Shown in pieces: positions 1-64,000 of a stretch of DNA of 64,000 nucleotides; the first letter of the stretch is position 1, and every line of letters starts with the position of its first letter. This DNA is from Burkholderia sp. HI2500 (GTDB lineage: Bacteria > Pseudomonadota > Gammaproteobacteria > Burkholderiales > Burkholderiaceae), in the NCBI RefSeq assembly GCF_002223055.1, contig NZ_NKFL01000004.1, positions 1,302,001 to 1,366,000 of the forward strand, in the 5' to 3' direction. The notes beneath the pieces were generated by a model. It made no database searches. It was not told where the DNA came from and saw only the letters and a program-made list of their open reading frames with translations. The translations under genes and the position numbers were made by a program.

Positions 1-39
1 TGGTTCGCATCTTTTTCAATAAAAATCGGGGCTATCGTC

Positions 40-264
40 ATGTCAAGACGCGCCGAATTTCGAAACGAAGTAAAAACGCGGCTGCGTGATCGCGTGTACG
101 ACGCGCTCCAGTTCTACAAGCAGCTGCACGGCATCGATTCCGACTCCGCCGCGCTCAACCGCATCGCGGAAGTGGCGCTGTTCGGCGTTGTGGGCACTTT
201 GCCCGTTCAGCTCGCGGGCGTCAGTGCCGATGTGGGACAGACTGGCCCGCAGGTGAATGCATGA
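40..264 (+). CDS. Small phage protein, possible ribbon-helix-helix type
   Basis: Encodes 74 residues; the first gene of a tightly packed rightward cluster. It begins with a basic stretch (SRRAEFRNEVKTRLRDR) followed by predicted helices, loosely like a ribbon-helix-helix DNA-binding protein, but no diagnostic motif can be read, so the function is unknown. Its stop overlaps the next ATG (ATGA), which suggests translational coupling. The window opens inside the prophage, so upstream partners are not visible. Confidence 0.6.
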   Translation: MSRRAEFRNEVKTRLRDRVYDALQFYKQLHGIDSDSAALNRIAEVALFGVVGTLPVQLAGVSADVGQTGPQVNA

Positions 265-479
265 CAGGTCGCCGCGTAGAGCAGGCGGTCCTGCTGCCAG
301 TGGCCGAAGCAGCTGATCTGGCAATGCGTGCGGCGGCGGAGGGCATCCCCGTTACCGATTTCCTGGGAATTCAGGTGCTACGCGGCGCGTACGGCGCCAT
401 GCACCCGCTCGTCATCGAGTTTGAGAAGCGGCCCAAAGCGGCCCAATCTGGGACCGATGGTGAGGAGCAACAGCCGTGA
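261..479 (+). CDS. Hypothetical phage protein
   Basis: Encodes 72 residues, unrecognised. Mostly helical and Ala-rich with a charged C-terminus. It overlaps the preceding gene by 4 bases and its stop overlaps the GTG start of the replication gene, so three genes are coupled in a row. The position among early replication genes suggests an accessory role in replication or regulation; this is inference only. Confidence 0.6.
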   Translation: MTGRRVEQAVLLPVAEAADLAMRAAAEGIPVTDFLGIQVLRGAYGAMHPLVIEFEKRPKAAQSGTDGEEQQP

Positions 480-1585
480 ACGACCTCCCGAATCCTCTCA
501 CCGCTGTCGACTGCGATCTGCGCGATTTCGCGTTCATGCCGCTCGACGTCGTGCGCCTGCGTGACAGCGACATCGCGGCGTTGTCGACCGCAGATGAGTT
601 CCGCTCCGCAGTGCTGCTCTGGTGCGCTGCGTGGCACCAGGTGCCCGCTGCGTCTCTTCCGGACGACGATCGCGTGCTCGCGCAGCTGGCCGGGTACGGT
701 CGCGTCGTTGCCGAATGGAAGAAAGTGCGTGAAGGCGCGCTGCGCGGCTGGGTGAAGTGCGCTGATGGCCGCCTGTACCACCCCGTAGTCGCCGAGAAGG
801 CGCGCGATGCGTGGGCCGCAAAGCACGAGCAGCGCTACAAGACCGAGTGCGCACGCATCAAGAAGCACAACCAGCGTCACGAAATCCAGGTCGAATTCCC
901 CACGTTCGAAGAGTTCTTGTCCCCCGAATATCGCGATCCTGTCCCTAGGGACAAACAGAAAGTGTCCCCGGGGACATGCGGTAAGCGTCCCCCGGGACAA
1001 ACAGGGAGTGTCCCCCAAACTGTCCCCGGGGAAACAGCATCCAAGGGACAGGGAGAGGGAGAAGTAAACCTAAAAGCAAGCGGCGGCGGCACAGCACAGG
1101 CAGTAGCGGACGATGCGCAGAACGCCGCCGCCGCCTTCGTCGAGATCCTGCGCTCGAGTGGCGTGGGCTTTGCCGCCGATGACGAGCGCGTGCGCAGCTG
1201 GCCGTCGCTCGGCGCGACTCCGATCGACCTGCGTACCGCGATCCAGGTCGGGCTGCTGCGTCGGAAGCGCGAGGGCTCGACGCAGCCGCTGAATATCGGC
1301 CTGCTGAACTCGCTGCTGCCCGAGGCGATCGCGCAGCGCACCGGCCGCGCCGGTGCCGCTTCGTCTGGTGCGGCCGCCGGTCCGTGGCATACGAGCTGGG
1401 CCGGGATCGTTGCGCATGGCCGCACGCTCGGCCTCGAGCAGGGCGAGCATGAGACGTGTCCCGAATTCAAGCTGCGTGTGTTCGAAGCATCCGGCGATGG
1501 CCCGTGGTGGGACGAGCACAACCGCGCGTTTCGCAACAGCGCCGGCCCGGTCGCGGCTGGCTCGATCCTGGAGGCCGGTCGATGA
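476..1585 (+). CDS. DUF1376 (YdaU-like) phage replication protein
   Basis: Encodes 369 residues from a GTG at 476 preceded by GAGGAG. The N-terminal ~120 residues match the DUF1376/YdaU pattern of lambdoid-type replication proteins (MPLDVVRLRDSDIAAL, then a WKKVREGALRGW-like segment), which occupy the slot of a replication initiator. A basic stretch and a low-complexity linker (about residues 155-200) follow; the linker is encoded by repeated GGGACA/TGTCCC palindromes at 940-1050. The C-terminal part is more conserved-looking and of unknown role. The rusA gene follows with an ATGA overlap. The linker repeats may be the phage origin, as lambda ori lies inside gene O; that part is inference. 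Confidence 0.75.
   Translation: MNDLPNPLTAVDCDLRDFAFMPLDVVRLRDSDIAALSTADEFRSAVLLWCAAWHQVPAASLPDDDRVLAQLAGYGRVVAEWKKVREGALRGWVKCADGRLYHPVVAEKARDAWAAKHEQRYKTECARIKKHNQRHEIQVEFPTFEEFLSPEYRDPVPRDKQKVSPGTCGKRPPGQTGSVPQTVPGETASKGQGEGEVNLKASGGGTAQAVADDAQNAAAAFVEILRSSGVGFAADDERVRSWPSLGATPIDLRTAIQVGLLRRKREGSTQPLNIGLLNSLLPEAIAQRTGRAGAASSGAAAGPWHTSWAGIVAHGRTLGLEQGEHETCPEFKLRVFEASGDGPWWDEHNRAFRNSAGPVAAGSILEAGR
940..1050. repeat. Cluster of TGTCCC...GGGACA palindromes inside the replication gene
   Basis: Perfect palindromes lie at 940-953 (TGTCCCTAGGGACA), 963-976 (TGTCCCCGGGGACA) and 987-998 (GTCCC/GGGAC arms). Partial copies lie at 1009-1016, 1021-1032 and 1043-1050. Six units in 111 bases, in a linker-coding part of the DUF1376 gene, look like iterons for a replication initiator. 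Confidence 0.7.
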
Positions 1586-2058
1586 GCCACGAGCAACAGC
1601 AGCTGATCGCGGCGCCGATCGCCATGCGCAGCGTCGAATTCACGGTTCCCGGCACGCCGGTCGCGAAAGGCCGGCCGCGCTTCTCACTCCACGGTGGCCA
1701 CGTGCGCACGCACACGCCCGAGAAGACCGAGCGCTACGAGAACCTCGTGAAGATGGCCGCCAGCGCAGCGATGCGCAGCACCGAGCCGTACGCCGGCCCA
1801 ATCCGTCTCGTGGTGCACATCGGCATGCCCATCCCGACGAGTTGGTCGCAGAAGCGTCAACGCGCTGCGGCCGCCGGCGAGATCGGTGCCACCAAGAAGC
1901 CGGACGCGGACAACGTTGTCAAGGCGTTGAAAGACGGGATGAATGGGATCGCATACGTCGACGACGGCCAGGTCGTCGATCTCTGGGTCGCGAAGCGCTA
2001 TGCGGTCGTGCCCGGCGTGCGCGTCGAAGTCATCGATCTGAACCTGCAGCGAGCATAG
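1582..2058 (+). CDS. rusA: RusA-family Holliday junction resolvase
   Basis: Encodes 158 residues. The start at 1582 overlaps the stop of the replication gene (ATGA); longer in-frame starts would run deep into that gene. The N-terminus has the RusA-type FTVPGTPVAKGRPRF strand. The acidic catalytic residues are visible as D108 and D110 in KKPDADNVVK and D127/D128 in AYVDDGQV. RusA is a dimeric endonuclease that cuts four-way junctions made during phage recombination and replication. Length fits the family (about 120-160). Confidence 0.93.
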   Translation: MSHEQQQLIAAPIAMRSVEFTVPGTPVAKGRPRFSLHGGHVRTHTPEKTERYENLVKMAASAAMRSTEPYAGPIRLVVHIGMPIPTSWSQKRQRAAAAGEIGATKKPDADNVVKALKDGMNGIAYVDDGQVVDLWVAKRYAVVPGVRVEVIDLNLQRA

Positions 2059-2068
2059 GGAGGGCCCT

Positions 2069-2398
2069 TTGAAGACGAAAACCACGAAAATCACCCTCGA
2101 CACGGTGCTGTCGGTGATGAAGCCCGGGCAGCGCTACACGGCGCACGATCTCGCGCGCAACGCGGACGTGCCGCTGTCGACCGTGCGACATCTGCTCGCG
2201 AGCGACCGCGCAGCGACGCGCGTGGACGTGCGGCGCGGCGAGAAGCGCGGCCGCATGTTCTCGTTGGCCGGCACGTGCGGCGGCGAAGGACACGTCGACA
2301 CGCGGATCCGCCCGGACTTCACGAGCCACCTCACGGGGTATGCCGGCTGGCTCGGCAGCCACCAGGCACTGGCCATGACGACGCGGGGTGCTCGATGA
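2069..2398 (+). CDS. Winged-helix-like DNA-binding phage protein
   Basis: Encodes 109 residues from a TTG at 2069, chosen because a strong GGGAGGG site lies 5 bases upstream. Residues ~10-60 read as a helix-turn-helix (TAHDLARNADVPLSTVRHLLAS) followed by a basic wing (RRGEKRGRMFSLAG). Probably a phage regulator or replication accessory. Its stop overlaps the next ATG at 2395. The C-terminal ~35 residues are not recognisable. Confidence 0.6.
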   Translation: MKTKTTKITLDTVLSVMKPGQRYTAHDLARNADVPLSTVRHLLASDRAATRVDVRRGEKRGRMFSLAGTCGGEGHVDTRIRPDFTSHLTGYAGWLGSHQALAMTTRGAR

Positions 2399-2826
2399 GC
2401 GGCTTCCGGAGCATCGAGGAACGGCTCGACAACTGGGGGGCGACGGTTCGCTCGCCGCGGTTCAAGCCGGAGGTGTGCGCGCAGTGGGCGCGGCTGCATG
2501 TGGCGCTGCGCGACAAGGCGCTCGCCGAGATGACGATCCCGCCGGAGCAGAAGGACGGATGGGTCATCGAGGCTGCATGGTCTGCCATGCCGAACCACGT
2601 CGCGAAATGGGTGCTGAAGTACACCTACGTCTGGCGCATGGGCCCGGACCAGGTGCAGACGCGGATGCGGAAGGTACACAACGTCGTACTGCGCGGCCGG
2701 CGCTTCGAGTTGGTGCTCGCCGACGCGCACCGCGCGATCTCGCAGAGCATCGTGAAGTTCACTGCTGCATCGGTCATCGGAAAAATTGCATCGAGCGGTT
2801 GTAAACCCTCGGAATCTGTTCTATGA
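2395..2826 (+). CDS. Putative antiterminator Q-like protein
   Basis: Encodes 143 residues from ATG 2395, coupled to the preceding stop. The N-terminus (SIEERLDNWG) and the following helical, Trp-rich body resemble lambdoid/DUF1133-type antitermination Q proteins. These load on RNA polymerase at the late promoter and let it pass terminators. Position agrees: last gene before a strong terminator (2903-2934) and the start of the late operon. The assignment rests on pattern and location, not on a diagnostic motif. Confidence 0.5.
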   Translation: MSGFRSIEERLDNWGATVRSPRFKPEVCAQWARLHVALRDKALAEMTIPPEQKDGWVIEAAWSAMPNHVAKWVLKYTYVWRMGPDQVQTRMRKVHNVVLRGRRFELVLADAHRAISQSIVKFTAASVIGKIASSGCKPSESVL

Positions 2827-2902
2827 TCCTCGGCAGATTACCGATTCCGCCTTGCGCGTGAGCTTTTGCTTCCCGGTTGGGAGGCAGACGCGCGAGGATA
2901 CG

Positions 2903-2935
2903 AAGCCCCGTAGGCGAAAGCCACGGGGCTTTTTG
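2903..2935 (+). terminator. Rho-independent terminator at the late-operon leader
   Basis: AAGCCCCGT (2903-2911) pairs with ACGGGGCTT (2923-2931), followed by a T run. It lies just after the Q-like gene and before the late genes, the place where a Q-dependent promoter-proximal terminator is expected. The 75 bases upstream (2827-2902) probably hold the late promoter, which I cannot place exactly. Confidence 0.8.
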
Positions 2936-2950
2936 CATTGGGGCGACGCC

Positions 2951-3130
2951 ATGTCTTTCCGCATCCTCGAAACCCGCATGTACCGCGATCCAATGCTGGT
3001 GCTTGAGGCGAAGCAAGAAGCCGAGCAGCGCGAACGGCAGCGGCAGGCGCTCAGGAACGAGCCCAGCCCAGCGCGCCGCTCGGCCGAGGCGCTGTTCGAC
3101 CTGCCGCCACGGCTGGATAGCGTGGCATGA
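2951..3130 (+). CDS. Small hypothetical phage protein
   Basis: Encodes 59 residues (MSFRILETRMYRDPMLVLEA...), rich in Glu, Arg and Gln, probably a short helical protein. ATG 2951 is the first start after the terminator. Its stop overlaps the ATG of the metallopeptidase-like gene at 3127. Unrecognised. Confidence 0.55.
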   Translation: MSFRILETRMYRDPMLVLEAKQEAEQRERQRQALRNEPSPARRSAEALFDLPPRLDSVA

Positions 3131-3780
3131 CCCGGGCGCAGAAGGCCACGCCCGGCAGCAATCGACCCATGCCGCCTGACGCGCTCTTCGACGACTCGAA
3201 CTGGTTTCTCCACCTCATGCCGGCCGACGGCGTGAACGACTGGGTGCACCACACGTTCCTGCGCGAAGGCGCGCCGCTGCACAACCCGGATCACGCGCAC
3301 CTGGTCGACGCCGACGTCGCCTACCTCTGGGCAGCCGTCGAGAATGTGCGCCAGATGCGCCGCGTCGTCGGCCAATGCGAAGAGGTGATGATCCGTGCCG
3401 GCGGCTGGCAACGCGCCAGGCAGGAGCAACAGCTTTGTGAGTGGTTCGGCCGCGTGCCGGCGTTCCTAATCACGCTCGACGCGCACTACGCGCGCGAATG
3501 CAGCGACATGGAGTGGTGCGCGCTCGTTGAGCACGAGCTATATCACATTGGCCAGCGCGACGACGGGTTCGGCGCGCCTGCCTTCACGAAGGACGGCATG
3601 CCGAAGCTCGGCATCCGCGGTCACGACGTCGAGGAATTCGTGGGCGTCGTCCGGCGATACGGCGCCGGCGCGGCGGCCGGCGACACGGCAAAGCTGGTCG
3701 ACGCTGCCCGCCGCGCGCCGGAGGTCGGCCACGTCGACATCGCGCGAGCGTGCGGCACCTGCATCCTGCGCGCCGCATAG
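3127..3780 (+). CDS. Putative phage zinc metallopeptidase (HEXXH protein)
   Basis: Encodes 217 residues. An HELYH zincin motif at about residues 136-140 (LVEHELYHIGQ) and a downstream GHDVEEF segment (about 166-171) that can supply the third ligand match the putative phage metallopeptidase domain found just upstream of terminase genes. No signal peptide, so it acts in the cytoplasm. The substrate is unknown; a host or head protein is possible. Start overlaps the preceding stop. Confidence 0.75.
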   Translation: MTRAQKATPGSNRPMPPDALFDDSNWFLHLMPADGVNDWVHHTFLREGAPLHNPDHAHLVDADVAYLWAAVENVRQMRRVVGQCEEVMIRAGGWQRARQEQQLCEWFGRVPAFLITLDAHYARECSDMEWCALVEHELYHIGQRDDGFGAPAFTKDGMPKLGIRGHDVEEFVGVVRRYGAGAAAGDTAKLVDAARRAPEVGHVDIARACGTCILRAA

Positions 3781-3800
3781 CCTACTGAACGCATTCCACC

Positions 3801-4280
3801 ATGGCAAAACTTCAGGAGCCGATCAAGCTGTACATCGTGCAGTCCTTGGCCTGCTTCGACACGATCTCGCGCGTTGCCAAGGCCGTGCGCGAGGAATTCG
3901 GCGTCGAGGTATCGCCGCAGCAGTGCGAGCGATACGACCCGACGAAACAGGCCGGCTCATCGCTGAGCAAGAAGTATCGGGAGATCTTCGAGCGCACGCG
4001 CGAGGAATTCCTGAAGGACACGTCGCGCATCGGCGTCGCGCACCGCGCCGTGCGCCTCCGCAAACTCGACCACGCTGTCGGCATCGCCGAGCAGCGCGGA
4101 AACATTCCGCTGATGGCCCAACTGCTCGAACAAGCTGCGAAGGAAGCCGGTGACGCGTTCACAAACCGTCACCGTCTGGAGCACACGGGCAAGGAGGGCG
4201 GTCCGATCACCGCGATCTCGACTGTGACGAACGACCCACAGGAGGCGGCGAAGATCTACGCCAAGCTCATGAACCCGTAG
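3801..4280 (+). CDS. DUF2280 protein, probable terminase small subunit
   Basis: Encodes 159 residues. The N-terminal helices, with a helix-turn-helix-like region ([24 protein letters not shown]) and the [14 protein letters not shown] segment, match the DUF2280 family that sits directly before large terminase genes. Small terminases bind pac/cos DNA and recruit the large subunit. The large subunit starts 2 bases after this stop. No clear ribosome site upstream. Confidence 0.85.
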
Positions 4281-4281
4281 C

Positions 4282-5883
4282 ATGCCCATCCCGTTCCCGT
4301 TCGACTTCCGCGCACCGGACTACGTGCAGGTGTTCGAATGGCGAGCGGAACGGCTGAAGCGCATCCGCGCGAATCCGGGCATGCTGCCGGCGCTGCGGAC
4401 GTTCTACCGCGACAACCCGGCCCAGTTCATCATCGACTGGGGTATGACGTTCGATCCGCGTAACGTCGAGCGCGGGCTGCCGGCGACGATCCCATTCCTG
4501 CTGTTCCCGAAGCAGGAAGAGTGGTGCCAGTGGTTCATGGAGCGCTGGAAGGCGCAGGAGCCCGGCATCACCGAGAAGACCCGGGACATGGGCATGTCAT
4601 GGCTCACGGTCGGCCTTGCCGGCACGATCTGCCTGTTCCACGAGGGCGTCGCAGCCGGCTTCGGCTCGCGCAAGGAAGAGTACGTCGACAAGATCGGCGC
4701 GCCGAAGAGCCTGTTCTGGAAGGCGCGCGAGTTCCTGCGCCTGCTGCCCGCTGAGTTCCGCGGATCGTGGGACATCGGCACGCACGCGCCGCACATGCGC
4801 ATCCTGTTCCCGGATACGGGCTCGGTGATCACGGGCGAGTCGGGCGACGGTATCGGCCGCGGGGATCGCGCCAGCTTCTATGTCGTCGACGAGTCGGCGT
4901 TCCTGGAGCGGCCGCAGCTGGTCGATGCGTCGCTGTCAGCGACGACGAACTGCCGTCAGGACATCTCGACGCCGAACGGCATGGGCAACTCGTTCGCGCA
5001 GCGGCGTCACAGCGGCAAGATCAAGGTCTTCACGTTCCACTGGCGAGACGACCCGCGCAAGGACGACGCCTGGTACGCGAAGCAGGTTGCCGAGCTGCCG
5101 GCCGTCGTCGTCGCGCAGGAGATCGACATCAACTACGCGGCGTCCGTCGAGGGCGTCGTGATCCCGTCTGCATGGGTGCAGGCCGCGATCGGCGCGCACG
5201 TGAAGCTCGGCATCGACCCGAGCGGCCTGCGCCGCGGCGGCCTCGACGTGGCCGACGAGGGCAAGGACAAGAACGCATTTGCGGGCCGCTACGGCTTCCT
5301 GCTGAACTTCCTGCGGTCCTGGTCTGGCAAGGGCGGCGACATCTACGAGACGGTCGAGAAGACCTTCGGCATCTGCGACGAGTTGGGCTACGAGTCGTTC
5401 GATTACGACGCCGACGGGCTCGGCGCCGGCGTGCGCGGCGACGCGCGCGTGATCAATGAGCGGCGAATCGAGATCGGCAAGCGGCCGATCAACGACGAGC
5501 CGTTCCGCGGCTCCGGGCCGGTGCATGACCCGGAAGGCGAGATGGTGCAGGAGCGGAAGAACAAGGACTACTTCGCGAACCTGAAGGCGCAGGCGTGGTG
5601 GGCACTCCGGCTGCGCTTCCAGGCGACGTATCGAGCTGTCGTCGAGGGCAAGCCATACAACCCCGACGACATCATCTCGATCGACCCCGCGCTGGACGAG
5701 CTGTCCGCGCTGACGATGGAGCTCGCTCAACCGACCTACACAGTGAACGGCGTCGGGAAGATCGTTATCGACAAGGCGCCGGACGGCACGAAATCGCCGA
5801 ACTTGGCTGACGCGGTCATGATCGCGTATCAGCCGGCCGGGCAGGTATTGGACATCTGGACAAAGTTGGGGTCGGCGGGATGA
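4282..5883 (+). CDS. Terminase large subunit
   Basis: Encodes 533 residues. ATPase motifs are in order: a variant Walker A at 101-107 (RDMGMSW), Walker B at 199-204 (FYVVDE), and the coupling motif around 219-233 ([15 protein letters not shown]). The nuclease domain follows, with its first acidic residue in [13 protein letters not shown] (about 320-332). It packages DNA into the procapsid and cuts concatemers. Length is normal. The stop overlaps the portal ATG. Confidence 0.95.
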
Positions 5884-7463
5884 ATCGAAAGCAACGCAAG
5901 GCCGAGCAGCGGCAATACCGCGCGATGGCTGCGGATTCCGCCAACGCGAAGCGCTGGCTCACGCCGGACAGCTTCCAGAACTTCGAGGCACGCGTCGGGC
6001 TCGGCACGCCGAACCAGGCATCAGCCTACCAGTACGGGTTCGACTTCATCTCCCGCAACCGCGTGCAGATGGAGGCGATGTACCGGTCGTCGTGGATCGT
6101 CGGCCAGGCCGTCGACGTCGTCGCGGAAGACATGACGCGCATGGGCGTCGAGATCGGTTCGGACATCGATCCCGAGGACAAGGACACGCTGAACCAGGGG
6201 TTCGAGAATCTCGCGATCTGGGACAGCTTCTGCGACACGGTGAAGTGGGCGCGCCTCTACGGCGGCGCGCTCGCCGTCATGATGATCGACGGCCAGGACG
6301 CGTCGAAGCCTCTGCGGCTCGACTCGATCGCCGAGGGACAGTTCAAGGGCCTCTGCGTGCTCGATCGCTGGCTCGTGCAGCCGACGCTTACGGATCTGGT
6401 GCAGGAGCCCGGTCCTGAGCTCGGTATGCCGCGCTACTACGACGTCGTCGCCGACTCGATGGCGCTCCCGCGCCAGCGCATCCACTACAGCCGCGTGCTC
6501 CGCTTCGATGGCGTCACGCTGCCGTACTGGCAGCGCATCGCCGAGAACCTCTGGGGGCAGTCCGTCATCGAGCGGCTGATCGACCGACTCGTCGCGTTCG
6601 ACAGCACGACGATGGGCGCAGCGCAGCTCGTATTCAAGGCGCACCTTCGCACGATGAAGGTGAAGGATCTGCGCAAGGTCATTGCGGCTGGCGGCCCGGC
6701 GCTCGAGGCGCTGCTGAAGAACGTCGACTTCATCCGTCGGTTCCAGTCCAACGAAGGGCTGTCGCTGATCGATGCGGACGACGAGATGCAGATCGACCAG
6801 TACGGGTTCACCGGTCTGGATGCCGTCCTGCTGCAGTTCGCACAGCAGCTCGCGGGCGCGCTGCAGATCCCGCTCGTGCGTCTGCTCGGCCAGTCACCGG
6901 CCGGCCTGAACGCCACCGGCGAATCGGACCTGCGCACGTACTACGACAACATCAAGCAGCAGCAGGAGCGCCGGCTGCGCCGCCCGCTGAATGTGCTGTT
7001 CGAGGTGATGTTCCGCTCGATCCTCGGGAAATCCCCTCCGAAGGGCTTCTCGTACGACTTCCGCGCGCTATGGCAGATGACGGACGAGCAGAAGGCGACC
7101 ACGGCGAACACGATCACCGACGCGGTGACGAAGGCAGTCGATGCAGGCCTGATGTCGCCGTCCGGCGGCATGAAGGAGCTGCGCGCGTCGGCGCATCGCA
7201 CCGGCGTGTTCGCGTCGATCACCGACGAGGAAATCAAGCAGGCCGAGGACGAGCCACCGCCGGCGGCCGAGATGGAGCTTCCCACTGATGCTGATGACCC
7301 GAACGACGGACCGCAAGCGACGCCGAAACCCGTTGCGCCTGGCCGCTCCCGAGCGTCATCTAAGGACGCAGCTCCGCAAGATCGCCGAACAGGTGGGCGC
7401 GTTGGTCGATGGCTTTCCGCCTGGCGATCCCGCGTACGCGCCGACGATCGAGCAGCTGCTTAG
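5880..7463 (+). CDS. Portal protein (DUF1073 type)
   Basis: Encodes 527 residues; forms the dodecameric ring at the capsid vertex for DNA entry and tail attachment. The [20 protein letters not shown] start, the [16 protein letters not shown] strand and the [20 protein letters not shown] segment are typical of DUF1073 portals. The last ~55 residues (after ELPTDADDP) turn into Arg/Ala/Ser-rich sequence and overlap the next gene in another frame, so the functional end may be nearer residue 470. Confidence 0.92.
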
Positions 7464-8046
7464 GCGGTATGCCGAGGCACTCGGTCCGTGGGCGGAAGTC
7501 ACCGCCGCGCGCCTGCTCGACGACCTGAACCGGCGCGACGAGCAGGCGTGGATGCAGCAGGCGGCCGACATGTCGCGTGCGTTGCGCGACGAGCTGCGGC
7601 GCGCGCCGACCGGCGAGACGATGCGCGCGCTGATGGCGGAGCAGGTGGGGTTGATCAAGTCGATTCCGCTGGAGGCCGCCGAGCGCGTGCACCGACTCAC
7701 GATCGAGGCGCTTGAAGACAGCACGCGCGCGGCTGCGATCTCGAAGGAGATTCAGCGATCGGGCGAGGTCGCAAAGAGCCGCGCCGACCTGATCGCCCGC
7801 ACGGAGGTTTCGCGCGCAGCGACGTCGCTGACGGAAGCCCGCGCGCTCGCCGTCGGTAGCACGCACTACATCTGGCGCACCAGCGGCGACAGCGACGTGC
7901 GGCCCGGCCACCGCGCGATGGAAGGCATGGTCTGCGCCTGGAACGACCCGCCGGAGGTCGAAGAAAACGGCCGCGTCATGCGGTTCCACCCCGGTCAGAT
8001 CTGGAACTGCCGGTGCTGGGCCGAACCGATCATTTCCGAGGACTGA
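7288..8046 (+). CDS. Mu gpF-like minor head protein (head morphogenesis)
   Basis: Encodes 252 residues. The second half carries the SPP1 gp7/Mu gpF pattern: RADLIARTEVSRA, then SGDSDVRPGHRAMEG, and a C-terminal HPGQIWNCRCWAEP. This is a minor capsid protein carried in with the portal. ATG 7288 (or 7294) gives a family-like basic N-terminus but overlaps the portal gene by 176 bases in a different frame. Confidence 0.88.
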   Translation: MLMTRTTDRKRRRNPLRLAAPERHLRTQLRKIAEQVGALVDGFPPGDPAYAPTIEQLLRRYAEALGPWAEVTAARLLDDLNRRDEQAWMQQAADMSRALRDELRRAPTGETMRALMAEQVGLIKSIPLEAAERVHRLTIEALEDSTRAAAISKEIQRSGEVAKSRADLIARTEVSRAATSLTEARALAVGSTHYIWRTSGDSDVRPGHRAMEGMVCAWNDPPEVEENGRVMRFHPGQIWNCRCWAEPIISED

Positions 8047-8047
8047 C

Positions 8048-9361
8048 ATGCGCTTCTACACGATCCAGAAGCTCGGGCCGAAGCGTTCGCTCACGCCCGA
8101 GGGCTTCCTGCTGTGCGAGGACGTTCCCGTCGCGCGCACCGGCGAGATGCTGTACGCCGATGGCGAGGTTCCGATCGAGGCGGGGCCGGACGGCCTGATC
8201 CGCATCAGCCGCACGCCGGAAGAGGTGTTCCGCGACGAGACGCTCGCAAGCTGCGCCGGCAAGCCGGTGACATTGGATCACCCCGACGACTTCGTAACCC
8301 CAGCGACATTCTCCGCGCTCGGCAAGGGCGTGATGCTGAACATCCGCCGGGGCGACGGGATCGAGAACGACCTGATCCTCGCCGATCTGCTGATCACCGC
8401 GCAGGAAGCGATCGAAGCGGTGCAGTACGAAGAAATCGAAGAGGTCAGCCTCGGCTACGAGGCTGACTACGAACAGGTATCACCCGGCCGCGGGGTACAG
8501 CGGAACATCGTTGTCAACCACGTAGCCATCGTCCCTCGCGGCCGCTGCGGCCCGCGCTGCGCGATCGGCGATAAGGAACCCGAGATGAAGACGAAAGACA
8601 GCAAGCCGACCACGAAGCCGCCGCGCCGCTCGTCGTGGCTCGACCGCCTGATGAAGTCGCTGAAGACCGGCGACGAGGACGGCGTCGAGGAAGCGCTCGA
8701 AGAGGGCCGCAAGTCGATGGACGAAGAGTCCGAGGAAGAGCGCGAGAAGCGCGAAGCAGCCGAGCGCGAGGGCAAGACGGCTGATGCGATCGCAGCGCTC
8801 ACGAAGACGGTCAAGGCCCTCGATCGCAAGATCAACCGCCTCGCCGCGCGCGACGCTGAGCGCGAAACCGAGGACGACGACGAGGAAGAGGACGATGAGA
8901 TGGACGAGACGACGGACACCGTCATCGAGGCTGAAACGGCCGGCCGCCTCGATCAGTCGGGCGTCGACCTGTACACCGGCGACTCCGCGCGCCTGATCCC
9001 GGCACGCGCGGAGATCCTCGCTCCGGGCGTGAAGCTCCCGACGCTCGACGGCCTGAAGACGAAGGACCGCGCGGCCGCGCTCTGCCGCTGCCAGCGCAAG
9101 GCGCTCGACCAGGCATACGAGACGGACGCCGGCCGCGCCGCGATCGCGCCGTTCCTCGGCGGCCGCGCTCCGGACTTCGACACTATGCCGGCACGCGTCG
9201 TCGACACCATCTTCACCGGCGCGGCCGAGCTGATGCGGGCGAAGAACAACGCCGGCGCCTCGAGCGGCAAGGTGAACACGCGCGATTTCGGCAAGGCAAC
9301 CACGATCGCCGACATCAACAAGCGCAACGCGGAATTCTGGTCCAAGCGGGCCGGCCAATAA
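8048..9361 (+). CDS. DUF2213 capsid maturation protease/scaffold
   Basis: Encodes 437 residues. Residues ~1-170 match DUF2213 prohead-protease-like proteins (KPVTLDHPDD near 75, NHVAIVPRGRCG near 155). This is followed by a long acidic, coiled-coil region (EEEREKREAAEREGKTAD, then a run of Asp/Glu) typical of a fused scaffold. The C-terminal ~120 residues form a distinct domain ending KRNAEFWSKRAGQ. The protein probably guides shell assembly and then trims head proteins. Starts 1 base after the F-like gene. Confidence 0.85.
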   Translation: MRFYTIQKLGPKRSLTPEGFLLCEDVPVARTGEMLYADGEVPIEAGPDGLIRISRTPEEVFRDETLASCAGKPVTLDHPDDFVTPATFSALGKGVMLNIRRGDGIENDLILADLLITAQEAIEAVQYEEIEEVSLGYEADYEQVSPGRGVQRNIVVNHVAIVPRGRCGPRCAIGDKEPEMKTKDSKPTTKPPRRSSWLDRLMKSLKTGDEDGVEEALEEGRKSMDEESEEEREKREAAEREGKTADAIAALTKTVKALDRKINRLAARDAERETEDDDEEEDDEMDETTDTVIEAETAGRLDQSGVDLYTGDSARLIPARAEILAPGVKLPTLDGLKTKDRAAALCRCQRKALDQAYETDAGRAAIAPFLGGRAPDFDTMPARVVDTIFTGAAELMRAKNNAGASSGKVNTRDFGKATTIADINKRNAEFWSKRAGQ

Positions 9362-9373
9362 GGAGAGTGCCAC

Positions 9374-9862
9374 ATGGGCAACGCAATTCTGTATCGCATG
9401 CCTTCGGGCATTCCCGGCGACATCAGCCGGCAGTCGCAGGCCACGGTCGAGACGGGGTTCTTCGATTCGACGAACCCGTTCTCGGCGTATGGCCTGTTCG
9501 GCAAGGTCGTGAGCGGCAAGTTCGTGCCGATCGGCGCGGGTGACGTCGCCACGGCCGTCTACGGCCTGCTCGTGCGCCCGTTCCCGACGCAGAGCTCGCA
9601 AGACCCCGTCGGCACGTCGACGCCCCCGACCAAGGGGCCGGCCGACATCCTGCGCCGCGGTTACATGACCGTCCAGCTGAACGCGGGCGTTGCCACGCTC
9701 AACGGCCAGGTCTACGTGCGCGTTGCGGCGGCCGCAGCCGGCAAGCCGATCGGCGGCATCGAAGCAGCGGCTGACGGCACGAACACGATCGCCATCGCCG
9801 GCGCGACGTTCATGGCGGCGGCCGATGCCGCCGGCAACGTCGAAATCGCCTACAACATCTAA
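9374..9862 (+). CDS. Capsid cement/decoration protein
   Basis: Encodes 162 residues after an AAGGAGAG site. Beta-rich and Ala/Gly-rich with no charged tail; lies between the DUF2213 scaffold and the major capsid gene, where the structural cement protein (Gp24-like) of such phages is found. It would stabilise the expanded shell. Family assignment is from position and composition more than motif. Confidence 0.7.
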   Translation: MGNAILYRMPSGIPGDISRQSQATVETGFFDSTNPFSAYGLFGKVVSGKFVPIGAGDVATAVYGLLVRPFPTQSSQDPVGTSTPPTKGPADILRRGYMTVQLNAGVATLNGQVYVRVAAAAAGKPIGGIEAAADGTNTIAIAGATFMAAADAAGNVEIAYNI

Positions 9863-9872
9863 GGGAGCCGAC

Positions 9873-10910
9873 ATGACGACTCACAACAAACCGCTGCTCG
9901 CCCGCGCGGCGGGCATCGCCATCGTCGGCGCGCCGGCGATCATCCGCGCACGCACGCGCGACGCGCTGATGACGTTCGACGCGGCGACGATCGACAGCAC
10001 CGGCTCGTTCCTCGTCGGCGAGCTGGAACGTCTCGACCAGACGCTGCACATGCCGCTCGCGTCCGTCACCTGGTCGCGCGACATCGACCTCCGCGAGGAT
10101 GTGTCGATCGCCGACGAGGTGTCGTCGTTCACGAACTCGACGTTTGCGGCTGCCGGCGGCGCGTCGCCGAATGGCAAGTCGTGGATCGGCAAGGATGCGA
10201 GCGCGATCGCCGGCCTGTCGCTGGACATCGGCAAGACGCCGAATCCGCTCACCCTCTGGGGCATGCAGATCGGCTGGACGATCCCGGAACTCGAATCCGC
10301 GCAGAAGCTCGGTCGCCCGGTCGATCAGCAGAAGTTCGAGGGCATGCAGCTGAAGCACAACATGGACGTCGATGAGCAGGTGTACATCGGCGACCCGATC
10401 CTCGGCGTGACGGGGCTCGTGAACGCTGCGACGGTGACCAACACCAGCAACGCGATCACCGGCAACTGGGGCAGCGCGACGCCGGCGCAGATGCTCGCCG
10501 ACGTGAACGAGCTGCTCAACAGCGTGTGGGCGGCATCGGCATATGCCGTGTGCCCCGAGCGCCTGCTGATCGATCCGCTGAACTTCTCGCGCCTGAACTC
10601 GGAAATCGTGAGCAGCGCGGGCAATATCAGCATCCTGCAGTTCCTGAAGAACAACTCGCTGTCGAACGCCATCAACGGCCGCCCGCTCGAGATCTACCCG
10701 TCGAAGTGGCTCACGAACCGCGGCGCGAGCAACACGAACCGCATGGTCGCGTACACGAAGGACAAGAACCGCGTTCGCTTCCCGCTCGTGCCGCTGCAAC
10801 GCACGCCGCTCGAGTATCGCGACATCCGCCAGCTGACGACGTACTTCGGCCGGCTCGGTGTCGTCGAAGTCGTGTATCCGGAAACGATCGGCTACCGCGA
10901 CGGCGTGTAA
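9873..10910 (+). CDS. Major capsid protein (DUF2184 type)
   Basis: Encodes 345 residues from ATG 9873 with AAGGGAG upstream; longer in-frame starts would overlap the cement gene and lack a ribosome site. Blocks such as LTLWGMQIGWTIPELESAQ and LEYRDIRQLTTYFGRLGVVE match DUF2184 shell proteins (HK97-like fold). The most abundant virion protein by family role. Confidence 0.9.
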   Translation: MTTHNKPLLARAAGIAIVGAPAIIRARTRDALMTFDAATIDSTGSFLVGELERLDQTLHMPLASVTWSRDIDLREDVSIADEVSSFTNSTFAAAGGASPNGKSWIGKDASAIAGLSLDIGKTPNPLTLWGMQIGWTIPELESAQKLGRPVDQQKFEGMQLKHNMDVDEQVYIGDPILGVTGLVNAATVTNTSNAITGNWGSATPAQMLADVNELLNSVWAASAYAVCPERLLIDPLNFSRLNSEIVSSAGNISILQFLKNNSLSNAINGRPLEIYPSKWLTNRGASNTNRMVAYTKDKNRVRFPLVPLQRTPLEYRDIRQLTTYFGRLGVVEVVYPETIGYRDGV

Positions 10911-10919
10911 GGGGGCATC

Positions 10920-11357
10920 ATGGCGAAGACGAAGATCTACGTAGCGAAGGCGTTCAAGCTGCTCGGCGCTGACGGCAAGCACACCGACTTCCACGTCGGC
11001 ATGCATACGGTCGACGAGGCCGTCGCCGAAAACTGGTACGTGAAGCACCACCTCGGCGATCCTGGTGACGCGCCGGCGGCGGCCGGCGGCGACATGTCCG
11101 CGGCGCTCGCGGCGGCGCGCGCCGAGCTCGAAGCCGAGGGCGGCCGGCTGGCCGAACAGCGTGCCGAGCTCGACGCGATGTCGAAGGGCATCGACGCTCG
11201 TGCCGCCGAGCTCGACGCGCGGGAGGGCTCGATCGCCGCGCGCGAACTGGAGCATGCCTCGAACGTTGCGGCGTTCGAGGCTGTTCAGGCAGCTGCTGCC
11301 GACGCTGCGTCGCAGAAGGCGAGCGGCAGCCAGAAGCAGGGCGGCAAGCAGGCATAA
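10920..11357 (+). CDS. Small head-associated protein with coiled coil
   Basis: Encodes 145 residues. A ~50-residue N-terminal domain (ending VAENWYVKHHLGDPG) resembles STY1053-like phage-associated proteins. A heptad-rich coiled coil follows, and then a Lys/Gln tail. GGGGG site upstream; 9 bases after the capsid gene. Probably a minor virion or assembly protein; exact role unknown. Confidence 0.6.
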   Translation: MAKTKIYVAKAFKLLGADGKHTDFHVGMHTVDEAVAENWYVKHHLGDPGDAPAAAGGDMSAALAAARAELEAEGGRLAEQRAELDAMSKGIDARAAELDAREGSIAARELEHASNVAAFEAVQAAAADAASQKASGSQKQGGKQA

Positions 11358-11412
11358 TGGCCGCAGGCGGGGCGCCACTGGCGCGCCCGCCATCTTCAAC
11401 CGAAGGTGACCC

Positions 11413-11796
11413 GTGGATATCGCTCAGTTCCGCCAGACGTTTCCTGAATTCGAGAATTCGACGCTGTACCCCGATGCGGTTATCCAGATCTGGCTGACCG
11501 TGTCCGTGTCGCTCGTGAATCCGGAGCGCTGGCAGGAGCTGACCGACATCGGGATCGGGCTCTGTACCGCGCACCATGTCGCGCTATCGATGCGCGACCA
11601 GAACGCGGCGGCCGTCGGAGCGGTGCCCGGCCAGGTGACCGGGCCGCAGTCGGCGAAGTCCGTCGACAAGGTGAGCGCCAGCTACGACACTGCGGCCGTT
11701 GCCATCAAGGACGGTGGATTCTGGAACAGCACCATGTACGGAATCCGTTATCTCAGCCTCGCGATGATGATGGGCGCGGGCGGCATGCAGCTGTAG
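11413..11796 (+). CDS. DUF4054 head-tail connector protein
   Basis: Encodes 127 residues from a GTG at 11413. It starts with the connector-type DIAQFRQTFPEF segment and ends with YLSLAMMMGAGG, as in DUF4054 adaptors that bind beneath the portal. Located exactly where head completion proteins are encoded. Confidence 0.85.
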   Translation: MDIAQFRQTFPEFENSTLYPDAVIQIWLTVSVSLVNPERWQELTDIGIGLCTAHHVALSMRDQNAAAVGAVPGQVTGPQSAKSVDKVSASYDTAAVAIKDGGFWNSTMYGIRYLSLAMMMGAGGMQL

Positions 11797-11824
11797 CGCC
11801 GCCGCTGCCCGCTGGGAGAACCCC

Positions 11825-12307
11825 ATGGGCAGCATGAAAATCGACCGCCTCGACGAGGTGCTGAAGTCGATCGCCGGTCTTGTGAAACAGGAGGTGCTCG
11901 TCGGCGTGCCCGACAGCACGGCCGGTCGCAAGGACGACGGCGAACCGCTCAGCAACGCCGAGATCGGCTACATCCAGGAGACTGGATCCCCAGCTAACAA
12001 CATCCCCGCGCGCCCGCACCTCGTGCCCGGTGTGCAGGACGCGCGGCCGAAGTTCGAGCCGCAGCTGCAGAAGGGCGTCGAAGCAGCGCTCGATGGCGAC
12101 CTCGAACAGGTCCAGCGCCGGCTCAACATGGCCGGCATCGCGGCACAGAACTCCGTGCGCGCGAAGATCAACAGCAACATCGCCCCCGAACTGGCTGAAT
12201 CGACGCTCGAAGCGCGGCGCCGGCGCGGCATCACGCGCGAGAACACGCTGGTCGACACCGGCCAGTACCGCAACTCGATCACGTATGTGATCCGCAAGAA
12301 GGGGTAG
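11825..12307 (+). CDS. Head-tail completion/neck protein (gp10-like)
   Basis: Encodes 160 residues. The IPARPHLVPGV block (about residues 60-70) and the C-terminal LVDTGQYRNSITY block are hallmarks of neck/tail-completion proteins of the HK97 gp10 type. Good ribosome site (GGGAGAACCCC). Probably joins the head adaptor to the tail tube. Confidence 0.8.
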   Translation: MGSMKIDRLDEVLKSIAGLVKQEVLVGVPDSTAGRKDDGEPLSNAEIGYIQETGSPANNIPARPHLVPGVQDARPKFEPQLQKGVEAALDGDLEQVQRRLNMAGIAAQNSVRAKINSNIAPELAESTLEARRRRGITRENTLVDTGQYRNSITYVIRKKG

Positions 12308-12310
12308 CGC

Positions 12311-12682
12311 ATGGCTTTCCTCGACGTCACCGAGGTGCTGCTCGACCCGGATTTCATGGATACCGGCCTGATCTGCAACCGCATGACTCAGGTTGTCGAC
12401 GCGCATGGGCGCGGGCAGAACACGCCGACGGCCACCCCGTTCGCCGCCGTCGTGACGAGCGACAAGGGCGACATCCTGCACCGGAATGCCGACGGCAGCC
12501 GAATCATCGGCTCGATCACGCTTCACACGATGTTTCGCCTGATGGATGGCAGTCCCGGGCAGGACGCCGACGAGGTGATCTGGGCCGGCCGCACCTACAC
12601 CGTTGTCAACGTGAACGACTACTCGCACTTCGGCCGCGGCTTCGTCTGCGCGACGTGCGACCTGAAACCCCTCTCGGGATGA
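12311..12682 (+). CDS. Probable head closure/stopper protein
   Basis: Encodes 123 residues, beta-rich, with a WAGRTYTVVNVNDYSHFGRGF core like SPP1 gp16-type stoppers, which often carry a (Y/W)xVxxVxD strand pair. Begins 3 bases after the neck protein stop. Role inferred from position between the neck protein and the tail terminator. Confidence 0.6.
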   Translation: MAFLDVTEVLLDPDFMDTGLICNRMTQVVDAHGRGQNTPTATPFAAVVTSDKGDILHRNADGSRIIGSITLHTMFRLMDGSPGQDADEVIWAGRTYTVVNVNDYSHFGRGFVCATCDLKPLSG

Positions 12683-12686
12683 CGCT

Positions 12687-13277
12687 ATGACCGACAGCTC
12701 GACCGGCGGATACCTGGCGCCAGCCGTCGATACGCCGCCGGAGGAGGACGATGCCCTCGATGACTTGGTGCACGACCTGGTCGCGGGTATCACGGCCCTG
12801 TCTCCCGACCTCGTGCGGCCGCGCTGGCAACCAGTGGTCGCGAAGCAGCCCGAGCCGGGCGTCAACTGGTGCGCATTCGGCATCCAGACGCAGACGCTAG
12901 ACGCCAGCCCGGCGATCGTCCACAACGGCGCGAACGAGGGCAGCGACACGTACATCCGCCATCAGGATCTCGACGTGCTCTGCACGTTCTACGGCCCGCA
13001 GGCCAAGGGCAATGCGCAGCGGCTTGCCGACGGTCTCTCGCTTCCGCAGAACCGCGAGCAACTCCAGCTGCTCGACATGGCGTTCGTCGGCGTCTCCGAG
13101 ATCCGTGCGGCGCCGGACCTGGTCAACCAGCAATGGGTGCGGCGGTACGACATGTCCGTAAAGCTGCGCCGCAAGGTCACGCGCACCTACGCGGTCCTGA
13201 ACCTGAAGTCTGTGCAGGCGTCGACGACGACAGACGCGTCGCCGCCGGTCACATCCACCATAAACGTCAACCTGTAG
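12687..13277 (+). CDS. Tail terminator (neck gp12-like, LIC_12616 type)
   Basis: Encodes 196 residues. The middle part, with NWCAFGIQTQTLDASP and the QDLDVLCTFYGPQA strand, resembles phage neck terminator proteins that cap the tail tube and allow head joining. Immediately before the sheath gene, as expected. The C-terminus is Thr/Ser-rich and probably flexible. Confidence 0.75.
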   Translation: MTDSSTGGYLAPAVDTPPEEDDALDDLVHDLVAGITALSPDLVRPRWQPVVAKQPEPGVNWCAFGIQTQTLDASPAIVHNGANEGSDTYIRHQDLDVLCTFYGPQAKGNAQRLADGLSLPQNREQLQLLDMAFVGVSEIRAAPDLVNQQWVRRYDMSVKLRRKVTRTYAVLNLKSVQASTTTDASPPVTSTINVNL

Positions 13278-15098
<1,821 letters not shown>

Positions 15099-15113
15099 AG
15101 GAAGAAAAACACC

Positions 15114-15554
15114 ATGAGCACCTATAGCTTTGTGGACGTCACGGCGACGATCGTCGGTCCGACGGGCGTGTTCTCGCTCGGCTACGGAGAGGCCACCGCA
15201 GAGGAAGGCATCGTGATCGCTCGCGCCGGCGACAAGAACACGATGACCATCGGCTCGGATGGCGAGGGCATGCATAGCCTGCATGCCGACAAGTCCGGCC
15301 AGGTGACGCTGCGTTACCTGAAGACCGCGCCCGTCAACGCCAAGCTGATGGCGATGTACGACGCGCAGTCGCTGTCGAGCGCCCTCTGGGGCAAGAACCT
15401 CATCGAGGTGTCGCAGACTGCGGCCGGTGATGTCATCACGGCGCGCAGCTGCGCGTTCAAGAAGGCGCCGGAACTGAAGTATGCGAAGGACGGCGACATC
15501 GTCGAGTGGATCTTCGACTCGATCAAGATCGACAGCCTGCTCGGGACGTACTGA
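15114..15554 (+). CDS. Tail tube protein (DUF3277)
   Basis: Encodes 146 residues, matching DUF3277 tube proteins: YSFVDVTATIVGPTGVFSLG at the start and GDIVEWIFDSIKIDSLLGTY at the end. Placed directly after the sheath, the standard order. GGAAGAA site upstream. Confidence 0.9.
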   Translation: MSTYSFVDVTATIVGPTGVFSLGYGEATAEEGIVIARAGDKNTMTIGSDGEGMHSLHADKSGQVTLRYLKTAPVNAKLMAMYDAQSLSSALWGKNLIEVSQTAAGDVITARSCAFKKAPELKYAKDGDIVEWIFDSIKIDSLLGTY

Positions 15555-15556
15555 CC

Positions 15557-16084
15557 ATGGCGACGGAAATCCAGTTGGGCGGCAAGCGGTACCAGATCGG
15601 CAAGCTGAACGCGATGCAGCAGTTTCACGTGAGCCGCCGCATCGCGCCGATCATCCCGTCGATGATTCCAGTGCTGATGAAGTTCTATGCGGAGATCGAG
15701 CGCTCGCGCAACGCTGCCGCGAACGCGGCGCTCGGCGCACTCGCAGCTGGCGAGGATGCCTCGGCCGCCGAACAGCGAGACATGCTCGGCCTCGTGGACT
15801 CGATCGCGCCGGTGCTGCAGCCATTCGCTGACGCGCTCGCCGGGCTGAAGGACGAAGATGCCGAGTATGTCTTCGGGACATGCCTGTCGGTAGTCGAGCG
15901 CCAGCATCAGAACGGCTGGGCGAAGGTCTGGTCGGCTGCCCATAAGACGTCGCTGTTCGACGATATGGACATGGGGTCCATGCTGCCGCTGGTCGTGCGC
16001 GTCGTGGTCGAGAACCTCGGCCCTTTTATCAACGGGCTGCTTACCAGCCAAGCGAGCAGCCCGGCGGCGACTACGGCTGGTTGA
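15557..16084 (+). CDS. Tail assembly chaperone, upstream (zero-frame) product
   Basis: Encodes 175 residues from ATG 15557, 2 bases after the tube stop. Helical protein between tube and tape measure genes, the position of the G-type tail chaperone that coats the tape measure before tube polymerisation. Near its end (16021-16027) lies a CCCTTTT heptamer in the X XXY YYZ phase, which would shift a fraction of ribosomes to the -1 frame and append the next ORF. Confidence 0.85.
   Translation: MATEIQLGGKRYQIGKLNAMQQFHVSRRIAPIIPSMIPVLMKFYAEIERSRNAAANAALGALAAGEDASAAEQRDMLGLVDSIAPVLQPFADALAGLKDEDAEYVFGTCLSVVERQHQNGWAKVWSAAHKTSLFDDMDMGSMLPLVVRVVVENLGPFINGLLTSQASSPAATTAG
16021..16027 (+). promoter_or_regulatory. 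CCCTTTT slippery heptamer for -1 frameshifting
   Basis: In the zero frame the reading is ggC CCT TTT atc; after a -1 slip both tRNAs can re-pair as CCC TTT. The -1 frame stays open from here to the stop at 16264-16266. Confidence 0.7.
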
Positions 16085-16266
16085 AGTCGCTGCCCGGCGG
16101 CGAGGACTGGCTGCTCGCGCCCGTGCACGCGCAGATGTGCCGGTTCGAGTCGTTGAAGGACGGGACGCTTGATCTGGCCGACGTCGCGCTGATGAACGAT
16201 TCACTCGCCGTCAGGGCAGACAACGAAGCGGCTTGGCGCCGCAGACAGGAAAGAGAAAATGGCTGA
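16027..16266 (+). CDS. Tail assembly chaperone, -1 frameshift extension
   Basis: The -1 frame adds 79 residues after codon 157 of the upstream ORF, giving a predicted 236-residue fusion. The added segment reads naturally through the zero-frame stop (GGDYGWLKSLPGGEDW at the junction) and resembles the small DUF6889-like partner in related phages. Independent starts here are poor (a TTG at 16081 with no ribosome site). The fused form is expected to be the minor, tape-measure-recruiting chaperone. Its stop overlaps the tape measure start at 16259. Confidence 0.75.
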   Translation, partial: YQRAAYQPSEQPGGDYGWLKSLPGGEDWLLAPVHAQMCRFESLKDGTLDLADVALMNDSLAVRADNEAAWRRRQERENG

Positions 16267-18115
16267 ATCGGTCGTCATCCGCGAGTTCCTGGTCGCTCTC
16301 GGCTTCAAGGTCGACGAGAAGGGCCTGAAGAACTTCACGGAGGGCGTCGAGGGGGCAACTAAGGGCGTCACGCGCCTGATCACCACGATCTCCGGCGCCG
16401 CGCTCACGCTCGGCGCGGGCGTGTCCGCGTTCGCGTCAAAGCTCGAACGGTTGTACTTCGTGTCGCAGCGCACGGGCGCTGCGGCGACGAGCCTACGCGC
16501 GTTCGACTTCGCCGCCCGCAATCTCGGCGTGTCGACCGACGCCGCGTTCGGCACGATCGAGAACCTCGCGCGCTTCCTGCGCAATAACCCTGCGGGGGAG
16601 GGTTATCTCGCGAGCCTCGGCGTGCAGACGCGGAACGCAAACGGCGAGCTCCGCGACACAGTCGACATCATGTCGGATCTCGGCGGCGCGCTCGCCAAGA
16701 TGCCAACCTGGCGCGCGGCCCAGTACGCGAACATCTTCGGGATCGACGAGAACCTGATGCTCGCGATGCGCAACGGGGACTTCGAGAAGCTCCTGAAGCA
16801 GTATCGCGAGATGTCGGCGACGACCGGGCTCGACAAGGCGGCCGACGACTCGCACCAGTTCATGATCCGGCTGCGCGAGATCGGGACGTCGTTCGAGAAC
16901 CTTGGCATCCGCGTTGAGGGCGTGATGCTGCAGAAGATCGGGCCGCAGCTCGATCACTTCCAGAAGTGGATGGATGACCACGGCGAAGAAATCGCGCGCC
17001 GCGTCGGCGACATCGCGAGCGCCTTCGTCAGCGCGGCCGCTGCCATGGGACCGCCCTTGAAGTGGCTCGCCGACGAATTCCTTGAGCTGGACAAGGCGAC
17101 CGATGGCTGGTCGACGAAACTGCTGTTCATGGTCGGCATTTTCAAGGTGCTGGGCGGGTTTCAGATCATCGGCGGTATCTGGAAGATGGTGACAGCGCTG
17201 CGCGCGATGGGTGCTGCCACGGCGGCCGCATCGACAGCTGGCACGGCCGCCGGCGGCGTAGGGTTGCTCGGCCGGCTGCTGCCGTTCGCGGCGCGCCTCG
17301 CAGGCGGCTTGGGCCTGCTGCTGCACAGCGACGACCTGAACAGCAGCGAGGAAGAAGAGCTTCGCCGGCGCCAGGCGCTCGGGCCGACGATTGACGGGCC
17401 GCAACCGAGCGGCGCGCAGGGTGCGCCGTCTACCGCAGCGCCGCCCGCGCCGGCGCCGGGCCAGCCCGGCCCAGCGACTTCGAATAGCGGCAGCAATCTG
17501 TCGGCACCGGGCTTCATCGATCGCGTGCGCGCCGCAATCGCCGCGGCGAAGGAGTCGGAGCGCAAGTACGGCGTCCCGTGGCTGGTCACGTTCGCGCAGT
17601 GGGCGCTTGAAAGCGGATTCGGTAGCAGCGGCCTGTCGAAGCGCAGCAACAACCCGTTCAGTATCCAGGCCGCCAAGGGTCAGGACTTCGTGTGGGGCCT
17701 TGATCATCGCGCTGACGGCACGCCGTACCAGGCGAAGTTCCGCCGGTTCAAGACGCTCGAGGAAGCGTTCGATGCGCATGCGCAGCTGCTCGCGAAGGGC
17801 AAGCCGTACGCGAATGCCCGGAAGGTGATGGGCAACGCCTTTTCGTTTGCCGACGCATTGACCGGCGTCTATGCCGAGGACCGCAACTACGGCGCGAAGC
17901 TCAAGAAGATCATGTCGAACGCACTGCAAAATCCCGAGTGGCTCGCGCCGTCGGCAGGGCCGTCCGGCGTGTCGAATCACGTCGAGATCAACCAGGACGT
18001 CAAGATTCAGGTGAGCGGATCCAGCGACCCTGATGCGACCGCGCGGTCGGTCGCGCGCGAGCAGAAGGGTGTCGCCGACGCCACGGTGCGGAACATGAAA
18101 GGGGCGATGACGTGA
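16259..18115 (+). CDS. Tape measure protein with C-terminal glucosaminidase domain
   Basis: Encodes 618 residues. An N-terminal helical/hydrophobic region (residues ~1-350) contains membrane-like segments (RLITTISGAALTLGAGVSAF; a 300-340 Gly/Ala/Leu stretch). Then comes a Pro/Ala linker (~380-415). Residues ~418-560 form a FlgJ/LytF-type N-acetylglucosaminidase (WALESGFGSSGLSKRSNNPFSIQ; likely catalytic E451). The enzyme would open peptidoglycan as the tape is ejected. The C-terminal tail (VEINQDVKIQVSG) resembles tape measure tails. The tail is predicted short, since the helical part is only ~350 residues. Confidence 0.9.
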   Translation: MAESVVIREFLVALGFKVDEKGLKNFTEGVEGATKGVTRLITTISGAALTLGAGVSAFASKLERLYFVSQRTGAAATSLRAFDFAARNLGVSTDAAFGTIENLARFLRNNPAGEGYLASLGVQTRNANGELRDTVDIMSDLGGALAKMPTWRAAQYANIFGIDENLMLAMRNGDFEKLLKQYREMSATTGLDKAADDSHQFMIRLREIGTSFENLGIRVEGVMLQKIGPQLDHFQKWMDDHGEEIARRVGDIASAFVSAAAAMGPPLKWLADEFLELDKATDGWSTKLLFMVGIFKVLGGFQIIGGIWKMVTALRAMGAATAAASTAGTAAGGVGLLGRLLPFAARLAGGLGLLLHSDDLNSSEEEELRRRQALGPTIDGPQPSGAQGAPSTAAPPAPAPGQPGPATSNSGSNLSAPGFIDRVRAAIAAAKESERKYGVPWLVTFAQWALESGFGSSGLSKRSNNPFSIQAAKGQDFVWGLDHRADGTPYQAKFRRFKTLEEAFDAHAQLLAKGKPYANARKVMGNAFSFADALTGVYAEDRNYGAKLKKIMSNALQNPEWLAPSAGPSGVSNHVEINQDVKIQVSGSSDPDATARSVAREQKGVADATVRNMKGAMT

Positions 18116-18711
18116 GCACGCTTTCCGACATCCTCGACGTCACACTCGTCGGCAGCAAGAAGATCGGCACCGTGACGATCTCGGCCGCCATCGAAGAGGT
18201 GTATAGCGACGAGGTGGTCGTCACCGAGCATCCGGTTGAAACCGGGGCGCCGGTGAACGACCACGCGTACATGCGGCCGCGCGAGATCCTGATGAAGTGC
18301 GGATGGAGCAACGCGGACTACGAGGCGTTGCTCGGCGCGGCCGTCGTGTCGTTCGACGATACCGGGGCTAACACGATGGCGACCGGCACATACGTCGATG
18401 CGATCTACAGCCAACTGCTGCAGATCCAGGGCACGCGGCTGCCGATCGACGTTGTGTCGACGCGCCGGAAGTATTCGAACATGTTGATCACCGGCCTCTC
18501 GGTCGTCACGGACGTGAAATCCGGCTCGGCGCTTATGCTAACGGCGTCGCTGAAGCAGGTGATCATTGTGAGCACGCAGGCGACGAAGCTACCGCCGCGC
18601 GCTAACCAGGCGAACCCGGCCGCGACTGCCGAGACGCAAAACGCGGGAGCGAAGTCAGCAGTGCCGGCGTCGCCGGCGCCGGGCGGCTCGGTTCCACCGA
18701 CGAGCATGTGA
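18112..18711 (+). CDS. Dit-like baseplate protein
   Basis: Encodes 199 residues from a GTG at 18112 overlapping the tape measure stop. The block VYSDEVVVTEHPVETGAPVNDHAYMRP is characteristic of Dit-like tail proteins that form the first ring below the tube. The last ~45 residues are a Pro/Ala-rich tail. It anchors the baseplate hub. Confidence 0.85.
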   Translation: MSTLSDILDVTLVGSKKIGTVTISAAIEEVYSDEVVVTEHPVETGAPVNDHAYMRPREILMKCGWSNADYEALLGAAVVSFDDTGANTMATGTYVDAIYSQLLQIQGTRLPIDVVSTRRKYSNMLITGLSVVTDVKSGSALMLTASLKQVIIVSTQATKLPPRANQANPAATAETQNAGAKSAVPASPAPGGSVPPTSM

Positions 18712-19025
18712 TGACGACGTTCTACGAAATCCCGCTGACGCCGGACCCACAGACGTTCACGGTCACGCTGAGCAGCGTCATTTATCAGTTGACGGTGCAG
18801 TATCGCGCGGCTGGGGGCACGGGCTGGGTCCTTGATGTTGCGGACGCGAGCGGCAGTCCGCTGGTCAACGGTATCCCGTTGGTGACGGGAACCGACCTAT
18901 TGGGGCAATACGGATATCTCGGCTTCGGTGGCCGTCTATGGGTGCAGGGAGCTGCGAGCCCCGATGACGTGCCGACGTTCGATGATCTGGGTGTTGGTTC
19001 TCACGTTTTCTGGGTGACAAACTGA
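18711..19025 (+). CDS. Baseplate plug protein (DUF6983/Pam3 gp18-like)
   Basis: Encodes 104 residues. ATG 18711 overlaps the preceding stop; a GTG 3 bases earlier is an alternative. Beta-rich, with the FYEIPLTPDPQTFTVTLSS start and LLGQYGYLGFGGRLWVQG block of the plug proteins described in minimal contractile tails such as cyanophage Pam3. Probably seals the tube at the baseplate. Confidence 0.75.
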   Translation: MTTFYEIPLTPDPQTFTVTLSSVIYQLTVQYRAAGGTGWVLDVADASGSPLVNGIPLVTGTDLLGQYGYLGFGGRLWVQGAASPDDVPTFDDLGVGSHVFWVTN

Positions 19026-20014
19026 TGGGAACGCAACAATTCGGCCGCAAAGTCTCGCTGATCATCGGCCCGGACTCCGGCGACGCGCTGGACCTGTCCG
19101 GCCTGCGCATCGTATTCCGCGTGCAGCGCGGCGACCTCCAGACGCCGAACTCAGCAAGGATCCGGGTCTACAACGTGTCCGATAACACGGCGCAGCGCGC
19201 GGCGGCCGAGTTCACGCGCGTGGTGCTGCAGGCCGGCTACGAGGGCAACTACGGGATCATCTTCGACGGGTCGATCATTCAGGTGCGGCGCGGGCGTGAA
19301 AGCCCGACCGACACCTACATCGACATCACGGCGGCCGATGGCGACATGGCTTACAACTTCGCTGTGGTCAACACGACGCTCGCGGCAGGCTCGACGCATG
19401 CCGACGTCGTCAACGCGTGCCTGAATGCGATGGGGAAGTTTGGCGTGACCGCCGGCTATATCGTGGATCTGCCGGCGAATCCTCTGCCGCGAGGCCAGGT
19501 GCTGTTCGGCATGGCGCGCGACCACCTCGAAACGGTCGCGCGGTCGACGCAGACGCTCTGGTCGATACAGGACGGCCAACTGCAGATTGTGCCCGAGACG
19601 TCGTATGTTCCCGGCGAGATCCCGGTGATCAACGCAAAGTCGGGCATGGTCGGGCTGCCCGAGCAGACGCAGAACGGCATCACCGTGCGCATGCTGCTCA
19701 ACCCGGCAGTGAAGATCGGTCGCCTGATTCAGCTCGACAACTCGAGCATCCAGCGATATGAATTCAGTTTGAGCAGCGCCGATGCCATCGCTAGTCGCAA
19801 TACGGCGCTGCAAAACCGGATCAACGGTGATGGCTTCTATTACGTGATGACGAACGAGTTTTGGGGCGATACGCGCGGAAACGACTGGTACAACGAGGTG
19901 ATTTGCCTGGCTGTGGATGCGACAGCACAGGATCTAAATCTCGTGAATAAGAGCGACCAGAATGTCAGCGGCGTGGTCCCCCCGAAACTCGGTGTGATTG
20001 ATCCCTACGGCTGA
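19025..20014 (+). CDS. Baseplate hub protein
   Basis: Encodes 329 residues, beta-rich. LRIVFRVQRGDLQTPNSARIRVYNVS near the N-terminus and GVTVRML/NPAVKIGRLIQL-like strands in the middle are typical of hub proteins between the Dit-like ring and the spike. Its 3' end overlaps the 3' end of an inverted gene by 10 bases. Confidence 0.8.
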   Translation: MGTQQFGRKVSLIIGPDSGDALDLSGLRIVFRVQRGDLQTPNSARIRVYNVSDNTAQRAAAEFTRVVLQAGYEGNYGIIFDGSIIQVRRGRESPTDTYIDITAADGDMAYNFAVVNTTLAAGSTHADVVNACLNAMGKFGVTAGYIVDLPANPLPRGQVLFGMARDHLETVARSTQTLWSIQDGQLQIVPETSYVPGEIPVINAKSGMVGLPEQTQNGITVRMLLNPAVKIGRLIQLDNSSIQRYEFSLSSADAIASRNTALQNRINGDGFYYVMTNEFWGDTRGNDWYNEVICLAVDATAQDLNLVNKSDQNVSGVVPPKLGVIDPYG

Positions 20015-20451
20015 CGGAACTGTTGCTTGTAAGTTGCGACGTTCTTCTGGCGCTCGTCTTCGGTCATTAGTGGTCCGAGAACGCGCCCATCACCATTGTC
20101 GAGAACGTCTACGCGATAGAGATTCATCAGGTTCACACTTGGGAGAAACGTCCCATCATTACCTACTATGACGGCCTCCGCTCCGGACGGGTCGTTAGTC
20201 CTTGCCCAACATCCGGTGATCGGCTTCTTGAATGCCGGGTTGAAGATGAATGCGAGCCTCATGTGTTTGTAGTTCGCGACAGGAAGAGGGCACGCAACCT
20301 TCGGATCAAGCATATATAGCATCGACGCGTTTTTGATCACGCCGTCAACGGGCGGCTTCATCGCCATGACATAAGCCTCACTGGTTCCCGCAATGGCGGT
20401 GGCACTGGCCACTGACAGCGTGGCGATTGCTGCAGCTAAAATTTTTTGCAT
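20005..20451 (-). CDS. Secreted small protein, inverted moron-like gene in the baseplate operon
   Basis: Encodes 148 residues on the opposite strand. ATG 20451 has a strong GGGGGAAGA site. The N-terminus is a signal peptide (MQKILAAAIATLSVASATAIA, cleavage after AIA). The mature part has two Cys (ACPLP, TGCWAR) that could form a disulfide, followed by a VIVGNDGTFLP strand. This is similar in style to small secreted proteins found beside tail genes in other Burkholderia phages. Base composition is clearly less GC-rich than the tail genes. It starts 10 bases from the divergent spike gene. Function unknown; superinfection exclusion or host fitness are possible roles. Confidence 0.75.
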   Translation of the reverse strand: MQKILAAAIATLSVASATAIAGTSEAYVMAMKPPVDGVIKNASMLYMLDPKVACPLPVANYKHMRLAFIFNPAFKKPITGCWARTNDPSGAEAVIVGNDGTFLPSVNLMNLYRVDVLDNGDGRVLGPLMTEDERQKNVATYKQQFRQP

Positions 20452-20461
20452 TCTTCCCCCG

Positions 20462-21208
20462 ATGGATCGAAAAGAGCGAGTCGACGACGAGCTGGCGTCG
20501 CTGCGTGAAGCGCTGCGCGGATGGCAGGTAGGCATCTGGACGGCACTACCCGGCGTGATCGAGTCATTCGACGCTGGCGCGCAGACCTGCGTTGTGCAGC
20601 CGGCGATCAAGATGCCAGTTCGCGCCAACGACGGCACGGTCACGACTGCCGCGCTGCCGCCTGTTGTCGACTGCCCAGTGCAGTTCCCGTCTGGCGGGAA
20701 TTGTACGCTGACCTTTCCGGTCGCTCCGGGCGACGAATGTCTGGTCGTGTTCGCGTCGCGCAGCTTCGATGCGTGGTGGCAGTCGGGCGGCGTTCAGGAG
20801 CAGGCCGCGCTCCGCATGCACGACCTATCGGACGGGTTCGTTCTGCTCGGCTTCCGCTCGCGCCCGCGCGCGTTGTCGGGCGTCAGCACCTCGTCCGCTC
20901 AGCTGCGCAGCGACGACGGCGCGACGTACATCGACCTGAACCCGACGCTGCAGAAGGTGAGGATCGTCGCGCCTGGCGGCTTCGACGTCGTCGCGCCGCT
21001 CGCGACGTTCTCGGATGCCGTGTCGATCACGGGCCTGCTGACCTTCGTCGGCGGCATGGTCGGCAGCGCGCTGAGCGGCGCGGCCGCGGTGTTCAACGGC
21101 GTGCTGAACGTGATCGGCCAGATCACCGCGAACGGCAAGCGCGTCGACGACACGCACACGCACAATGGCGTGCAGCCGGGCAGCGGGAACAGCGGCACCG
21201 TCAACTGA
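20462..21208 (+). CDS. Gp138-like membrane-piercing spike protein
   Basis: Encodes 248 residues from ATG 20462. The N-terminal OB-fold region (WTALPGVIESFDAGAQTCVVQPAIK; FPVAPGDECLVVFASRSFDAWW) matches the Gp138 spike family. Hydrophobic, Gly/Val-rich repeats then form the needle shaft, and the C-terminal DTHTHNGVQPGSGNSG carries the HxH motif that binds metal at spike tips. It punctures the outer membrane at the end of contraction. The start lies close to the inverted gene and has no strong ribosome site. Confidence 0.88.
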   Translation: MDRKERVDDELASLREALRGWQVGIWTALPGVIESFDAGAQTCVVQPAIKMPVRANDGTVTTAALPPVVDCPVQFPSGGNCTLTFPVAPGDECLVVFASRSFDAWWQSGGVQEQAALRMHDLSDGFVLLGFRSRPRALSGVSTSSAQLRSDDGATYIDLNPTLQKVRIVAPGGFDVVAPLATFSDAVSITGLLTFVGGMVGSALSGAAAVFNGVLNVIGQITANGKRVDDTHTHNGVQPGSGNSGTVN

Positions 21209-21215
21209 GATCCCC

Positions 21216-21569
21216 ATGCGATACCGAAAACTCGACGCTGACGGCGACTACGTCTTCGGCGGGTCGGCGAACGACTTTCTCGTGAACTCGCCGGACGCCG
21301 TCGCGCAGGCCGTGATCACGCGCTTGCTCCTGCTGCGCGGCGAGTGGTTCCTCGACACGACCGTCGGTATGCCGTGGGAAACCGACGTGATCGGCAAGAA
21401 CACGCAGGACACGGCCGACGCGGCGATCCGCGCGTGCATTCTCGGCACGACTGGCGTCACCGAGATCACCGCGTACGCGAGCTCGCTCGACAGCACCACC
21501 CGAAAGCTGACCGTTACCGCGACGATCACGACGCTGTACGGCACTACCACCATCGAGACCACCCTGTGA
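21216..21569 (+). CDS. Baseplate wedge protein, GPW/gp25 family
   Basis: Encodes 117 residues. DFLVNSPDAVAQAVITRLLLLRGEWFLDTTVGMPW is the family pattern (GEWF followed by GMPW), the lysozyme-like wedge core linking hub and sheath. Starts 7 bases after the spike and its stop overlaps the next GTG. Confidence 0.85.
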   Translation: MRYRKLDADGDYVFGGSANDFLVNSPDAVAQAVITRLLLLRGEWFLDTTVGMPWETDVIGKNTQDTADAAIRACILGTTGVTEITAYASSLDSTTRKLTVTATITTLYGTTTIETTL

Positions 21570-22753
21570 CGACGACGCTCACCACTGTCGCGCCGACGAT
21601 CGACGCGAACGGCATAACCGCGCCGACCTACGCGGACATTTACGCGTACCTTCAGGCGCAGTACCAGGCGATCTATGGGGTCGACGTGTATATCGATCCG
21701 GATAGCCAGGACGGCCAACTGCTCGCCGTGTTTGCTCAGGCGCTCGCGGACGTGAACTCGGTCTGCATCGGCGTCTACAACTCGTTCAGTCCGTCGAAGG
21801 CGGTCGGCGCCGGGCTGTCGAGCAACGTGAAGATCAACGGCATCGCACGGCAAGTCGCGTCGTACTCGACGGCAGACCTGTTGATCGTCGGGCAGGCCGG
21901 CACGACGATCGCGAACGGCATTGCGAAGGACGGGAACGGAAACCAGTGGGCGCTCCCGGCGACGGTCACCATTCCGCCGGCCGGCGAGATCACCGTGACC
22001 GCGACTTGCCAGACGCTCGGCGCGATCGCTGCGCTGGCCGGCACGATCGACCAGATCGGCACGCCGACGCGCGGCTGGCAGACGGTGAATAACGCGGCCG
22101 ACGCGGCCGTCGGCGCGCCGGTCGAAACTGATGCGGCGTTGCGCCAGCGGCAGACCGTCTCGACGGCGCTCCCGTCCCAGACCGTGCTGGAAGGCATCGT
22201 CGGCGCGGTCGAGAATGTCAGCGGCGTCACACGGCTCGCCGCCTACGAGAACGACACGAATCTCGTAGATTCGAACGGGCTGCCGCCGCACACCATTTCG
22301 CTGGTCGTGGAAGGTGGTGATGCCACTGCGATCGCGACCGCGATGGCGGTCAAGAAGACGCCGGGTGGAGGAACGTACGGCACGACGTCCGTTACGGTGC
22401 TCAACCGCTATGGCATGCCTATCACCATGTGGTTCTTCCGCCCGACGGATGCGCCGATCGCTGTAGCGATTTCCCTCAGGGTACTGCAGGGCTACACGAC
22501 CGCGACAGGCGTCGCGATCCAACAGGCGGTGTCCGACTATATCAACGCGATCGCGATCGGTGGCGGCACGCCGCAGTGCGTCGAATGGGACTCGTGCATT
22601 GCGGCCGCGAAGGGGGTGACGGGAGCGACGACGTTCAAGCTGGCGTCCCTCGCGCTGACTGGCTCGCGCGGCGCTGGCACGCCTGACTATGCGCTGGTGT
22701 TTAACGAAGCGGCGTCATGCACGCCTGATCAGGTAGTTATCACACCGGTTTGA
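21566..22753 (+). CDS. Baseplate J-like wedge protein
   Basis: Encodes 395 residues from GTG 21566 in a GTGA overlap. Matches the baseplate J family: YGVDVYIDPDSQDGQLLAVFAQ near residue 40, then a central beta domain, then the SQTVLEGIVGAVENVSGVT and PPHTISLVVEGGD blocks. It forms wedge arms that carry fibres. Confidence 0.9.
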   Translation: MTTTLTTVAPTIDANGITAPTYADIYAYLQAQYQAIYGVDVYIDPDSQDGQLLAVFAQALADVNSVCIGVYNSFSPSKAVGAGLSSNVKINGIARQVASYSTADLLIVGQAGTTIANGIAKDGNGNQWALPATVTIPPAGEITVTATCQTLGAIAALAGTIDQIGTPTRGWQTVNNAADAAVGAPVETDAALRQRQTVSTALPSQTVLEGIVGAVENVSGVTRLAAYENDTNLVDSNGLPPHTISLVVEGGDATAIATAMAVKKTPGGGTYGTTSVTVLNRYGMPITMWFFRPTDAPIAVAISLRVLQGYTTATGVAIQQAVSDYINAIAIGGGTPQCVEWDSCIAAAKGVTGATTFKLASLALTGSRGAGTPDYALVFNEAASCTPDQVVITPV

Positions 22754-22755
22754 AT

Positions 22756-23472
22756 ATGGCAGAACTGGACGATTACACCGCACTGATCACGTCGGAGCAT
22801 CAACCGCGGCCGCGCTTTATGGCCGTGGTCGCCGCTCTGGCCGCGCCCGCCGTTGACCAGATCAATGTGCTCGAGGGCATGCCTGGGCTGTTCGACCTCG
22901 ACGTCGCTGTCGGCGATCAGCTCGATACCGTAGCCGAATGGGTCGGTACGAATCGACGGGTGAGCACGCCGCTCACGGGCGTGTATTTCTCGTTCGATCT
23001 AGACGGCCTGGGCTTCGATCAGGGAGTCTGGAAGGGGCCTTTCGATCCTGACACTGGGCTGACGCTGCTCGACGACGACACGTTCCGAATGGTGATTCGC
23101 GCGCAGATCGCCGCGAACCACTGGGACGGCACGCCGGACGGCGCCGCAGCGATCCTCGAATTGCTGGCTCCGGCCGGATCGCTGGTGTTCATCCAGGACA
23201 ATCAGGACATGTCGATGACGATCGGCGTGGCCGGCAAGCAGCCCTCGGCACTGTTTATTGCGCTGCTTAATAATGGTCTCCTGAGCGTCAAACCCGAGGC
23301 CGTTCGCGTCAATTACGAGATAACGACGATCGATGGTGATCCGCTGTTCGGGTTCGACAACGACAACCAGTATTGCGCCGGCTTCGATAGGGGAGCGTGG
23401 GGCGCGTCCACGATCATCGCGCAGGACCTGCTCGACTATACGTTCGTCCTCGACGTTTCACTTCTCGGCTGA
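22756..23472 (+). CDS. DUF2612 baseplate/tail protein
   Basis: Encodes 238 residues from ATG 22756; an in-frame TTG at 22750 is possible but weaker. The N-terminus (YTALITSEHQPRPRFMAVV) and the GLTLLDDDTFRMVIRAQIAANHWDGT block identify DUF2612 proteins, the functional counterpart of P2 gpI, which bridge the J wedge and the fibres. Next to the fibre genes, as expected. Confidence 0.85.
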   Translation: MAELDDYTALITSEHQPRPRFMAVVAALAAPAVDQINVLEGMPGLFDLDVAVGDQLDTVAEWVGTNRRVSTPLTGVYFSFDLDGLGFDQGVWKGPFDPDTGLTLLDDDTFRMVIRAQIAANHWDGTPDGAAAILELLAPAGSLVFIQDNQDMSMTIGVAGKQPSALFIALLNNGLLSVKPEAVRVNYEITTIDGDPLFGFDNDNQYCAGFDRGAWGASTIIAQDLLDYTFVLDVSLLG

Positions 23473-23480
23473 TTTCGACC

Positions 23481-25082
23481 ATGAAGAATTTACTGATGCG
23501 CGCCTTCATGGCGCTTGCGATGCTGTGCGCGCTCCCTTCGCATGCTCAGTTTGCTCCGGGCCAACCGCTGACGGCATCGCAGCTGAATGCAACGTTGGCG
23601 GCGAAAACCAGCAACGCTGCAGCGGCGATTACCGGTGGCACGATTACTGGAGTTACGATCACTGGCTTGCCCGCACCGATTCCTGTTGCGTCGGGCGGCA
23701 CCGGCGTGACGACGGCGACGGGCACTGGCTCTCTGGTGCTGGCGAGCGGCGCTACGCTGAACAACGTCACGACGACCGGCGCTTTTGCATCCCCAGCGTT
23801 CGCGTCGTTCGGCAACCAGTCGACCTGGCTCCGCTCGCTGATTTCATGCTCGACGGACTGTGCTCAGACGTGGTCGCAGTCGACCGGCGGCGGTAGCGGG
23901 CTGCTCGGTGCCACGCGATCGTCGGACAACACGCTTGCTGGATCGATGGCGGCGCAGGGAGTCGCCGGTTACGCGATCAACGACAACACGACGCAGGTTC
24001 AAACCGTCTACGGTGGTTACTTCGAGGCGCGCCGCGCGGCGGGAGCTGGCACCACCCAGGGCAGCGAGATCGACGTCGTGAACCAGGGGGCCGTCGTCGG
24101 GCTCGACCCCTACAACATGTTCACGACCGGAACGACGCCCGCGCTCTGGTTGTCGTCGGGACGCCCGGACGTGACGTCTGGCGCCGCAAACGCGAGTGCG
24201 GCGCTCGGCATCATCAACAACAACACCGCATTCGAGAACGGGATCGTGTTTCACAGCTCCGCGCTGAACACGACGGCTGGCGAAGGCAATGCGATCGTGC
24301 TCCCGCAGAAAGATGCGGTCGTTTGGTACGGAAGCGCCGGAAATAAGGTCGCAGCGATCCGCAGCGATGCAACGACGGCTTCGTTTCGGTTCGTGTTCGG
24401 CAACGGTTCATATAATTTCCAGACAATTGCGGGAACGACGGTCGTATCAGGAGATACGTCCGGAAATGTGACGGCCAACGGCACCGTAACCGCACTTGGG
24501 AATGTCTCCGCAAACAGCACCAGCTATATGCTCGGTAATATTGCGGGTCTTACACTGCCAGGAAACAACACGACGACTGGCACGAATTCGATCGGCTGGA
24601 ACCGCTCGAACGGCGGCGGCGAGACGGATTTTGTAAACGCCAAAGGAGGCGGCTCGACAGGTGGTTTCCAGTGGTACCAGTGGAATGGCACAGCATCCAC
24701 GCTCACGGCGACGCTCACGCAAAACGGAAATTTTTCAACTACCGGCGGCATCGACGGAACGGCGATCGGCGCCAACACGCCGAATACGGGGAAATTCACG
24801 ACGCTCTCGTCGACTGGGACTGGAGCAATGCCGCTGTACAGCACGACTGGAGCCAGCGTGAACGCACCGCATATGGTGCAAGGCTCGGTTGCGCTCTCAT
24901 CCGGGTCTGCCACGGTGACGCTCAGCGGATCGGCCGTCTTTTCGTCCTCGTCGAGCTACACCTGCACCGCCAATGACACGACTTCTGCAAACGCGGTGAA
25001 AGTCACCCAAGGCTCCGGCACATCGATCACTTTCACCGGAACTGGAACGGATACGGTGCAGTTTCTCTGCGCGGGCAACTGA
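23481..25082 (+). CDS. Tail fibre protein with N-terminal signal-like sequence
   Basis: Encodes 533 residues from ATG 23481. It opens with an apparent Sec signal (MKNLLMRAFMALAMLCALPSHA, then QFAPGQPLTASQLNATL), unusual for a virion part. The FxPGQxLTxxQLN segment is common at the start of phage fibre/appendage proteins. The body is Gly/Thr/Ser/Asn-rich beta-repeat sequence. The last ~65 residues (after GSVALSSGSATVTLSG) look like a trimer tip domain with two Cys. Probably the adhesin shaft; host range is expected to be set here. Confidence 0.75.
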   Translation: MKNLLMRAFMALAMLCALPSHAQFAPGQPLTASQLNATLAAKTSNAAAAITGGTITGVTITGLPAPIPVASGGTGVTTATGTGSLVLASGATLNNVTTTGAFASPAFASFGNQSTWLRSLISCSTDCAQTWSQSTGGGSGLLGATRSSDNTLAGSMAAQGVAGYAINDNTTQVQTVYGGYFEARRAAGAGTTQGSEIDVVNQGAVVGLDPYNMFTTGTTPALWLSSGRPDVTSGAANASAALGIINNNTAFENGIVFHSSALNTTAGEGNAIVLPQKDAVVWYGSAGNKVAAIRSDATTASFRFVFGNGSYNFQTIAGTTVVSGDTSGNVTANGTVTALGNVSANSTSYMLGNIAGLTLPGNNTTTGTNSIGWNRSNGGGETDFVNAKGGGSTGGFQWYQWNGTASTLTATLTQNGNFSTTGGIDGTAIGANTPNTGKFTTLSSTGTGAMPLYSTTGASVNAPHMVQGSVALSSGSATVTLSGSAVFSSSSSYTCTANDTTSANAVKVTQGSGTSITFTGTGTDTVQFLCAGN

Positions 25083-25102
25083 CCTCGCAACCATTCATAT
25101 GC

Positions 25103-25128
25103 AGGCCACCTTCGGGTGGCTTTTTTTT
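25103..25128 (+). terminator. Rho-independent terminator between fibre genes
   Basis: GCCACC (25105-25110), a TTCG loop, GGTGGC (25115-25120) and eight T. It separates the two fibre genes. Confidence 0.9.
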
Positions 25129-25157
25129 GGCCGCTCGACAGCGGCCCAGGAGAGGCA

Positions 25158-26102
25158 ATGTCCGGAACCAATGACTTTCAGCCGTTCGCGACGGGCGCGG
25201 GCGCGAATGTGCTGTCGCAGGCAGACTATCTCGCGCTCGCCGCGCTGGCGACCGGATTCCAGGCGGGAACAGCGCAGTCGGCAGCACTGAACAAGGTGTG
25301 GCGGCAGTCGAGCATCATGTCGGCCGTCCTCGCGCAGTTGATCGTCGATCTGACTGGCCAGAACGCGACGGACGATGGAACGACCGCGACGCTGCTCGCG
25401 AACCTCAAGCAAGCGCTCATTGCTGGTGGGGGTGGCATTGCTCGATTCATTTCGAGCACGTCGTGGACTGTTCCAGCCGGCGTCTCGCTTGTATGGGCGA
25501 GCGGAGTTGCTGCAGGAGGAGCTGGAGCATCCGGAGGCGCAGGCTCGGTTTCAAGCACTGCTGCTTGGTCGGCAGGAGGCGGCGGGGGCGGTGCCGGCCA
25601 ACCGATCATTCGAGTTCCATATGCGGTTGTCCCGGGGACCGTCGTCAACATCACGATTCCAGCATCCGCTATCGGCGGCGCTGCGCCGACCTCGGGCAAC
25701 GGCAACAACGGAGCAGCGGGCGGGAACCTGATCATCTCCGGTACAGGCTTCAATGGAGGTACGCCCGTCACGCTCGCCGGTGGTAGTGGTGGCGGTGGAG
25801 GGCAGGCCGTAACGAACTCCAACGCAGCCGGCGGCGGCGGCGGCCCCGGATTCCCCAATGGCTCGTTCGGATCCGACACGACTGCGAATAATGCGAGCGG
25901 TAACGGTGGCATGGGTGCGAGCTCGCCGTTCGGTGGAGGCGGCGGTGCGGGCCGTGGAGCTACGAATGGCGGCGTCGCTGGTGCCAATGCATTTGGGTTT
26001 GGCGCTGGCGGCGGTGGTGGTGGCGGCGTCTATACGGCCGGCGGCGGCAACGGCGGTGCCGGCGGTAACAGTGGACCGGGTTTCATGATGTTCGAATGGT
26101 GA
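25158..26102 (+). CDS. Glycine-rich tail adhesin
   Basis: Encodes 314 residues with an AGGAGAGG site. Residues ~1-105 are a helical attachment domain (FQPFATGAGANVLSQADYLALAAL). From ~110 on there are repeated poly-Gly stretches (GGGGGGAGQP, GGSGGGGGQ, GGGGGPG, GGGGGAGRG, GGGGGGG) separated by short variable loops, ending GPGFMMFEW. This layout resembles glycine-rich adhesin tips such as T-even gp38, where stacked polyglycine helices present variable loops to the receptor. Confidence 0.75.
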   Translation: MSGTNDFQPFATGAGANVLSQADYLALAALATGFQAGTAQSAALNKVWRQSSIMSAVLAQLIVDLTGQNATDDGTTATLLANLKQALIAGGGGIARFISSTSWTVPAGVSLVWASGVAAGGAGASGGAGSVSSTAAWSAGGGGGGAGQPIIRVPYAVVPGTVVNITIPASAIGGAAPTSGNGNNGAAGGNLIISGTGFNGGTPVTLAGGSGGGGGQAVTNSNAAGGGGGPGFPNGSFGSDTTANNASGNGGMGASSPFGGGGGAGRGATNGGVAGANAFGFGAGGGGGGGVYTAGGGNGGAGGNSGPGFMMFEW

Positions 26103-26106
26103 TCAC

Positions 26107-26295
26107 ATGACAATTTCTAGCTACGCAGTTGTTGAAAACGACGTCGTCGTGAACATCGTGCTGTGGGACGGCACGTCGGAATGGGATCCGCCCGCCGGCG
26201 CGCAGGTGGTCCCTGTCCCGGCCGGCACTCTCGTCTGCCTCGGATACATGTACGACGGCGCGAAGTTCTCGCCGGGCGCCGAGAGTGGCGAATAG
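26107..26295 (+). CDS. Small tail-fibre-associated protein
   Basis: Encodes 62 residues (YAVVENDVVVNIVLWDG... GYMYDGAKFSP), a pattern seen in short proteins just downstream of phage fibre genes and in the N-termini of fibre assembly proteins. Starts 4 bases after the adhesin stop. Could be a chaperone or small cap; not certain. Confidence 0.6.
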   Translation: MTISSYAVVENDVVVNIVLWDGTSEWDPPAGAQVVPVPAGTLVCLGYMYDGAKFSPGAESGE

Positions 26296-26315
26296 TCCGC
26301 GCTACGCACAACAGC

Positions 26316-26340
26316 AAGCCGCCTTACGGGCGGCTTTTTC
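26316..26340 (+). terminator. Rho-independent terminator after the adhesin genes
   Basis: AAGCCGCC (26316-26323) pairs with GGCGGCTT (26329-26336), with T residues after. It closes the tail fibre module before the lysis genes. Confidence 0.85.
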
Positions 26341-26355
26341 ATTTCCGGGGGATGA

Positions 26356-26763
26356 ATGACCGACAACGCATCGTCACGCGCGCGCGTCGAAGAACGATTT
26401 CGCGATGGGGAACGGCGCTTTTCGAAATTGGAGCGTCGAATCGATGAGAGCGATGAGCAGGTGAGGGCCCACCTACAGCTTCAGGATGAACACCTTCAGC
26501 GCCAGGACGAAAAGATCGACTCAATCGTCATCGCAGTGTCGACGATCCAGACGAACACGCAATCGATGGTCGACACGTGGGAGGGCGGCGCGCGCGTCGT
26601 CCGCGCGCTCTGTCGTCTTGCCGATGCGTGGCGCTTCCTCGTCCGGAACGTGGCCGGCCCGACGATCGCCTTCGGCACCGTCGGCGTGATCGTCTTCCGT
26701 TACCTGCGACACGAACCCATTCCCGATTGGGCGAGCGCGGTCGTGAAACTGCTTCTGGGATGA
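26356..26763 (+). CDS. Membrane protein of the lysis cassette (possible holin)
   Basis: Encodes 135 residues: a charged coiled-coil N-terminus (residues ~1-60, RVEERFRDGERRFSKLERRIDE) and one hydrophobic segment near 100-116 (GPTIAFGTVGVIVFRYL). It directly precedes the endolysin with an ATGA overlap. Could be a single-pass holin, antiholin or spanin-like accessory; sequence alone does not decide. Confidence 0.6.
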   Translation: MTDNASSRARVEERFRDGERRFSKLERRIDESDEQVRAHLQLQDEHLQRQDEKIDSIVIAVSTIQTNTQSMVDTWEGGARVVRALCRLADAWRFLVRNVAGPTIAFGTVGVIVFRYLRHEPIPDWASAVVKLLLG

Positions 26764-27332
26764 CCATGACACCACAAACCCTTTCCGCCGCGCTGGAGAT
26801 TCCGCTCGCGCGCGCGACGCCGTGGGCCGATCCGCTCTCGGCCGCGATGGCGCTGTATGCGATCGATTCTCCCGTGCGCCAAGCCGCGTTTCTCGCGCAG
26901 TGCGGTCACGAAACAGGGCGCTTCCAGTGGCTCCGCGAGATCTGGGGGCCGACGGTCGCGCAGCGCACATATGAGCCTCCGGCGGCGAAGGCGGCCGAGC
27001 TGGGCAACACGAGGGCCGGAGATGGCTTCCGGTACCGCGGCGGCGGCCTGCTGCAGATCACCGGCCGCTACAACTTCCGTGAGATGGGCCAGAAGATCGG
27101 CATCGACCTGGAGGGAAACCCGGACCTGATCACACAGCCGTCCGTCGCCGCGCATGCCTCGGCGCAGTTCTGGGCCGACCACGCGCTTAGCGCGTTCGCA
27201 GACGCTGGTGACTTCCTCGCGATCAGCCGCGCGATCAACCTCGGCAATCCGCGCTCGGCGGCGACACCGAACGGCATGCCCGACCGCCTGGCGCTCTGGG
27301 GTTCCTGCAAGAAGGCACTCGGCGTCGCCTGA
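26760..27332 (+). CDS. Endolysin, glycoside hydrolase family 19
   Basis: Encodes 190 residues. QCGHETGRFQWLREIWGPT (H50/E51, with E60 as likely second acid) and RYRGGGLLQITGRYNF are the GH19 chitinase/lysozyme signatures found in many phage endolysins. No signal peptide, so release needs a holin. ATG 26760 overlaps the preceding stop; ATG 26766 is the alternative. A weak hairpin with T4 follows at 27372-27391. Confidence 0.92.
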   Translation: MTMTPQTLSAALEIPLARATPWADPLSAAMALYAIDSPVRQAAFLAQCGHETGRFQWLREIWGPTVAQRTYEPPAAKAAELGNTRAGDGFRYRGGGLLQITGRYNFREMGQKIGIDLEGNPDLITQPSVAAHASAQFWADHALSAFADAGDFLAISRAINLGNPRSAATPNGMPDRLALWGSCKKALGVA

Positions 27333-27408
27333 CACACCGGTTTTCGATTTTTCGAAATTTCGCAATCCCGCCCGGCCACGCGCCGGCTTTTCGTTTCTGG
27401 AACCAGAC

Positions 27409-28041
27409 ATGACCCGATGCAGCCATGACGTCGCGCTCGAGCAGCGCTGCGAGAAGTGCACGGCCGAGGGGCTCGCGAGCCTCCCGAAGATCGCCGGCGA
27501 GCACGCCGTGCGCGTGACCGACGTTGAAATCGAGTACTACCCGGACCACCCGCCGCGCACCGAGTCGGAAACGTTTCGCCACACGAAGAAGGTCGGCCAT
27601 GCGGCCGGCCTGCGCTGTTCGATCAGCGGCCAGCCGGCGCCCGAGTATCACCATCTGTTCTGCGAGTGGGCAGATTCGGACGCGATCGACTGGGCAACCG
27701 TGCGCAGCGTCGCGCTGGGCGACGTTAAGGAACTGCCCGTGCTCGATCCGATCACCGACCAGCCGACGAAGGAACTGTATCCGGTCGAGGAATCGTTCCT
27801 GTGGCTCGTCTGCAAGCTAGTCGAGCTGCGCGGCTTCGACTGGCATGCGTTCGACCCGGAGAAGCCCGAGACCTTCGTCGACGCGATGACGAACATGCTG
27901 CCGCTGTCGGCGAAGTTCCACCGGTCGCCGACGCACGGCATCCATCACCGGTCGTTCCCGACTTTCGTGTTCCAGGCGTTCCCGCGCAAGGCCGGGTTCG
28001 TCTTCACCCCGGACGAGCTCGTCCAAGATCGCAAGGAGTAG
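27409..28041 (+). CDS. Possible HNH/His-Me finger-like phage protein
   Basis: Encodes 210 residues, unrecognised as a family. The order of a Cys pair (RCEKC, ~15-19), LRCSISGQPAPEYHHLF (~70-85) and, far downstream, NMLPLSAKFHRSPTHGIHHRS (~163-185) looks like the H, N and H of a His-Me finger nuclease with an insertion. It lies between the endolysin and a small membrane protein, an odd place for a nuclease. No membrane segment, so it is not a spanin. Confidence 0.5.
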   Translation: MTRCSHDVALEQRCEKCTAEGLASLPKIAGEHAVRVTDVEIEYYPDHPPRTESETFRHTKKVGHAAGLRCSISGQPAPEYHHLFCEWADSDAIDWATVRSVALGDVKELPVLDPITDQPTKELYPVEESFLWLVCKLVELRGFDWHAFDPEKPETFVDAMTNMLPLSAKFHRSPTHGIHHRSFPTFVFQAFPRKAGFVFTPDELVQDRKE

Positions 28042-28043
28042 CC

Positions 28044-28259
28044 ATGCCCGCACCCACCTCGAGCATCGTGACCGGTGGCGTCACGATCAGCGCCGCAACG
28101 GTCGAACCCGCAGTTCAATGGGCGCTCAGTGCGCTGGCGCATGCGCCGGTTCCGGAGAGCGTCTCGGTCCTCGTCACCGGCCTGGTGTGCGCAGCCGCGC
28201 ATGCCGTAATCAACCGCCTGATCGCGCGCAACGCCGTCCCGGCAGCGCCCCAGCTGTAA
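28044..28259 (+). CDS. Small membrane protein, possible holin
   Basis: Encodes 71 residues, 2 bases after the previous stop, with an AAGGAG site. Two weakly hydrophobic stretches (PAVQWALSALAHAP; VSVLVTGLVCAAAHAVINRLIA) and a short basic tail give a small holin-like profile. Assigned by size, topology and lysis location only. Confidence 0.5.
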   Translation: MPAPTSSIVTGGVTISAATVEPAVQWALSALAHAPVPESVSVLVTGLVCAAAHAVINRLIARNAVPAAPQL

Positions 28260-28302
28260 CCCTCCCGCCGCGCGCCGCGGCACCATCCCGAAGGAATCCC
28301 CG

Positions 28303-28980
28303 ATGAAGAAGCTCATGCTGCTCGCGGCAGGCATTGCCGCGTCCACTTTTCTCGTTTCCGGCTGCCAGTCGTTCGGCACGGTTCAACAATCGCCGGCCCA
28401 GATTGCCGCAGTCTTGTGTCCGGCAACCAACAGCGCAATCACCCAGATCTCGGCGTTCAATGCGGCCATGGCGCCGACGTTGCCGTCCGCTGCGAATGCG
28501 AACGTCGTGATTGAAAAGACCGTCAAGCCAATCGTCGCCGGCGCGTGTGCGGCCGGCGCGACCATCACGTCGACGAGCGTCCAAGCGCTTGTCACGCAGG
28601 GCATCCCGGCAATTGCAGGTGTCGTGGCGGCACTTCCGCTGGCGCCGACGACTCAGGCGGCCATCCAGGCAGGCTTTGCTGCAGCCGAGCTGGCCGTGAA
28701 TCTGGTCGGGACGTACGAAAACGCGCTCCAGGCCGCAAAGACTTCGACGTCGATTCCGGCGACGACTCCGGCCGCACCCATGACGCCGGAGGCGATGATG
28801 AAGTTTCAACCTGGCGACGTACTGACTGCGGAGGGTCTCAATCGGAACTTTCAATCTCTCAACCGCCGCCTCGAAACGCTTGAGTTGCGTATTCGCCCGA
28901 TCGATTTGAGCGCGGCATGGCAGATGCCGTTGATCGTCTCGCCTGCTTCGATGCCGCTCGCGGGCGCGCCGCTGCAATGA
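28303..28980 (+). CDS. Phage-encoded lipoprotein coupled to a lipase
   Basis: Encodes 225 residues with a lipoprotein signal (MKKLMLLAAGIAASTFLVSGC, lipobox LVSGC, Cys21). The mature protein is Ala/Thr-rich with helical stretches, a Pro-rich spacer near 150, and a predicted helix at FQSLNRRLETLELRIR. There is no Asp after the Cys, so outer-membrane sorting is expected. The stop overlaps the lipase ATG (28977), which implies joint production. It could assist envelope disruption or serve as a lysogenic-conversion factor; it is not a typical Rz1. Confidence 0.7.
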   Translation: MKKLMLLAAGIAASTFLVSGCQSFGTVQQSPAQIAAVLCPATNSAITQISAFNAAMAPTLPSAANANVVIEKTVKPIVAGACAAGATITSTSVQALVTQGIPAIAGVVAALPLAPTTQAAIQAGFAAAELAVNLVGTYENALQAAKTSTSIPATTPAAPMTPEAMMKFQPGDVLTAEGLNRNFQSLNRRLETLELRIRPIDLSAAWQMPLIVSPASMPLAGAPLQ

Positions 28981-29588
28981 CCCCGCGCGATTACGCGCTG
29001 CTCGCGCAGGAAGCGTATTCCGCAAAGCCGGACATCGGAAACGCGGATAGCGCCTCGCGCGCAATCGTGCGGCAGACACCCGGCGGCCTGGTCGTCGCCT
29101 TCCCGGGCACCGACAACCTCGACTGCGTAGCGGCCGATCTTGACGCGCATCCGATCGATGTGATCGGCATCGGCCAGGTGCATCACGGGTTCTGGAAGGC
29201 GTGGGGCGCGATCGCCGTTGACGTGCTCGCCTCGATCGACGGGCGGCCGGTGACGCTCGTCGGGCACTCGCTCGGCGCCGCGATCGCGATCATGGCTGCG
29301 GCCGCGATGGTGGTCGGCGGCCATCCGCCGGCGGCCGTCTACGGCTTCGAACCGCCGAGGGTGAGCACGAACGGGAGTGTTGGGGCGGTGCTCGCGAAGG
29401 TGCCGCTGAACCTGTTCAAGAACGGGAATGACATCGTGCCGGACCTGCCGCCCGACTGGCATCATGCCGGCCCGATCCGGCAAATCGGCCGCGCGGCGTT
29501 TCCGTTCCCGAACGTGACGGATCACGCGATTGCTCGGGTGATTGGTGCGCTGACCGCCGAATATGCGGCCGTCGCGGCTCAGAAATAG
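28977..29588 (+). CDS. Class 3 lipase-like hydrolase of the prophage
   Basis: Encodes 203 residues. The lipase class 3 pattern is complete: VVAFPGTDNL near 39-48, the nucleophile GHSLG (S98), YGFEPPRVS (matching the family FGxPRVG block), NGNDIVPDLP (Asp) and TDHAIARV (His). No signal peptide is visible, so it would need a holin, lysis or a partner to reach lipid. It is coupled to the preceding lipoprotein. Substrate could be phospholipid or another ester; unknown. Confidence 0.82.
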   Translation: MTPRDYALLAQEAYSAKPDIGNADSASRAIVRQTPGGLVVAFPGTDNLDCVAADLDAHPIDVIGIGQVHHGFWKAWGAIAVDVLASIDGRPVTLVGHSLGAAIAIMAAAAMVVGGHPPAAVYGFEPPRVSTNGSVGAVLAKVPLNLFKNGNDIVPDLPPDWHHAGPIRQIGRAAFPFPNVTDHAIARVIGALTAEYAAVAAQK

Positions 29589-29821
29589 CGCTGCGCGAGC
29601 TGGTCGCAAGTCTCATCGTCCAGCTCATCTAGGCCCGTCGCACGCACCCAGCAGCAGCATCCCCGATGAGGATTCGCGCGCACCGGCGAGCATCGTTCGT
29701 TGGTGCAATAGGCGAGACTGGCGCCGGGATCAGCCGTTCCGGCCCAATGCTCGCAGGTCCAGCATGCATGCGTGACAGTGCGGACATGCAGGCCAATATA
29801 TGCACCGCCCTTTAATTCCAT
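29579..29821 (-). CDS. LexA-controlled small Cys-rich prophage protein
   Basis: Encodes 80 residues on the minus strand. Seven of its Cys lie in CWTCEHW, AYC, ERC and GCCCW arrangements, with one more near the C-terminus (DETC); this suggests a zinc-binding knuckle. The start at 29821 is chosen because the promoter/LexA site at 29836-29880 lies just upstream; a longer in-frame start would precede the promoter. No clear Shine-Dalgarno. Its 3' end overlaps the lipase 3' end by 10 bases. SOS induction is predicted; function is unknown (antirepressor, host takeover or repair are options). Confidence 0.7.
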   Translation of the reverse strand: MELKGGAYIGLHVRTVTHACWTCEHWAGTADPGASLAYCTNERCSPVRANPHRGCCCWVRATGLDELDDETCDQLAQRYF

Positions 29822-29835
29822 GATGCGAAACAATG

Positions 29836-29880
29836 CTGTATGGATATACAGTTTATCTCGGCGGAAGGGTGAGCCGTCAA
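29836..29880 (-). promoter_or_regulatory. Sigma70-type promoter with LexA box
   Basis: On the minus strand: -35 TTGACG (29880-29875), 17-base spacer, -10 GATAAA (29857-29852), then a CTGT-N8-ACAG LexA box (29851-29836) covering the expected start of transcription. The box read on the plus strand is CTGTATGGATATACAG, one base different from a box of the host lexA gene (55457-55472). Confidence 0.85.
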
Positions 29881-30050
29881 CGTGGAAAAATGGGGTCTGC
29901 ATGCGATATGGAGACCCGAGCGGCTGCCGAGAAGAAGGGGCGAAACGTTGGGAATGAAGTGAAAAAAAGACTGTTGAATCAAGGGCTAGTTTTCCTATAT
30001 TATTCCCACATGCGAGCCTGTGAGGCTTGATGGATAAGGATGGAACGCTA

Positions 30051-30098
30051 GGATTGTGATTCCTGTCGTCGTGGGTTCGAGTCCCATCAGCCACCCCA
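30051..30098 (+). repeat. attR: duplicated 3' part of tRNA-His at the prophage end
   Basis: Starting at GGATTGTGATTCC the sequence matches the anticodon arm (GTG anticodon), T arm (GGGTTCGAGTCCC), acceptor 3' strand and CCA of tRNA-His. The 5' half (D arm, acceptor 5' strand) is absent; prophage-type sequence precedes instead. This is the host remnant left when a phage integrates into tRNA-His and restores the gene at its other end, which should carry the intact tRNA to the left of the window. Not a functional tRNA. Confidence 0.9.
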
Positions 30099-30128
30099 CA
30101 GAATTCCAAGCAGTATCAAGTTGTTAAG

Positions 30129-30165
30129 AACGGCACTGTCCCAAAAGACAGTGCCGTTTTTGTTT
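30129..30165 (+). terminator. Rho-independent terminator downstream of the tRNA-His remnant
   Basis: CGGCACTGTC (30131-30140), loop CCAAAA, GACAGTGCCG (30147-30156), then T5. Probably the original terminator of the tRNA-His transcript. Confidence 0.92.
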
Positions 30166-30555
30166 TGGCATTTCACAAAATGGAATTCACAGCGCTTTCC
30201 GATTTTGTTTCGGTCGTACACCCGTGCGGTTGTCGCCGGGTTCGCATGCCGGTCGGGCAGGGCGCCGCGCTCTAATGTTGGGTGCGTAATATGCGCGCAA
30301 GTCATGGAATGCGAATCGACCGGCAATGACCTCCACCTCGATCGTTTCGCTCATCAACTTCCCTCGGCATCCCTTGAATCCGTCGCGCGTGTAGTGCGTG
30401 CCGCACTTTGGCGTGAACACGGACAGGCATTCCTTCGTGCCGAATCGCCTCCAACCGATCGGGCGTGCCGCAAGCGCCGGCGTGATCTCGAACTGCTCAA
30501 TTACCTTGCGGCGCATCTTCCGGCGCTGCATTGCGCGCTTCACGCGAATGTGACC
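30150..30555 (-). pseudogene. Tyrosine recombinase (integrase) remnant, frameshifted
   Basis: On the minus strand one frame encodes a basic segment, FGTKECLSVFTPKCGTHYTRDGF and then FHDLRAYYA (HxLR box, 30306-30295). A different frame continues with RGALPDRHANPATTARVYDR, holding the catalytic Tyr codon at 30216-30218. The two parts join only by a frameshift near 30270-30290, and the N-terminal domain is missing. It lies just outside attR, so it belongs to an earlier element at this tRNA-His site rather than to the present prophage. Confidence 0.7.
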
Positions 30556-30967
30556 GGCCTTGCGGTTGCGCGAGGTCGAGGCATTCGATCTTGCGGTTTC
30601 AGGCGAGCGGAGCATTCGAACGCAGGGCGATTTCGCGGATCGCGCACTTGGGCGCTCCCTTCGATTCCTTCCCTGGATAGCAGGCGCGAGGCGATGCACG
30701 TCGCGCTCGATAGCTCGAACGGGGTAACAGTGGTGCGAGTGTCGACCGGCTAGACGAGTGCCTTCGATCGACGCAAGGTGGTCGAGACGCGGAAACGCCC
30801 CTGCAACGTTGGATATACCGCAACCGCCTCCGCTACGAGTGCCGTTCCCGCGATGACTGATTTGGCCGGCCTATGACAAACGCCCAGTGTAATTTTTTGC
30901 CGGGCGTGATTGAATATGTGCTGACAGGACGGACACACCGTCAATAAAAAGCACGGCCGGGGAAAAT
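30556..30967. other. Gene-poor stretch beside the integration site
   Basis: No convincing gene is visible between the integrase remnant and the PAP2 gene. It is probably decayed DNA of the older element, plus the promoter region of the PAP2 gene towards the right end. Confidence 0.5.
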
Positions 30968-31909
30968 ATGAGAACGAGCGTATTGGGGGCGTTTGCGATT
31001 GCTTGGATACTGACGAGTGTCATGTTTGCTGTCGATTTCGCGACCATGGGCCGATTTGGGCTGTCCCTCATTCACGAGTGGTATCTGCAATCGGTCGAGA
31101 CGTGCGGCATGACGCTACTGATCTGCGGTGTCTTGGTCGGCATCGGACGTATCCCGCGCTATCGGGAAATTGCCGAAAAACTTCGTTGTCGGGATATCGC
31201 GCTCTCGGTCCTTTGCTTTCGGACCGTCACGATGAATGCGCAGGCGGCAGTGATTGCGACGTATATCGGGGCAGCCGTCAACCGTCCCGAGATCCAGGAT
31301 GCGCTTCTGGCATGGGAGCAATCATTCGGATTCGATTGGCTGAAAAGCTACCAATGGGTCGTGCGTTACGAGGTTATTCAGCAAGTACTTGTGTTTGCAT
31401 ATAAAACCATTTCATATCAGATGGTTCTGTTGTGCTTTTTATTCGGACTGTTGCGCCGAAAGCAAGAGCTTTGCGAGATGATGCTGATATTCGTGATTTC
31501 GCTGATATTCGTCGTTGCGATTTCGACGTGGTATCCGGCGGCGAGTGCATTCCCGTACTTCGGTATTAGCGATTCCGGGCCGGCGTCTCACCTTTCCGAT
31601 TATTTCAGTGCCAGAAGTGGGGTGCCCATCGTGATGAATCCCATGGCGATGCAGGGAATCGTTTCGTTACCGTCATTTCATGCAGTCGTCGCGGTAATGT
31701 TGATCTACGTCACACGTAATCTTCGCTTCATTTTTCCCGTCGCGCTCGCGCTCAATTCGGTCATGCTGGTATCGACGTTCTCGGTTGGTGGCCATTACCT
31801 GGCAGATATCGGTGCCGGCGTGATCGTGGGCATCGTCACGATATGGCTGGTGCGTCGCTGGTTCTTGGGATATGAAATCGCGCGGCGACCGCTCCTGACG
31901 GGACGCTGA
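30968..31909 (+). CDS. PAP2-superfamily membrane phosphatase/transferase
   Basis: Encodes 313 residues with a GGGGAAA site. About six membrane segments. The PAP2 C2 motif is SLPSFHAV (H238) and C3 is GGHYLAD (H276, D280); the C1 motif is weak, as in inositol-phosphoceramide-synthase-like PAP2_3 proteins. It probably removes or transfers phosphate groups on lipids at the outer face of the inner membrane. Base composition is less GC-rich than the later chromosome, consistent with acquired DNA. Confidence 0.8.
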   Translation: MRTSVLGAFAIAWILTSVMFAVDFATMGRFGLSLIHEWYLQSVETCGMTLLICGVLVGIGRIPRYREIAEKLRCRDIALSVLCFRTVTMNAQAAVIATYIGAAVNRPEIQDALLAWEQSFGFDWLKSYQWVVRYEVIQQVLVFAYKTISYQMVLLCFLFGLLRRKQELCEMMLIFVISLIFVVAISTWYPAASAFPYFGISDSGPASHLSDYFSARSGVPIVMNPMAMQGIVSLPSFHAVVAVMLIYVTRNLRFIFPVALALNSVMLVSTFSVGGHYLADIGAGVIVGIVTIWLVRRWFLGYEIARRPLLTGR

Positions 31910-32031
31910 ATCAACCTTTCCACCGTCTGCATGCTTACTCCACGCGCTGAAGCTGACACGGGCTGGTATCTGCGCGTCGAATTTCTTCTTCCATCAAAGC
32001 GTAGTCAGCGATATCTGGACAGAACTCGTCG

Positions 32032-32550
32032 TCACCGATCAACCACATTGCTCGCGATCCCCGCCTGAACCGTTCGAGTGTTTCGAAAAACCACCCACGA
32101 CCACAAAGCGCCACCCGCGACCTTTGCGACGAACTGCAATGCGGCGATCGTCGGAAACACTGCCCCGAACGCAATCAGCGGAAAGACGATGGAGTCGACA
32201 GCCGCACCCGCGACGTTCGCACCGTTGGCGCGCGCCAGTATCGGAAAGCGACGTGCGAGTTGGAACACGATTGCACTTGCTACGGCCGCCGAACCGAACG
32301 CCACGAGAGACGCGAGGGCGATTTCCTTGGCAGCCGGATTGAGCGCGTAACTGACAACGCCAGCGGCCGCGATCAACGCAAGCATCCTTGACCAAAGCGC
32401 GCGGCCGCGCCAGTCCAGATGGAGTCGGTCTCGAATCGCGAGATCGAGTCCGATCAGAAAGAACGCAATGATCGGTGTAGCAGCTGGTCCGAAATGAGCG
32501 ACCATCAGGTTCGCGACAGCGACTGCTGCGATATAGATCAAGACGTACAT
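32032..32550 (-). CDS. VUT-family transporter (queuosine-precursor transporter-like)
   Basis: Encodes 172 residues from ATG 32550 with GGGGAA upstream. About five membrane segments; the LIGLDLAIRDRLH motif near residue 25 and the AGAAVDSIVFPLIAFG motif are typical of VUT/YhhQ-like proteins. E. coli YhhQ imports 7-cyano-7-deazaguanine for tRNA queuosine synthesis. Shorter than YhhQ (~220), like other members called VUT family. The actual substrate here is unproven. Confidence 0.8.
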   Translation of the reverse strand: MYVLIYIAAVAVANLMVAHFGPAATPIIAFFLIGLDLAIRDRLHLDWRGRALWSRMLALIAAAGVVSYALNPAAKEIALASLVAFGSAAVASAIVFQLARRFPILARANGANVAGAAVDSIVFPLIAFGAVFPTIAALQFVAKVAGGALWSWVVFRNTRTVQAGIASNVVDR

Positions 32551-32799
32551 GATTCCCCTGCAATGAAGAGTGCGCGCTGCGTCGATTCGGAGCCGAAGTT
32601 TGCCATACATGGCCGATTGAACGGAGTGGTGCTTTGCTACGAGCGAGCCGGGTGGAGCTTCGCACGGTTCGCGGTCGGTCAGCGTTGCGGGCGACAGGAT
32701 ATCGTCACCGGGTCGCCGGTTTTCATCAATGGATCTTCGACACGGGATTGGATGGCCGTATCCCGCCGACATGATGTTGCGAGTTTCCTGTCCCAGCTA

Positions 32800-32904
32800 A
32801 GGTTCTTGCGCCCCGTGCCGTTATCTTCCATGGACAGCCCTCGTGCCTCGAATGCTGATCCGTTTTCTTGCCTGCTCGCGTTCCGCGTGAGCAGGCTTTT
32901 TTCG
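32800..32904 (+). ncRNA. Candidate small RNA A (CTCGTGCC motif plus terminator)
   Basis: A CCTCGTGCC motif (32839-32847), flanked by CAGC/GCTG arms, then a terminator: GCCTGCTCGC (32870-32879) pairs with GTGAGCAGGC (32887-32896), followed by T6. No gene ends upstream on this strand. The 5' end is a guess. Confidence 0.4.
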
Positions 32905-32939
32905 TTTACGGCCGCGCTTTGCGCATGAATGGCGGAATG

Positions 32940-33071
32940 GGACAGGGACTTGGCGTGAACCGACAGCGCGCAACAGTCTTACATTGGTGTAATGTGTCGG
33001 CTTCCTCGTGCCCTCATGCTTTGCAGGGCCGTTCGATCCCGACGACCAATGATGGTGTCGGGATTTTTTTT
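32940..33071 (+). ncRNA. Candidate small RNA B (CTCGTGCC motif plus terminator)
   Basis: A CCTCGTGCC motif (33004-33012), a small GCCCT/AGGGC hairpin, and a terminator ATCCCGAC (33036-33043)/GTCGGGAT (33057-33064) with T8. It starts after the terminator of candidate A, so an own promoter is needed; I could not identify it clearly. Confidence 0.4.
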
Positions 33072-33145
33072 GCCTGCATCCCGTTGCACGGGCAACGAGT
33101 TGCAGCGACGCCCGGCGAGCAGGCGCTGACGCGATCGCGTCAGGC

Positions 33146-33436
33146 GTGAAGAAGACGAGCGCTGGCGGACGTCACGAGCCGGTGCCTGGCCTGTTGCTCG
33201 ACTGCCTGCACGTCCATCCTTCGCATCACGGAAGCGGCATGGGCAAGCGCATGATCGAAGCCGTTCGTGCCTGGGCGCGCACGATTGGCGTGGACAAGGT
33301 TCACCTGAAGGTGCTGGAGGACAACGAACGCCCGATCGATTTCTATGAACACAATGGATGGCAACTGGCGGGCATCGAGACGAGCCGCATCGGCCAGACG
33401 GAGGTCACCGACCGGATCTATGCGATACAGGCGTAG
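33146..33436 (+). pseudogene. GNAT acetyltransferase, N-terminally truncated
   Basis: Encodes 96 residues from a GTG. Motif A (HPSHHGSGMGKRMIEAV, acetyl-CoA binding) and motif B (ERPIDFYEHNGW) are intact, but the first ~60 residues of a normal GNAT domain are missing and the upstream sequence is non-coding. Probably a remnant, unless a short form is used. Confidence 0.65.
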
Positions 33437-33511
33437 CGGCCTGGCGACATTCGAGCGAACGGTCGCACGATGTGCGGCCGTCGCCGGGCGCAAGCCGAGC
33501 GGACTCCGTCG

Positions 33512-33976
33512 CTACTCGCCGCAATACCGCATGAGCAAATCGGCTTCCGTCTCGTGCACCTCGACGGGCAGGGTCGTTGCGCCTGCATAGGCCAGATAGC
33601 GTGCGCGATGCTGGCCGTTGCGGAACGACGCGACGCCGACCTTCGACAGGCCGGGGATGCCGAGCAGCGTTCGCGTTCTCGTCTCGCGAAACGTGATGTA
33701 CGGCATGTCCGCAATCCTGTCCTGTTCAGGATCGAGGAATTCGCGAATGCCCGCGGCTTTTCCAGGAGCCCAGTACAGAACGGACGGCAACACGTAGTCC
33801 GTCGTGTCTCGGTCGGCACATGCCAGCAGTTTCGTCAGGTCGATCGTCACGACCCGATGGCGCGTATCGTCAGACGAGAACACCCGCTTGAGGTGCGTAT
33901 AGGCATAGGGTGTGTGCCCGGGAAGCTGGATAACCCAGACTTCTACGCCATTTTCCTGTGCGTGGGCGAGTGCCAT
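33512..33976 (-). CDS. Possible plasmid fertility inhibition factor (FiwA-like)
   Basis: Encodes 154 residues from ATG 33976 with an AGAGGAAAC site. The C-terminus (VGVASFRNGQHRARYLAYAGATTLPVEVHETEADLL) has the ParB/sulfiredoxin-like F-x-(D/N)-G-x-H-R pattern seen in the plasmid fertility inhibition factor family; such proteins block outgoing conjugation by a co-resident plasmid. The assignment is from motif style and size and is uncertain. It lies in the accessory region beside the tRNA site. Confidence 0.5.
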   Translation of the reverse strand: MALAHAQENGVEVWVIQLPGHTPYAYTHLKRVFSSDDTRHRVVTIDLTKLLACADRDTTDYVLPSVLYWAPGKAAGIREFLDPEQDRIADMPYITFRETRTRTLLGIPGLSKVGVASFRNGQHRARYLAYAGATTLPVEVHETEADLLMRYCGE

Positions 33977-34301
33977 TGTTTCCTCTGATGTCGCAAGCGG
34001 CCTTATTGATTCCAGTTTAGCAGCGCGATTGCGGCGGCGAGGCAGGACAATACCCGAAATAGGAAATCGAAGCGATTCGCGGCAGAACCTGAACCGCGAG
34101 CAAAAGCGCGGAGAGGAAGGGTGGGGCAATCGCATGCGGTCATGTGTCGGCGATCGATATCGACAGGTCACGAGAATATCGCGATACTGCTCGCGGACAT
34201 GATGCGCCGCGCGAATTTCATCGAAGATTCATACAGTGTCGGGGAACCCGGGGCGCGGCTCATCGTAAGTACAGAGCTGGCAGATTGACCGGAGAAAAAC
34301 C
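33977..34301. other. Divergent intergenic region
   Basis: About 325 bases between two divergent genes, AT-richer than its surroundings. Presumably holds both promoters; no strong operator or RNA element was recognised. Confidence 0.5.
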
Positions 34302-34697
34302 ATGTCGTCGAAACTTGAAATCGAGTACCTCGATTACTGTTTCACCGCGAGGCTCGAAATCAGGGCGTCCGGGCGGACAGGTGTGGTCGACTGGCATCTC
34401 GAATCCGATTCGCGAAGCAAGACGCTTGCGTGGATCGTGTTCGATCGCTTTCTCGAGCGGCATGATTTCGTCGATGAAGAGGATGCGCGTGCCAACATCG
34501 TCGACTGGCTGGAGCGGCTGGCCGATCCAAGATCGGGCGCGCCGGTCGAAATGGCGAAGGCGAACGCGGTTGCTGCCGGGGCGGTGGCGACGGGCGTATC
34601 GACCACATCGACTGCCGAAATCGTCGGCGAAACCGTCATCGATATCGCGGGCGAACTCGACTGGATAGAGATGGTCGCAGAATGGCTTTTCAGCTGA
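34302..34697 (+). CDS. Hypothetical acidic protein
   Basis: Encodes 131 residues with a GGAGAAA site. The first half mixes strands and acidic helices (LDYCFTARLEIRASGRTGVVDWHLE); the second half has an Ala/Val/Thr-rich stretch around 85-110 and an acidic end. Unrecognised; not secreted. Confidence 0.55.
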   Translation: MSSKLEIEYLDYCFTARLEIRASGRTGVVDWHLESDSRSKTLAWIVFDRFLERHDFVDEEDARANIVDWLERLADPRSGAPVEMAKANAVAAGAVATGVSTTSTAEIVGETVIDIAGELDWIEMVAEWLFS

Positions 34698-34906
34698 CCG
34701 TCACGATGACGAAACCCGGTTGTCATGACGCGAGTCACGGCGTTCGCAAAATGCAGTTTCGAAAAAATCGGTGCAAGAAAATGAAACCAGAATCGTGTCG
34801 ATCTAAAAAATAGAATAAACCTGCTTTGACAACACCTGCGACTTACCGGAGACTGGGCCCGGACTGAAAATATCCAATTGAATTAAAACAAAATAAAACT
34901 CCAGGC

Positions 34907-35533
34907 ATGAAAAGAAGAACGCTGCTGACGGCTGGCGCGATCGTTGTCGCTGCCGGCCTGACAGGCTGCACTGCCATGCTGTTCGAAGACGGCCATTACG
35001 AAGAGACAGTCGACCGATTCCTCGTCAGCGAGGACGGCAAGAAATTCGTCGTGCTCGGCAAGAAATATCACTACATCTTCGAGATGCCGGCGCATCTCGG
35101 CGCGGTGCTGGCATCGCCTTACCGGAAATCGATCGAGGCGTCGCTATCTGGGTTCGTCGCGCAGGGCAGCAAGATTTCGGGCGATTTCTCGCTGCGGCTC
35201 CATCGCGATGACATGACCAATGAGGATTGGAATCGTGCGCTGGAGGACGGCTTCACGAAGCTCGGAGACTGGGATCTGGGGATGAAGGGTGAACTGGCCC
35301 GATCGCGCTATCTCGCCGATGGTTTTGCGCAGGGCAAGACGTGGTCGTCGTTTGCGCATTCGTACAAGATCCCGGTCACCGATCGCATCACGACGGCGGG
35401 CAAGGCCGTGCGCGTGCTCGCGACGCCTGTCACGCTCGCGGCCGACGGCGTGATGATGATCGGGGCCGTGGTGCTGTCGCCCATCATCGTGGTGATGCTC
35501 GCGCCGGTCGCGGGCGTTGCGCTCGGACCGTGA
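34907..35533 (+). CDS. Hypothetical lipoprotein
   Basis: Encodes 208 residues. Lipoprotein signal MKRRTLLTAGAIVVAAGLTGC (Cys21). The middle part is mixed alpha/beta (DRFLVSEDGKKFVVLGKKYHYIF). A hydrophobic segment at the C-terminus (VMMIGAVVLSPIIVVMLAPVAG) could add a membrane anchor, which is odd for a lipoprotein. Followed by a strong terminator at 35671-35703. Function unknown. Confidence 0.7.
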   Translation: MKRRTLLTAGAIVVAAGLTGCTAMLFEDGHYEETVDRFLVSEDGKKFVVLGKKYHYIFEMPAHLGAVLASPYRKSIEASLSGFVAQGSKISGDFSLRLHRDDMTNEDWNRALEDGFTKLGDWDLGMKGELARSRYLADGFAQGKTWSSFAHSYKIPVTDRITTAGKAVRVLATPVTLAADGVMMIGAVVLSPIIVVMLAPVAGVALGP

Positions 35534-35670
35534 CGCGATCCGCGCGGCACGCGGGCGAACCAATTGCTGCGGCATTGTCACCAAATGGTGAGTTGCCGCA
35601 CAGATCGTTGCGCGGCCCACGCTCACAATTTGGTCGGTTGACCGTTCTTCCCCGGCCCGGTCAACCGTTT

Positions 35671-35703
35671 CCCCGCTCGCTCGCGCAGGAGCGGGGGCTT
35701 TTT
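35671..35703 (+). terminator. Rho-independent terminator of the lipoprotein gene
   Basis: CCCCGCTC (35671-35678) pairs with GAGCGGGG (35689-35696), then CTTTTTG. Confidence 0.85.
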
Positions 35704-35769
35704 GCCCGTGCGACGCGGGAAGGCTGCGTCGACGGAACCGGACAGGCGTCCGGCGGGCGGCGTGAGCGC

Positions 35770-35914
35770 ATCGATTGCGCACCCCGGCATCCGTTCGCCT
35801 GATCCGCACGAATCGCTTTCCTCGTGCCTGGGCGAACCCTCAGGCCCATCGCCGGTTTCGGCCGGTGATGCCTTGGTCCCGGCGGCGCGCAAGCATGCCG
35901 CCGGGATATTTTTT
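35770..35914 (+). ncRNA. Candidate small RNA C (CTCGTGCC motif plus terminator)
   Basis: A TCCTCGTGCC motif (35819-35828), then a GCCTGGG/CCC-CAGGC hairpin with a CGAA loop, and a terminator TCCCGGCGG (35877-35885)/CCGCCGGGA (35898-35906) with TATTTTTT. It lies after another terminator, so it is transcribed separately if real. The 5' end is a guess. Confidence 0.4.
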
Positions 35915-35963
35915 GCGCCGGATGCGTTGCATCACGTGTCGCACAGCGGGCAGGTCGACCCGC

Positions 35964-36707
35964 TCAGCCAGCCTGTTCGACGCTGGTTTCCCATCCGTCG
36001 TAATCCCCGCCGAGTGCACGCACTTCGTGGTTGATCGCGATCGTATGGCGCGTGATGTCGGCCAGCGCCATGGTGCCTTCATGTGAAAACCGGACGGCCG
36101 ACTTGCCGTCCTCGGTGGGCGCCACCGATTCGACCGGATAGCCTTTCGACTCGGCCCAGTCCGCGAACTGATGCGCGTCGCTCGGGTCGGGGAAGTACGC
36201 CCAGTGCATCACGCGCCGGCTTACGTCGCTGGCGTCACCTTTCTTCCGCAATTCATCCAGCACGCGCATGTCGCGCATGATCAGCCAGTCGTCATCGGTC
36301 GGGTAGAGCGTCTGCCAGTACGCTTCCTTGTCCGGATCGTCCTGATGCGCGTATTGAAGGGCGTAAGTCGTCTGATCGGCCAGCGCGTCGACGATCTCCG
36401 CCGCTGCCTCTGCGTCGAACGGCACGTAGAAAAGGAAATCCCGGTGGCCGTCGACGGTGATGCGGCCCACCTGCACGCCGCCTTTCGCGGTCATCGTGGC
36501 GTCGAGCAGATCCTCGATCGTTGCGAGGTCGGCGAATTCGTCGCCGCTCGGCAGGCCTTCCGGTGTCGGATGCGCAAAGGGGACGCGCACGCTGAGCAGC
36601 GACGTGCGCGGATCGCCTTCGGCGATTTCCGCAAAGCTGTGGTTGAAGCTGATGAAAGCCTGATGGTCGCCCATTCTGGCAGGGAAGGTTCCCCAGGCGT
36701 CGGTCAT
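35964..36707 (-). CDS. DUF695/RraB-like two-domain protein
   Basis: Encodes 247 residues from ATG 36707 (GGGAGAAA site). Residues ~1-130 fit DUF695 (WGTFPARMGDHQAFISFNHSF). Residues ~135-235 resemble the RNase E inhibitor RraB fold (LRKKGDASDVSRRVMHWAYFPDPSDAHQFADWAESKGY). RraB binds RNase E and alters mRNA decay in E. coli; whether this fusion does so is unknown. Confidence 0.8.
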   Translation of the reverse strand: MTDAWGTFPARMGDHQAFISFNHSFAEIAEGDPRTSLLSVRVPFAHPTPEGLPSGDEFADLATIEDLLDATMTAKGGVQVGRITVDGHRDFLFYVPFDAEAAAEIVDALADQTTYALQYAHQDDPDKEAYWQTLYPTDDDWLIMRDMRVLDELRKKGDASDVSRRVMHWAYFPDPSDAHQFADWAESKGYPVESVAPTEDGKSAVRFSHEGTMALADITRHTIAINHEVRALGGDYDGWETSVEQAG

Positions 36708-36793
36708 GTGTTTCTCCCGTGCACGATTGTCTGTTGACGGTGGTAAAGCGTCCCAATGTATCATCGAAAATCACGTGGGCCGGAGAAGCACGC

Positions 36794-37177
36794 ATGATCG
36801 CGAGTCTGGGCATCCTGGTGCCGGTCGAAGACGATCGCTTCCGGGCGGTGGTGGGTTTCTATCGGTTGGCGCTCGCGCTGCCCGTGCATGCCGAAGGCGT
36901 GTCGGCTGCGGGGAATCCGTGGCATCGCTTTGTCGTGAACGGGGCGACGTTGACCATCCATACGGGTAGCGGTGGCAAGTTTCCGTACCCTGAGTTTCGT
37001 CCGACCGGCCATGGCATTGCGCTGGCGATCGAAGTGGCGCACGTGTCGGAAGCCGTTGCGCGACTTGAGTCGTGTCGCGTCAGTATCCTGAACGAATGGG
37101 ACTACGGCGACGGCACGATCGCGATTTCCGTGGCGGATCCGGCGGGAAACGTCTGCGAGATCTGGGGCCGTCCGTGA
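36794..37177 (+). CDS. VOC/glyoxalase-superfamily protein
   Basis: Encodes 127 residues from ATG 36794 (GGAGAAG site). One vicinal-oxygen-chelate fold: GILVPVEDDRFRAVVGFYR at the start and ADPAGNVCEIWG at the end (Glu metal ligand). Substrate unknown. Divergent from the DUF695 gene, 86 bases apart. Confidence 0.8.
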   Translation: MIASLGILVPVEDDRFRAVVGFYRLALALPVHAEGVSAAGNPWHRFVVNGATLTIHTGSGGKFPYPEFRPTGHGIALAIEVAHVSEAVARLESCRVSILNEWDYGDGTIAISVADPAGNVCEIWGRP

Positions 37178-37223
37178 CCGCGTATCGGTACGGCGAGCCG
37201 CAAAAAATTCGAAGGAGATGCCG

Positions 37224-37532
37224 ATGTCGATGTTTGCGGTGAATGGCGTGCGAATCGATCCGCTCAGCGCGCGCGTGACGCACGTGCGCTGGGCGGCCGT
37301 GAATCCGGCTGACCGGTCGTGGGCGGCGACGCCCAGCGAAGCGCCGGTGGCGGACGTGGCGCGCGCGCTCGCGTCCGGAAACGATGTCCGCGCAATCTTC
37401 TCGGCATCGGACGCCACCGCGATCGGGCCCCGGCTGAAGCGCGTGCTGTATCGCGATGCATCGGAAGGCATCGAGCTCGACATCGATGCAACGAACGAGT
37501 CGCGTACTTTGCGCGACCTGCCGCAAATCTGA
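37224..37532 (+). CDS. Hypothetical protein
   Basis: Encodes 102 residues. ATG 37224 is preferred over 37218 because AAGGAG then lies at 6 bases. Short, soluble, alternating strand-helix pattern (VNGVRIDPLSARVTHVRWAAV). Unrecognised. Confidence 0.6.
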   Translation: MSMFAVNGVRIDPLSARVTHVRWAAVNPADRSWAATPSEAPVADVARALASGNDVRAIFSASDATAIGPRLKRVLYRDASEGIELDIDATNESRTLRDLPQI

Positions 37533-37739
37533 CCGGCGCGGCATGCGTCAGCGATGGCGCGTGCCGCCGCATGGAGGGCGGCACCTGGCCGAATGGCCGC
37601 TCGCGCGACGTCGATCGCGAGGAGTAGTATTGGATGACCGTCATGCTGCATTGGCGGTTGCGCCGAACGGTCTGACGGGCACGTGATCTTGAGCCAGCCC
37701 GTTTTACCGGAAGCGAACATCGCAAACGCGTACGAGATC

Positions 37740-37982
37740 ATGTCCAGACCGCTCATCGCCCTGTTGGCATCCGCTCTTTGTCTGGCATTGTCGGCTTGCC
37801 AGGCCGCGCCCGAGCCGTCTCCGCTACCGTCGCCCGACACCGCGTCGGTTGCCGCGGCCGTTCCGGCATCGTCGCCGTCCGAGCCGATCCGTGGCGTCGG
37901 CCAGGCACCTCATCTGGCAGGGCAGAGCCACTGGGCCACTGGTCAATGCACGACCAACGGTACCGTCAAGGTGTGCAACTGA
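37740..37982 (+). CDS. Small lipoprotein
   Basis: Encodes 80 residues with a lipobox LSAC (MSRPLIALLASALCLALSAC) and a Pro/Ser-rich remainder containing two Cys near the end. ATG 37740 gives a proper signal; longer starts do not. Function unknown. Confidence 0.6.
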   Translation: MSRPLIALLASALCLALSACQAAPEPSPLPSPDTASVAAAVPASSPSEPIRGVGQAPHLAGQSHWATGQCTTNGTVKVCN

Positions 37983-38160
37983 ACATGACCGATGCCGACG
38001 GAGCGTGGCCCGTTCCGCGCGGACGAAGGCGCGTTGTCGTGGGTCGATGCTCACCGTCGTCGATCCCGACCATTTTCCGGCGACGGACAGCCTGTCTCGG
38101 CGCGTCGATCGGGTGTCCGGCCTCGATGAGCCGGTTGTCGTCGATATGGGCGATTGCGCG

Positions 38161-38712
38161 ATGAACGACGAAAGCGAAACCGCCGATTCCTCCGGCTGGC
38201 ACGACGATCCCGACGCGGGAGCCGTCGTCGGCCGGTTGCCGGTGACGCTGGCGGTCGACGGCCGGAGCCTGAAAGGAAGGGCGATCGCGTGCGCGGTGCT
38301 GGCCGTGGCGAGCCTGTGCGGTTACGCGGCCGCGCCGGCGCGTTGGCCGGTGGCGGCACTGGCCGTGTTGCTGGCGCTGGCGCTGGCGGGGGCCGCCTTC
38401 TTCGTGTCGTCGCGACGCAGGATGGCGCTGCAGGTCGACGAGACGGGCTTCAGGCTGATCGGGGCTTTGCGCGAGCAACCCGTCACGCGATGGCGTGACG
38501 TCACCGAATTCCGGATCATCAGCGTTGCCGGAAATCGCTACATCGGCTACCAGTTCTCGGCGCTTTCATCGCGCAACAAGGTACCGGGTGGCGTGATGCT
38601 GCCGATCGCCCGGTTTGCCGATCTGCCGCTCGATGCGGTGGCCGGATTGCTGGAGGCATGCCGCCGGCAGTTCGGCGTACGGGACAACGAGGCCGACCTG
38701 ACGGGCCGATGA
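38161..38712 (+). CDS. Membrane protein with PH-like domain (STM3941-like)
   Basis: Encodes 183 residues. Two adjacent membrane segments (residues ~40-85) followed by a soluble part (LQVDETGFRLIGALREQPVTRWRDVTEFRI) that looks like a bacterial PH domain. The architecture matches STM3941-type proteins of unknown function. ATG 38146 is an alternative start. Confidence 0.6.
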   Translation: MNDESETADSSGWHDDPDAGAVVGRLPVTLAVDGRSLKGRAIACAVLAVASLCGYAAAPARWPVAALAVLLALALAGAAFFVSSRRRMALQVDETGFRLIGALREQPVTRWRDVTEFRIISVAGNRYIGYQFSALSSRNKVPGGVMLPIARFADLPLDAVAGLLEACRRQFGVRDNEADLTGR

Positions 38713-38874
38713 CGCCCGGTGCGGGGAACCCGTGTGCGCCGATCCCCGGGAAAACAAAAAAATGTCCGCCGCCGTGTCGATTTCCGCCGGGTTCGTCCGT
38801 CGTAGCATCGGAGGCGTGCGCATCGCGCGTCCGTCCCGATTCCGATACGACAACCGCCCGAAGGAGCGACACCC

Positions 38875-39348
38875 ATGTCCACGTCCGTCAAACCGATCCC
38901 GGAAGGGATGCGCACGCTGACGCCGCACCTGATCTGCGCCGGCGCAACCGCAGCCATCGATTTCTACAAGCGCGCGTTCAATGCGAGCGAACAGTTTCGC
39001 CTGGCGATGCCCGACGGCCGGCTCGCGCACGCGTGCCTCGTGATTGGCGATTCGACACTGATGCTGGTGGATGAAATGCCCGAGCACGGCGCGCTCGGGC
39101 CGAAGGCACTGAAAGGCACGCCGGTGTGCCTGCACCTGTACGTGCCGGACACCGACGCGGCGATCGCGAAGGCGGTCGCGGCCGGCGCGACGGTCACGAT
39201 TCCGGCTGCCGACATGTTCTGGGGCGATCGCTACGGACAGGTCGAGGATCCGTTCGGCCATCGCTGGTCGCTCGCGACACATCAGCGCGACCTGACGCCC
39301 GAGCAGATCGCGGAGGCCATGGCCAGCGCGCCGCCGTGCGGAAGCTGA
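38875..39348 (+). CDS. VOC-family protein, PhnB/YdcJ-like glyoxalase fold
   Basis: Encodes 157 residues with an AAGGAG site. TLTPHLICAGATAAIDFYKRAF at the N-terminus and DRYGQVEDPFGHRWSLATH at the C-terminus are the PhnB-type VOC signatures. Probably a dimeric metal-binding or small-molecule-binding protein; substrate unknown. Confidence 0.85.
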   Translation: MSTSVKPIPEGMRTLTPHLICAGATAAIDFYKRAFNASEQFRLAMPDGRLAHACLVIGDSTLMLVDEMPEHGALGPKALKGTPVCLHLYVPDTDAAIAKAVAAGATVTIPAADMFWGDRYGQVEDPFGHRWSLATHQRDLTPEQIAEAMASAPPCGS

Positions 39349-39422
39349 CGCAACCACGCAACCCCAGTTGAGCGGCGGGGCGGCAGGGCGGCGGCAGGCG
39401 CCTGCGCCCGGTCCGCCCGCGC

Positions 39423-40394
39423 TTACGTGCCGGCCGTCTTGCCGCGCTGCTTGTCCTCGTACATCCGTTGATCGGCCGATGCGAGCAGGTCGGCCACGTC
39501 GCGATGGTGTGCGGGATCGTAGTCGACGTGGCCGACACTGAACCGGATGTCATAGCCGCGTGCGTCGGCCGCGTTGCGCAGCGCGAGCGCCTGCGTCACG
39601 CGTTCGACCGGCTCGGCAACGTCGGCCGGATCGGTGGCGCTCAGCAGCACGACGAACTCGTCGCCGCCAAGCCGGGCGACCACGTCGCTGTCGCGCAGCG
39701 CGCCCGTCAGCGTGTCGGCGAAGGCCTTGAGCGCGTGGTCGCCTTCGGCGTGGCCGAAGCGGTCGTTGATCGACTTGAAATCGTTCAGGTCGAAGAACAG
39801 CAGCACCGCGTGACGGTCGAGGCGATCGCACAGGCTCAGCACGTGGCGGGCGAGAATCTCGAAGCCGCGCCGGTTGGTCAGTTGCGTGAGTTCGTCGGTG
39901 GTCGCGAAATGCAGCGCGGCGATCTCGCGCTCGGTCATGTGGGCGAGATCGCCGAGCAGCGCGAGTTCGTCGGGTTCGAGCGAGCGCGGCCGCGTGTCGA
40001 TCAGGCACAGCGTGCCGATGGGTGCGCCGTTCGGCGCCGTGAGCGGTCGACCGGCGTAGAAGCGGATGCCGGGCGCGCCGGTGACGAGCGGATTGTCGTG
40101 GAAGCGATTGTCGTTCAGCGCATCCTGGATCACCATCGTATTGCCCTCGAGCAGCGCATGGGCGCAGAACGACACGTCGCGCGACGTTTGCTTGACGTCG
40201 AGCCCGGCATGGCTCTTGAACCACTGGCGATCGGCGTCGACGAGGCTGACGAGTGCGATTGGTACGTCGAACAGCCTGCGTGCGAGACGCGTCAGGCGAT
40301 CGAAGCGCTCTTCGGGTGGCGTGTCGAGGATCGAGAGCGAATGAAGCGTATCGAGCCTGGCCGCCTCGTCGGCCGGTTTCGGTGCGATTTGCAT
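39423..40394 (-). CDS. GAF-GGDEF diguanylate cyclase
   Basis: Encodes 323 residues. Residues ~20-160 are a GAF sensor (ILDTPPEERFDRLTRLARRLFDVPIALVSLVD). Residues ~165-320 are a GGDEF domain with intact active site GGDEF (243-247) and an RDSD inhibitory I-site (234-237) five residues before it. It should make cyclic di-GMP from two GTP, with product feedback, controlling biofilm or motility. The signal bound by GAF is unknown. No membrane segment. Confidence 0.92.
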   Translation of the reverse strand: MQIAPKPADEAARLDTLHSLSILDTPPEERFDRLTRLARRLFDVPIALVSLVDADRQWFKSHAGLDVKQTSRDVSFCAHALLEGNTMVIQDALNDNRFHDNPLVTGAPGIRFYAGRPLTAPNGAPIGTLCLIDTRPRSLEPDELALLGDLAHMTEREIAALHFATTDELTQLTNRRGFEILARHVLSLCDRLDRHAVLLFFDLNDFKSINDRFGHAEGDHALKAFADTLTGALRDSDVVARLGGDEFVVLLSATDPADVAEPVERVTQALALRNAADARGYDIRFSVGHVDYDPAHHRDVADLLASADQRMYEDKQRGKTAGT

Positions 40395-40983
40395 GGGCCT
40401 TGCCTTTTGTCCCGGCTGCGAGGCCGGTCACGGGATCGTATGTCGGACAGTATCGCGCATTGTTCGGCGCATCGCCACGTTGCGAATCCGCCGACCGGTG
40501 GTTTCGGCCCGGCGTGAATCGATGCAGATCGGGTGCGAAGCAGGCGCCATGGGCCCGCGGTTCGCCCCGATGCTCAATCGGAGGCGCGATACCTCAAGGT
40601 GCCCGGCGCAGTGCCGTAAACAGGTCGAGTCCATTCGTTCATCGCTTCCCATCGCACCATGGTTCGATTCCTGTACGCGGGCTATCTCGCGTTTGCGCTG
40701 TATCTTCTTTATCCGATGGTCCAGCACACGCTGGCATTCGGCGTCGTTTGCGTGAGCAGCGCGCTGCCCGGCGGTTTGCCGACGTCTTCGGCAAGCGGCG
40801 CGAGCGGACACGCGAATCGCTGTGCGCCGACGACGCAGGCCGGTGCGGTGACCGGGCGGACGCCCGACATCCATTGAGTGCGGCGGCGCGCTGGCCATTC
40901 GGCTGAATTGAGTTTCGCGCCGCGCTCGCCGATCATCTGCAACACGGCGGATCGAACACGGGGCAAGCGCCGCGCGGCCTGCC
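40395..40983. other. Gene-poor region, one doubtful small ORF
   Basis: No convincing gene. An ORF at 40659-40877 on the plus strand (72 residues) has a hydrophobic N-terminus (LYAGYLAFALYLLYPMV) but no good ribosome site and a degenerate second half. It might be a tiny membrane protein. Confidence 0.4.
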
Positions 40984-41607
40984 TCAATAGCTGGAGCGGT
41001 ACGGCGTGCCCTGGTCGAAGCGGCTTTGCCAGTGCGTGAGATAGCGCGACGCGAGTTGCGGGTTGTTCCACACCACCACGACGTTCTCGGAATTGCGGCT
41101 GGCCGCCGATGCGCTGTAGTTGAACGAGCCCGTTTCGACGTGTTCGGCGTCGATCACGAGGTACTTGTCGTGATGGATCGCGTAGGCGTCGATCGTGCGC
41201 GTCGGGATACCTGCGTTGACGAGCAGGTTCAGCGCCTGCTTGCTGCTTTTTGCGCGATTGCCCTTGTCGTCGACGACCACCGCGACATTCACGCCGCGTC
41301 GCTTGGCGGCGAGCAGTGCGCGCGTGACAGGCGGCGACGTGAACGAATAGGCGGCGACGCGGATCGAGCTGCGCGCGGCGCCGATCGCTTTCAGCACGAG
41401 CGCTTCGGCACCGCCGTCGGGCGAAAACGCCGATTCGACGACCTGTGTCGCGGGTGCTTCGTGAGTGGGGGCCGGCAGCCAACGCGACACGAGGTCGATC
41501 GCCTGCTGAAGCAGCGATTCACTTTGCGTCTTGCCGAAGGCGGCGAACGGAGTGGCGAGCAGGGAGGCGGCGAGACAGGCAGCGGCGAGGCGATTGCGCG
41601 ACAACAT
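40984..41607 (-). CDS. Secreted phospholipase D-family (Nuc-like) protein
   Basis: Encodes 207 residues. Signal peptide LAAACLAASLLATPFAAFG. One HKD motif: HHDKYLVID (H146, K148, D153) followed by GSFNYSASA, as in the single-domain Nuc endonucleases and PLDs that act as dimers. Located in the periplasm. Substrate could be DNA or phospholipid. Start 41607 chosen for the signal peptide. Confidence 0.85.
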   Translation of the reverse strand: MLSRNRLAAACLAASLLATPFAAFGKTQSESLLQQAIDLVSRWLPAPTHEAPATQVVESAFSPDGGAEALVLKAIGAARSSIRVAAYSFTSPPVTRALLAAKRRGVNVAVVVDDKGNRAKSSKQALNLLVNAGIPTRTIDAYAIHHDKYLVIDAEHVETGSFNYSASAASRNSENVVVVWNNPQLASRYLTHWQSRFDQGTPYRSSY

Positions 41608-41951
41608 CTTGGACAGCGAACAATTTCGAGACAGCGGGCCGTGAGTGTAACGCAGACGTGGCGGCCCGGTCACGTGTGGATGAGACGGGATGACGCATCG
41701 CGATGACCGCGACGGCCGAGACGGTGACGCAAAGTTGCGTTGTGCGGGATCCGAGCGCGTGATCGGTTTGATCAGCGGATGGAGCCGAAAGCAGCGCGCG
41801 ATTGCGCGTGCGGTGGTGGGGGAATCGCGGCATGCATGCAAGCCCTGCGCGCGTGCAGCCGGGCGGGTTCGACGCGGCACGCAACAGCAGCGCGAGTGCG
41901 ACTAACGATCCGTGTGCGTTACGCGTTCATTCATGGATGCACGACGCTGCA
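41608..41951. other. Intergenic region upstream of the PLD gene
   Basis: About 340 bases without a supported gene; contains the PLD promoter (leftward) and the 3' end of the hxlR-type transcript. Nothing else recognised. Confidence 0.5.
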
Positions 41952-42440
41952 TCAATTCTCGTCCGCGGGCGCCCCGGCCGCCTCGGCTGCAATCCACCCG
42001 GGGCCACGCTCCGGCTGCACGTCGCGTGCGTCGAGCGGTTCGCCGCACGCGGAGCATACGGTGACCGCATGCATCAGCTGGCCGCAAGTGCGGTGACGCA
42101 ACTGCACCGGCGGCCCCTGGCCGTCGTCTTTCCAGCGGTCGCCCCACGCCGTCAGCGCGAGCAGGGTCGGGTAGAGGTCGAGGCCCTTGTCCGTCAGCCG
42201 GTATTCGAACCGCGGCGGCCGCTCCTGGTACGCGCGCTTGACCAGCACGCCTTCGTCAACGAGTCGCGCGAGCCGCTCGGCCAGCACATGACGCGTGATG
42301 CCAAGCTGGGCCTGGAACGCGTCGAAGCGGCGGCAGCCGAGGAACGCGTTGCGGAGGATCAGCATGGTCCAGCGGTCGCCGAGCACGGCGAGCGTGCGCG
42401 CGACCGAACAGTTCAGCGTGCCGATGTCATCCCATTTCAT
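41952..42440 (-). CDS. HxlR-family transcriptional regulator
   Basis: Encodes 162 residues. CSVARTLAVLGDRWTMLILRNAFLGCRRFDAFQ and the winged-helix RLTDKGLDLYPTLLALTAWGDRW are family signatures. The C-terminal extension has a Cys cluster (HRTCG, CSACGE) that may bind zinc or sense redox/electrophiles. Divergent from a thioesterase gene; two matching inverted repeats lie between them. Confidence 0.92.
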   Translation of the reverse strand: MKWDDIGTLNCSVARTLAVLGDRWTMLILRNAFLGCRRFDAFQAQLGITRHVLAERLARLVDEGVLVKRAYQERPPRFEYRLTDKGLDLYPTLLALTAWGDRWKDDGQGPPVQLRHRTCGQLMHAVTVCSACGEPLDARDVQPERGPGWIAAEAAGAPADEN

Positions 42441-42483
42441 CGTCGAGTCTCTTGCATCCTTTGCGGCGGTTCGGCGAAATAGC

Positions 42484-42502
42484 GGGTTCGATTATAGAAC
42501 CC
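42484..42502. promoter_or_regulatory. Inverted repeat 1, candidate HxlR operator
   Basis: GGGTTC-GATTATA-GAACCC: arms of 6 with a 7-base AT-rich centre, 44 bases upstream of the hxlR-type start. Confidence 0.65.
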
Positions 42503-42561
42503 GTCTTCGGTTGCAACGGGCCCGGCCACGTTGACAACGGGCGCCGTCGTTGCCAATAATT

Positions 42562-42578
42562 AGTTCCAATTTAGAACT
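42562..42578. promoter_or_regulatory. Inverted repeat 2, candidate HxlR operator
   Basis: AGTTC-CAATTTA-GAACT: same GTTC-N7-GAAC spacing as repeat 1, 41 bases upstream of the thioesterase start. The two centres are 77 bases apart. Confidence 0.65.
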
Positions 42579-42618
42579 TACTCGCGCGGCGACGCGCTTT
42601 CAACCCGGAGACAACCCG

Positions 42619-43056
42619 ATGAACCCGCTTTCCCTGTCTGGTCTCGATCTGTTGCGCGCGGCGGTATCGGGCGATGCGCCGCTCGCGTCGATTTCCGAGA
42701 CGATCCCGATGCGCCCGCTCGACGTTGAGCTCGGTTATGTGAAGTTTTCGGCGCGGGCGGACGGCCGGCACCTGAATCCGCTCGGCGGCGTGCACGGCGG
42801 GTTCGCCGCGACGGTGCTCGATTCGGTCACCGGCTGCGCGGTGCATTCGATGCTGGATGCGGGCGTCGGCTACGGCACGGTCGATCTGCATGTGAAGATG
42901 CTGCGGCCCGTGCCGCGCGACGTCGACCTGGTCGCGGAAGGGCGCGTGATTCACCTGTCGCGCTCGCTGGGCGTCGCGGAGGGCACGCTGAAGACCGCGG
43001 ACGACAAGATCGTCGCGCATGCGTCGGCAACCTGTTTCATCCAGCGGCCGCAGTGA
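42619..43056 (+). CDS. PaaI-family acyl-CoA thioesterase
   Basis: Encodes 145 residues from ATG 42619 (CCGGAGAC site). The hotdog-fold signature is LNPLGGVHGGFAATVLDSVTGCAVHS, with the catalytic-loop HGG. It hydrolyses acyl- or aryl-CoA thioesters in the cytoplasm. Probably controlled by the divergent HxlR regulator through the two shared repeats. Confidence 0.85.
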   Translation: MNPLSLSGLDLLRAAVSGDAPLASISETIPMRPLDVELGYVKFSARADGRHLNPLGGVHGGFAATVLDSVTGCAVHSMLDAGVGYGTVDLHVKMLRPVPRDVDLVAEGRVIHLSRSLGVAEGTLKTADDKIVAHASATCFIQRPQ

Positions 43057-43203
43057 CGGCGGGCGGGAGCACCATCATCCGGGCCGGCGCGTGAACCTCG
43101 CTGCCGGCGCCGAAGGCCGCCTGTAAGCGTAGGCGGCGCCTGTCTGAAGCAGTCGCTTCAATGTGATAGCGTTCCTGCTTTCCACCGACGCGACAGGAAC
43201 AGC

Positions 43204-44256
43204 ATGGAATACCGCACACTTGGCGATTCGGGCATCGAGGTCAGCCTGATCGGCCTGGGCACGATGACGTGGGGCGAGCAGAATTCGGAGCGCGATGCGC
43301 ATGAGCAGATCGACTACGCGATCGGACAGGGCGTCACGCTGATCGATGCCGCGGAGATGTATCCGGTGCCGCCGAAACCCGATACGCAGGGGCGCACCGA
43401 GGCGTACATCGGCACCTGGCTCGCGCAGCATCGCGCGCAGCGCGAGCGCATCGTGCTCGCGACGAAAATCGCGGGGCCGGCGCGGCAGCCGCACAATCCG
43501 CGCCATATTCGCGGCGAAGGGAACCAGTTCGACCGCAAGAACCTGACCGAAGCGCTCGACGGCAGCCTCAAGCGCCTGCAGACCGACTACGTCGATCTCT
43601 ACCAGCTGCACTGGCCCGATCGCAGCACGACGACGTTCGGCCGTCCCGCCTATCCGTGGGTCGACGACGCCTATACGGTGCCGATCGAGGAAACCCTCGG
43701 CGTGCTCGCGGAATTCGTGAAGGCCGGCAAGGTGCGTGCGATCGGCGTGTCGAATGAAACGCCGTGGGGCGTCGCGCAGTTCCTGCGCGCGGCCGAGAAG
43801 CTCGGGCTGCCGCGCATCGCGAGCATCCAGAATCCGTACAGCCTGCTGAACCGCACGTTCGAGAACGGGCTGTCGGAATTCACGCATCGCGACGGCGTCG
43901 GCCTGCTCGCGTATTCGCCGCTCGCGTTCGGCTGGCTGTCCGGCAAGTACGAGAACGGTGCGCGTCCGGCCGGCGCACGCATCACGTTGTTCGAACGCTT
44001 CCAGCGTTACAGCAAGCCGCAGGCCGTCGAGGCGACGTCGCGCTATGTCGCGCTCGCGCGGCGTCACGGACTGTCGCCCGTGCAGCTCGCGCTGGCGTTC
44101 GTCAACAGCCGGCCGTTCACGCGCAGCAACCTGATCGGGGCGACGTCGCTCGAGCAGTTGAAGGAGAACATCGGCAGCGTCGACGTGAAGCTGTCCGACG
44201 AGATCCTCGCCGAGATCGACGCGCTGCACGAACTGCAGCCGAACCCGGCGCCTTGA
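43204..44256 (+). CDS. Aldo/keto reductase, Tas-like
   Basis: Encodes 350 residues. (beta/alpha)8 barrel with the catalytic tetrad pieces IDAAEMYPVPP (Asp, Tyr), TKIAGP (Lys) and YQLHWPDR (His); the PHNPRHIRGEGNQFDRKNL loop is typical of the Tas/YghZ-like group. An NADPH-dependent carbonyl reductase; natural substrate unknown. Full length. Confidence 0.9.
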   Translation: MEYRTLGDSGIEVSLIGLGTMTWGEQNSERDAHEQIDYAIGQGVTLIDAAEMYPVPPKPDTQGRTEAYIGTWLAQHRAQRERIVLATKIAGPARQPHNPRHIRGEGNQFDRKNLTEALDGSLKRLQTDYVDLYQLHWPDRSTTTFGRPAYPWVDDAYTVPIEETLGVLAEFVKAGKVRAIGVSNETPWGVAQFLRAAEKLGLPRIASIQNPYSLLNRTFENGLSEFTHRDGVGLLAYSPLAFGWLSGKYENGARPAGARITLFERFQRYSKPQAVEATSRYVALARRHGLSPVQLALAFVNSRPFTRSNLIGATSLEQLKENIGSVDVKLSDEILAEIDALHELQPNPAP

Positions 44257-44343
44257 CCGGAAGCAGGTGGCGCCCGGCCCGCGCGGCAGCGATGCCGCGA
44301 CGGGCCGCACCGGCAGCGCATCGCCGCGCCGTCGGTTGTTCCG

Positions 44344-45630
44344 TTATCGCATCTTGAGCAGCGTGCGCGCGACGAACAGCGCGGCGAGGCTCAGCAGCGC
44401 GCACCCCATCAGGTAGAGCGCCGGCGACAGCCGGTTGCCGGTCGCGCTGATCAGCCAGGTGATGACGAACGGCGCGAAGCCGCCGAACAGCGTGACACCC
44501 GTGTTGTAGCTGACCGCGAGCCCCGTTGCGCGGGTTTGCGACGGGAACAGCTCGGCCATCAGCGCAGGCAGCGCGCCGCAGTACATCGCCTTCAGCGCAC
44601 CGATCCAGACCAGGGCGGCGAGCATCGTCGCGAACGACGCGTGACGCGTGAGCCACGCGAACGTCGGGTACACGGTGACGAGCATCATGACCGCCGCGAC
44701 CGCCATCATGCGGATCCGCCCGGTACGATCGGACAGGTGGCCGACGACCGGCGTGACGAGCGTGAGCACGAAGCCGGTCGCGAGCGTGGCCGCGAAGCCC
44801 GTCGAGGCGGGCAGGCCGAGCTGCTTGATCGCGTAAGTCGGCATGTACAGGATCATGTAGTTGATCGCGGTCGAGATCACGAGCGCGCCGATCGACAGCA
44901 GCACCCGCACCTTTTGTTCCGCGAACAGCTCGCGCACCGGCGCTTCCGAGCGTGCCTGCGTCTTGAACTCGACGCCCTCGTCGACGTAGCGGCGGATATA
45001 CAGCCCGACCGGGCCGATCGCGAGCCCGAACAGGAACGGCACGCGCCAGCCCCAGCTTTCGAGTTGCGCGGTCGTCAGCGTGGAGGTCAGCAACGCGCCG
45101 AAGCCCGATGCGAGCAGCGTCGCGAGGCCCTGGCTCGCGAACTGCCAGCTCGACATGAAACCGCGCCGCTGCGGTGCGTGCTCGACGAGGAACGCGGTCG
45201 AGCTCGCGAATTCGCCGCCCGCGGAAAAGCCCTGCATCAGCCGCGACAGCATGATCCCGAGCGGCGCGAGCAGGCCGATCGACGCGTAGGTCGGCATCAG
45301 TGCGATCAGCAGCGTGCCGGCCATCATCATCGCGATCGACAGCAGCAGCGACGCCTTGCGGCCCGCGCGATCCGCGTACGCGCCGAGCACGAAGCCGCCG
45401 ATCGGCCGGATCAGGTAGGACAGCCCGAACGTGCCGAGCGTCAGCATCAGCGACGTCGCTTCGCTGGTGGCGGGGAAGAACAGCTTGGCGATCGTCACCG
45501 CGAAGAAGCCGTAGACGATCAGGTCGAACCATTCGAGCGCGTTGCCGATCGACGCCGCGAAGATGATGCGCCGGATCTTCGCGGTGCTGGGGCGGGCGGC
45601 TTCCTGCGAGGTCAGGGTGGTCGTATTCAT
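44344..45630 (-). CDS. MHS-family MFS transporter
   Basis: Encodes 428 residues from ATG 45630. Twelve membrane segments; IGNALEWFDLIVYGFFA at the start, GGFVLGAYADRAGRKASLL between TM2 and TM3, and SAGGEFASSTAFLVEHAP are metabolite:H+ symporter signatures (citrate, dicarboxylate or similar). It lies downstream of an M20 peptidase gene on the same strand with 35 bases between, so the two are probably cotranscribed and the transporter may carry the peptidase substrate or product. Confidence 0.9.
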   Translation of the reverse strand: MNTTTLTSQEAARPSTAKIRRIIFAASIGNALEWFDLIVYGFFAVTIAKLFFPATSEATSLMLTLGTFGLSYLIRPIGGFVLGAYADRAGRKASLLLSIAMMMAGTLLIALMPTYASIGLLAPLGIMLSRLMQGFSAGGEFASSTAFLVEHAPQRRGFMSSWQFASQGLATLLASGFGALLTSTLTTAQLESWGWRVPFLFGLAIGPVGLYIRRYVDEGVEFKTQARSEAPVRELFAEQKVRVLLSIGALVISTAINYMILYMPTYAIKQLGLPASTGFAATLATGFVLTLVTPVVGHLSDRTGRIRMMAVAAVMMLVTVYPTFAWLTRHASFATMLAALVWIGALKAMYCGALPALMAELFPSQTRATGLAVSYNTGVTLFGGFAPFVITWLISATGNRLSPALYLMGCALLSLAALFVARTLLKMR

Positions 45631-45665
45631 CGTGTGTGCAGGTCCCGTGAAAGGGGCGAAGCGCG

Positions 45666-47087
45666 TTACAGGGCGGCGTCGGCCGCGGCGGGCGCCGTGC
45701 GGCGAGCGGTCGGTGCGTCGTCGCCGAGATCCCAGAAGAGGCCGGCCATCATCTGCAGCCCCTCGCTGACGACGCTCGCGAGCAGGTGCTCGTCCGGTGC
45801 GTGCTGCGAGCACGCCGGGTACGAGTGCGGCACCCACAGCGTCGGCAACCCGAGCGTGTCGGCGAACACTTCGTTCGGCAGCGTGCCGCCGAGATTCGGC
45901 AGGATCGCGGGCTTCTTGCCGGTGGTCCGCGCCAGCGACGCGACGGCCCAGCGCACCCACGGATCGTCCGGCGGCACGCGCGTCGCCGGCGCGCCGCGTT
46001 CGACGTCGATCTCGATATCGGCGAAGCCGTGTGCATCGAGGTGCGTGCGCAGATGCGCGTGCAGCGCTTGCCAGTCGGTGCCGACGACGAAGCGCAACTG
46101 GCAGTGCGCGTACGCGGCGGGCGGGATCGCGTTGACGGGGTGCTCGGGGTTGCCGGCCTTGAACGCGAGGATCTCGAACGTGTTCCAGCCGAACACGCGC
46201 TCGGGCGCGGTGAGGCCGGGCTCGCCCCAGTCGGCGTCGAGCGCCGGATCGCCGGGGCCGCCGCCGACGGAGAGGTCGGCGAGCGCATCGCGCACGGCCG
46301 CCGGGATCGGCGGCGGACGCAGCCCCGCGACGCGAATCGCACCGCGCGCGTCGACGAGGCTCGCGAGCGCATGGGCGAGCACGATCGCCGGATTGCGCAG
46401 CAGCCCGCCCCAGTTGCCGGAGTGATGCGCGCCGTCACGGGCGCGCAGGCTCAGCTTGAAATTGATCGAGCCGCGCGAGCCGAGGAATACCGTCGGGCGC
46501 GCGGCGGCGATGCGCGGGCCGTCGGATGCGATCAGCACGTCGGCCGCGAGCGCGTCGCGTTCCTGGCGGCACAGTGCGTCGAGGCCCGGCGAACCCGTTT
46601 CCTCGCCCATTTCGATCAGCAGCTTTGCGTTGAAGCCGAGCCGGCCGCCGCGCGCGTCGAGCACGCTCGCCAGCGCGGCCAGGTTGATGGTGTGCTGGCC
46701 CTTGTTGTCGGCGCTGCCGCGGCCGTACCAGCGGTCGCCGTCTGCCGTCAGCGTCCACGGCGACAGCGGCGCGCGCCACTGCGCGTCGTAGCCGCGCACG
46801 ACGTCGCCGTGGCCGTAGATCAGCACGGTCGGCAGCGCGTCGTCTTCGTGGCGCGAGGCGAGCAGGAACGGGCCGCCGCCGTCGACGGGATTGTCGACGA
46901 TCCGCGACGTGAAGCCGAGGCGCGCGGCTTCGGGGGCGATCTCGTCGGTCAGGTAGGCGCGCAACGCGGCTTCATTGCCGCTCTCCTGGCTTTCGGTGCG
47001 CAGGCCGACGCGGCGGCTCAGGGTCGTGAAGAACGCACCGGATTCGAACTGGTTCAGCGCGTGCTGGATGGCGGCGGTACGGCTCAA
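45666..47087 (-). CDS. M20-family metallopeptidase/amidohydrolase
   Basis: Encodes 473 residues. A TTG start at 47087 is chosen because AGGAGA lies 6 bases upstream and no ATG fits. Zinc-site motifs: VLIYGHGDVV (His, Asp), GRGSADNKGQ (Asp), MGEETGSPGL (Glu-Glu). A dinuclear zinc hydrolase of the ArgE/DapE/CPG2 type acting on amide bonds of amino-acid derivatives. Operon with the MFS gene; divergent from a LysR regulator. Confidence 0.88.
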   Translation of the reverse strand: MSRTAAIQHALNQFESGAFFTTLSRRVGLRTESQESGNEAALRAYLTDEIAPEAARLGFTSRIVDNPVDGGGPFLLASRHEDDALPTVLIYGHGDVVRGYDAQWRAPLSPWTLTADGDRWYGRGSADNKGQHTINLAALASVLDARGGRLGFNAKLLIEMGEETGSPGLDALCRQERDALAADVLIASDGPRIAAARPTVFLGSRGSINFKLSLRARDGAHHSGNWGGLLRNPAIVLAHALASLVDARGAIRVAGLRPPPIPAAVRDALADLSVGGGPGDPALDADWGEPGLTAPERVFGWNTFEILAFKAGNPEHPVNAIPPAAYAHCQLRFVVGTDWQALHAHLRTHLDAHGFADIEIDVERGAPATRVPPDDPWVRWAVASLARTTGKKPAILPNLGGTLPNEVFADTLGLPTLWVPHSYPACSQHAPDEHLLASVVSEGLQMMAGLFWDLGDDAPTARRTAPAAADAAL

Positions 47088-47201
47088 GTCGGGTCTCCTC
47101 TGACGGCTTCGCTGCACGCGCCGGATCGGGCATGCAGCGTGAAATGCGATCGATTCTAGGAAGCCGTTTTTTTTGTCACAATGATCGAATTTCGAACCTT
47201 T

Positions 47202-47220
47202 CTTTGCCGAAAAGGCAAAG
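47202..47220. promoter_or_regulatory. Inverted repeat between M20 and LysR genes
   Basis: CTTTGCC-GAAAA-GGCAAAG, a perfect 7-base-arm palindrome in the 166-base divergent region; candidate operator for the LysR regulator. Confidence 0.6.
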
Positions 47221-47253
47221 CGGCAAGCCCGGCAGCCGGGCGGAGACAGAGCG

Positions 47254-48207
47254 ATGGCGGCTTTCCTGCATGGCTTGGCGTTGCGGTATTTCGTCGAGGT
47301 GGCGCGCACCGGCTCGATCAGCGACGCGTCCGCGCGGCTGCACGTGGCCGTATCGGCGATCAGCCGCCAGATCGCGAAACTGGAGAACGAGCTCGGCGCA
47401 CCGCTGTTCGAGCGCCGGCCGCGCGGAATGGCGTTGTCGGAGGCCGGCGAGCGGCTGCTGGCGTTCGCGCAGCGCAGCCTGCTGGAGGCCGAGCACGTGA
47501 TGAAGGACATCGGCGGGCTCGACGCGCTGCACGGCAGCCTGCTGAAGATCGCGTGCTCGGAAGGGTTCGCGATCGATTTCCTGCCCGGCACGCTGGCCAG
47601 CTTCAAGGCGCGCCATCCGGGTGTCGATTTCTCCGTATGGGTGGTGTCACCGGCGGACGCGACGCGGCGTGTTCGCGATGGCGATGTGGACATCGCGTTG
47701 AGCTTCAGCCTCGCGCCGGAGAAGGGCGTGCGCGTCGACCACTCCGAGCGCGCGCCGATCTTCGCGCTGGTGCGGCACGACCATCCGCTCGCGACGCGGG
47801 AAGCCGTGTCGCTCGCCGATGTTGCGCGTCACCCGCACGTGCTGCCCGAGGCCGGCACGACGGTGCGCCAGCTGATCGACATCGCGTGCGCGCTCGACGG
47901 GCTGCTGCTCGAGCCCGAACTGACGAGCAACAACACGGCGGCGATGTACGGTTACGCGCGCCGCACGGGCGCGGTGATGTTCACGGGGCTGCTGTCGGTG
48001 CGTGACCGCTGCGCCGCGGACGGCTTCGTCGTCGTGCCCGTGACGAATCCGCAGCTGCGCGAGCGCAGCATCCAGGTGCAGACGATGGCGGGGCGTGACC
48101 TGCCCGCGTCGGTTCGCGCGTTCCGCGACCATCTGATCGATGCGATGCAGGCCGCGTCGGCGCCGCCAACTGCCGCGCGCGGCCCGAGACGCCGGCCCGT
48201 GAGATAA
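47254..48207 (+). CDS. LysR-family transcriptional regulator
   Basis: Encodes 317 residues with a GCGGAGAC site. N-terminal winged helix (LRYFVEVARTGSISDASARLHVAVSAISRQIAKLENELG) and a substrate-binding domain from ~90. Divergently placed before the M20-MFS operon and probably its regulator, with the substrate of that pathway as inducer. Confidence 0.92.
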   Translation: MAAFLHGLALRYFVEVARTGSISDASARLHVAVSAISRQIAKLENELGAPLFERRPRGMALSEAGERLLAFAQRSLLEAEHVMKDIGGLDALHGSLLKIACSEGFAIDFLPGTLASFKARHPGVDFSVWVVSPADATRRVRDGDVDIALSFSLAPEKGVRVDHSERAPIFALVRHDHPLATREAVSLADVARHPHVLPEAGTTVRQLIDIACALDGLLLEPELTSNNTAAMYGYARRTGAVMFTGLLSVRDRCAADGFVVVPVTNPQLRERSIQVQTMAGRDLPASVRAFRDHLIDAMQAASAPPTAARGPRRRPVR

Positions 48208-48271
48208 TCGTCAATCCGCCTTCCGTGCCCATGCGGCTCATCGAGCCGCATCGCCCCCGTTCGACGCCAAA

Positions 48272-49399
48272 TTGAAGAACCTGATTGTCACCCTCGATCG
48301 CGCCGGCGAGTTCGACGAGATCATCGACGTGCGCACGCCGCTCGAGTTCGCCGAGGACCATATTCCCGGCGCGCTGAACGCGCCCGTGCTCAGCAACGAG
48401 GAGCGCGTGCTCGTCGGTACGATGTACCGCCAGGTGTCGCCGTACGAGGCGACCCGGGTCGGCGCGGCGATGGTCGCGCGCAACATCGCGCGCCATCTCG
48501 ACACGACGTTCGCCGACCGTCCGCGCAACTGGCGGCCGCTGATCTATTGCTGGCGCGGCGGTAAGCGCTCGGGCTCGATGACGACCTGGTTCAACCTGAT
48601 CGGCTGGAAGGCGCGCCAGCTCGACGGCGGCTACAAGGCGTACCGCCAGTCGGTGTGCGCGACGCTCGACTCGCTGCCGACGCGCTTTCGCTACATCGCG
48701 CTCGTCGGCCATACGGGCTGCGGCAAGACGCGCCTGCTGAACGCGCTGCGCGACGTGGGCGCGCAGACGCTCGATCTCGAGGCGCTCGCGTGCCATCGCG
48801 GTTCGCTGCTCGGCGCGCTGCCGGGCAAGCCTCAGCCGGCGCAGAAGGGGTTCGATTCGGGGCTCGTCGAAACACTCGGACGTTTCGACCCCGAATGGCC
48901 GGTGTTCGTCGAGTCGGAAAGCCGTCGGATCGGGCTCGTGCAGTTGCCGATCGCGTTGATCGAAGCGTTTCACGCAGGGCCGTGGGTGCATGTCGACGCG
49001 GCGCATGACGAGCGCATCGCATTTCTCCTCGACGACTACGCCCACCTGTTCGACGAGCCGGATGCGTTCAAGGCGCAGCTTCATCGGCTGATCGGCCTGC
49101 ACAGCCGCGAACAGGTAACGCACTGGAAGGCGCTGATCGATGCGGACGCGCGGGCCGAACTGTTCACCGAACTGATCGACAAGCATTACGATCCGGCCTA
49201 CGCACGGACCTACCGCGCGGCATACAACAAGCCGAACCGGGCGCTGACGTTCACGTTCCGGCCCAACGCCGCCGATGGGCGCGAGCAGGCGCGTGCGCTG
49301 CTGGCCCAGCTCGCACAGGCCGGGCTACCCGCATCGGCCGCGTTTGCTGCAGGCGCGACATTCGAAACTGATCAAATCCAATCGACCACCACACGATGA
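48272..49399 (+). CDS. mnmH: tRNA 2-selenouridine synthase
   Basis: Encodes 375 residues from TTG 48272. An N-terminal rhodanese domain with active-site Cys in IYCWRGGKRSGS (C93), then a P-loop GHTGCGKT (146-153). It converts 2-thiouridine at wobble position 34 of certain tRNAs first to the geranylated form and then to 2-selenouridine using selenophosphate. Also called SelU/YbbB. Full length. The stop overlaps the start of a permease gene. Confidence 0.95.
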   Translation: MKNLIVTLDRAGEFDEIIDVRTPLEFAEDHIPGALNAPVLSNEERVLVGTMYRQVSPYEATRVGAAMVARNIARHLDTTFADRPRNWRPLIYCWRGGKRSGSMTTWFNLIGWKARQLDGGYKAYRQSVCATLDSLPTRFRYIALVGHTGCGKTRLLNALRDVGAQTLDLEALACHRGSLLGALPGKPQPAQKGFDSGLVETLGRFDPEWPVFVESESRRIGLVQLPIALIEAFHAGPWVHVDAAHDERIAFLLDDYAHLFDEPDAFKAQLHRLIGLHSREQVTHWKALIDADARAELFTELIDKHYDPAYARTYRAAYNKPNRALTFTFRPNAADGREQARALLAQLAQAGLPASAAFAAGATFETDQIQSTTTR

Positions 49400-50454
49400 C
49401 GACCACACGCACCCAACCCAGTCCGGCCCTCGGCTGGATGACCTTCCTGCTGATCGCGGTCGCGGGACTGTTCTATGTGAAATGGTTTCCGTACTACAAC
49501 AAGGCGTTCGTGGCCGCCGAGCACCATTCGATCGGCCAGTCGATCCTGATGGGCACGTCGGCGACCGCGCCCGAGCCGTCGCTGAAGGCCGCGCTCGACT
49601 ACGCGTGGGCGTACGGCAAGGCGATCTGGCAGGCAATGGTGCTGGGCCTGCTGCTCGGTTCGGCCGTGCAGGCGCTGCTGCCCGCGCACTGGGTCGCGCG
49701 CGTGCTCGGCCGCACCGGCTTCGGCAGCGTCGCCGCGGGCGGCCTGCTGTCGCTGCCCGGCATGATGTGCACGTGCTGTGCGGCGCCGGTCGTCGCGGGG
49801 CTGCGTGCGCGCCATGCATCGCCGGGCGGTGCGGTCGCGTTCTGGCTCGGCAACACGGTGCTGAACCCGGCGGCGCTGGTGTTCATGGGCTTCGTGCTCG
49901 GCTGGCACTGGAGTGCGCTGCGCCTCGTGCTCGGCATCGCGATGGTGTTCGGGATCGGCTATCTGCTGAACCGCATCGCACGCCCTGAAGACCGCAGCAT
50001 CGACGATGCGCAGCTCGCCGCGCTGGCGGCCGAGCAGGCCGCGGCCGGCAATCCGTTCGTCCGCTGGATGAAGCTGCTCGCGCGCATGGCCGTGCGGCTC
50101 GTGCCCGAATACATCGTGCTCGTGCTGCTGCTCGGCGCCGCGCGCGCATGGCTGTTCCCGCATATCGGCCCGGACATCGGCAATCATCTCGGCTGGATCA
50201 TTGCATTCGCGGTCGCGGGCATGCTGTTCGTGATCCCGACGGCCGGCGAGGTGCCGATCATCCAGGCGATGCTGTCGCTCGGCATGGGCGTTGGCCCGGC
50301 CGCCGCGCTGCTGATGACGTTGCCGCCGGTCAGCGTGCCGTCGCTCGCGATGCTCGCGCGTTCGTTCAAGCCTTACATGCTGGCCATCGTCGCGACGCTC
50401 GTCGTCGTATTCGGGATCGCGAGCGGCCTGCTCGCGGTCGCGCTCGGGTTCTGA
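49396..50454 (+). CDS. DUF318/ArsP-type permease coupled to mnmH
   Basis: Encodes 352 residues with about eight to nine membrane segments. The GMMCTCCAAPVVAGLR motif (double Cys in a membrane turn) and the late IPTAGEVPIIQAML motif mark the permease family PF03773, which includes ArsP-type arsenical exporters. Overlaps mnmH by 4 bases (ATGA), so the two are translationally coupled; a link to selenium or sulfur transport is inferred from this and is not proven. Confidence 0.88.
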   Translation: MTTTRTQPSPALGWMTFLLIAVAGLFYVKWFPYYNKAFVAAEHHSIGQSILMGTSATAPEPSLKAALDYAWAYGKAIWQAMVLGLLLGSAVQALLPAHWVARVLGRTGFGSVAAGGLLSLPGMMCTCCAAPVVAGLRARHASPGGAVAFWLGNTVLNPAALVFMGFVLGWHWSALRLVLGIAMVFGIGYLLNRIARPEDRSIDDAQLAALAAEQAAAGNPFVRWMKLLARMAVRLVPEYIVLVLLLGAARAWLFPHIGPDIGNHLGWIIAFAVAGMLFVIPTAGEVPIIQAMLSLGMGVGPAAALLMTLPPVSVPSLAMLARSFKPYMLAIVATLVVVFGIASGLLAVALGF

Positions 50455-50555
50455 CGCGCGCAAGCGGCGCGCCAAACGGGCGCAATCGTCGTATTCATCC
50501 GGCGCCGCCGTTTCACGCGTGCGGCGCCATTTACAAGAAGCAAACAGGAAAACGC

Positions 50556-50978
50556 ATGACCCAACCGAAGATCCATCCTCGACTCGAAAAGGCGCTGACG
50601 CGCGGCGATCTCGCGATCCGCCAGGCCAATTCCGCGCGGGCGACTGCCGTGCTGAACGCACTCGGCACGATGATCATCGAGGCCTCCGCAACGATCGGCG
50701 TCGAGGCCAGCATCGACATTCCGCAAGGCGATCGCATCTACGATCCGGTCAACGGCCTGTGGCCGCAGAAGATGCTGGTGTCGTTCGACGGCCCGGTGGA
50801 CGAAGCCGACAAGGAAGAGCTGCGCACGGTCTATCTGCTGGCCGACGATCCGGGCACGCAGTTTCGCGTCGAATGGCATCGCGCGGACGGCAAGCTCGGC
50901 CGCCAGGAAGGCGGCCCGCTCGCGACCGTCGCGTTCCTGACCGACGTCGAAATCCCGTGGAGCGACGACGACGAGTAA
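50556..50978 (+). CDS. Hypothetical protein
   Basis: Encodes 140 residues with an AGGAAAA site. Helical N-terminus then mixed strands; acidic C-terminus WSDDDE. Soluble, unrecognised. Same strand as the permease and 101 bases downstream, possibly the same transcript. Confidence 0.65.
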   Translation: MTQPKIHPRLEKALTRGDLAIRQANSARATAVLNALGTMIIEASATIGVEASIDIPQGDRIYDPVNGLWPQKMLVSFDGPVDEADKEELRTVYLLADDPGTQFRVEWHRADGKLGRQEGGPLATVAFLTDVEIPWSDDDE

Positions 50979-51014
50979 GGTCGTCGCAGGAAGCCGGCGC
51001 CCGTGCGCCGGCCG

Positions 51015-51848
51015 TCAGCGCATCATCCGCCGCCGGAACAGCCACGCGGACAGCAGGAATCCGCCGACCGCGTAACCGGCGAGCACCGCGACATGCAGCG
51101 CGACGTCGGTTGCCGGCCGGCCGAGCATCGCGGGCCGGATCAGCTCGACGGCATTCGCGAGCGGCAGCGCCTGCGCCGCGTGTTGCGCGATCGGCGGCAA
51201 CTGCGTGATCGGGAAGAACACGCCCGACAGCAGCAGCATCGGCGTCAGCACGAGCGTCTGATAAAACATGAAGAAATCGTAGGACGGCGCGAGCGCCGTG
51301 ACGATCATCGCGATGCTGGCAAACGCGAGGCCTGCGAGCACGATCACGGGCAGCGCCGCGAGCATCGACGGAAACTGCGCATAGCCGAGCGCCCCCGCGA
51401 CGAGCATGATCGCGGCCCCCGACAGCATCGCCTTGCTGGCTCCCCAAACGATCTCGCCGAGCACGATGTCGCCGAGCGCGAGCGGCGTATGCATGATCGC
51501 TTCCCACGTGCGCTGCACGTGCATGCGCGAGAACCCCGAATACATCGACTCGAAGCTCGCGGACATCATCACGCTCGACCCGACCGTGCCGGCCGCGAGG
51601 AACGCGATATACGACACGCCGTCGACATGGCCGAGCATCAGCCCGAGCCCGAACCCCAGCCCGAACAGATAGATCATCGGATCGGCAAGATTGCCGAACA
51701 TCGACGCGAGCGCGAGCTTGCGCCAGACGAGATAGTTGCGCCGCCAGACGGCGATCCAGTTGGTCGCGTTCGCGGGCATCGCAATCGCGAAGCGCGACAC
51801 GCGCGGCGGTGCCGACGGTGCGGCGGTCGAATAGTTGCGGACATCCAT
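51015..51848 (-). CDS. ABC-2 type exporter permease (NodJ-like)
   Basis: Encodes 277 residues, six membrane segments. [35 protein letters not shown] and the [19 protein letters not shown] block match NodJ-type permeases; in rhizobia NodIJ exports lipochitooligosaccharides, but many non-nodulating Burkholderia carry this pair with unknown cargo. The ATP-binding gene ends 6 bases upstream. Confidence 0.88.
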
Positions 51849-51854
51849 GATCGA

Positions 51855-52775
51855 TCAGTCCTGCATTTCGCGGCCGGTGAGCCGCAGGAACACATCTTCA
51901 AGATTGGCCGGGCGATGCAGATAGCGCAACCCCGTGCGACCCTTGAGTCGCGCGCTCAGCGGTTCCGGATCGCTCACGTAGCAGAACAGCGTCTCGCCGC
52001 TGATCTCGGTGTGCTTCGCGAACGCCGACAGCTCGTCACGCAGCGTGGCCGGATCGGGCCCGTAGATCTCGATCACGTCGCAGCCGATCTCCGATTCGAT
52101 CAGCGCGTGCGGCGCGCCTTCGGCGATCTTGCGGCCTTCCTCGATCACGCACAGGCGGTCGCACAGGCGCTCGGCTTCTTCCATGAAGTGCGTGGTGATC
52201 AGGATCGTCTTGCCGCGCGCGAGCAGCGAGCGCAGCCGCTCCCACATGAGGTGACGCGCCTGCGGGTCGAGGCCCGTCGTCGGCTCGTCGAGCACCAGCA
52301 CGTCCGGATCGTTGACGAGCGCGCGCGCGAGCGTCAGGCGGCGCTTCATGCCGCCCGACAGCTCGCCGACCTTCGCATCGGCCTTGTTCTCGAGCTTCGC
52401 GAATTCGAGCAGCGGCTTCACGAGCGCGTGCGCGGCCTGCGCCGACATGCCGAAGTAGCGGCTGAAGACGAGCAGGTTCTCGCGCACGGTGAAGTCGGGG
52501 TCGAGATTGTCGAACTGCGGGACGACCCCGACGCGCTGGCGCGCATGCCGCGCACGCGATGGAACCGGTTCGCCGCAGAGCGAAATGGTGCCTGCATCGG
52601 GATGCGTGAGGCCGAGCAGCATTTTCAGCGTGGTGGTCTTGCCGGCGCCGTTCGGCCCGAGCAGGCCGTAGCATTCGCCGGCCTGGACGGTGAAGGACAG
52701 GCCGTTGACGACGAGCTTGTCGCCATAGTGCTTCTCGACGTTCCGGAAATCGATCGGTGCAACGGACATGGGCAT
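51855..52775 (-). CDS. ABC exporter ATP-binding protein (NodI-like)
   Basis: Encodes 306 residues. Walker [10 protein letters not shown], signature LSGGMKRRL, Walker [14 protein letters not shown] and the H-loop [11 protein letters not shown] are intact; the C-terminal ~80 residues are the NodI-type extension. Forms a half-transporter with the following permease. ATG 52775 or 52769 as start. Confidence 0.9.
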
Positions 52776-53105
52776 GTTGTCGTTGTAGGCGGCGCGGAAG
52801 CGTTCCGCTGCCGGATGCGTGGCCGGTTGACGAACCGATCGGACGATTGCGTGTCACACGGGCATGACCGAAGCGCACGACGCCGGCGCCTGATGGCCCG
52901 CTGGAGTACGAACGGGCCATTCTAGTGCATCGGCTGCGTCTCTTCAGGGCATGCCTGCACGGTGCGATGCATGGTCGCACCGATCGTGCACTGCATCATC
53001 GCGCACGAGCCGAGCGGGGCGAATCAGCGTTTTCCATCCCTTGCGTCCTGAATTGCGGCGCACCATGATGAATGCGTAGGCTCGGTGTTGTGACAGGGAG
53101 GTTTC
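52776..53105. other. Divergent regulatory region between nodI-like and usp genes
   Basis: About 330 bases without a gene; contains both promoters and a TGGCCCG/CGGGCCA inverted repeat (52894-52919) with a 12-base loop. No T run follows, so it looks like an operator or hairpin rather than a terminator. Confidence 0.5.
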
Positions 53106-53603
53106 ATGGCTAGCTACAACAAGATTTTGCTGTGTTACGACGGCACGCTCGAAGGACGCAAGGCACTGCGTTGCGGCGCCAATCTCGCGATGGATCTGAA
53201 GGCCGAGACGCATTTGCTGTCGGTGGTCGACATGCGCTCGAGCATTGCACAGAGCGCGGGTTTGCTGACCGACGTCGCATGTGGCCGGTTCGAGGAAACC
53301 GCGCGTGAAATCCTGCAGGAAGGGGTGAACTGGCTGCGCGAGCGCGGCGTGCAGGCCGAAGGCCATTTCGCGTTCGGCTATCCGATCGACGAAATCGCGA
53401 ATCTTGCGACGGAGCTGAAGGCCGACCTCGTCGTCGTCGGCCATCGGTGCCGTAGCGGGTTGTCCAGATGGTGGATGGGGTCGGGCAACACGCAACTGCT
53501 CGATCGCGTGAACTGCAGCATTCTGGTTGCGTGTTCGTCGGCGCAGGAGCAGAAGGAAGAAATCGCGCGGGAGCGTGAAGCGGCCACGGCGAACGGCAAA
53601 TGA
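53106..53603 (+). CDS. Universal stress protein (UspA family)
   Basis: Encodes 165 residues with a GGGAGG site. KILLCYDGTLEGRKALRCGANLA at the start and ADLVVVGHRCRSG...LLDRVNCSILVA at the end are Usp signatures; the G-2x-G-9x-G(S/T) ATP site is partly altered (GHRCRSGLSRWWMGSGNTQ). A stress-adaptation protein in the cytoplasm. Confidence 0.9.
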   Translation: MASYNKILLCYDGTLEGRKALRCGANLAMDLKAETHLLSVVDMRSSIAQSAGLLTDVACGRFEETAREILQEGVNWLRERGVQAEGHFAFGYPIDEIANLATELKADLVVVGHRCRSGLSRWWMGSGNTQLLDRVNCSILVACSSAQEQKEEIAREREAATANGK

Positions 53604-53699
53604 TCCAATGATTCGATGACTGCCTGACCGGCGAATCGCGCCGGTCGGGCGTCGGCCACGTCCGTCGGGCGGGCGCTGACCGCGGCCACTCAAAACCGG

Positions 53700-54410
53700 T
53701 CAAGCGCGCAGGTCGATCGCGGACAACTTCCACGAGAACAGGCCGAAGCGGTGGAATATCGCCGCATAGCGCGTGCCGTCGGCACTGCGCTGGTAGGTCA
53801 CGACGAATTCATCGATATTCCGGTAACCGGCGCTGGTTTGCTGCTGGTGCGGCACATGCGTTGCATCGACCGGGCTGGCCGGTGCGGCAGCGGCGGGTGG
53901 TGCCGATGACGCAGCCGTAGAGGCCGTGTTGCTACCCGGAGCGGCTGCGCTTGCCGGTGGAGCCGGATTGGCCGCCGGCGCCGCCGGCGTATTGCTGCCT
54001 GGCGGCAGATTCGACCATTCAGGTGGGCGCTCTCCTGGATTGCCACGCGGTGGCAATCCGCTCATCAGCGCGGCTACGCCTTCCGGGGTCGCGTACGCAT
54101 CGACCAGCGGGCCGATCAGTGCCGACCCGATCAGCGCACCGATCACCGCGAACGGATTGTTCTTCTTCACCGCGTCGATCCGGCGCATCAACTCTTCCGT
54201 GACCTGCTGCTTCAGGCTGATGCGCAGCGACGGGAAATCGACATATTCACTGATGGCCTGTGCATCGCGCGCATCGATCGCCGATTTCAGGCGACCGAGC
54301 GCGACGTACGGCGATGCGTAGGCATAGCCGATCGCCGTAACGATGGCGACGGCCAGCACGACGATCAGAAGGGGCTTGAGCCGCCATGCGCGGCCCGAAG
54401 ATCCGGTCAC
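53700..54410 (-). CDS. DUF2939 membrane-anchored protein
   Basis: Encodes 236 residues from a GTG at 54410, chosen for the GGAGG site 4 bases upstream. One N-terminal membrane segment (LLIVVLAVAIVTAIGYAYA), then the DUF2939 core (YVALGRLKSAIDARDAQAISEYVDFPSLRISLK), then a long Pro/Ala/Ser linker (~130-185) and a beta-rich end. Third gene after lexA on the same strand, 29 bases from the previous stop, so it may be part of the SOS transcript. Function unknown. Confidence 0.75.
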   Translation of the reverse strand: MTGSSGRAWRLKPLLIVVLAVAIVTAIGYAYASPYVALGRLKSAIDARDAQAISEYVDFPSLRISLKQQVTEELMRRIDAVKKNNPFAVIGALIGSALIGPLVDAYATPEGVAALMSGLPPRGNPGERPPEWSNLPPGSNTPAAPAANPAPPASAAAPGSNTASTAASSAPPAAAAPASPVDATHVPHQQQTSAGYRNIDEFVVTYQRSADGTRYAAIFHRFGLFSWKLSAIDLRA

Positions 54411-54439
54411 GTTGCCTCCGGTGCGGGGATGTTCCGCAA

Positions 54440-54775
54440 TCAGAGACCGCCGGGCGTGGCCGATCGTTCCTCTGCGATGCAGCGATCGATCATCCGGCAT
54501 ACGGCATCGATCGTGCCGACCATGATCAGGCGCGAACGGCCGTGATAGACGCGCACCGGTGCACGGCGCGCGGGTTCGGCGTGATTCAGGCCGGCGTTCA
54601 GCGATACCCGCGCGAAAGCGGGGAGCGCCGACGGCAGCAGGGACGCCTGCCGTTCGACTGCGACTTCTTCTTGCACAGGCGCCGCCGCGGACAGCGGTGC
54701 GCAGGGCGTGCGGCCGCGCAGGTGACGCAGGCGGCCGAATTGACGGAAAGGCAGCAGACGGGCAAGGCGTTCCAT
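54440..54775 (-). CDS. Hypothetical protein in the lexA operon
   Basis: Encodes 111 residues from ATG 54775 with a GAGGAGAA site; begins 26 bases after the lexA stop. Basic N-terminus (MERLARLLPFRQFGRLRHLRG), Ala/Pro-rich middle, and a C-terminal helix with RVYHGRSRLIMVGTIDAVCRMIDRC. It occupies the slot where Pseudomonas lexA operons place the division inhibitor sulA, but there is no sequence resemblance that I can see. LexA control is expected by cotranscription. Confidence 0.65.
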   Translation of the reverse strand: MERLARLLPFRQFGRLRHLRGRTPCAPLSAAAPVQEEVAVERQASLLPSALPAFARVSLNAGLNHAEPARRAPVRVYHGRSRLIMVGTIDAVCRMIDRCIAEERSATPGGL

Positions 54776-54801
54776 GATGTTCTCCTCAGCGAGACGGAAT
54801 G

Positions 54802-55449
54802 TCAGAGTTCGCCCGAGCGAATCAGCCCGACGGCGATGCCTTCCAGCGCGAATTCCGCGCTGCCGGCCTTGACGAAGATGTTTTCGTAATCGGGGTTCTC
54901 CGCGATCAGCTCGAGACCGCCAGGCCGGCGCATCAGGCGCTTGACCGTGACGTCGTCGCCGAGACGCGCGACGATGATCTGGCCGTCCTTCGCTTCCGTG
55001 CGCTTCTGCACGGCGAGGAGGTCGCCGTCGAGGATGCCGGCGTCGCGCATCGACAGGCCGCGCACTTTCAGCAGGTAATCGGGCTTGCTGGAGAACAGCG
55101 CGGGATCGCACGCGTAATGCTGCGAGATGTGCTCCTGCGCAAGGATCGGGCTACCGGCCGCGACGCGGCCGACGAGCGGCAGCGACAACTGCATCAGGGC
55201 GGCGTGCGGCAACGTGAACTGGTGCGGGGCATCGTCGATGCCGAGCAGGCGGATGCCGCGCGACGCGCCGGCGGCCAGCTCGATCACACCCTTGCGCGCC
55301 AGCGCGCGCAGGTGCTCCTCGGCCGCATTCGGCGAACTGAAGCCCAGTTCGGCCGCGATCTCGGCACGGGTGGGCGGGAATCCGGAGCGCTCGATCGCGC
55401 GACGGATCAAGTCGAACACTTGCTGCTGACGGGCGGTGAGTTTGGTCAT
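54802..55449 (-). CDS. lexA: LexA repressor
   Basis: Encodes 215 residues. N-terminal winged helix ([47 protein letters not shown]), cleavage site A98-G99, catalytic S133 (RGLSMRDAG) and K170 (DDVTVKRLM). Represses SOS genes until RecA-ssDNA stimulates self-cleavage. Two LexA boxes precede the gene, so it is autoregulated. First gene of a likely three-gene leftward operon. Confidence 0.97.
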
Positions 55450-55456
55450 GGCTCAA

Positions 55457-55492
55457 CTGTATGGATAGACAGTGAGCTGTATTTTTATACAG
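55457..55492 (-). promoter_or_regulatory. Two LexA boxes of the lexA promoter
   Basis: CTGTATGGATAGACAG (55457-55472) and CTGTATTTTTATACAG (55477-55492), both CTGT-N8-ACAG, 7 and 27 bases upstream of the lexA ATG. Confidence 0.93.
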
Positions 55493-55621
55493 TAGTCCGC
55501 GAATTTCAAGTGTTACGTGAGGTTCGACGCGATCGCGCCGGTTCCGACGCGATTTCACGACGCCCGGACGCCGGTTCATCTGCCACAACCGTCCATCCCG
55601 TCTGCGTTAGCACTTTTGAGT

Positions 55622-55651
55622 ATTAAAAAATAAGGAACGATTATTTTTAAT
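55622..55651. promoter_or_regulatory. AT-rich inverted repeat upstream of the sulfate operon
   Basis: ATTAAAAAATAA (55622-55633) and TTATTTTTAAT (55641-55651) form a near-perfect inverted repeat with a 7-base centre, 62 bases before sbp. Candidate site for CysB, encoded four genes downstream. Confidence 0.6.
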
Positions 55652-55713
55652 CATGTAACCCGTTCGTTAGACTGGCCCGACATCGCAATACCGACAACAC
55701 TGGAGAACCAAGG

Positions 55714-56751
55714 ATGGGCAAGCGCAATACGGGGCTGGTGGGCGGAGTGGGCCGCCTGATCGCAACACTCGCGCTGGGCGCGGCGGCGGCGCTGGGCGTC
55801 GCGACGCACGCACAGGCCGATACGACCTTCCTGAACGTGTCGTACGACCCGACGCGCGAGCTGTATCAGGACTTCAACCAGGCGTTCGGCAAGGAGTGGA
55901 AGGCGAAGACGGGCGAGACCGTCAACTTCAAGCAGTCGCACGGCGGTTCGGGCGCGCAGGCGCGCTCGGTGCTCGACGGCCTGCAGGCCGACGTCGTCAC
56001 GCTGGCGCTCGCGTACGACATCGATGCGCTCGCGAACAAGGGGCTCGTCAACAAGGACTGGCAGAAGCGCCTGCCCGACAACGCGTCGCCGTACACGTCG
56101 ACGATCGTGTTCCTGGTGCGCAAGGGCAATCCGAAGGGGATCAAGGACTGGGACGACCTGACCAAGCCGGGCATCTCGATCGTCACGCCGAATCCGAAGA
56201 CGTCGGGCGGCGCGCGCTGGAACTACCTGGCCGCATGGGCGTATGCGGTGCACAAGCCGGGCGGCAACGAGCAGACGGCGAAGGAATTCGTCACGAAGCT
56301 CTACAAGAACGCAGGCGTGCTCGATTCGGGCGCGCGCGGCGCGACCACGAGCTTCGTGCAACGCGGGATCGGCGACGTGCTGATCGCATGGGAAAACGAG
56401 GCATTCCTGTCGGTCAAGGAATTCGGCACCGACAAGTTCGAGATCGTCGTGCCGTCGGTGAGCATCCTGGCCGAGCCGCCCGTCGCGGTGGTGGACAAGG
56501 TGGTCGACAAGAAGGGCACGCGCAAGCTGGCCGATGCGTACCTGAACTTCCTGTACAGCCCGCAGGGCCAGGAGATCGCGGCGCGCAACTACTACCGGCC
56601 GCGTTCGAAGAACGTGCCGGCGGAGCTGACGAAGCAGTTCCCGAAGCTGAAGCTGTACACGGTCGACGATACCTTCGGCGGCTGGACGAATGCGCAGAAG
56701 ACGCATTTTGCGGACGGCGGCGTGTTCGATTCGATCTACAAGCCGCAGTAA
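55714..56751 (+). CDS. sbp: Sulfate/thiosulfate-binding periplasmic protein
   Basis: Encodes 345 residues. Signal peptide ending THAQA-D, then the family pattern [50 protein letters not shown] and [16 protein letters not shown]. It binds sulfate by hydrogen bonds only and delivers it to CysTWA. First gene of the operon. Confidence 0.94.
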
Positions 56752-56873
56752 CGCCATAACGACAGCGGCGCGCCACGATAGCGCGCCGCATCCCCGACGG
56801 GCCGCCGGCGCGATTCACTGCGCCGGCGTTTGCGTCGGACCCATGAGCAGCATCGACCCAGCAAGAGCATCCG

Positions 56874-57764
56874 ATGACGACGTACACCTTTCGCAAGCCG
56901 AGCGCGCTGCCCGGTTTCGGCGTGACGCTAGGCATCACGGTGGCCTATTTGAGCCTCGTGGTGCTGATACCGCTCGCCGCCACGTTCCTGAAGACCGCGA
57001 CGCTGTCGTGGGACCAGTTCGTCACCGCCGTCACGTCGCCGCGCGTGCTCGCGTCGTACCGGCTGACGTTCTCCGCCGCGCTCGGCGGCGCGCTGATCAA
57101 CGCCGTGTTCGGCTTTCTTGTCGCCTGGGTTCTGGTGCGCTACACGTTTCCGTTCAAGCGCCTCGTCGATGCGGTCGTCGATTTGCCGTTTGCGCTCCCG
57201 ACGTCGGTCGCCGGCATTTCGCTCGCGGCCGTTTACGCGACCAACGGCTGGGTCGGCCAGTATCTCGCGCCGCTCGGCATCAAGATCGCGTTCACGCCGG
57301 CCGGTGTGCTGGTCGCGCTGACCTTCATCGGGCTGCCGTTCGTCGTGCGCACGGTGCAGCCGGTGCTCGAGGATTTCGAGCGCGAGCAGGAGGAGGCCGC
57401 CGCATGCCTCGGCGCGTCGCGCTGGCTGACGTTCCGCCGCGTCGTGCTGCCGGCCGTGCTGCCGGCGCTCCTCACCGGTTTCGCGCTCGCGTTCGCACGC
57501 GCGCTCGGCGAATACGGCTCGGTGATCTTCATCGCCGGCAACGTGCCGATGAAATCCGAGATCACGTCGCTGCTCATCATCACTAAGCTCGAGCAGTACG
57601 ACTACGCGGGCGCGACCGCGCTGGCGGTCGTGATGCTGGTCGTGTCGTTCCTGATGCTGCTGCTGATCAACACGCTGCAGTGGTATCTGCAGCGTCGTAC
57701 GAGCAAGGGCGCGAGCGGCCCGGCGCCCGCCACCGTCGCCGTAGCAGCAGGAGGCCAGCAATGA
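56874..57764 (+). CDS. cysT: Sulfate ABC transporter permease CysT (CysU)
   Basis: Encodes 296 residues with six membrane segments. The family start ([29 protein letters not shown]) and the EAA loop [21 protein letters not shown] are clear. Forms the membrane channel with CysW. The stop overlaps the cysW ATG. Confidence 0.95.
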
Positions 57765-58705
57765 GCCAGGAGGCCACCGTCGTGCTGAAAACCCCGTCGC
57801 CGGCCGCGCGTGCCACGAAGCGGCTCGACCCCGTCAGCGAGTCGCGCGTCGTGCGCTGGCTGCTCACGGGCATCGCGCTGGCGTTCCTCGCGTTTTTCCT
57901 CGTCGTGCCGCTCGCCGCGGTGTTCGTCGAGGCGCTGCGCAAGGGCGTCGGCTTCTATTTCGAATCGCTGGCCGATCCCGATGCGTGGTCGGCGATCAAG
58001 CTGACACTGACCGTCGCCGTGATCGCGGTGCCGTTGAACCTCGTGTTCGGCGTGTGCGCATCGTGGGCGATCGCGAAGTTCGAATTCCGCGGCAAGGCGC
58101 TGCTGACGACGCTGATCGACCTGCCGTTCTCGGTGTCGCCGGTGATCTCGGGCCTCGTGTACGTGCTGCTGTTCGGCGCGCAGGGCTGGTTCGGGCCGTG
58201 GCTGCAGGATCACGACGTGCAGATCATTTTCGCGGTGCCGGGCATCGTGCTCGCGACGATCTTCGTCACGTTCCCGTTCGTCGCGCGCGAGCTGATTCCG
58301 CTGATGCAGGCGCAAGGCACCGACGAGGAAGAAGCCGCGCGCGTGCTCGGCGCGTCGGGCTGGCAGATCTTCCGTCGCGTGACGCTGCCGAACGTGAGGT
58401 GGGGCCTGCTGTACGGCGTGATCCTGTGCAATGCGCGCGCGATGGGCGAGTTCGGCGCGGTGTCGGTCGTGTCCGGCCACATCCGCGGCGTGACCGACAC
58501 GATGCCGCTGCACGTGGAGATCCTATACAACGAATACAACTTCGCGGCGGCGTTCGCGGTGGCGTCGGTGCTGGCGCTGCTCGCGCTCGTCACGCTCGCG
58601 CTGAAGCTGATCGCCGAGCGTCATCTGGCGGCCGAACTGGCCGACGCGCACGACGCCGTTCCCGCACATGCCGGCCCCGTCGGCGCCGTTTCGTCGAAAT
58701 CGTAA
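57761..58705 (+). CDS. cysW: Sulfate ABC transporter permease CysW
   Basis: Encodes 314 residues from ATG 57761 (AGGAGG site, ATGA overlap). Six membrane segments; EAA loop [22 protein letters not shown] and the [20 protein letters not shown] block are CysW-type. Pairs with CysT. Confidence 0.95.
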
Positions 58706-58718
58706 AGAGGCAACCAGA

Positions 58719-59780
58719 ATGGGTATCACCGTCCGTAACCTTCAGAAGCGCTTCGGCGATTTCACGGCGCTCGACAACGTATCGCTCGACTTCCCGCCGG
58801 GCGAGCTGGTCGCGCTGCTCGGGCCGTCCGGCTGCGGCAAGACCACGCTGCTGCGCGTGATCGCGGGCCTCGAGCACGCGGATGCCGGCCAGGTCGTGCT
58901 GCAGGGGCTCGACGTGGCATCGGTCGGCGCACGCGACCGCCAGGTCGGTTTCGTGTTCCAGCACTACGCGCTGTTCCGCCACATGACGGTGTTCGAGAAC
59001 GTCGCATTCGGGCTGCGCGTGAAGCCGCGCCGCGAGCGGCCGTCGGAAGCCGCGATCCGCGAGAAGGTGCACGAACTGCTCAAGCTCGTGCAGCTCGACT
59101 GGCTCGCGCAGCGCTATCCGTCCGAGCTGTCGGGCGGCCAGCGCCAGCGTATCGCGCTCGCCCGGGCGCTCGCGGTCGAGCCGAAGGTGCTGCTGCTCGA
59201 CGAGCCGTTCGGCGCGCTCGACGCGAAGGTCCGCAAGGAGCTGCGCGGCTGGCTGCGTCGTCTGCACGACGACCTGCACATCTCGACGATCTTCGTCACG
59301 CACGACCAGGAGGAGGCGCTGGAAGTCGCGGACCGCATCGTCGTGCTGAACCGCGGCCACGTCGAGCAGGTCGGCAGCCCGCAGGACGTCTACGATCATC
59401 CGCAGAGCGCATTCGTCTACGAATTCCTCGGCGCGGCCAACCGGTTGCCGGGCACGGTCGCCGGGCGTGGCTTCGTCGCCGAGGGGGCGGCCGCGCCGAT
59501 CAAGGTCGACGCCGATTTCGCCGGCCCCGCGAACGCCTATGTGCGCCCGCACGACCTGCAGCTGTGGCCGGTTGGCGAAGCAGGGCACCGCGACGGCATC
59601 GCGGTGGACGTGCGCCGCGTGATCCCGCTGGGCGGCTCGGTGCGCGTGGAGCTCGAGGCGCGCGCGGGTGGCGCGCTCGAGGCCGAACTCGATCGCGATG
59701 CATGGCGGGCGCTGTCGCTGCAGGTCGGCGACGGTGCGACGGCGGTGCCGCGCGCGGTGCGTGTGTTTCCCGCGCGTTGA
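58719..59780 (+). CDS. cysA: Sulfate ABC transporter ATP-binding protein CysA
   Basis: Encodes 353 residues. Walker [10 protein letters not shown], signature [15 protein letters not shown], Walker [13 protein letters not shown], switch His [11 protein letters not shown], and a C-terminal TOBE-like regulatory domain (~235-353). It energises sulfate and thiosulfate import with CysTW and Sbp. Confidence 0.95.
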
Positions 59781-59855
59781 CGAGAAAATGCAGGGCAGGG
59801 GGCGGGATACGCTCGGAATCGACAATCAAACAACGACAGCCTAAGAGGCATACCC

Positions 59856-60782
59856 ATGAATTTTCAGCAATTGCGGTTCGTGCGCGAAGCGGTGCGCCAG
59901 AACATGAACCTGACGGAAGTCGCGAACGTGCTGTACACGTCGCAGTCGGGCGTGTCGAAGCAGATCAAGGATCTCGAGGATGAGCTGGGCGTCGACATCT
60001 TCATCCGGCGCGGCAAGCGGCTGACGGGGCTCACGGAGCCCGGCAAGGCCGTGCACCAGCTGATCGAGCGGATGCTGCTCGACGCCGAGAACCTGCGCCG
60101 CGTCGCGCGCCAGTTCGCCGACCAGGACAGCGGCCACCTCGTCGTCGCGACGACGCACACGCAGGCGCGCTACGCGCTGCCGAAGGTGATCCGCCAGTTC
60201 ACCGACGTGTTCCCGAAGGTGCATCTCGCGCTGCGCCAGGGCAGCCCGCAGCAGATCGCGCAGATGATTTTGAACGGCGAGGCCGATCTCGGCATTTCGA
60301 CCGAAGCGCTCGACCGCTATCCGGACATCGTCACGTTCCCGTGCTATTCGTGGCACCACACGGTCGTCGTGCCGAAGGGCCATCCGCTCGTCGGCCGCGA
60401 GAACCTGACGCTCGAGGAAATCGCCGAGTACCCGATCATCACGTACGACCAGGACTTCACGGGCCGCTCGCACATCGACCAGGCGTTCACGCAGGCGGGC
60501 GCCGTGCCCGACGTCGTGCTGACCGCGATCGACGCGGACGTGATCAAGACCTATGTCGAGCTCGGCATGGGGATCGGCGTGGTCGCGGCGATGGCCTACG
60601 ATCCGCAGCGCGACACGGGGCTCGTCGCGCTCGATACGCAGCACCTGTTCGAAGCGAGTACGACGCGGGTCGGGCTGCGCAAGGGCGCGTTCCTGCGCGC
60701 GTATGCGTACCGGCTGATCGAGATGTTCGCGCCGCATCTGAACGAAGCGGAAATCGCGGGGCTGTTGCGCGAAGCCGTTTGA
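59856..60782 (+). CDS. cysB: CysB, LysR-type regulator of sulfur assimilation
   Basis: Encodes 308 residues. MNFQQLRFVREAVRQNMNLTEVANVLYTSQSGVSKQIKDLE is the CysB/Cbl helix-turn-helix, and the effector domain carries TTHTQARYALP and QGSPQQIAQMILNGEADLGI (ligand-binding Thr-Thr and Gly-Ser loops). Activates sulfate uptake and reduction genes in response to N-acetylserine. Follows cysA by 75 bases, so it may be partly cotranscribed with its target operon. Confidence 0.93.
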   Translation: MNFQQLRFVREAVRQNMNLTEVANVLYTSQSGVSKQIKDLEDELGVDIFIRRGKRLTGLTEPGKAVHQLIERMLLDAENLRRVARQFADQDSGHLVVATTHTQARYALPKVIRQFTDVFPKVHLALRQGSPQQIAQMILNGEADLGISTEALDRYPDIVTFPCYSWHHTVVVPKGHPLVGRENLTLEEIAEYPIITYDQDFTGRSHIDQAFTQAGAVPDVVLTAIDADVIKTYVELGMGIGVVAAMAYDPQRDTGLVALDTQHLFEASTTRVGLRKGAFLRAYAYRLIEMFAPHLNEAEIAGLLREAV

Positions 60783-61293
60783 CGGCAGCGCGTCGCGCGT
60801 CATCCGCGCGCTCACCGCGGATGGCGCGACATACCGGCGCGGGTCGTCATGTATTGGGCAGCGGCAGGCGATTTGCCGCTGCCTGGGTGATTCGACTCAC
60901 CGTATCATCGACCGCCATCGCGGTTTCCGTCCGATTCTTCGCCGCGCGCGGCGAACGACATGTATTCGCTTGCCGACCCAACGACAAGAACAAGAGGGTG
61001 CGCGTGTACGCCTCGTTTCGGGTTCGGCCATCTGCCATATCGAGCGATCCATTGGCCGGCAAATGTGATTCAATGCGCGTGAATGCCGGGTGACGTGCGC
61101 TCGGGCCGTCCGTTGGTCGCCATCCTGCCGGCCGGATCGCACCAGCGATGCAACGCGAAACACCGGAACGAAGTGCGAAAGGCAAAGCCGGCAGCCCGTC
61201 CGCCTTCAAGAAACAACGCACATGGATCGCCGGTCCCGGCACGCTCGGAGACCTACCGCGCAGCACGCAACACGCGTGACGAAGAGGTAAACA
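60783..61293. other. Intergenic stretch after cysB
   Basis: About 510 bases without a supported gene. A strong hairpin GGCAGCGGCA/TGCCGCTGCC (60857-60883) lies after cysB but has no T run. The right part holds the promoter of the DUF805 gene with an AAGAGG site. Confidence 0.55.
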
Positions 61294-61680
61294 ATGAATC
61301 TGAAATGGCTTCTCTTTTCGTTCGAAGGCCGGATCGAGCGCCTGCCGTGGTGGATCTACGCGCTGGTTTCCACGGTGCTCAGCGCGATTTTCGATGCGGG
61401 TTCCCGCGGTGCGCCGGAAGACGATCTGCCGCCGCTGGTGATGCTGGTGGCCGTCGTCATCGCGGTCGTCGCGGTGTGGTCGTCGATTGCGGTCGGCGTG
61501 AAGCGGCTGCACGACATCGACAAGTCGGGATGGTGGATGCTGCTGCTGTTCGTGCCGATCGTCGGCGCGCTCGCGTTGTTCGTGATGAACGGCTTCATCG
61601 CCGGCACGCCGCATGCAAACCGCTTCGGCGAGCCGCCGTCGGCCGATGAGGACGAACCGGCGCCGCGGGGCCCGGCGTGA
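61294..61680 (+). CDS. DUF805 inner-membrane protein
   Basis: Encodes 128 residues. Family signs: FSFEGRIERLPWW at the start, four membrane segments, KRLHDIDKSGWWMLLLFVPIVGAL near 75-100 and NRFGEPP at the end. Function of the family is unknown. Confidence 0.9.
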   Translation: MNLKWLLFSFEGRIERLPWWIYALVSTVLSAIFDAGSRGAPEDDLPPLVMLVAVVIAVVAVWSSIAVGVKRLHDIDKSGWWMLLLFVPIVGALALFVMNGFIAGTPHANRFGEPPSADEDEPAPRGPA

Positions 61681-61883
61681 CTCGCGCTCCGAATAAACCC
61701 TTAAATATTGATCAGACAGGTTGCACACCGACGCGAATCGGTACAGCATAGCCTTCACTCCGCCGGCGTCCCGCCGGCGGCGGCGCGTAAACGACAGCAC
61801 GCGCCAGGCAGTCGGCCGTCTGCCTCGCTTCCATTCCGTGGTACCGACAGCAGCATCGATGGCCATTGCCCGGGTAGTGTGGC

Positions 61884-61895
61884 GCAAACGTTTGC
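61884..61895. promoter_or_regulatory. LacI-family (RbsR-type) operator
   Basis: GCAAACGTTTGC, a perfect 12-base palindrome with the AACGTT core typical of RbsR and PurR-like sites, 64 bases upstream of the sugar-binding protein gene. Confidence 0.7.
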
Positions 61896-61958
61896 TCACA
61901 TTAAAACAACAGTCGAACAATAGTCCGGCCCTTAGGGGCCGGTCGCCAGGAGATGAGT

Positions 61959-62909
61959 ATGAATGTCCTCTTTCGCCGTCGCTTCCTGACCGCCGCGCTC
62001 GCCGCCGTCGCGGTCGCCGCCGCACCGGCCGTCCACGCGCAATCGGCAGCCAAGCCGAAGGTCGCGCTCGTGATGAAGTCGCTCGCCAACGAGTTCTTCC
62101 TGACGATGGAAACGGGCGCGAAGGAATACCAGAAACACAACGCGGGCCAGTTCGACCTGATCACCAACGGCATCAAGGACGAAACCGACACCGCGAACCA
62201 GATCCGCATCGTCGAGCAGATGATCGTGTCGAAGGTCGACGCGATCGTGCTCGCGCCGGCCGATTCGAAGGCGCTCGTGCCGGTCGTGAAGAAGGCGGTC
62301 GACGCCGGCATCGTCGTCGTGAACATCGACAACCGGCTCGATCCCGACGTGCTGAAATCGAAGAACCTGAACGTGCCGTTCGTCGGCCCGGACAACCGCA
62401 AGGGCGCGCGCAAGATCGGCGATTACCTCGCGAAGCGGCTGAAGGCGGGCGACCAGGTCGGCATCGTCGAAGGCGTGTCGACGACGACCAATGCGCAGCA
62501 GCGCACGGCCGGCTTCCAGGACGCGATGAAGGCGGGCGGGATGAAGGTCGTGTCGGTGCAGTCCGGCGAATGGGAGATCGACAAGGGCAATGCGGTCGCC
62601 GCCGCGATGCTCAACGAATACCCGAACCTGAAGGCGCTGCTGTGCGGCAACGACAACATGGCGATCGGCGCCGTGTCGGCCGTGCGCGCGGCCGGCAAGC
62701 AGGGCAAGGTGCTCGTGGTCGGCTACGACAACATCAACGCGATCAAGCCGATGCTGAAGGACGGCCGCGTGCTCGCGACCGCCGATCAGTACGCGGCGAA
62801 GCAGGCCGTGTTCGGTATCGACACGGCGCTCAAGGCGATTGCGGAGCATCGCAAGCAGGCCGACATGTCGGGCGTGGTCGAGACGCCGGTGGATCTCGTG
62901 ACGAAGTGA
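61959..62909 (+). CDS. Ribose-type sugar ABC transporter binding protein
   Basis: Encodes 316 residues. ATG 61959 is preferred because AGGAG lies 6 bases upstream (ATG 61953 would touch it). Signal peptide ending AVHA-Q, then the RbsB-like pattern PKVALVMKSLANEFFLTMETGAKEYQ and NIDNRLDP near 120. Periplasmic receptor for ribose or a similar sugar; substrate not proven. Followed by the ATP-binding gene. Confidence 0.88.
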   Translation: MNVLFRRRFLTAALAAVAVAAAPAVHAQSAAKPKVALVMKSLANEFFLTMETGAKEYQKHNAGQFDLITNGIKDETDTANQIRIVEQMIVSKVDAIVLAPADSKALVPVVKKAVDAGIVVVNIDNRLDPDVLKSKNLNVPFVGPDNRKGARKIGDYLAKRLKAGDQVGIVEGVSTTTNAQQRTAGFQDAMKAGGMKVVSVQSGEWEIDKGNAVAAAMLNEYPNLKALLCGNDNMAIGAVSAVRAAGKQGKVLVVGYDNINAIKPMLKDGRVLATADQYAAKQAVFGIDTALKAIAEHRKQADMSGVVETPVDLVTK

Positions 62910-63054
62910 CGCGGCCCCGATGCGGCCGCCGCCCTCAAGAATCGGGCGCGGCGGCCGTTATCCGGGGTGAGCGCGATCACGGCCACTGCATGCACATGCA
63001 CTTGTGAGCGTCACACCCGCGCGCCGCGTGCGCGCGGCCGCAACCAGGATCGCG

Positions 63055-64000
63055 ATGGACCCGACTTTCCAACCCTCCCGCGCAGCCGCTCCCGTGCTGT
63101 CCGTCTCCGGCGTCGGCAAGACCTATGCCGAACCCGTGCTCGCCGACGTCACGCTGACGCTCGAGGCGGGCCACGCGCTCGCGTTGACGGGCGAGAACGG
63201 CGCCGGCAAGAGCACGCTGTCGAAGATCATCGGCGGGCTCGTCGAGCCGACCGCCGGCACGATGCAGCTCGGCGGCATGCCGTATGCGCCGGCGAGCCGG
63301 ACGCAGGCCGAGGCACTCGGCGTGCGCATGGTGATGCAGGAGCTGAACCTGCTGCCGACACTGACGGTCGCCGAAAACCTGTTCCTGAACCGCCTGCCGC
63401 GGCGCTTCGGGATCATCGATCGCGCGCGGCTGCGCGACGATGCGCGGGCCGCGATGGCGCAGGTCGGGCTCGACGCGGTCGATCCCGATACGCCGGTCGG
63501 CGCGCTCGGCATCGGCCACCAGCAGATGGTCGAGATCGCACGCAACCTGATCGGCGACTGCCGTGTGCTGATTCTCGACGAACCGACCGCGATGCTGACC
63601 GCGCGTGAAGTCGAGTTGCTGTTCGAGCAGATCGACCGGCTGAAGGCGCGCGGCGTCGCGATCGTCTACATCTCGCACCGGCTCGAGGAACTCGCGCGGG
63701 TCGCCGAGCGCGTCGCAGTGCTGCGCGACGGCCGGCTCGTCCATGCGGGCGACATGGCGGCGACGACGTCCGACGGGCTGGTCACGCTGATGGTCGGGCG
63801 CGAGATCGGCGAGCACATCGATCTTGGCGAGCGTCATATCGGCGCGCCGCGGCTCGTCGTGTCGGGCCTCAGCCGCGGGACGGCGGTGCGCGACGTGTCG
63901 CTCGAGGTGCGCGCGGGCGAGATCTTCGGCATTTCTGGGTTGATCGGTGCGGGACGTACCGAGCTGTTGCGGCTGATCTACGGCGCGGATGCGCCGGACG
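63055..64000 (+). CDS. Sugar ABC transporter ATP-binding protein (RbsA type), partial
   Basis: Runs off the right end; 315 residues visible. Walker A GENGAGKST, Q-loop MQELNLLPTLTVAENLFL, Walker B VLILDEPTAMLT and ISHRLEE are intact in the first cassette; the second cassette begins near LVVSGLSRGTAVRDVSLEV. Two fused cassettes identify the RbsA/MglA type. The intact gene should be about 500 residues, followed by a permease. An in-frame GTG at 63004 is possible. Confidence 0.9.
   Translation, partial: MDPTFQPSRAAAPVLSVSGVGKTYAEPVLADVTLTLEAGHALALTGENGAGKSTLSKIIGGLVEPTAGTMQLGGMPYAPASRTQAEALGVRMVMQELNLLPTLTVAENLFLNRLPRRFGIIDRARLRDDARAAMAQVGLDAVDPDTPVGALGIGHQQMVEIARNLIGDCRVLILDEPTAMLTAREVELLFEQIDRLKARGVAIVYISHRLEELARVAERVAVLRDGRLVHAGDMAATTSDGLVTLMVGREIGEHIDLGERHIGAPRLVVSGLSRGTAVRDVSLEVRAGEIFGISGLIGAGRTELLRLIYGADAPD

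What the first reader, a model, noticed from the sequence alone, without database searches (positions are those of the whole stretch)
28303..29588. Coupled lipoprotein and class 3 lipase in a lysis region without recognisable spanins
Seen: a lipoprotein gene (lipobox LVSGC) overlaps a lipase gene (GHSLG, NDIVPDLP, TDHAI) by ATGA, right after the endolysin and a holin-like gene. No Rz/Rz1-type pair is visible, including in embedded frames. The lipase has no signal peptide, just like the endolysin, so both could leave through a holin. Inference: the pair may break the outer membrane by lipid hydrolysis, a spanin-free route comparable in concept to mycobacteriophage LysB, or it may be a lysogenic-conversion pair.
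Basis: partly seen in the sequence, partly recalled or inferred. Interest (0 to 1): 0.72.

Follow-up and report, generated by a model that had tools for sequence, protein, structure and literature searches.

The report
Lipoprotein–lipase pair in phage lysis
A phage integrated in a bacterial chromosome carries, at the end of its cell-bursting gene set, a membrane-anchored protein coupled to a fat-splitting enzyme; related phages keep the anchor, swap in unrelated fat-splitting enzymes and mostly lack the standard outer-membrane-breaking proteins, which suggests a different, enzyme-based way of opening Gram-negative cells.

Summary
In an intact 44.4-kb prophage (49-bp att repeats) a lipobox lipoprotein (28303-28980) overlaps a class 3 lipase (28977-29588) by ATGA at the end of the lysis region; no Rz/Rz1 pair was found in any frame of the prophage. 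In 81 of 96 enzyme loci a lipobox lipoprotein ends within -1 to +4 nt of the enzyme start; 78 of 81 distinct lipoproteins form one family. 72 of 76 lipase loci have an endolysin within 6 kb upstream. Anchored on the lipoprotein, 26 of 26 loci with downstream sequence continue into a lipolytic-family gene of three unrelated kinds: class 3 lipase, patatin, or DUF1353, whose founder is a published phospholipase A2. Lipoproteins 78-85% identical carry all three. In endolysin-anchored loci, 0 of 33 with such an enzyme show an Rz/Rz1-type pair against 59 of 161 without. Best reading: an outer-membrane lipoprotein plus an interchangeable phospholipase doing the spanins' job. This is inferred; no activity was measured, and two lipase loci do carry Rz/Rz1.

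The parts
26356..26763 (+). 135-aa protein, charged N-terminal part and C-terminal membrane segment; candidate holin (inference)
   Evidence: no family match better than E 0.004 in Pfam or PHROGs; homologues in the same place in BgManors32 and relatives
26760..27332 (+). GH19 endolysin, no signal peptide
   Evidence: PF00182 E 3e-9, phrog_181 endolysin E 4e-56, N-terminal hydropathy 1.05
27409..28041 (+). HNH-family gene inside the cassette, also found before the pair in many relatives
   Evidence: phrog_8048 E 8e-32; synteny
28044..28259 (+). 71-aa small membrane protein, candidate second holin or antiholin (inference); usual neighbour of the lipoprotein
   Evidence: no family
28303..28980 (+). 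lipoprotein of the module: lipobox LVSGC, Cys 21/39/82 invariant in the family, helical core, extra C-terminal stretch in this copy
28977..29588 (+). class 3 lipase (alpha/beta-hydrolase), triad S98/D152/H183, no signal peptide, translationally coupled to the lipoprotein by ATGA
30050..30098 (+). attR, 49 bp identical to the 3' end of tRNA-His at the left end of the prophage; the pair is the last gene block before it

Best explanation
A two-part lytic module for the outer membrane, used in place of spanins. The lipoprotein is exported, lipidated and sorted to the outer membrane during late gene expression. The enzyme has no export signal and accumulates in the cytoplasm with the endolysin. When the holin opens the inner membrane both enzymes reach the periplasm: the endolysin cuts peptidoglycan, and the lipase docks on, or is activated by, the lipoprotein and deacylates outer-membrane phospholipids, whose lysophospholipid and fatty-acid products break the membrane. 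Shown here: gene order, coupling, conservation, family membership, interchange of three unrelated lipolytic families behind one lipoprotein family, and under-representation of Rz/Rz1. Inferred: outer-membrane location, docking, substrate, timing and the lysis function itself.
For: Coupling: in 81 of 96 enzyme loci a lipobox lipoprotein ends within -1 to +4 nt of the enzyme start. One family: 78 of 81 distinct lipoproteins in one cluster, three invariant Cys in 48 aligned, no Asp at +2 in 78, which fits outer-membrane sorting (rule recalled). Lysis setting: endolysin within 3 kb upstream in 60 and within 6 kb in 72 of 76 lipase loci; GH19, GH24 and GH108 confirmed by Pfam, a glucosaminidase-like group named by eye. 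Enzyme interchange: patatin PF01734 (E 9e-29; L376 E 3e-28) and DUF1353 take the lipase's place behind lipoproteins that are 78-85% identical between the three groups; 26 of 26 lipoprotein-anchored loci with downstream sequence continue into a lipolytic-family gene. DUF1353's founder TtaP is an experimentally shown phospholipase A2 (PMC11525133, abstract and passages). Exclusion: 0 of 33 lipolytic loci with an Rz/Rz1-type pair against 59 of 161 (p 2e-6), dereplicated 0 of 28 against 25 of 89 (p 5e-4); without DUF1353, 0 of 21 against 59 of 173 (p 6e-4), dereplicated 0 of 19 against 25 of 98 (p 0.012). Replacement: L088 has Rz/Rz1 where the lipoprotein would be; L350 has Rz/Rz1, no lipoprotein and a truncated patatin. 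No signal peptide on lipase, patatin, DUF1353 or divergent lipase. Purifying selection.
Against: L077 carries Rz/Rz1 and the complete pair; L088 keeps the lipase beside Rz/Rz1; L095 has a u-spanin-like lipoprotein before its lipase. The exclusion test is not corrected for relatedness or host, the Rz scan misses pairs, 102 of 161 loci have neither system, and DUF1353 was added after it was seen. The family-level contrast is weaker: PF03245 in 1 of 51 against 11 of 50, phrog_1026 in 4 of 51 against 8 of 50. TtaP, the characterised DUF1353 enzyme, gave no envelope phenotype when deleted in its own setting (abstract). One of 45 lipoproteins weakly matches a superinfection-exclusion family (E 0.002). 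The bacterium has a DUF2514 gene elsewhere, so a spanin in trans is possible. The 71-aa and 135-aa proteins are not proven holins. No substrate is known.
Confidence: 0.6

Rival explanations
1. Accessory release enzyme: the pair helps lysis or progeny dispersal (degrading envelope debris, vesicles or surface lipids), while the outer membrane is broken by an unrecognised spanin or disruptin or by mechanical stress.
For: L077 and L088 keep the lipase beside Rz/Rz1; spanins can be hard to recognise, and 102 of 161 endolysin-anchored loci without such an enzyme show no pair either; 19 of 85 lipase loci have a second small lipoprotein between the 70-aa gene and the pair.
Against: The lipoprotein is the only + strand lipobox ORF of this prophage; Rz/Rz1-type pairs are missing in 33 of 33 lipolytic loci of the endolysin-anchored set; the conserved lipoprotein partner faces the periplasm by prediction.
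Confidence: 0.2
2. Lysogenic conversion or superinfection exclusion: the lipoprotein coats or masks the envelope and the lipase remodels lipids of the lysogen.
For: Position next to attR, a usual place for cargo genes (recalled); fast-diverging lipoproteins; one weak match of 1 of 45 members to the Cor superinfection-exclusion family (E 0.002).
Against: Same strand as, and close behind, the lysis genes, with no + strand promoter-like site between 25000 and 29974 (a simple scan); fixed company of endolysins across several families; the enzyme lacks a signal peptide, so it could not reach the envelope of an intact lysogen by the Sec route; exchange with Rz/Rz1 in L088 and L350.
Confidence: 0.12
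3. Anti-phage defence: a phospholipase effector held in check by its partner.
For: The patatin form matches PADLOC phospholipase effectors (best E 7e-7).
Against: The window's lipase, lipoprotein and two membrane proteins, a DUF1353 and the L107 hydrolase match no PADLOC model at E 0.01; a lipoprotein in another compartment is an unlikely inhibitor of a cytoplasmic enzyme; the setting is a lysis cassette.
Confidence: 0.04

Closest known systems
Two-component spanins (lambda Rz/Rz1)
   Same: Sit after holin and endolysin, include an outer-membrane lipoprotein, take the same place in L088
   Different: No inner-membrane partner here, partner is a soluble lipolytic enzyme, lipoprotein is larger, helical by prediction and in no spanin family
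Unimolecular spanins (T1 gp11)
   Same: Single lipoprotein of a lysis cassette
   Different: No C-terminal membrane segment in the window lipoprotein; L095 may be a real u-spanin-like case beside a lipase
Disruptins (phage phiKT)
   Same: Spanin-independent disruption of the outer membrane (PMC12819732, passages)
   Different: Disruptins are short amphipathic peptides; here a lipoprotein and a hydrolase
Mycobacteriophage LysB (Ms6)
   Same: Lipolytic enzyme as third lysis step, parallel to spanins (PMC5707550, passages)
   Different: Acts on mycolyl-arabinogalactan of mycobacteria; family relation to this lipase not tested; no lipoprotein partner mentioned in the passages read
Patatin-based lytic cassette proposed for phage WO of Wolbachia
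   Same: Phage patatin proposed for lysis without spanins (PMC9203015, passages)
   Different: Proposed for a host without detected peptidoglycan, with a holin-like and an ankyrin protein, no canonical endolysin and no lipoprotein in the passages read
GDSL lipase of a Pseudomonas syringae pv. actinidiae phage lysis cassette
   Same: Lipase gene in a Gram-negative phage lysis cassette; esterase activity shown in an endolysin fusion (PMC12173070, passages)
   Different: Annotated as a GDSL hydrolase with a carbohydrate-binding domain, upstream of holin and endolysin, no lipoprotein partner in the passages read
TtaP (DUF1353 phospholipase A2)
   Same: Same family as the DUF1353 enzymes behind this lipoprotein; encoded in a genetic islet with a muramidase (PMC11525133, passages)
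   Different: Belongs to a toxin islet, found not to be secreted and without an envelope phenotype in the assays reported in its abstract

Membership tests
Class 3 lipase (PF01764) | Family profile match above curated cut-off | tested here: met
   53 bits against cut-off 22
Class 3 lipase (PF01764) | GxSxG nucleophile and Asp, His of the triad | tested here: met
   S98, D152, H183 invariant in 16 and 27 homologues; their assignment as the triad is by motif and position
Class 3 lipase (PF01764) | Hydrolysis of acyl esters | not testable with these tools
   needs an enzyme assay
Two-component spanin | Inner-membrane i-spanin with periplasmic coiled coil next to the lipoprotein | tested here: not met
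   no N-terminal-membrane-segment ORF paired with the lipoprotein or any other lipobox ORF
Two-component spanin | o-spanin lipoprotein | tested here: inconclusive
   lipobox present, but 0 of 45 family members match a spanin PHROG at E 0.01
Unimolecular spanin | Lipobox plus C-terminal transmembrane domain | tested here: not met
   hydrophobic segments of the window lipoprotein start at residues 4 and 95 of 225, none near the C-terminus
Disruptin | Short amphipathic antimicrobial peptide that disrupts the outer membrane | not tested
   small peptides of the prophage were not screened for this; the two genes of the pair are 225 and 203 aa
LysB | Mycolyl-arabinogalactan esterase | not testable with these tools
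   no assay, and no sequence comparison with LysB was made
Cor-like superinfection exclusion | Family profile match | tested here: not met
   0 families for the window lipoprotein; 1 of 45 relatives at E 0.002

The most novel reading that the evidence does not exclude
A third class of outer-membrane disruptors in Gram-negative phages: one conserved three-cysteine lipoprotein family is a periplasm-facing outer-membrane dock for interchangeable, unrelated phospholipases (class 3 lipase, patatin, DUF1353-type) released through the holin with the endolysin; it replaces the spanins and breaks the membrane by lipid hydrolysis. Prophage DUF1353 genes in general may then be lysis phospholipases.
Probability: 0.45. 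Interest if true: 0.92.

Novelty: new variant of a known kind. Interest (0 to 1): 0.78.

Why it matters
Kongari et al. [quoted passage not shown] This module is a concrete candidate with many relatives (766 lipase homologues at E 1e-3) whose two genes can be deleted or expressed. It would tie phage lysis of Gram-negative cells to lipid chemistry, give a function to a lipoprotein family with no Pfam domain in any of the 120 homologues listed (of 129), and suggest a role for prophage DUF1353 genes.

Tried and rejected
Rejected: a hidden Rz/Rz1 in embedded frames; the window lipoprotein as a u-spanin; L019 as a counter-example (its record has DUF2514 beside a lysozyme of its own, about 22 kb from the lipase, so a second lysis cassette).

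Led nowhere: tblastn of the lipoprotein in 'phages' found nothing although two phages there encode a relative; terminator-like sites at chance level (4 found, 3.7 expected); no Pfam or PHROG family for the window lipoprotein and none for the 71-aa protein beyond E 0.05; PDB profile search with the lipoprotein family gave nothing better than E 0.55; a DUF1353 profile found no PDB relative (best E 0.64). AlphaFold2 of the lipoprotein gave four helices between residues 31 and 147 (block pLDDT 72-87 for 31-140; whole-chain mean 68) and no match at E 0.001 among 17 viral structures listed; PDB structures were not searched.

Family-level spanin control: PF03245 in 1 of 51 lipase records or genomes against 11 of 50 comparison records; phrog_1026 in 4 of 51 against 8 of 50 at E 0.01, 2 against 3 at E 1e-4, and it also rings in two unrelated control genomes. 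DUF2514 (4 of 51 at E 0.01, 2 over cut-off, one of them the host's other locus) and phrog_1275 (3 of 51, one strong) were not run on the comparison set. That set is not clean: it holds L281 and L282, later seen to carry the divergent lipase, L350 with a truncated patatin, and 7 records with DUF1353.

Full report
WHAT IS THERE. The window holds the right-hand 30 kb of an intact prophage. A 49-bp exact repeat links window 30050-30098 to the 3' end of a tRNA-His gene 44.4 kb to the left. Of eight left-side genes scanned, six match terminase, portal, head maturation protease, tail sheath, tape measure and baseplate hub families, one matches a transposase family and one nothing. After the tail-fibre genes come, on the + strand: a 135-aa protein with a C-terminal membrane segment (26356-26763), a GH19 endolysin (26760-27332), an HNH-family gene (27409-28041), a 71-aa membrane protein (28044-28259), the lipoprotein (28303-28980) and the lipase (28977-29588), the last gene of the block before attR. 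Lipoprotein stop and lipase start share ATGA.

ABSENCE OF SPANINS IN THE PROPHAGE. I scanned the whole prophage in six frames, with every ATG/GTG/TTG start, for lipobox ORFs and for neighbouring ORFs with an N-terminal membrane segment. The method recovers lambda Rz/Rz1. The prophage gives one + strand lipobox ORF, this lipoprotein; the looser patterns add one spurious-looking - strand ORF; there is no pair (wider lipobox). The bacterium has a DUF2514 gene at C4:955364, beside a lysozyme-like gene and more than 330 kb from this prophage, so a partner in trans is conceivable.

RELATIVES OF THE LIPASE. 766 proteins at E 1e-3, 120 listed, the named ones mostly Burkholderia and Paraburkholderia. 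The viral-contig scan gave 82 confirmed loci, 80 kept; genome contigs gave 5; in 61 whole genomes, own included, 9 match at E 0.001, 5 of them at 81% identity or more. Over the 85 loci, two phage records and nine loci with patatin or the divergent lipase, 96 in all, 84 have a recognised lipobox ORF upstream and in 81 it ends within -1 to +4 nt of the enzyme start. Not recognised: L028, L064-L068, L091, L092, L094, L098, L102, L103. By eye, L064 and L068 have a weaker lipobox ORF overlapping the enzyme, L028 has the lipoprotein one gene upstream, L092 and L094 have other lipobox ORFs; L066, L067 and L103 have one further upstream; L102 begins at a contig edge; L065, L091 and L098 were not read further.

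ONE LIPOPROTEIN FAMILY. Of 81 distinct lipoproteins 78 fall in one single-linkage BLAST cluster; L088, L095 and L097 do not. In 48 aligned members the lipidated Cys and two more (C39, C82 in the window) are invariant. None of 78 has Asp at +2, and 64 of 78 have exactly three cysteines; that Asp at +2 keeps lipoproteins in the inner membrane is recalled. A profile search found 129 homologues; none of the 120 listed has a Pfam domain. AlphaFold2 gives a helical core at moderate confidence and no viral structural neighbour at E 0.001. The window copy carries an extra C-terminal stretch also seen in L022, L031 and L349.

THE LYSIS SETTING. Of 76 lipase loci with at least 4 kb upstream, 60 have an endolysin ending within 3 kb of the lipase and 72 within 6 kb; by seed GH19 30, two GH24 groups 15 and 13, a glucosaminidase-like group 12 (named by eye), GH108 4, and 2 unmatched (Pfam for examples of GH19, GH24, GH108). 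In L032 lysozyme, 69-aa membrane protein, lipoprotein and lipase follow one another almost without gaps.

INTERCHANGE OF ENZYMES. L185 and L186, whose endolysins are 89% and 83% identical to the window's, carry a patatin-like gene at the lipase's place, L186's being PF01734 at E 9e-29 and L185's 81% identical to it. A patatin scan found 8 loci, one of them (L343) the record of L186. An intact patatin overlaps or abuts the same kind of lipoprotein in L185, L186, L344, L346, L347, L348 and L349; in L345 the lipoprotein ends about 250 nt upstream; L350 has a patatin truncated at its nucleophile end, no lipoprotein, and a Rz/Rz1 pair (PF03245). L107 carries a divergent class 3 lipase (E 1e-5). Two lipoprotein-anchored scans gave 28 loci, several of them records already seen; two end at the contig edge. 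The other 26 all continue into a lipolytic-family gene: 15 class 3 lipases (L365 after one inserted gene), 5 patatins, 1 divergent lipase, 5 DUF1353 (most read from the translation; PF07087 confirmed for four of the five and PF01734 for L376). Mature lipoproteins preceding patatin, class 3 lipase and DUF1353 are 78-85% identical between these groups (nine compared, the tenth not retrieved). The characterised DUF1353 protein, TtaP, is an experimentally shown phospholipase A2, and its authors think other DUF1353 proteins likely have the activity too; its deletion gave no envelope phenotype in their assays (PMC11525133: abstract and passages). Three unrelated lipolytic families behind one lipoprotein is the strongest sign that lipid hydrolysis is the module's purpose.

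EXCLUSION OF Rz/Rz1. Three scans anchored on endolysins gave 240 loci with a placed endolysin, 194 of them with at least 1.5 kb downstream and 1 kb upstream. Counting class 3 lipase, divergent lipase and patatin: 0 of 21 with an Rz/Rz1-type pair against 59 of 173, Fisher p 6e-4; dereplicated at 90% endolysin identity 0 of 19 against 25 of 98, p 0.012. With DUF1353, added after I had seen it: 0 of 33 against 59 of 161, p 2e-6; dereplicated 0 of 28 against 25 of 89, p 5e-4. These tests are not corrected for phylogeny, hosts differ, and the scan misses pairs. By family search PF03245 occurs in 1 of 51 lipase records or genomes and 11 of 50 comparison records, phrog_1026 in 4 and 8.

CASES AGAINST. 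L077 has Rz/Rz1 and, about 3 kb on, the lipoprotein-lipase pair. L088 has Rz (phrog_1026) and Rz1 (phrog_1275) directly before the lipase and no family lipoprotein. L095 has a lipoprotein with a C-terminal membrane segment before its lipase. So the enzyme is not strictly tied to the absence of spanins. L088, L095 and L350 lack the family lipoprotein, which hints that the lipoprotein is the part that stands in for a spanin.

HOW IT MOST LIKELY WORKS. The enzymes have no signal peptide (maximum N-terminal hydropathy: lipase 0.54, patatin 0.88, DUF1353 0.59, divergent lipase 0.81, against 2.26 for the lipoprotein), as expected of proteins released with a soluble endolysin through a holin lesion. 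The lipoprotein, already in the outer membrane, would recruit or activate the enzyme there. The steps shown are genomic; export, docking, hydrolysis and rupture are inference. Purifying selection on both genes (dN/dS 0.10-0.18; patatin 0.15-0.19) shows that they are used.

PRIOR KNOWLEDGE. Spanins: 91 of 677 phages without one (PMC6139136, passages; the word lipase does not occur in that text). Disruptins and the stated open question: PMC12819732, passages. LysB as a spanin-like third step: PMC5707550, passages. Patatin-based lysis proposed for phage WO: PMC9203015, passages. A phage GDSL lipase from a lysis cassette: PMC12173070, passages. I found no paper describing this lipoprotein-lipase pair; the searches were made, in an open-access library that lacks most subscription journals.

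Noticed in passing
OK094664.1 and OP650936.1: Two phage records of the same length (47902 bp), deposited as a Shewanella phage and a 'Hujiaoplasma' (Tenericutes) phage, give identical match statistics and carry a cassette whose lipase is 92% identical to this Burkholderia-type prophage; the stated hosts look doubtful.
   Followed up: partly
L036, L041, L042, L045, L050, L051, L061, L086 and others, between the 70-aa gene and the lipoprotein: A second small lipoprotein (62-107 aa, most with a Cys-Cys motif) precedes the main lipoprotein in 19 of 85 lipase loci; also seen before the patatin module (L186, L349). Possibly another part of the module.
   Followed up: partly
window 28790-28960: The window lipoprotein has an extra C-terminal stretch (FQPGDVLTAEGLNRNF...) found in a few relatives with either enzyme (L022, L031, L349) and nowhere else in the window.
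   Followed up: partly
PHROGs phrog_1158: DUF1353 proteins match a PHROG family labelled 'tail assembly chaperone'; given the published phospholipase A2 activity of a DUF1353 protein that label may mislead.
   Followed up: no
L028 -305..+3 and L365 after its lipoprotein: Similar small genes are inserted between lipoprotein and lipase in two unrelated-looking loci, so the coupling can be interrupted.
   Followed up: no
G000:C4:954096-955747: A DUF2514 (Rz-like) gene beside a lysozyme-like gene in the same chromosome, probably another prophage with ordinary spanins.
   Followed up: partly
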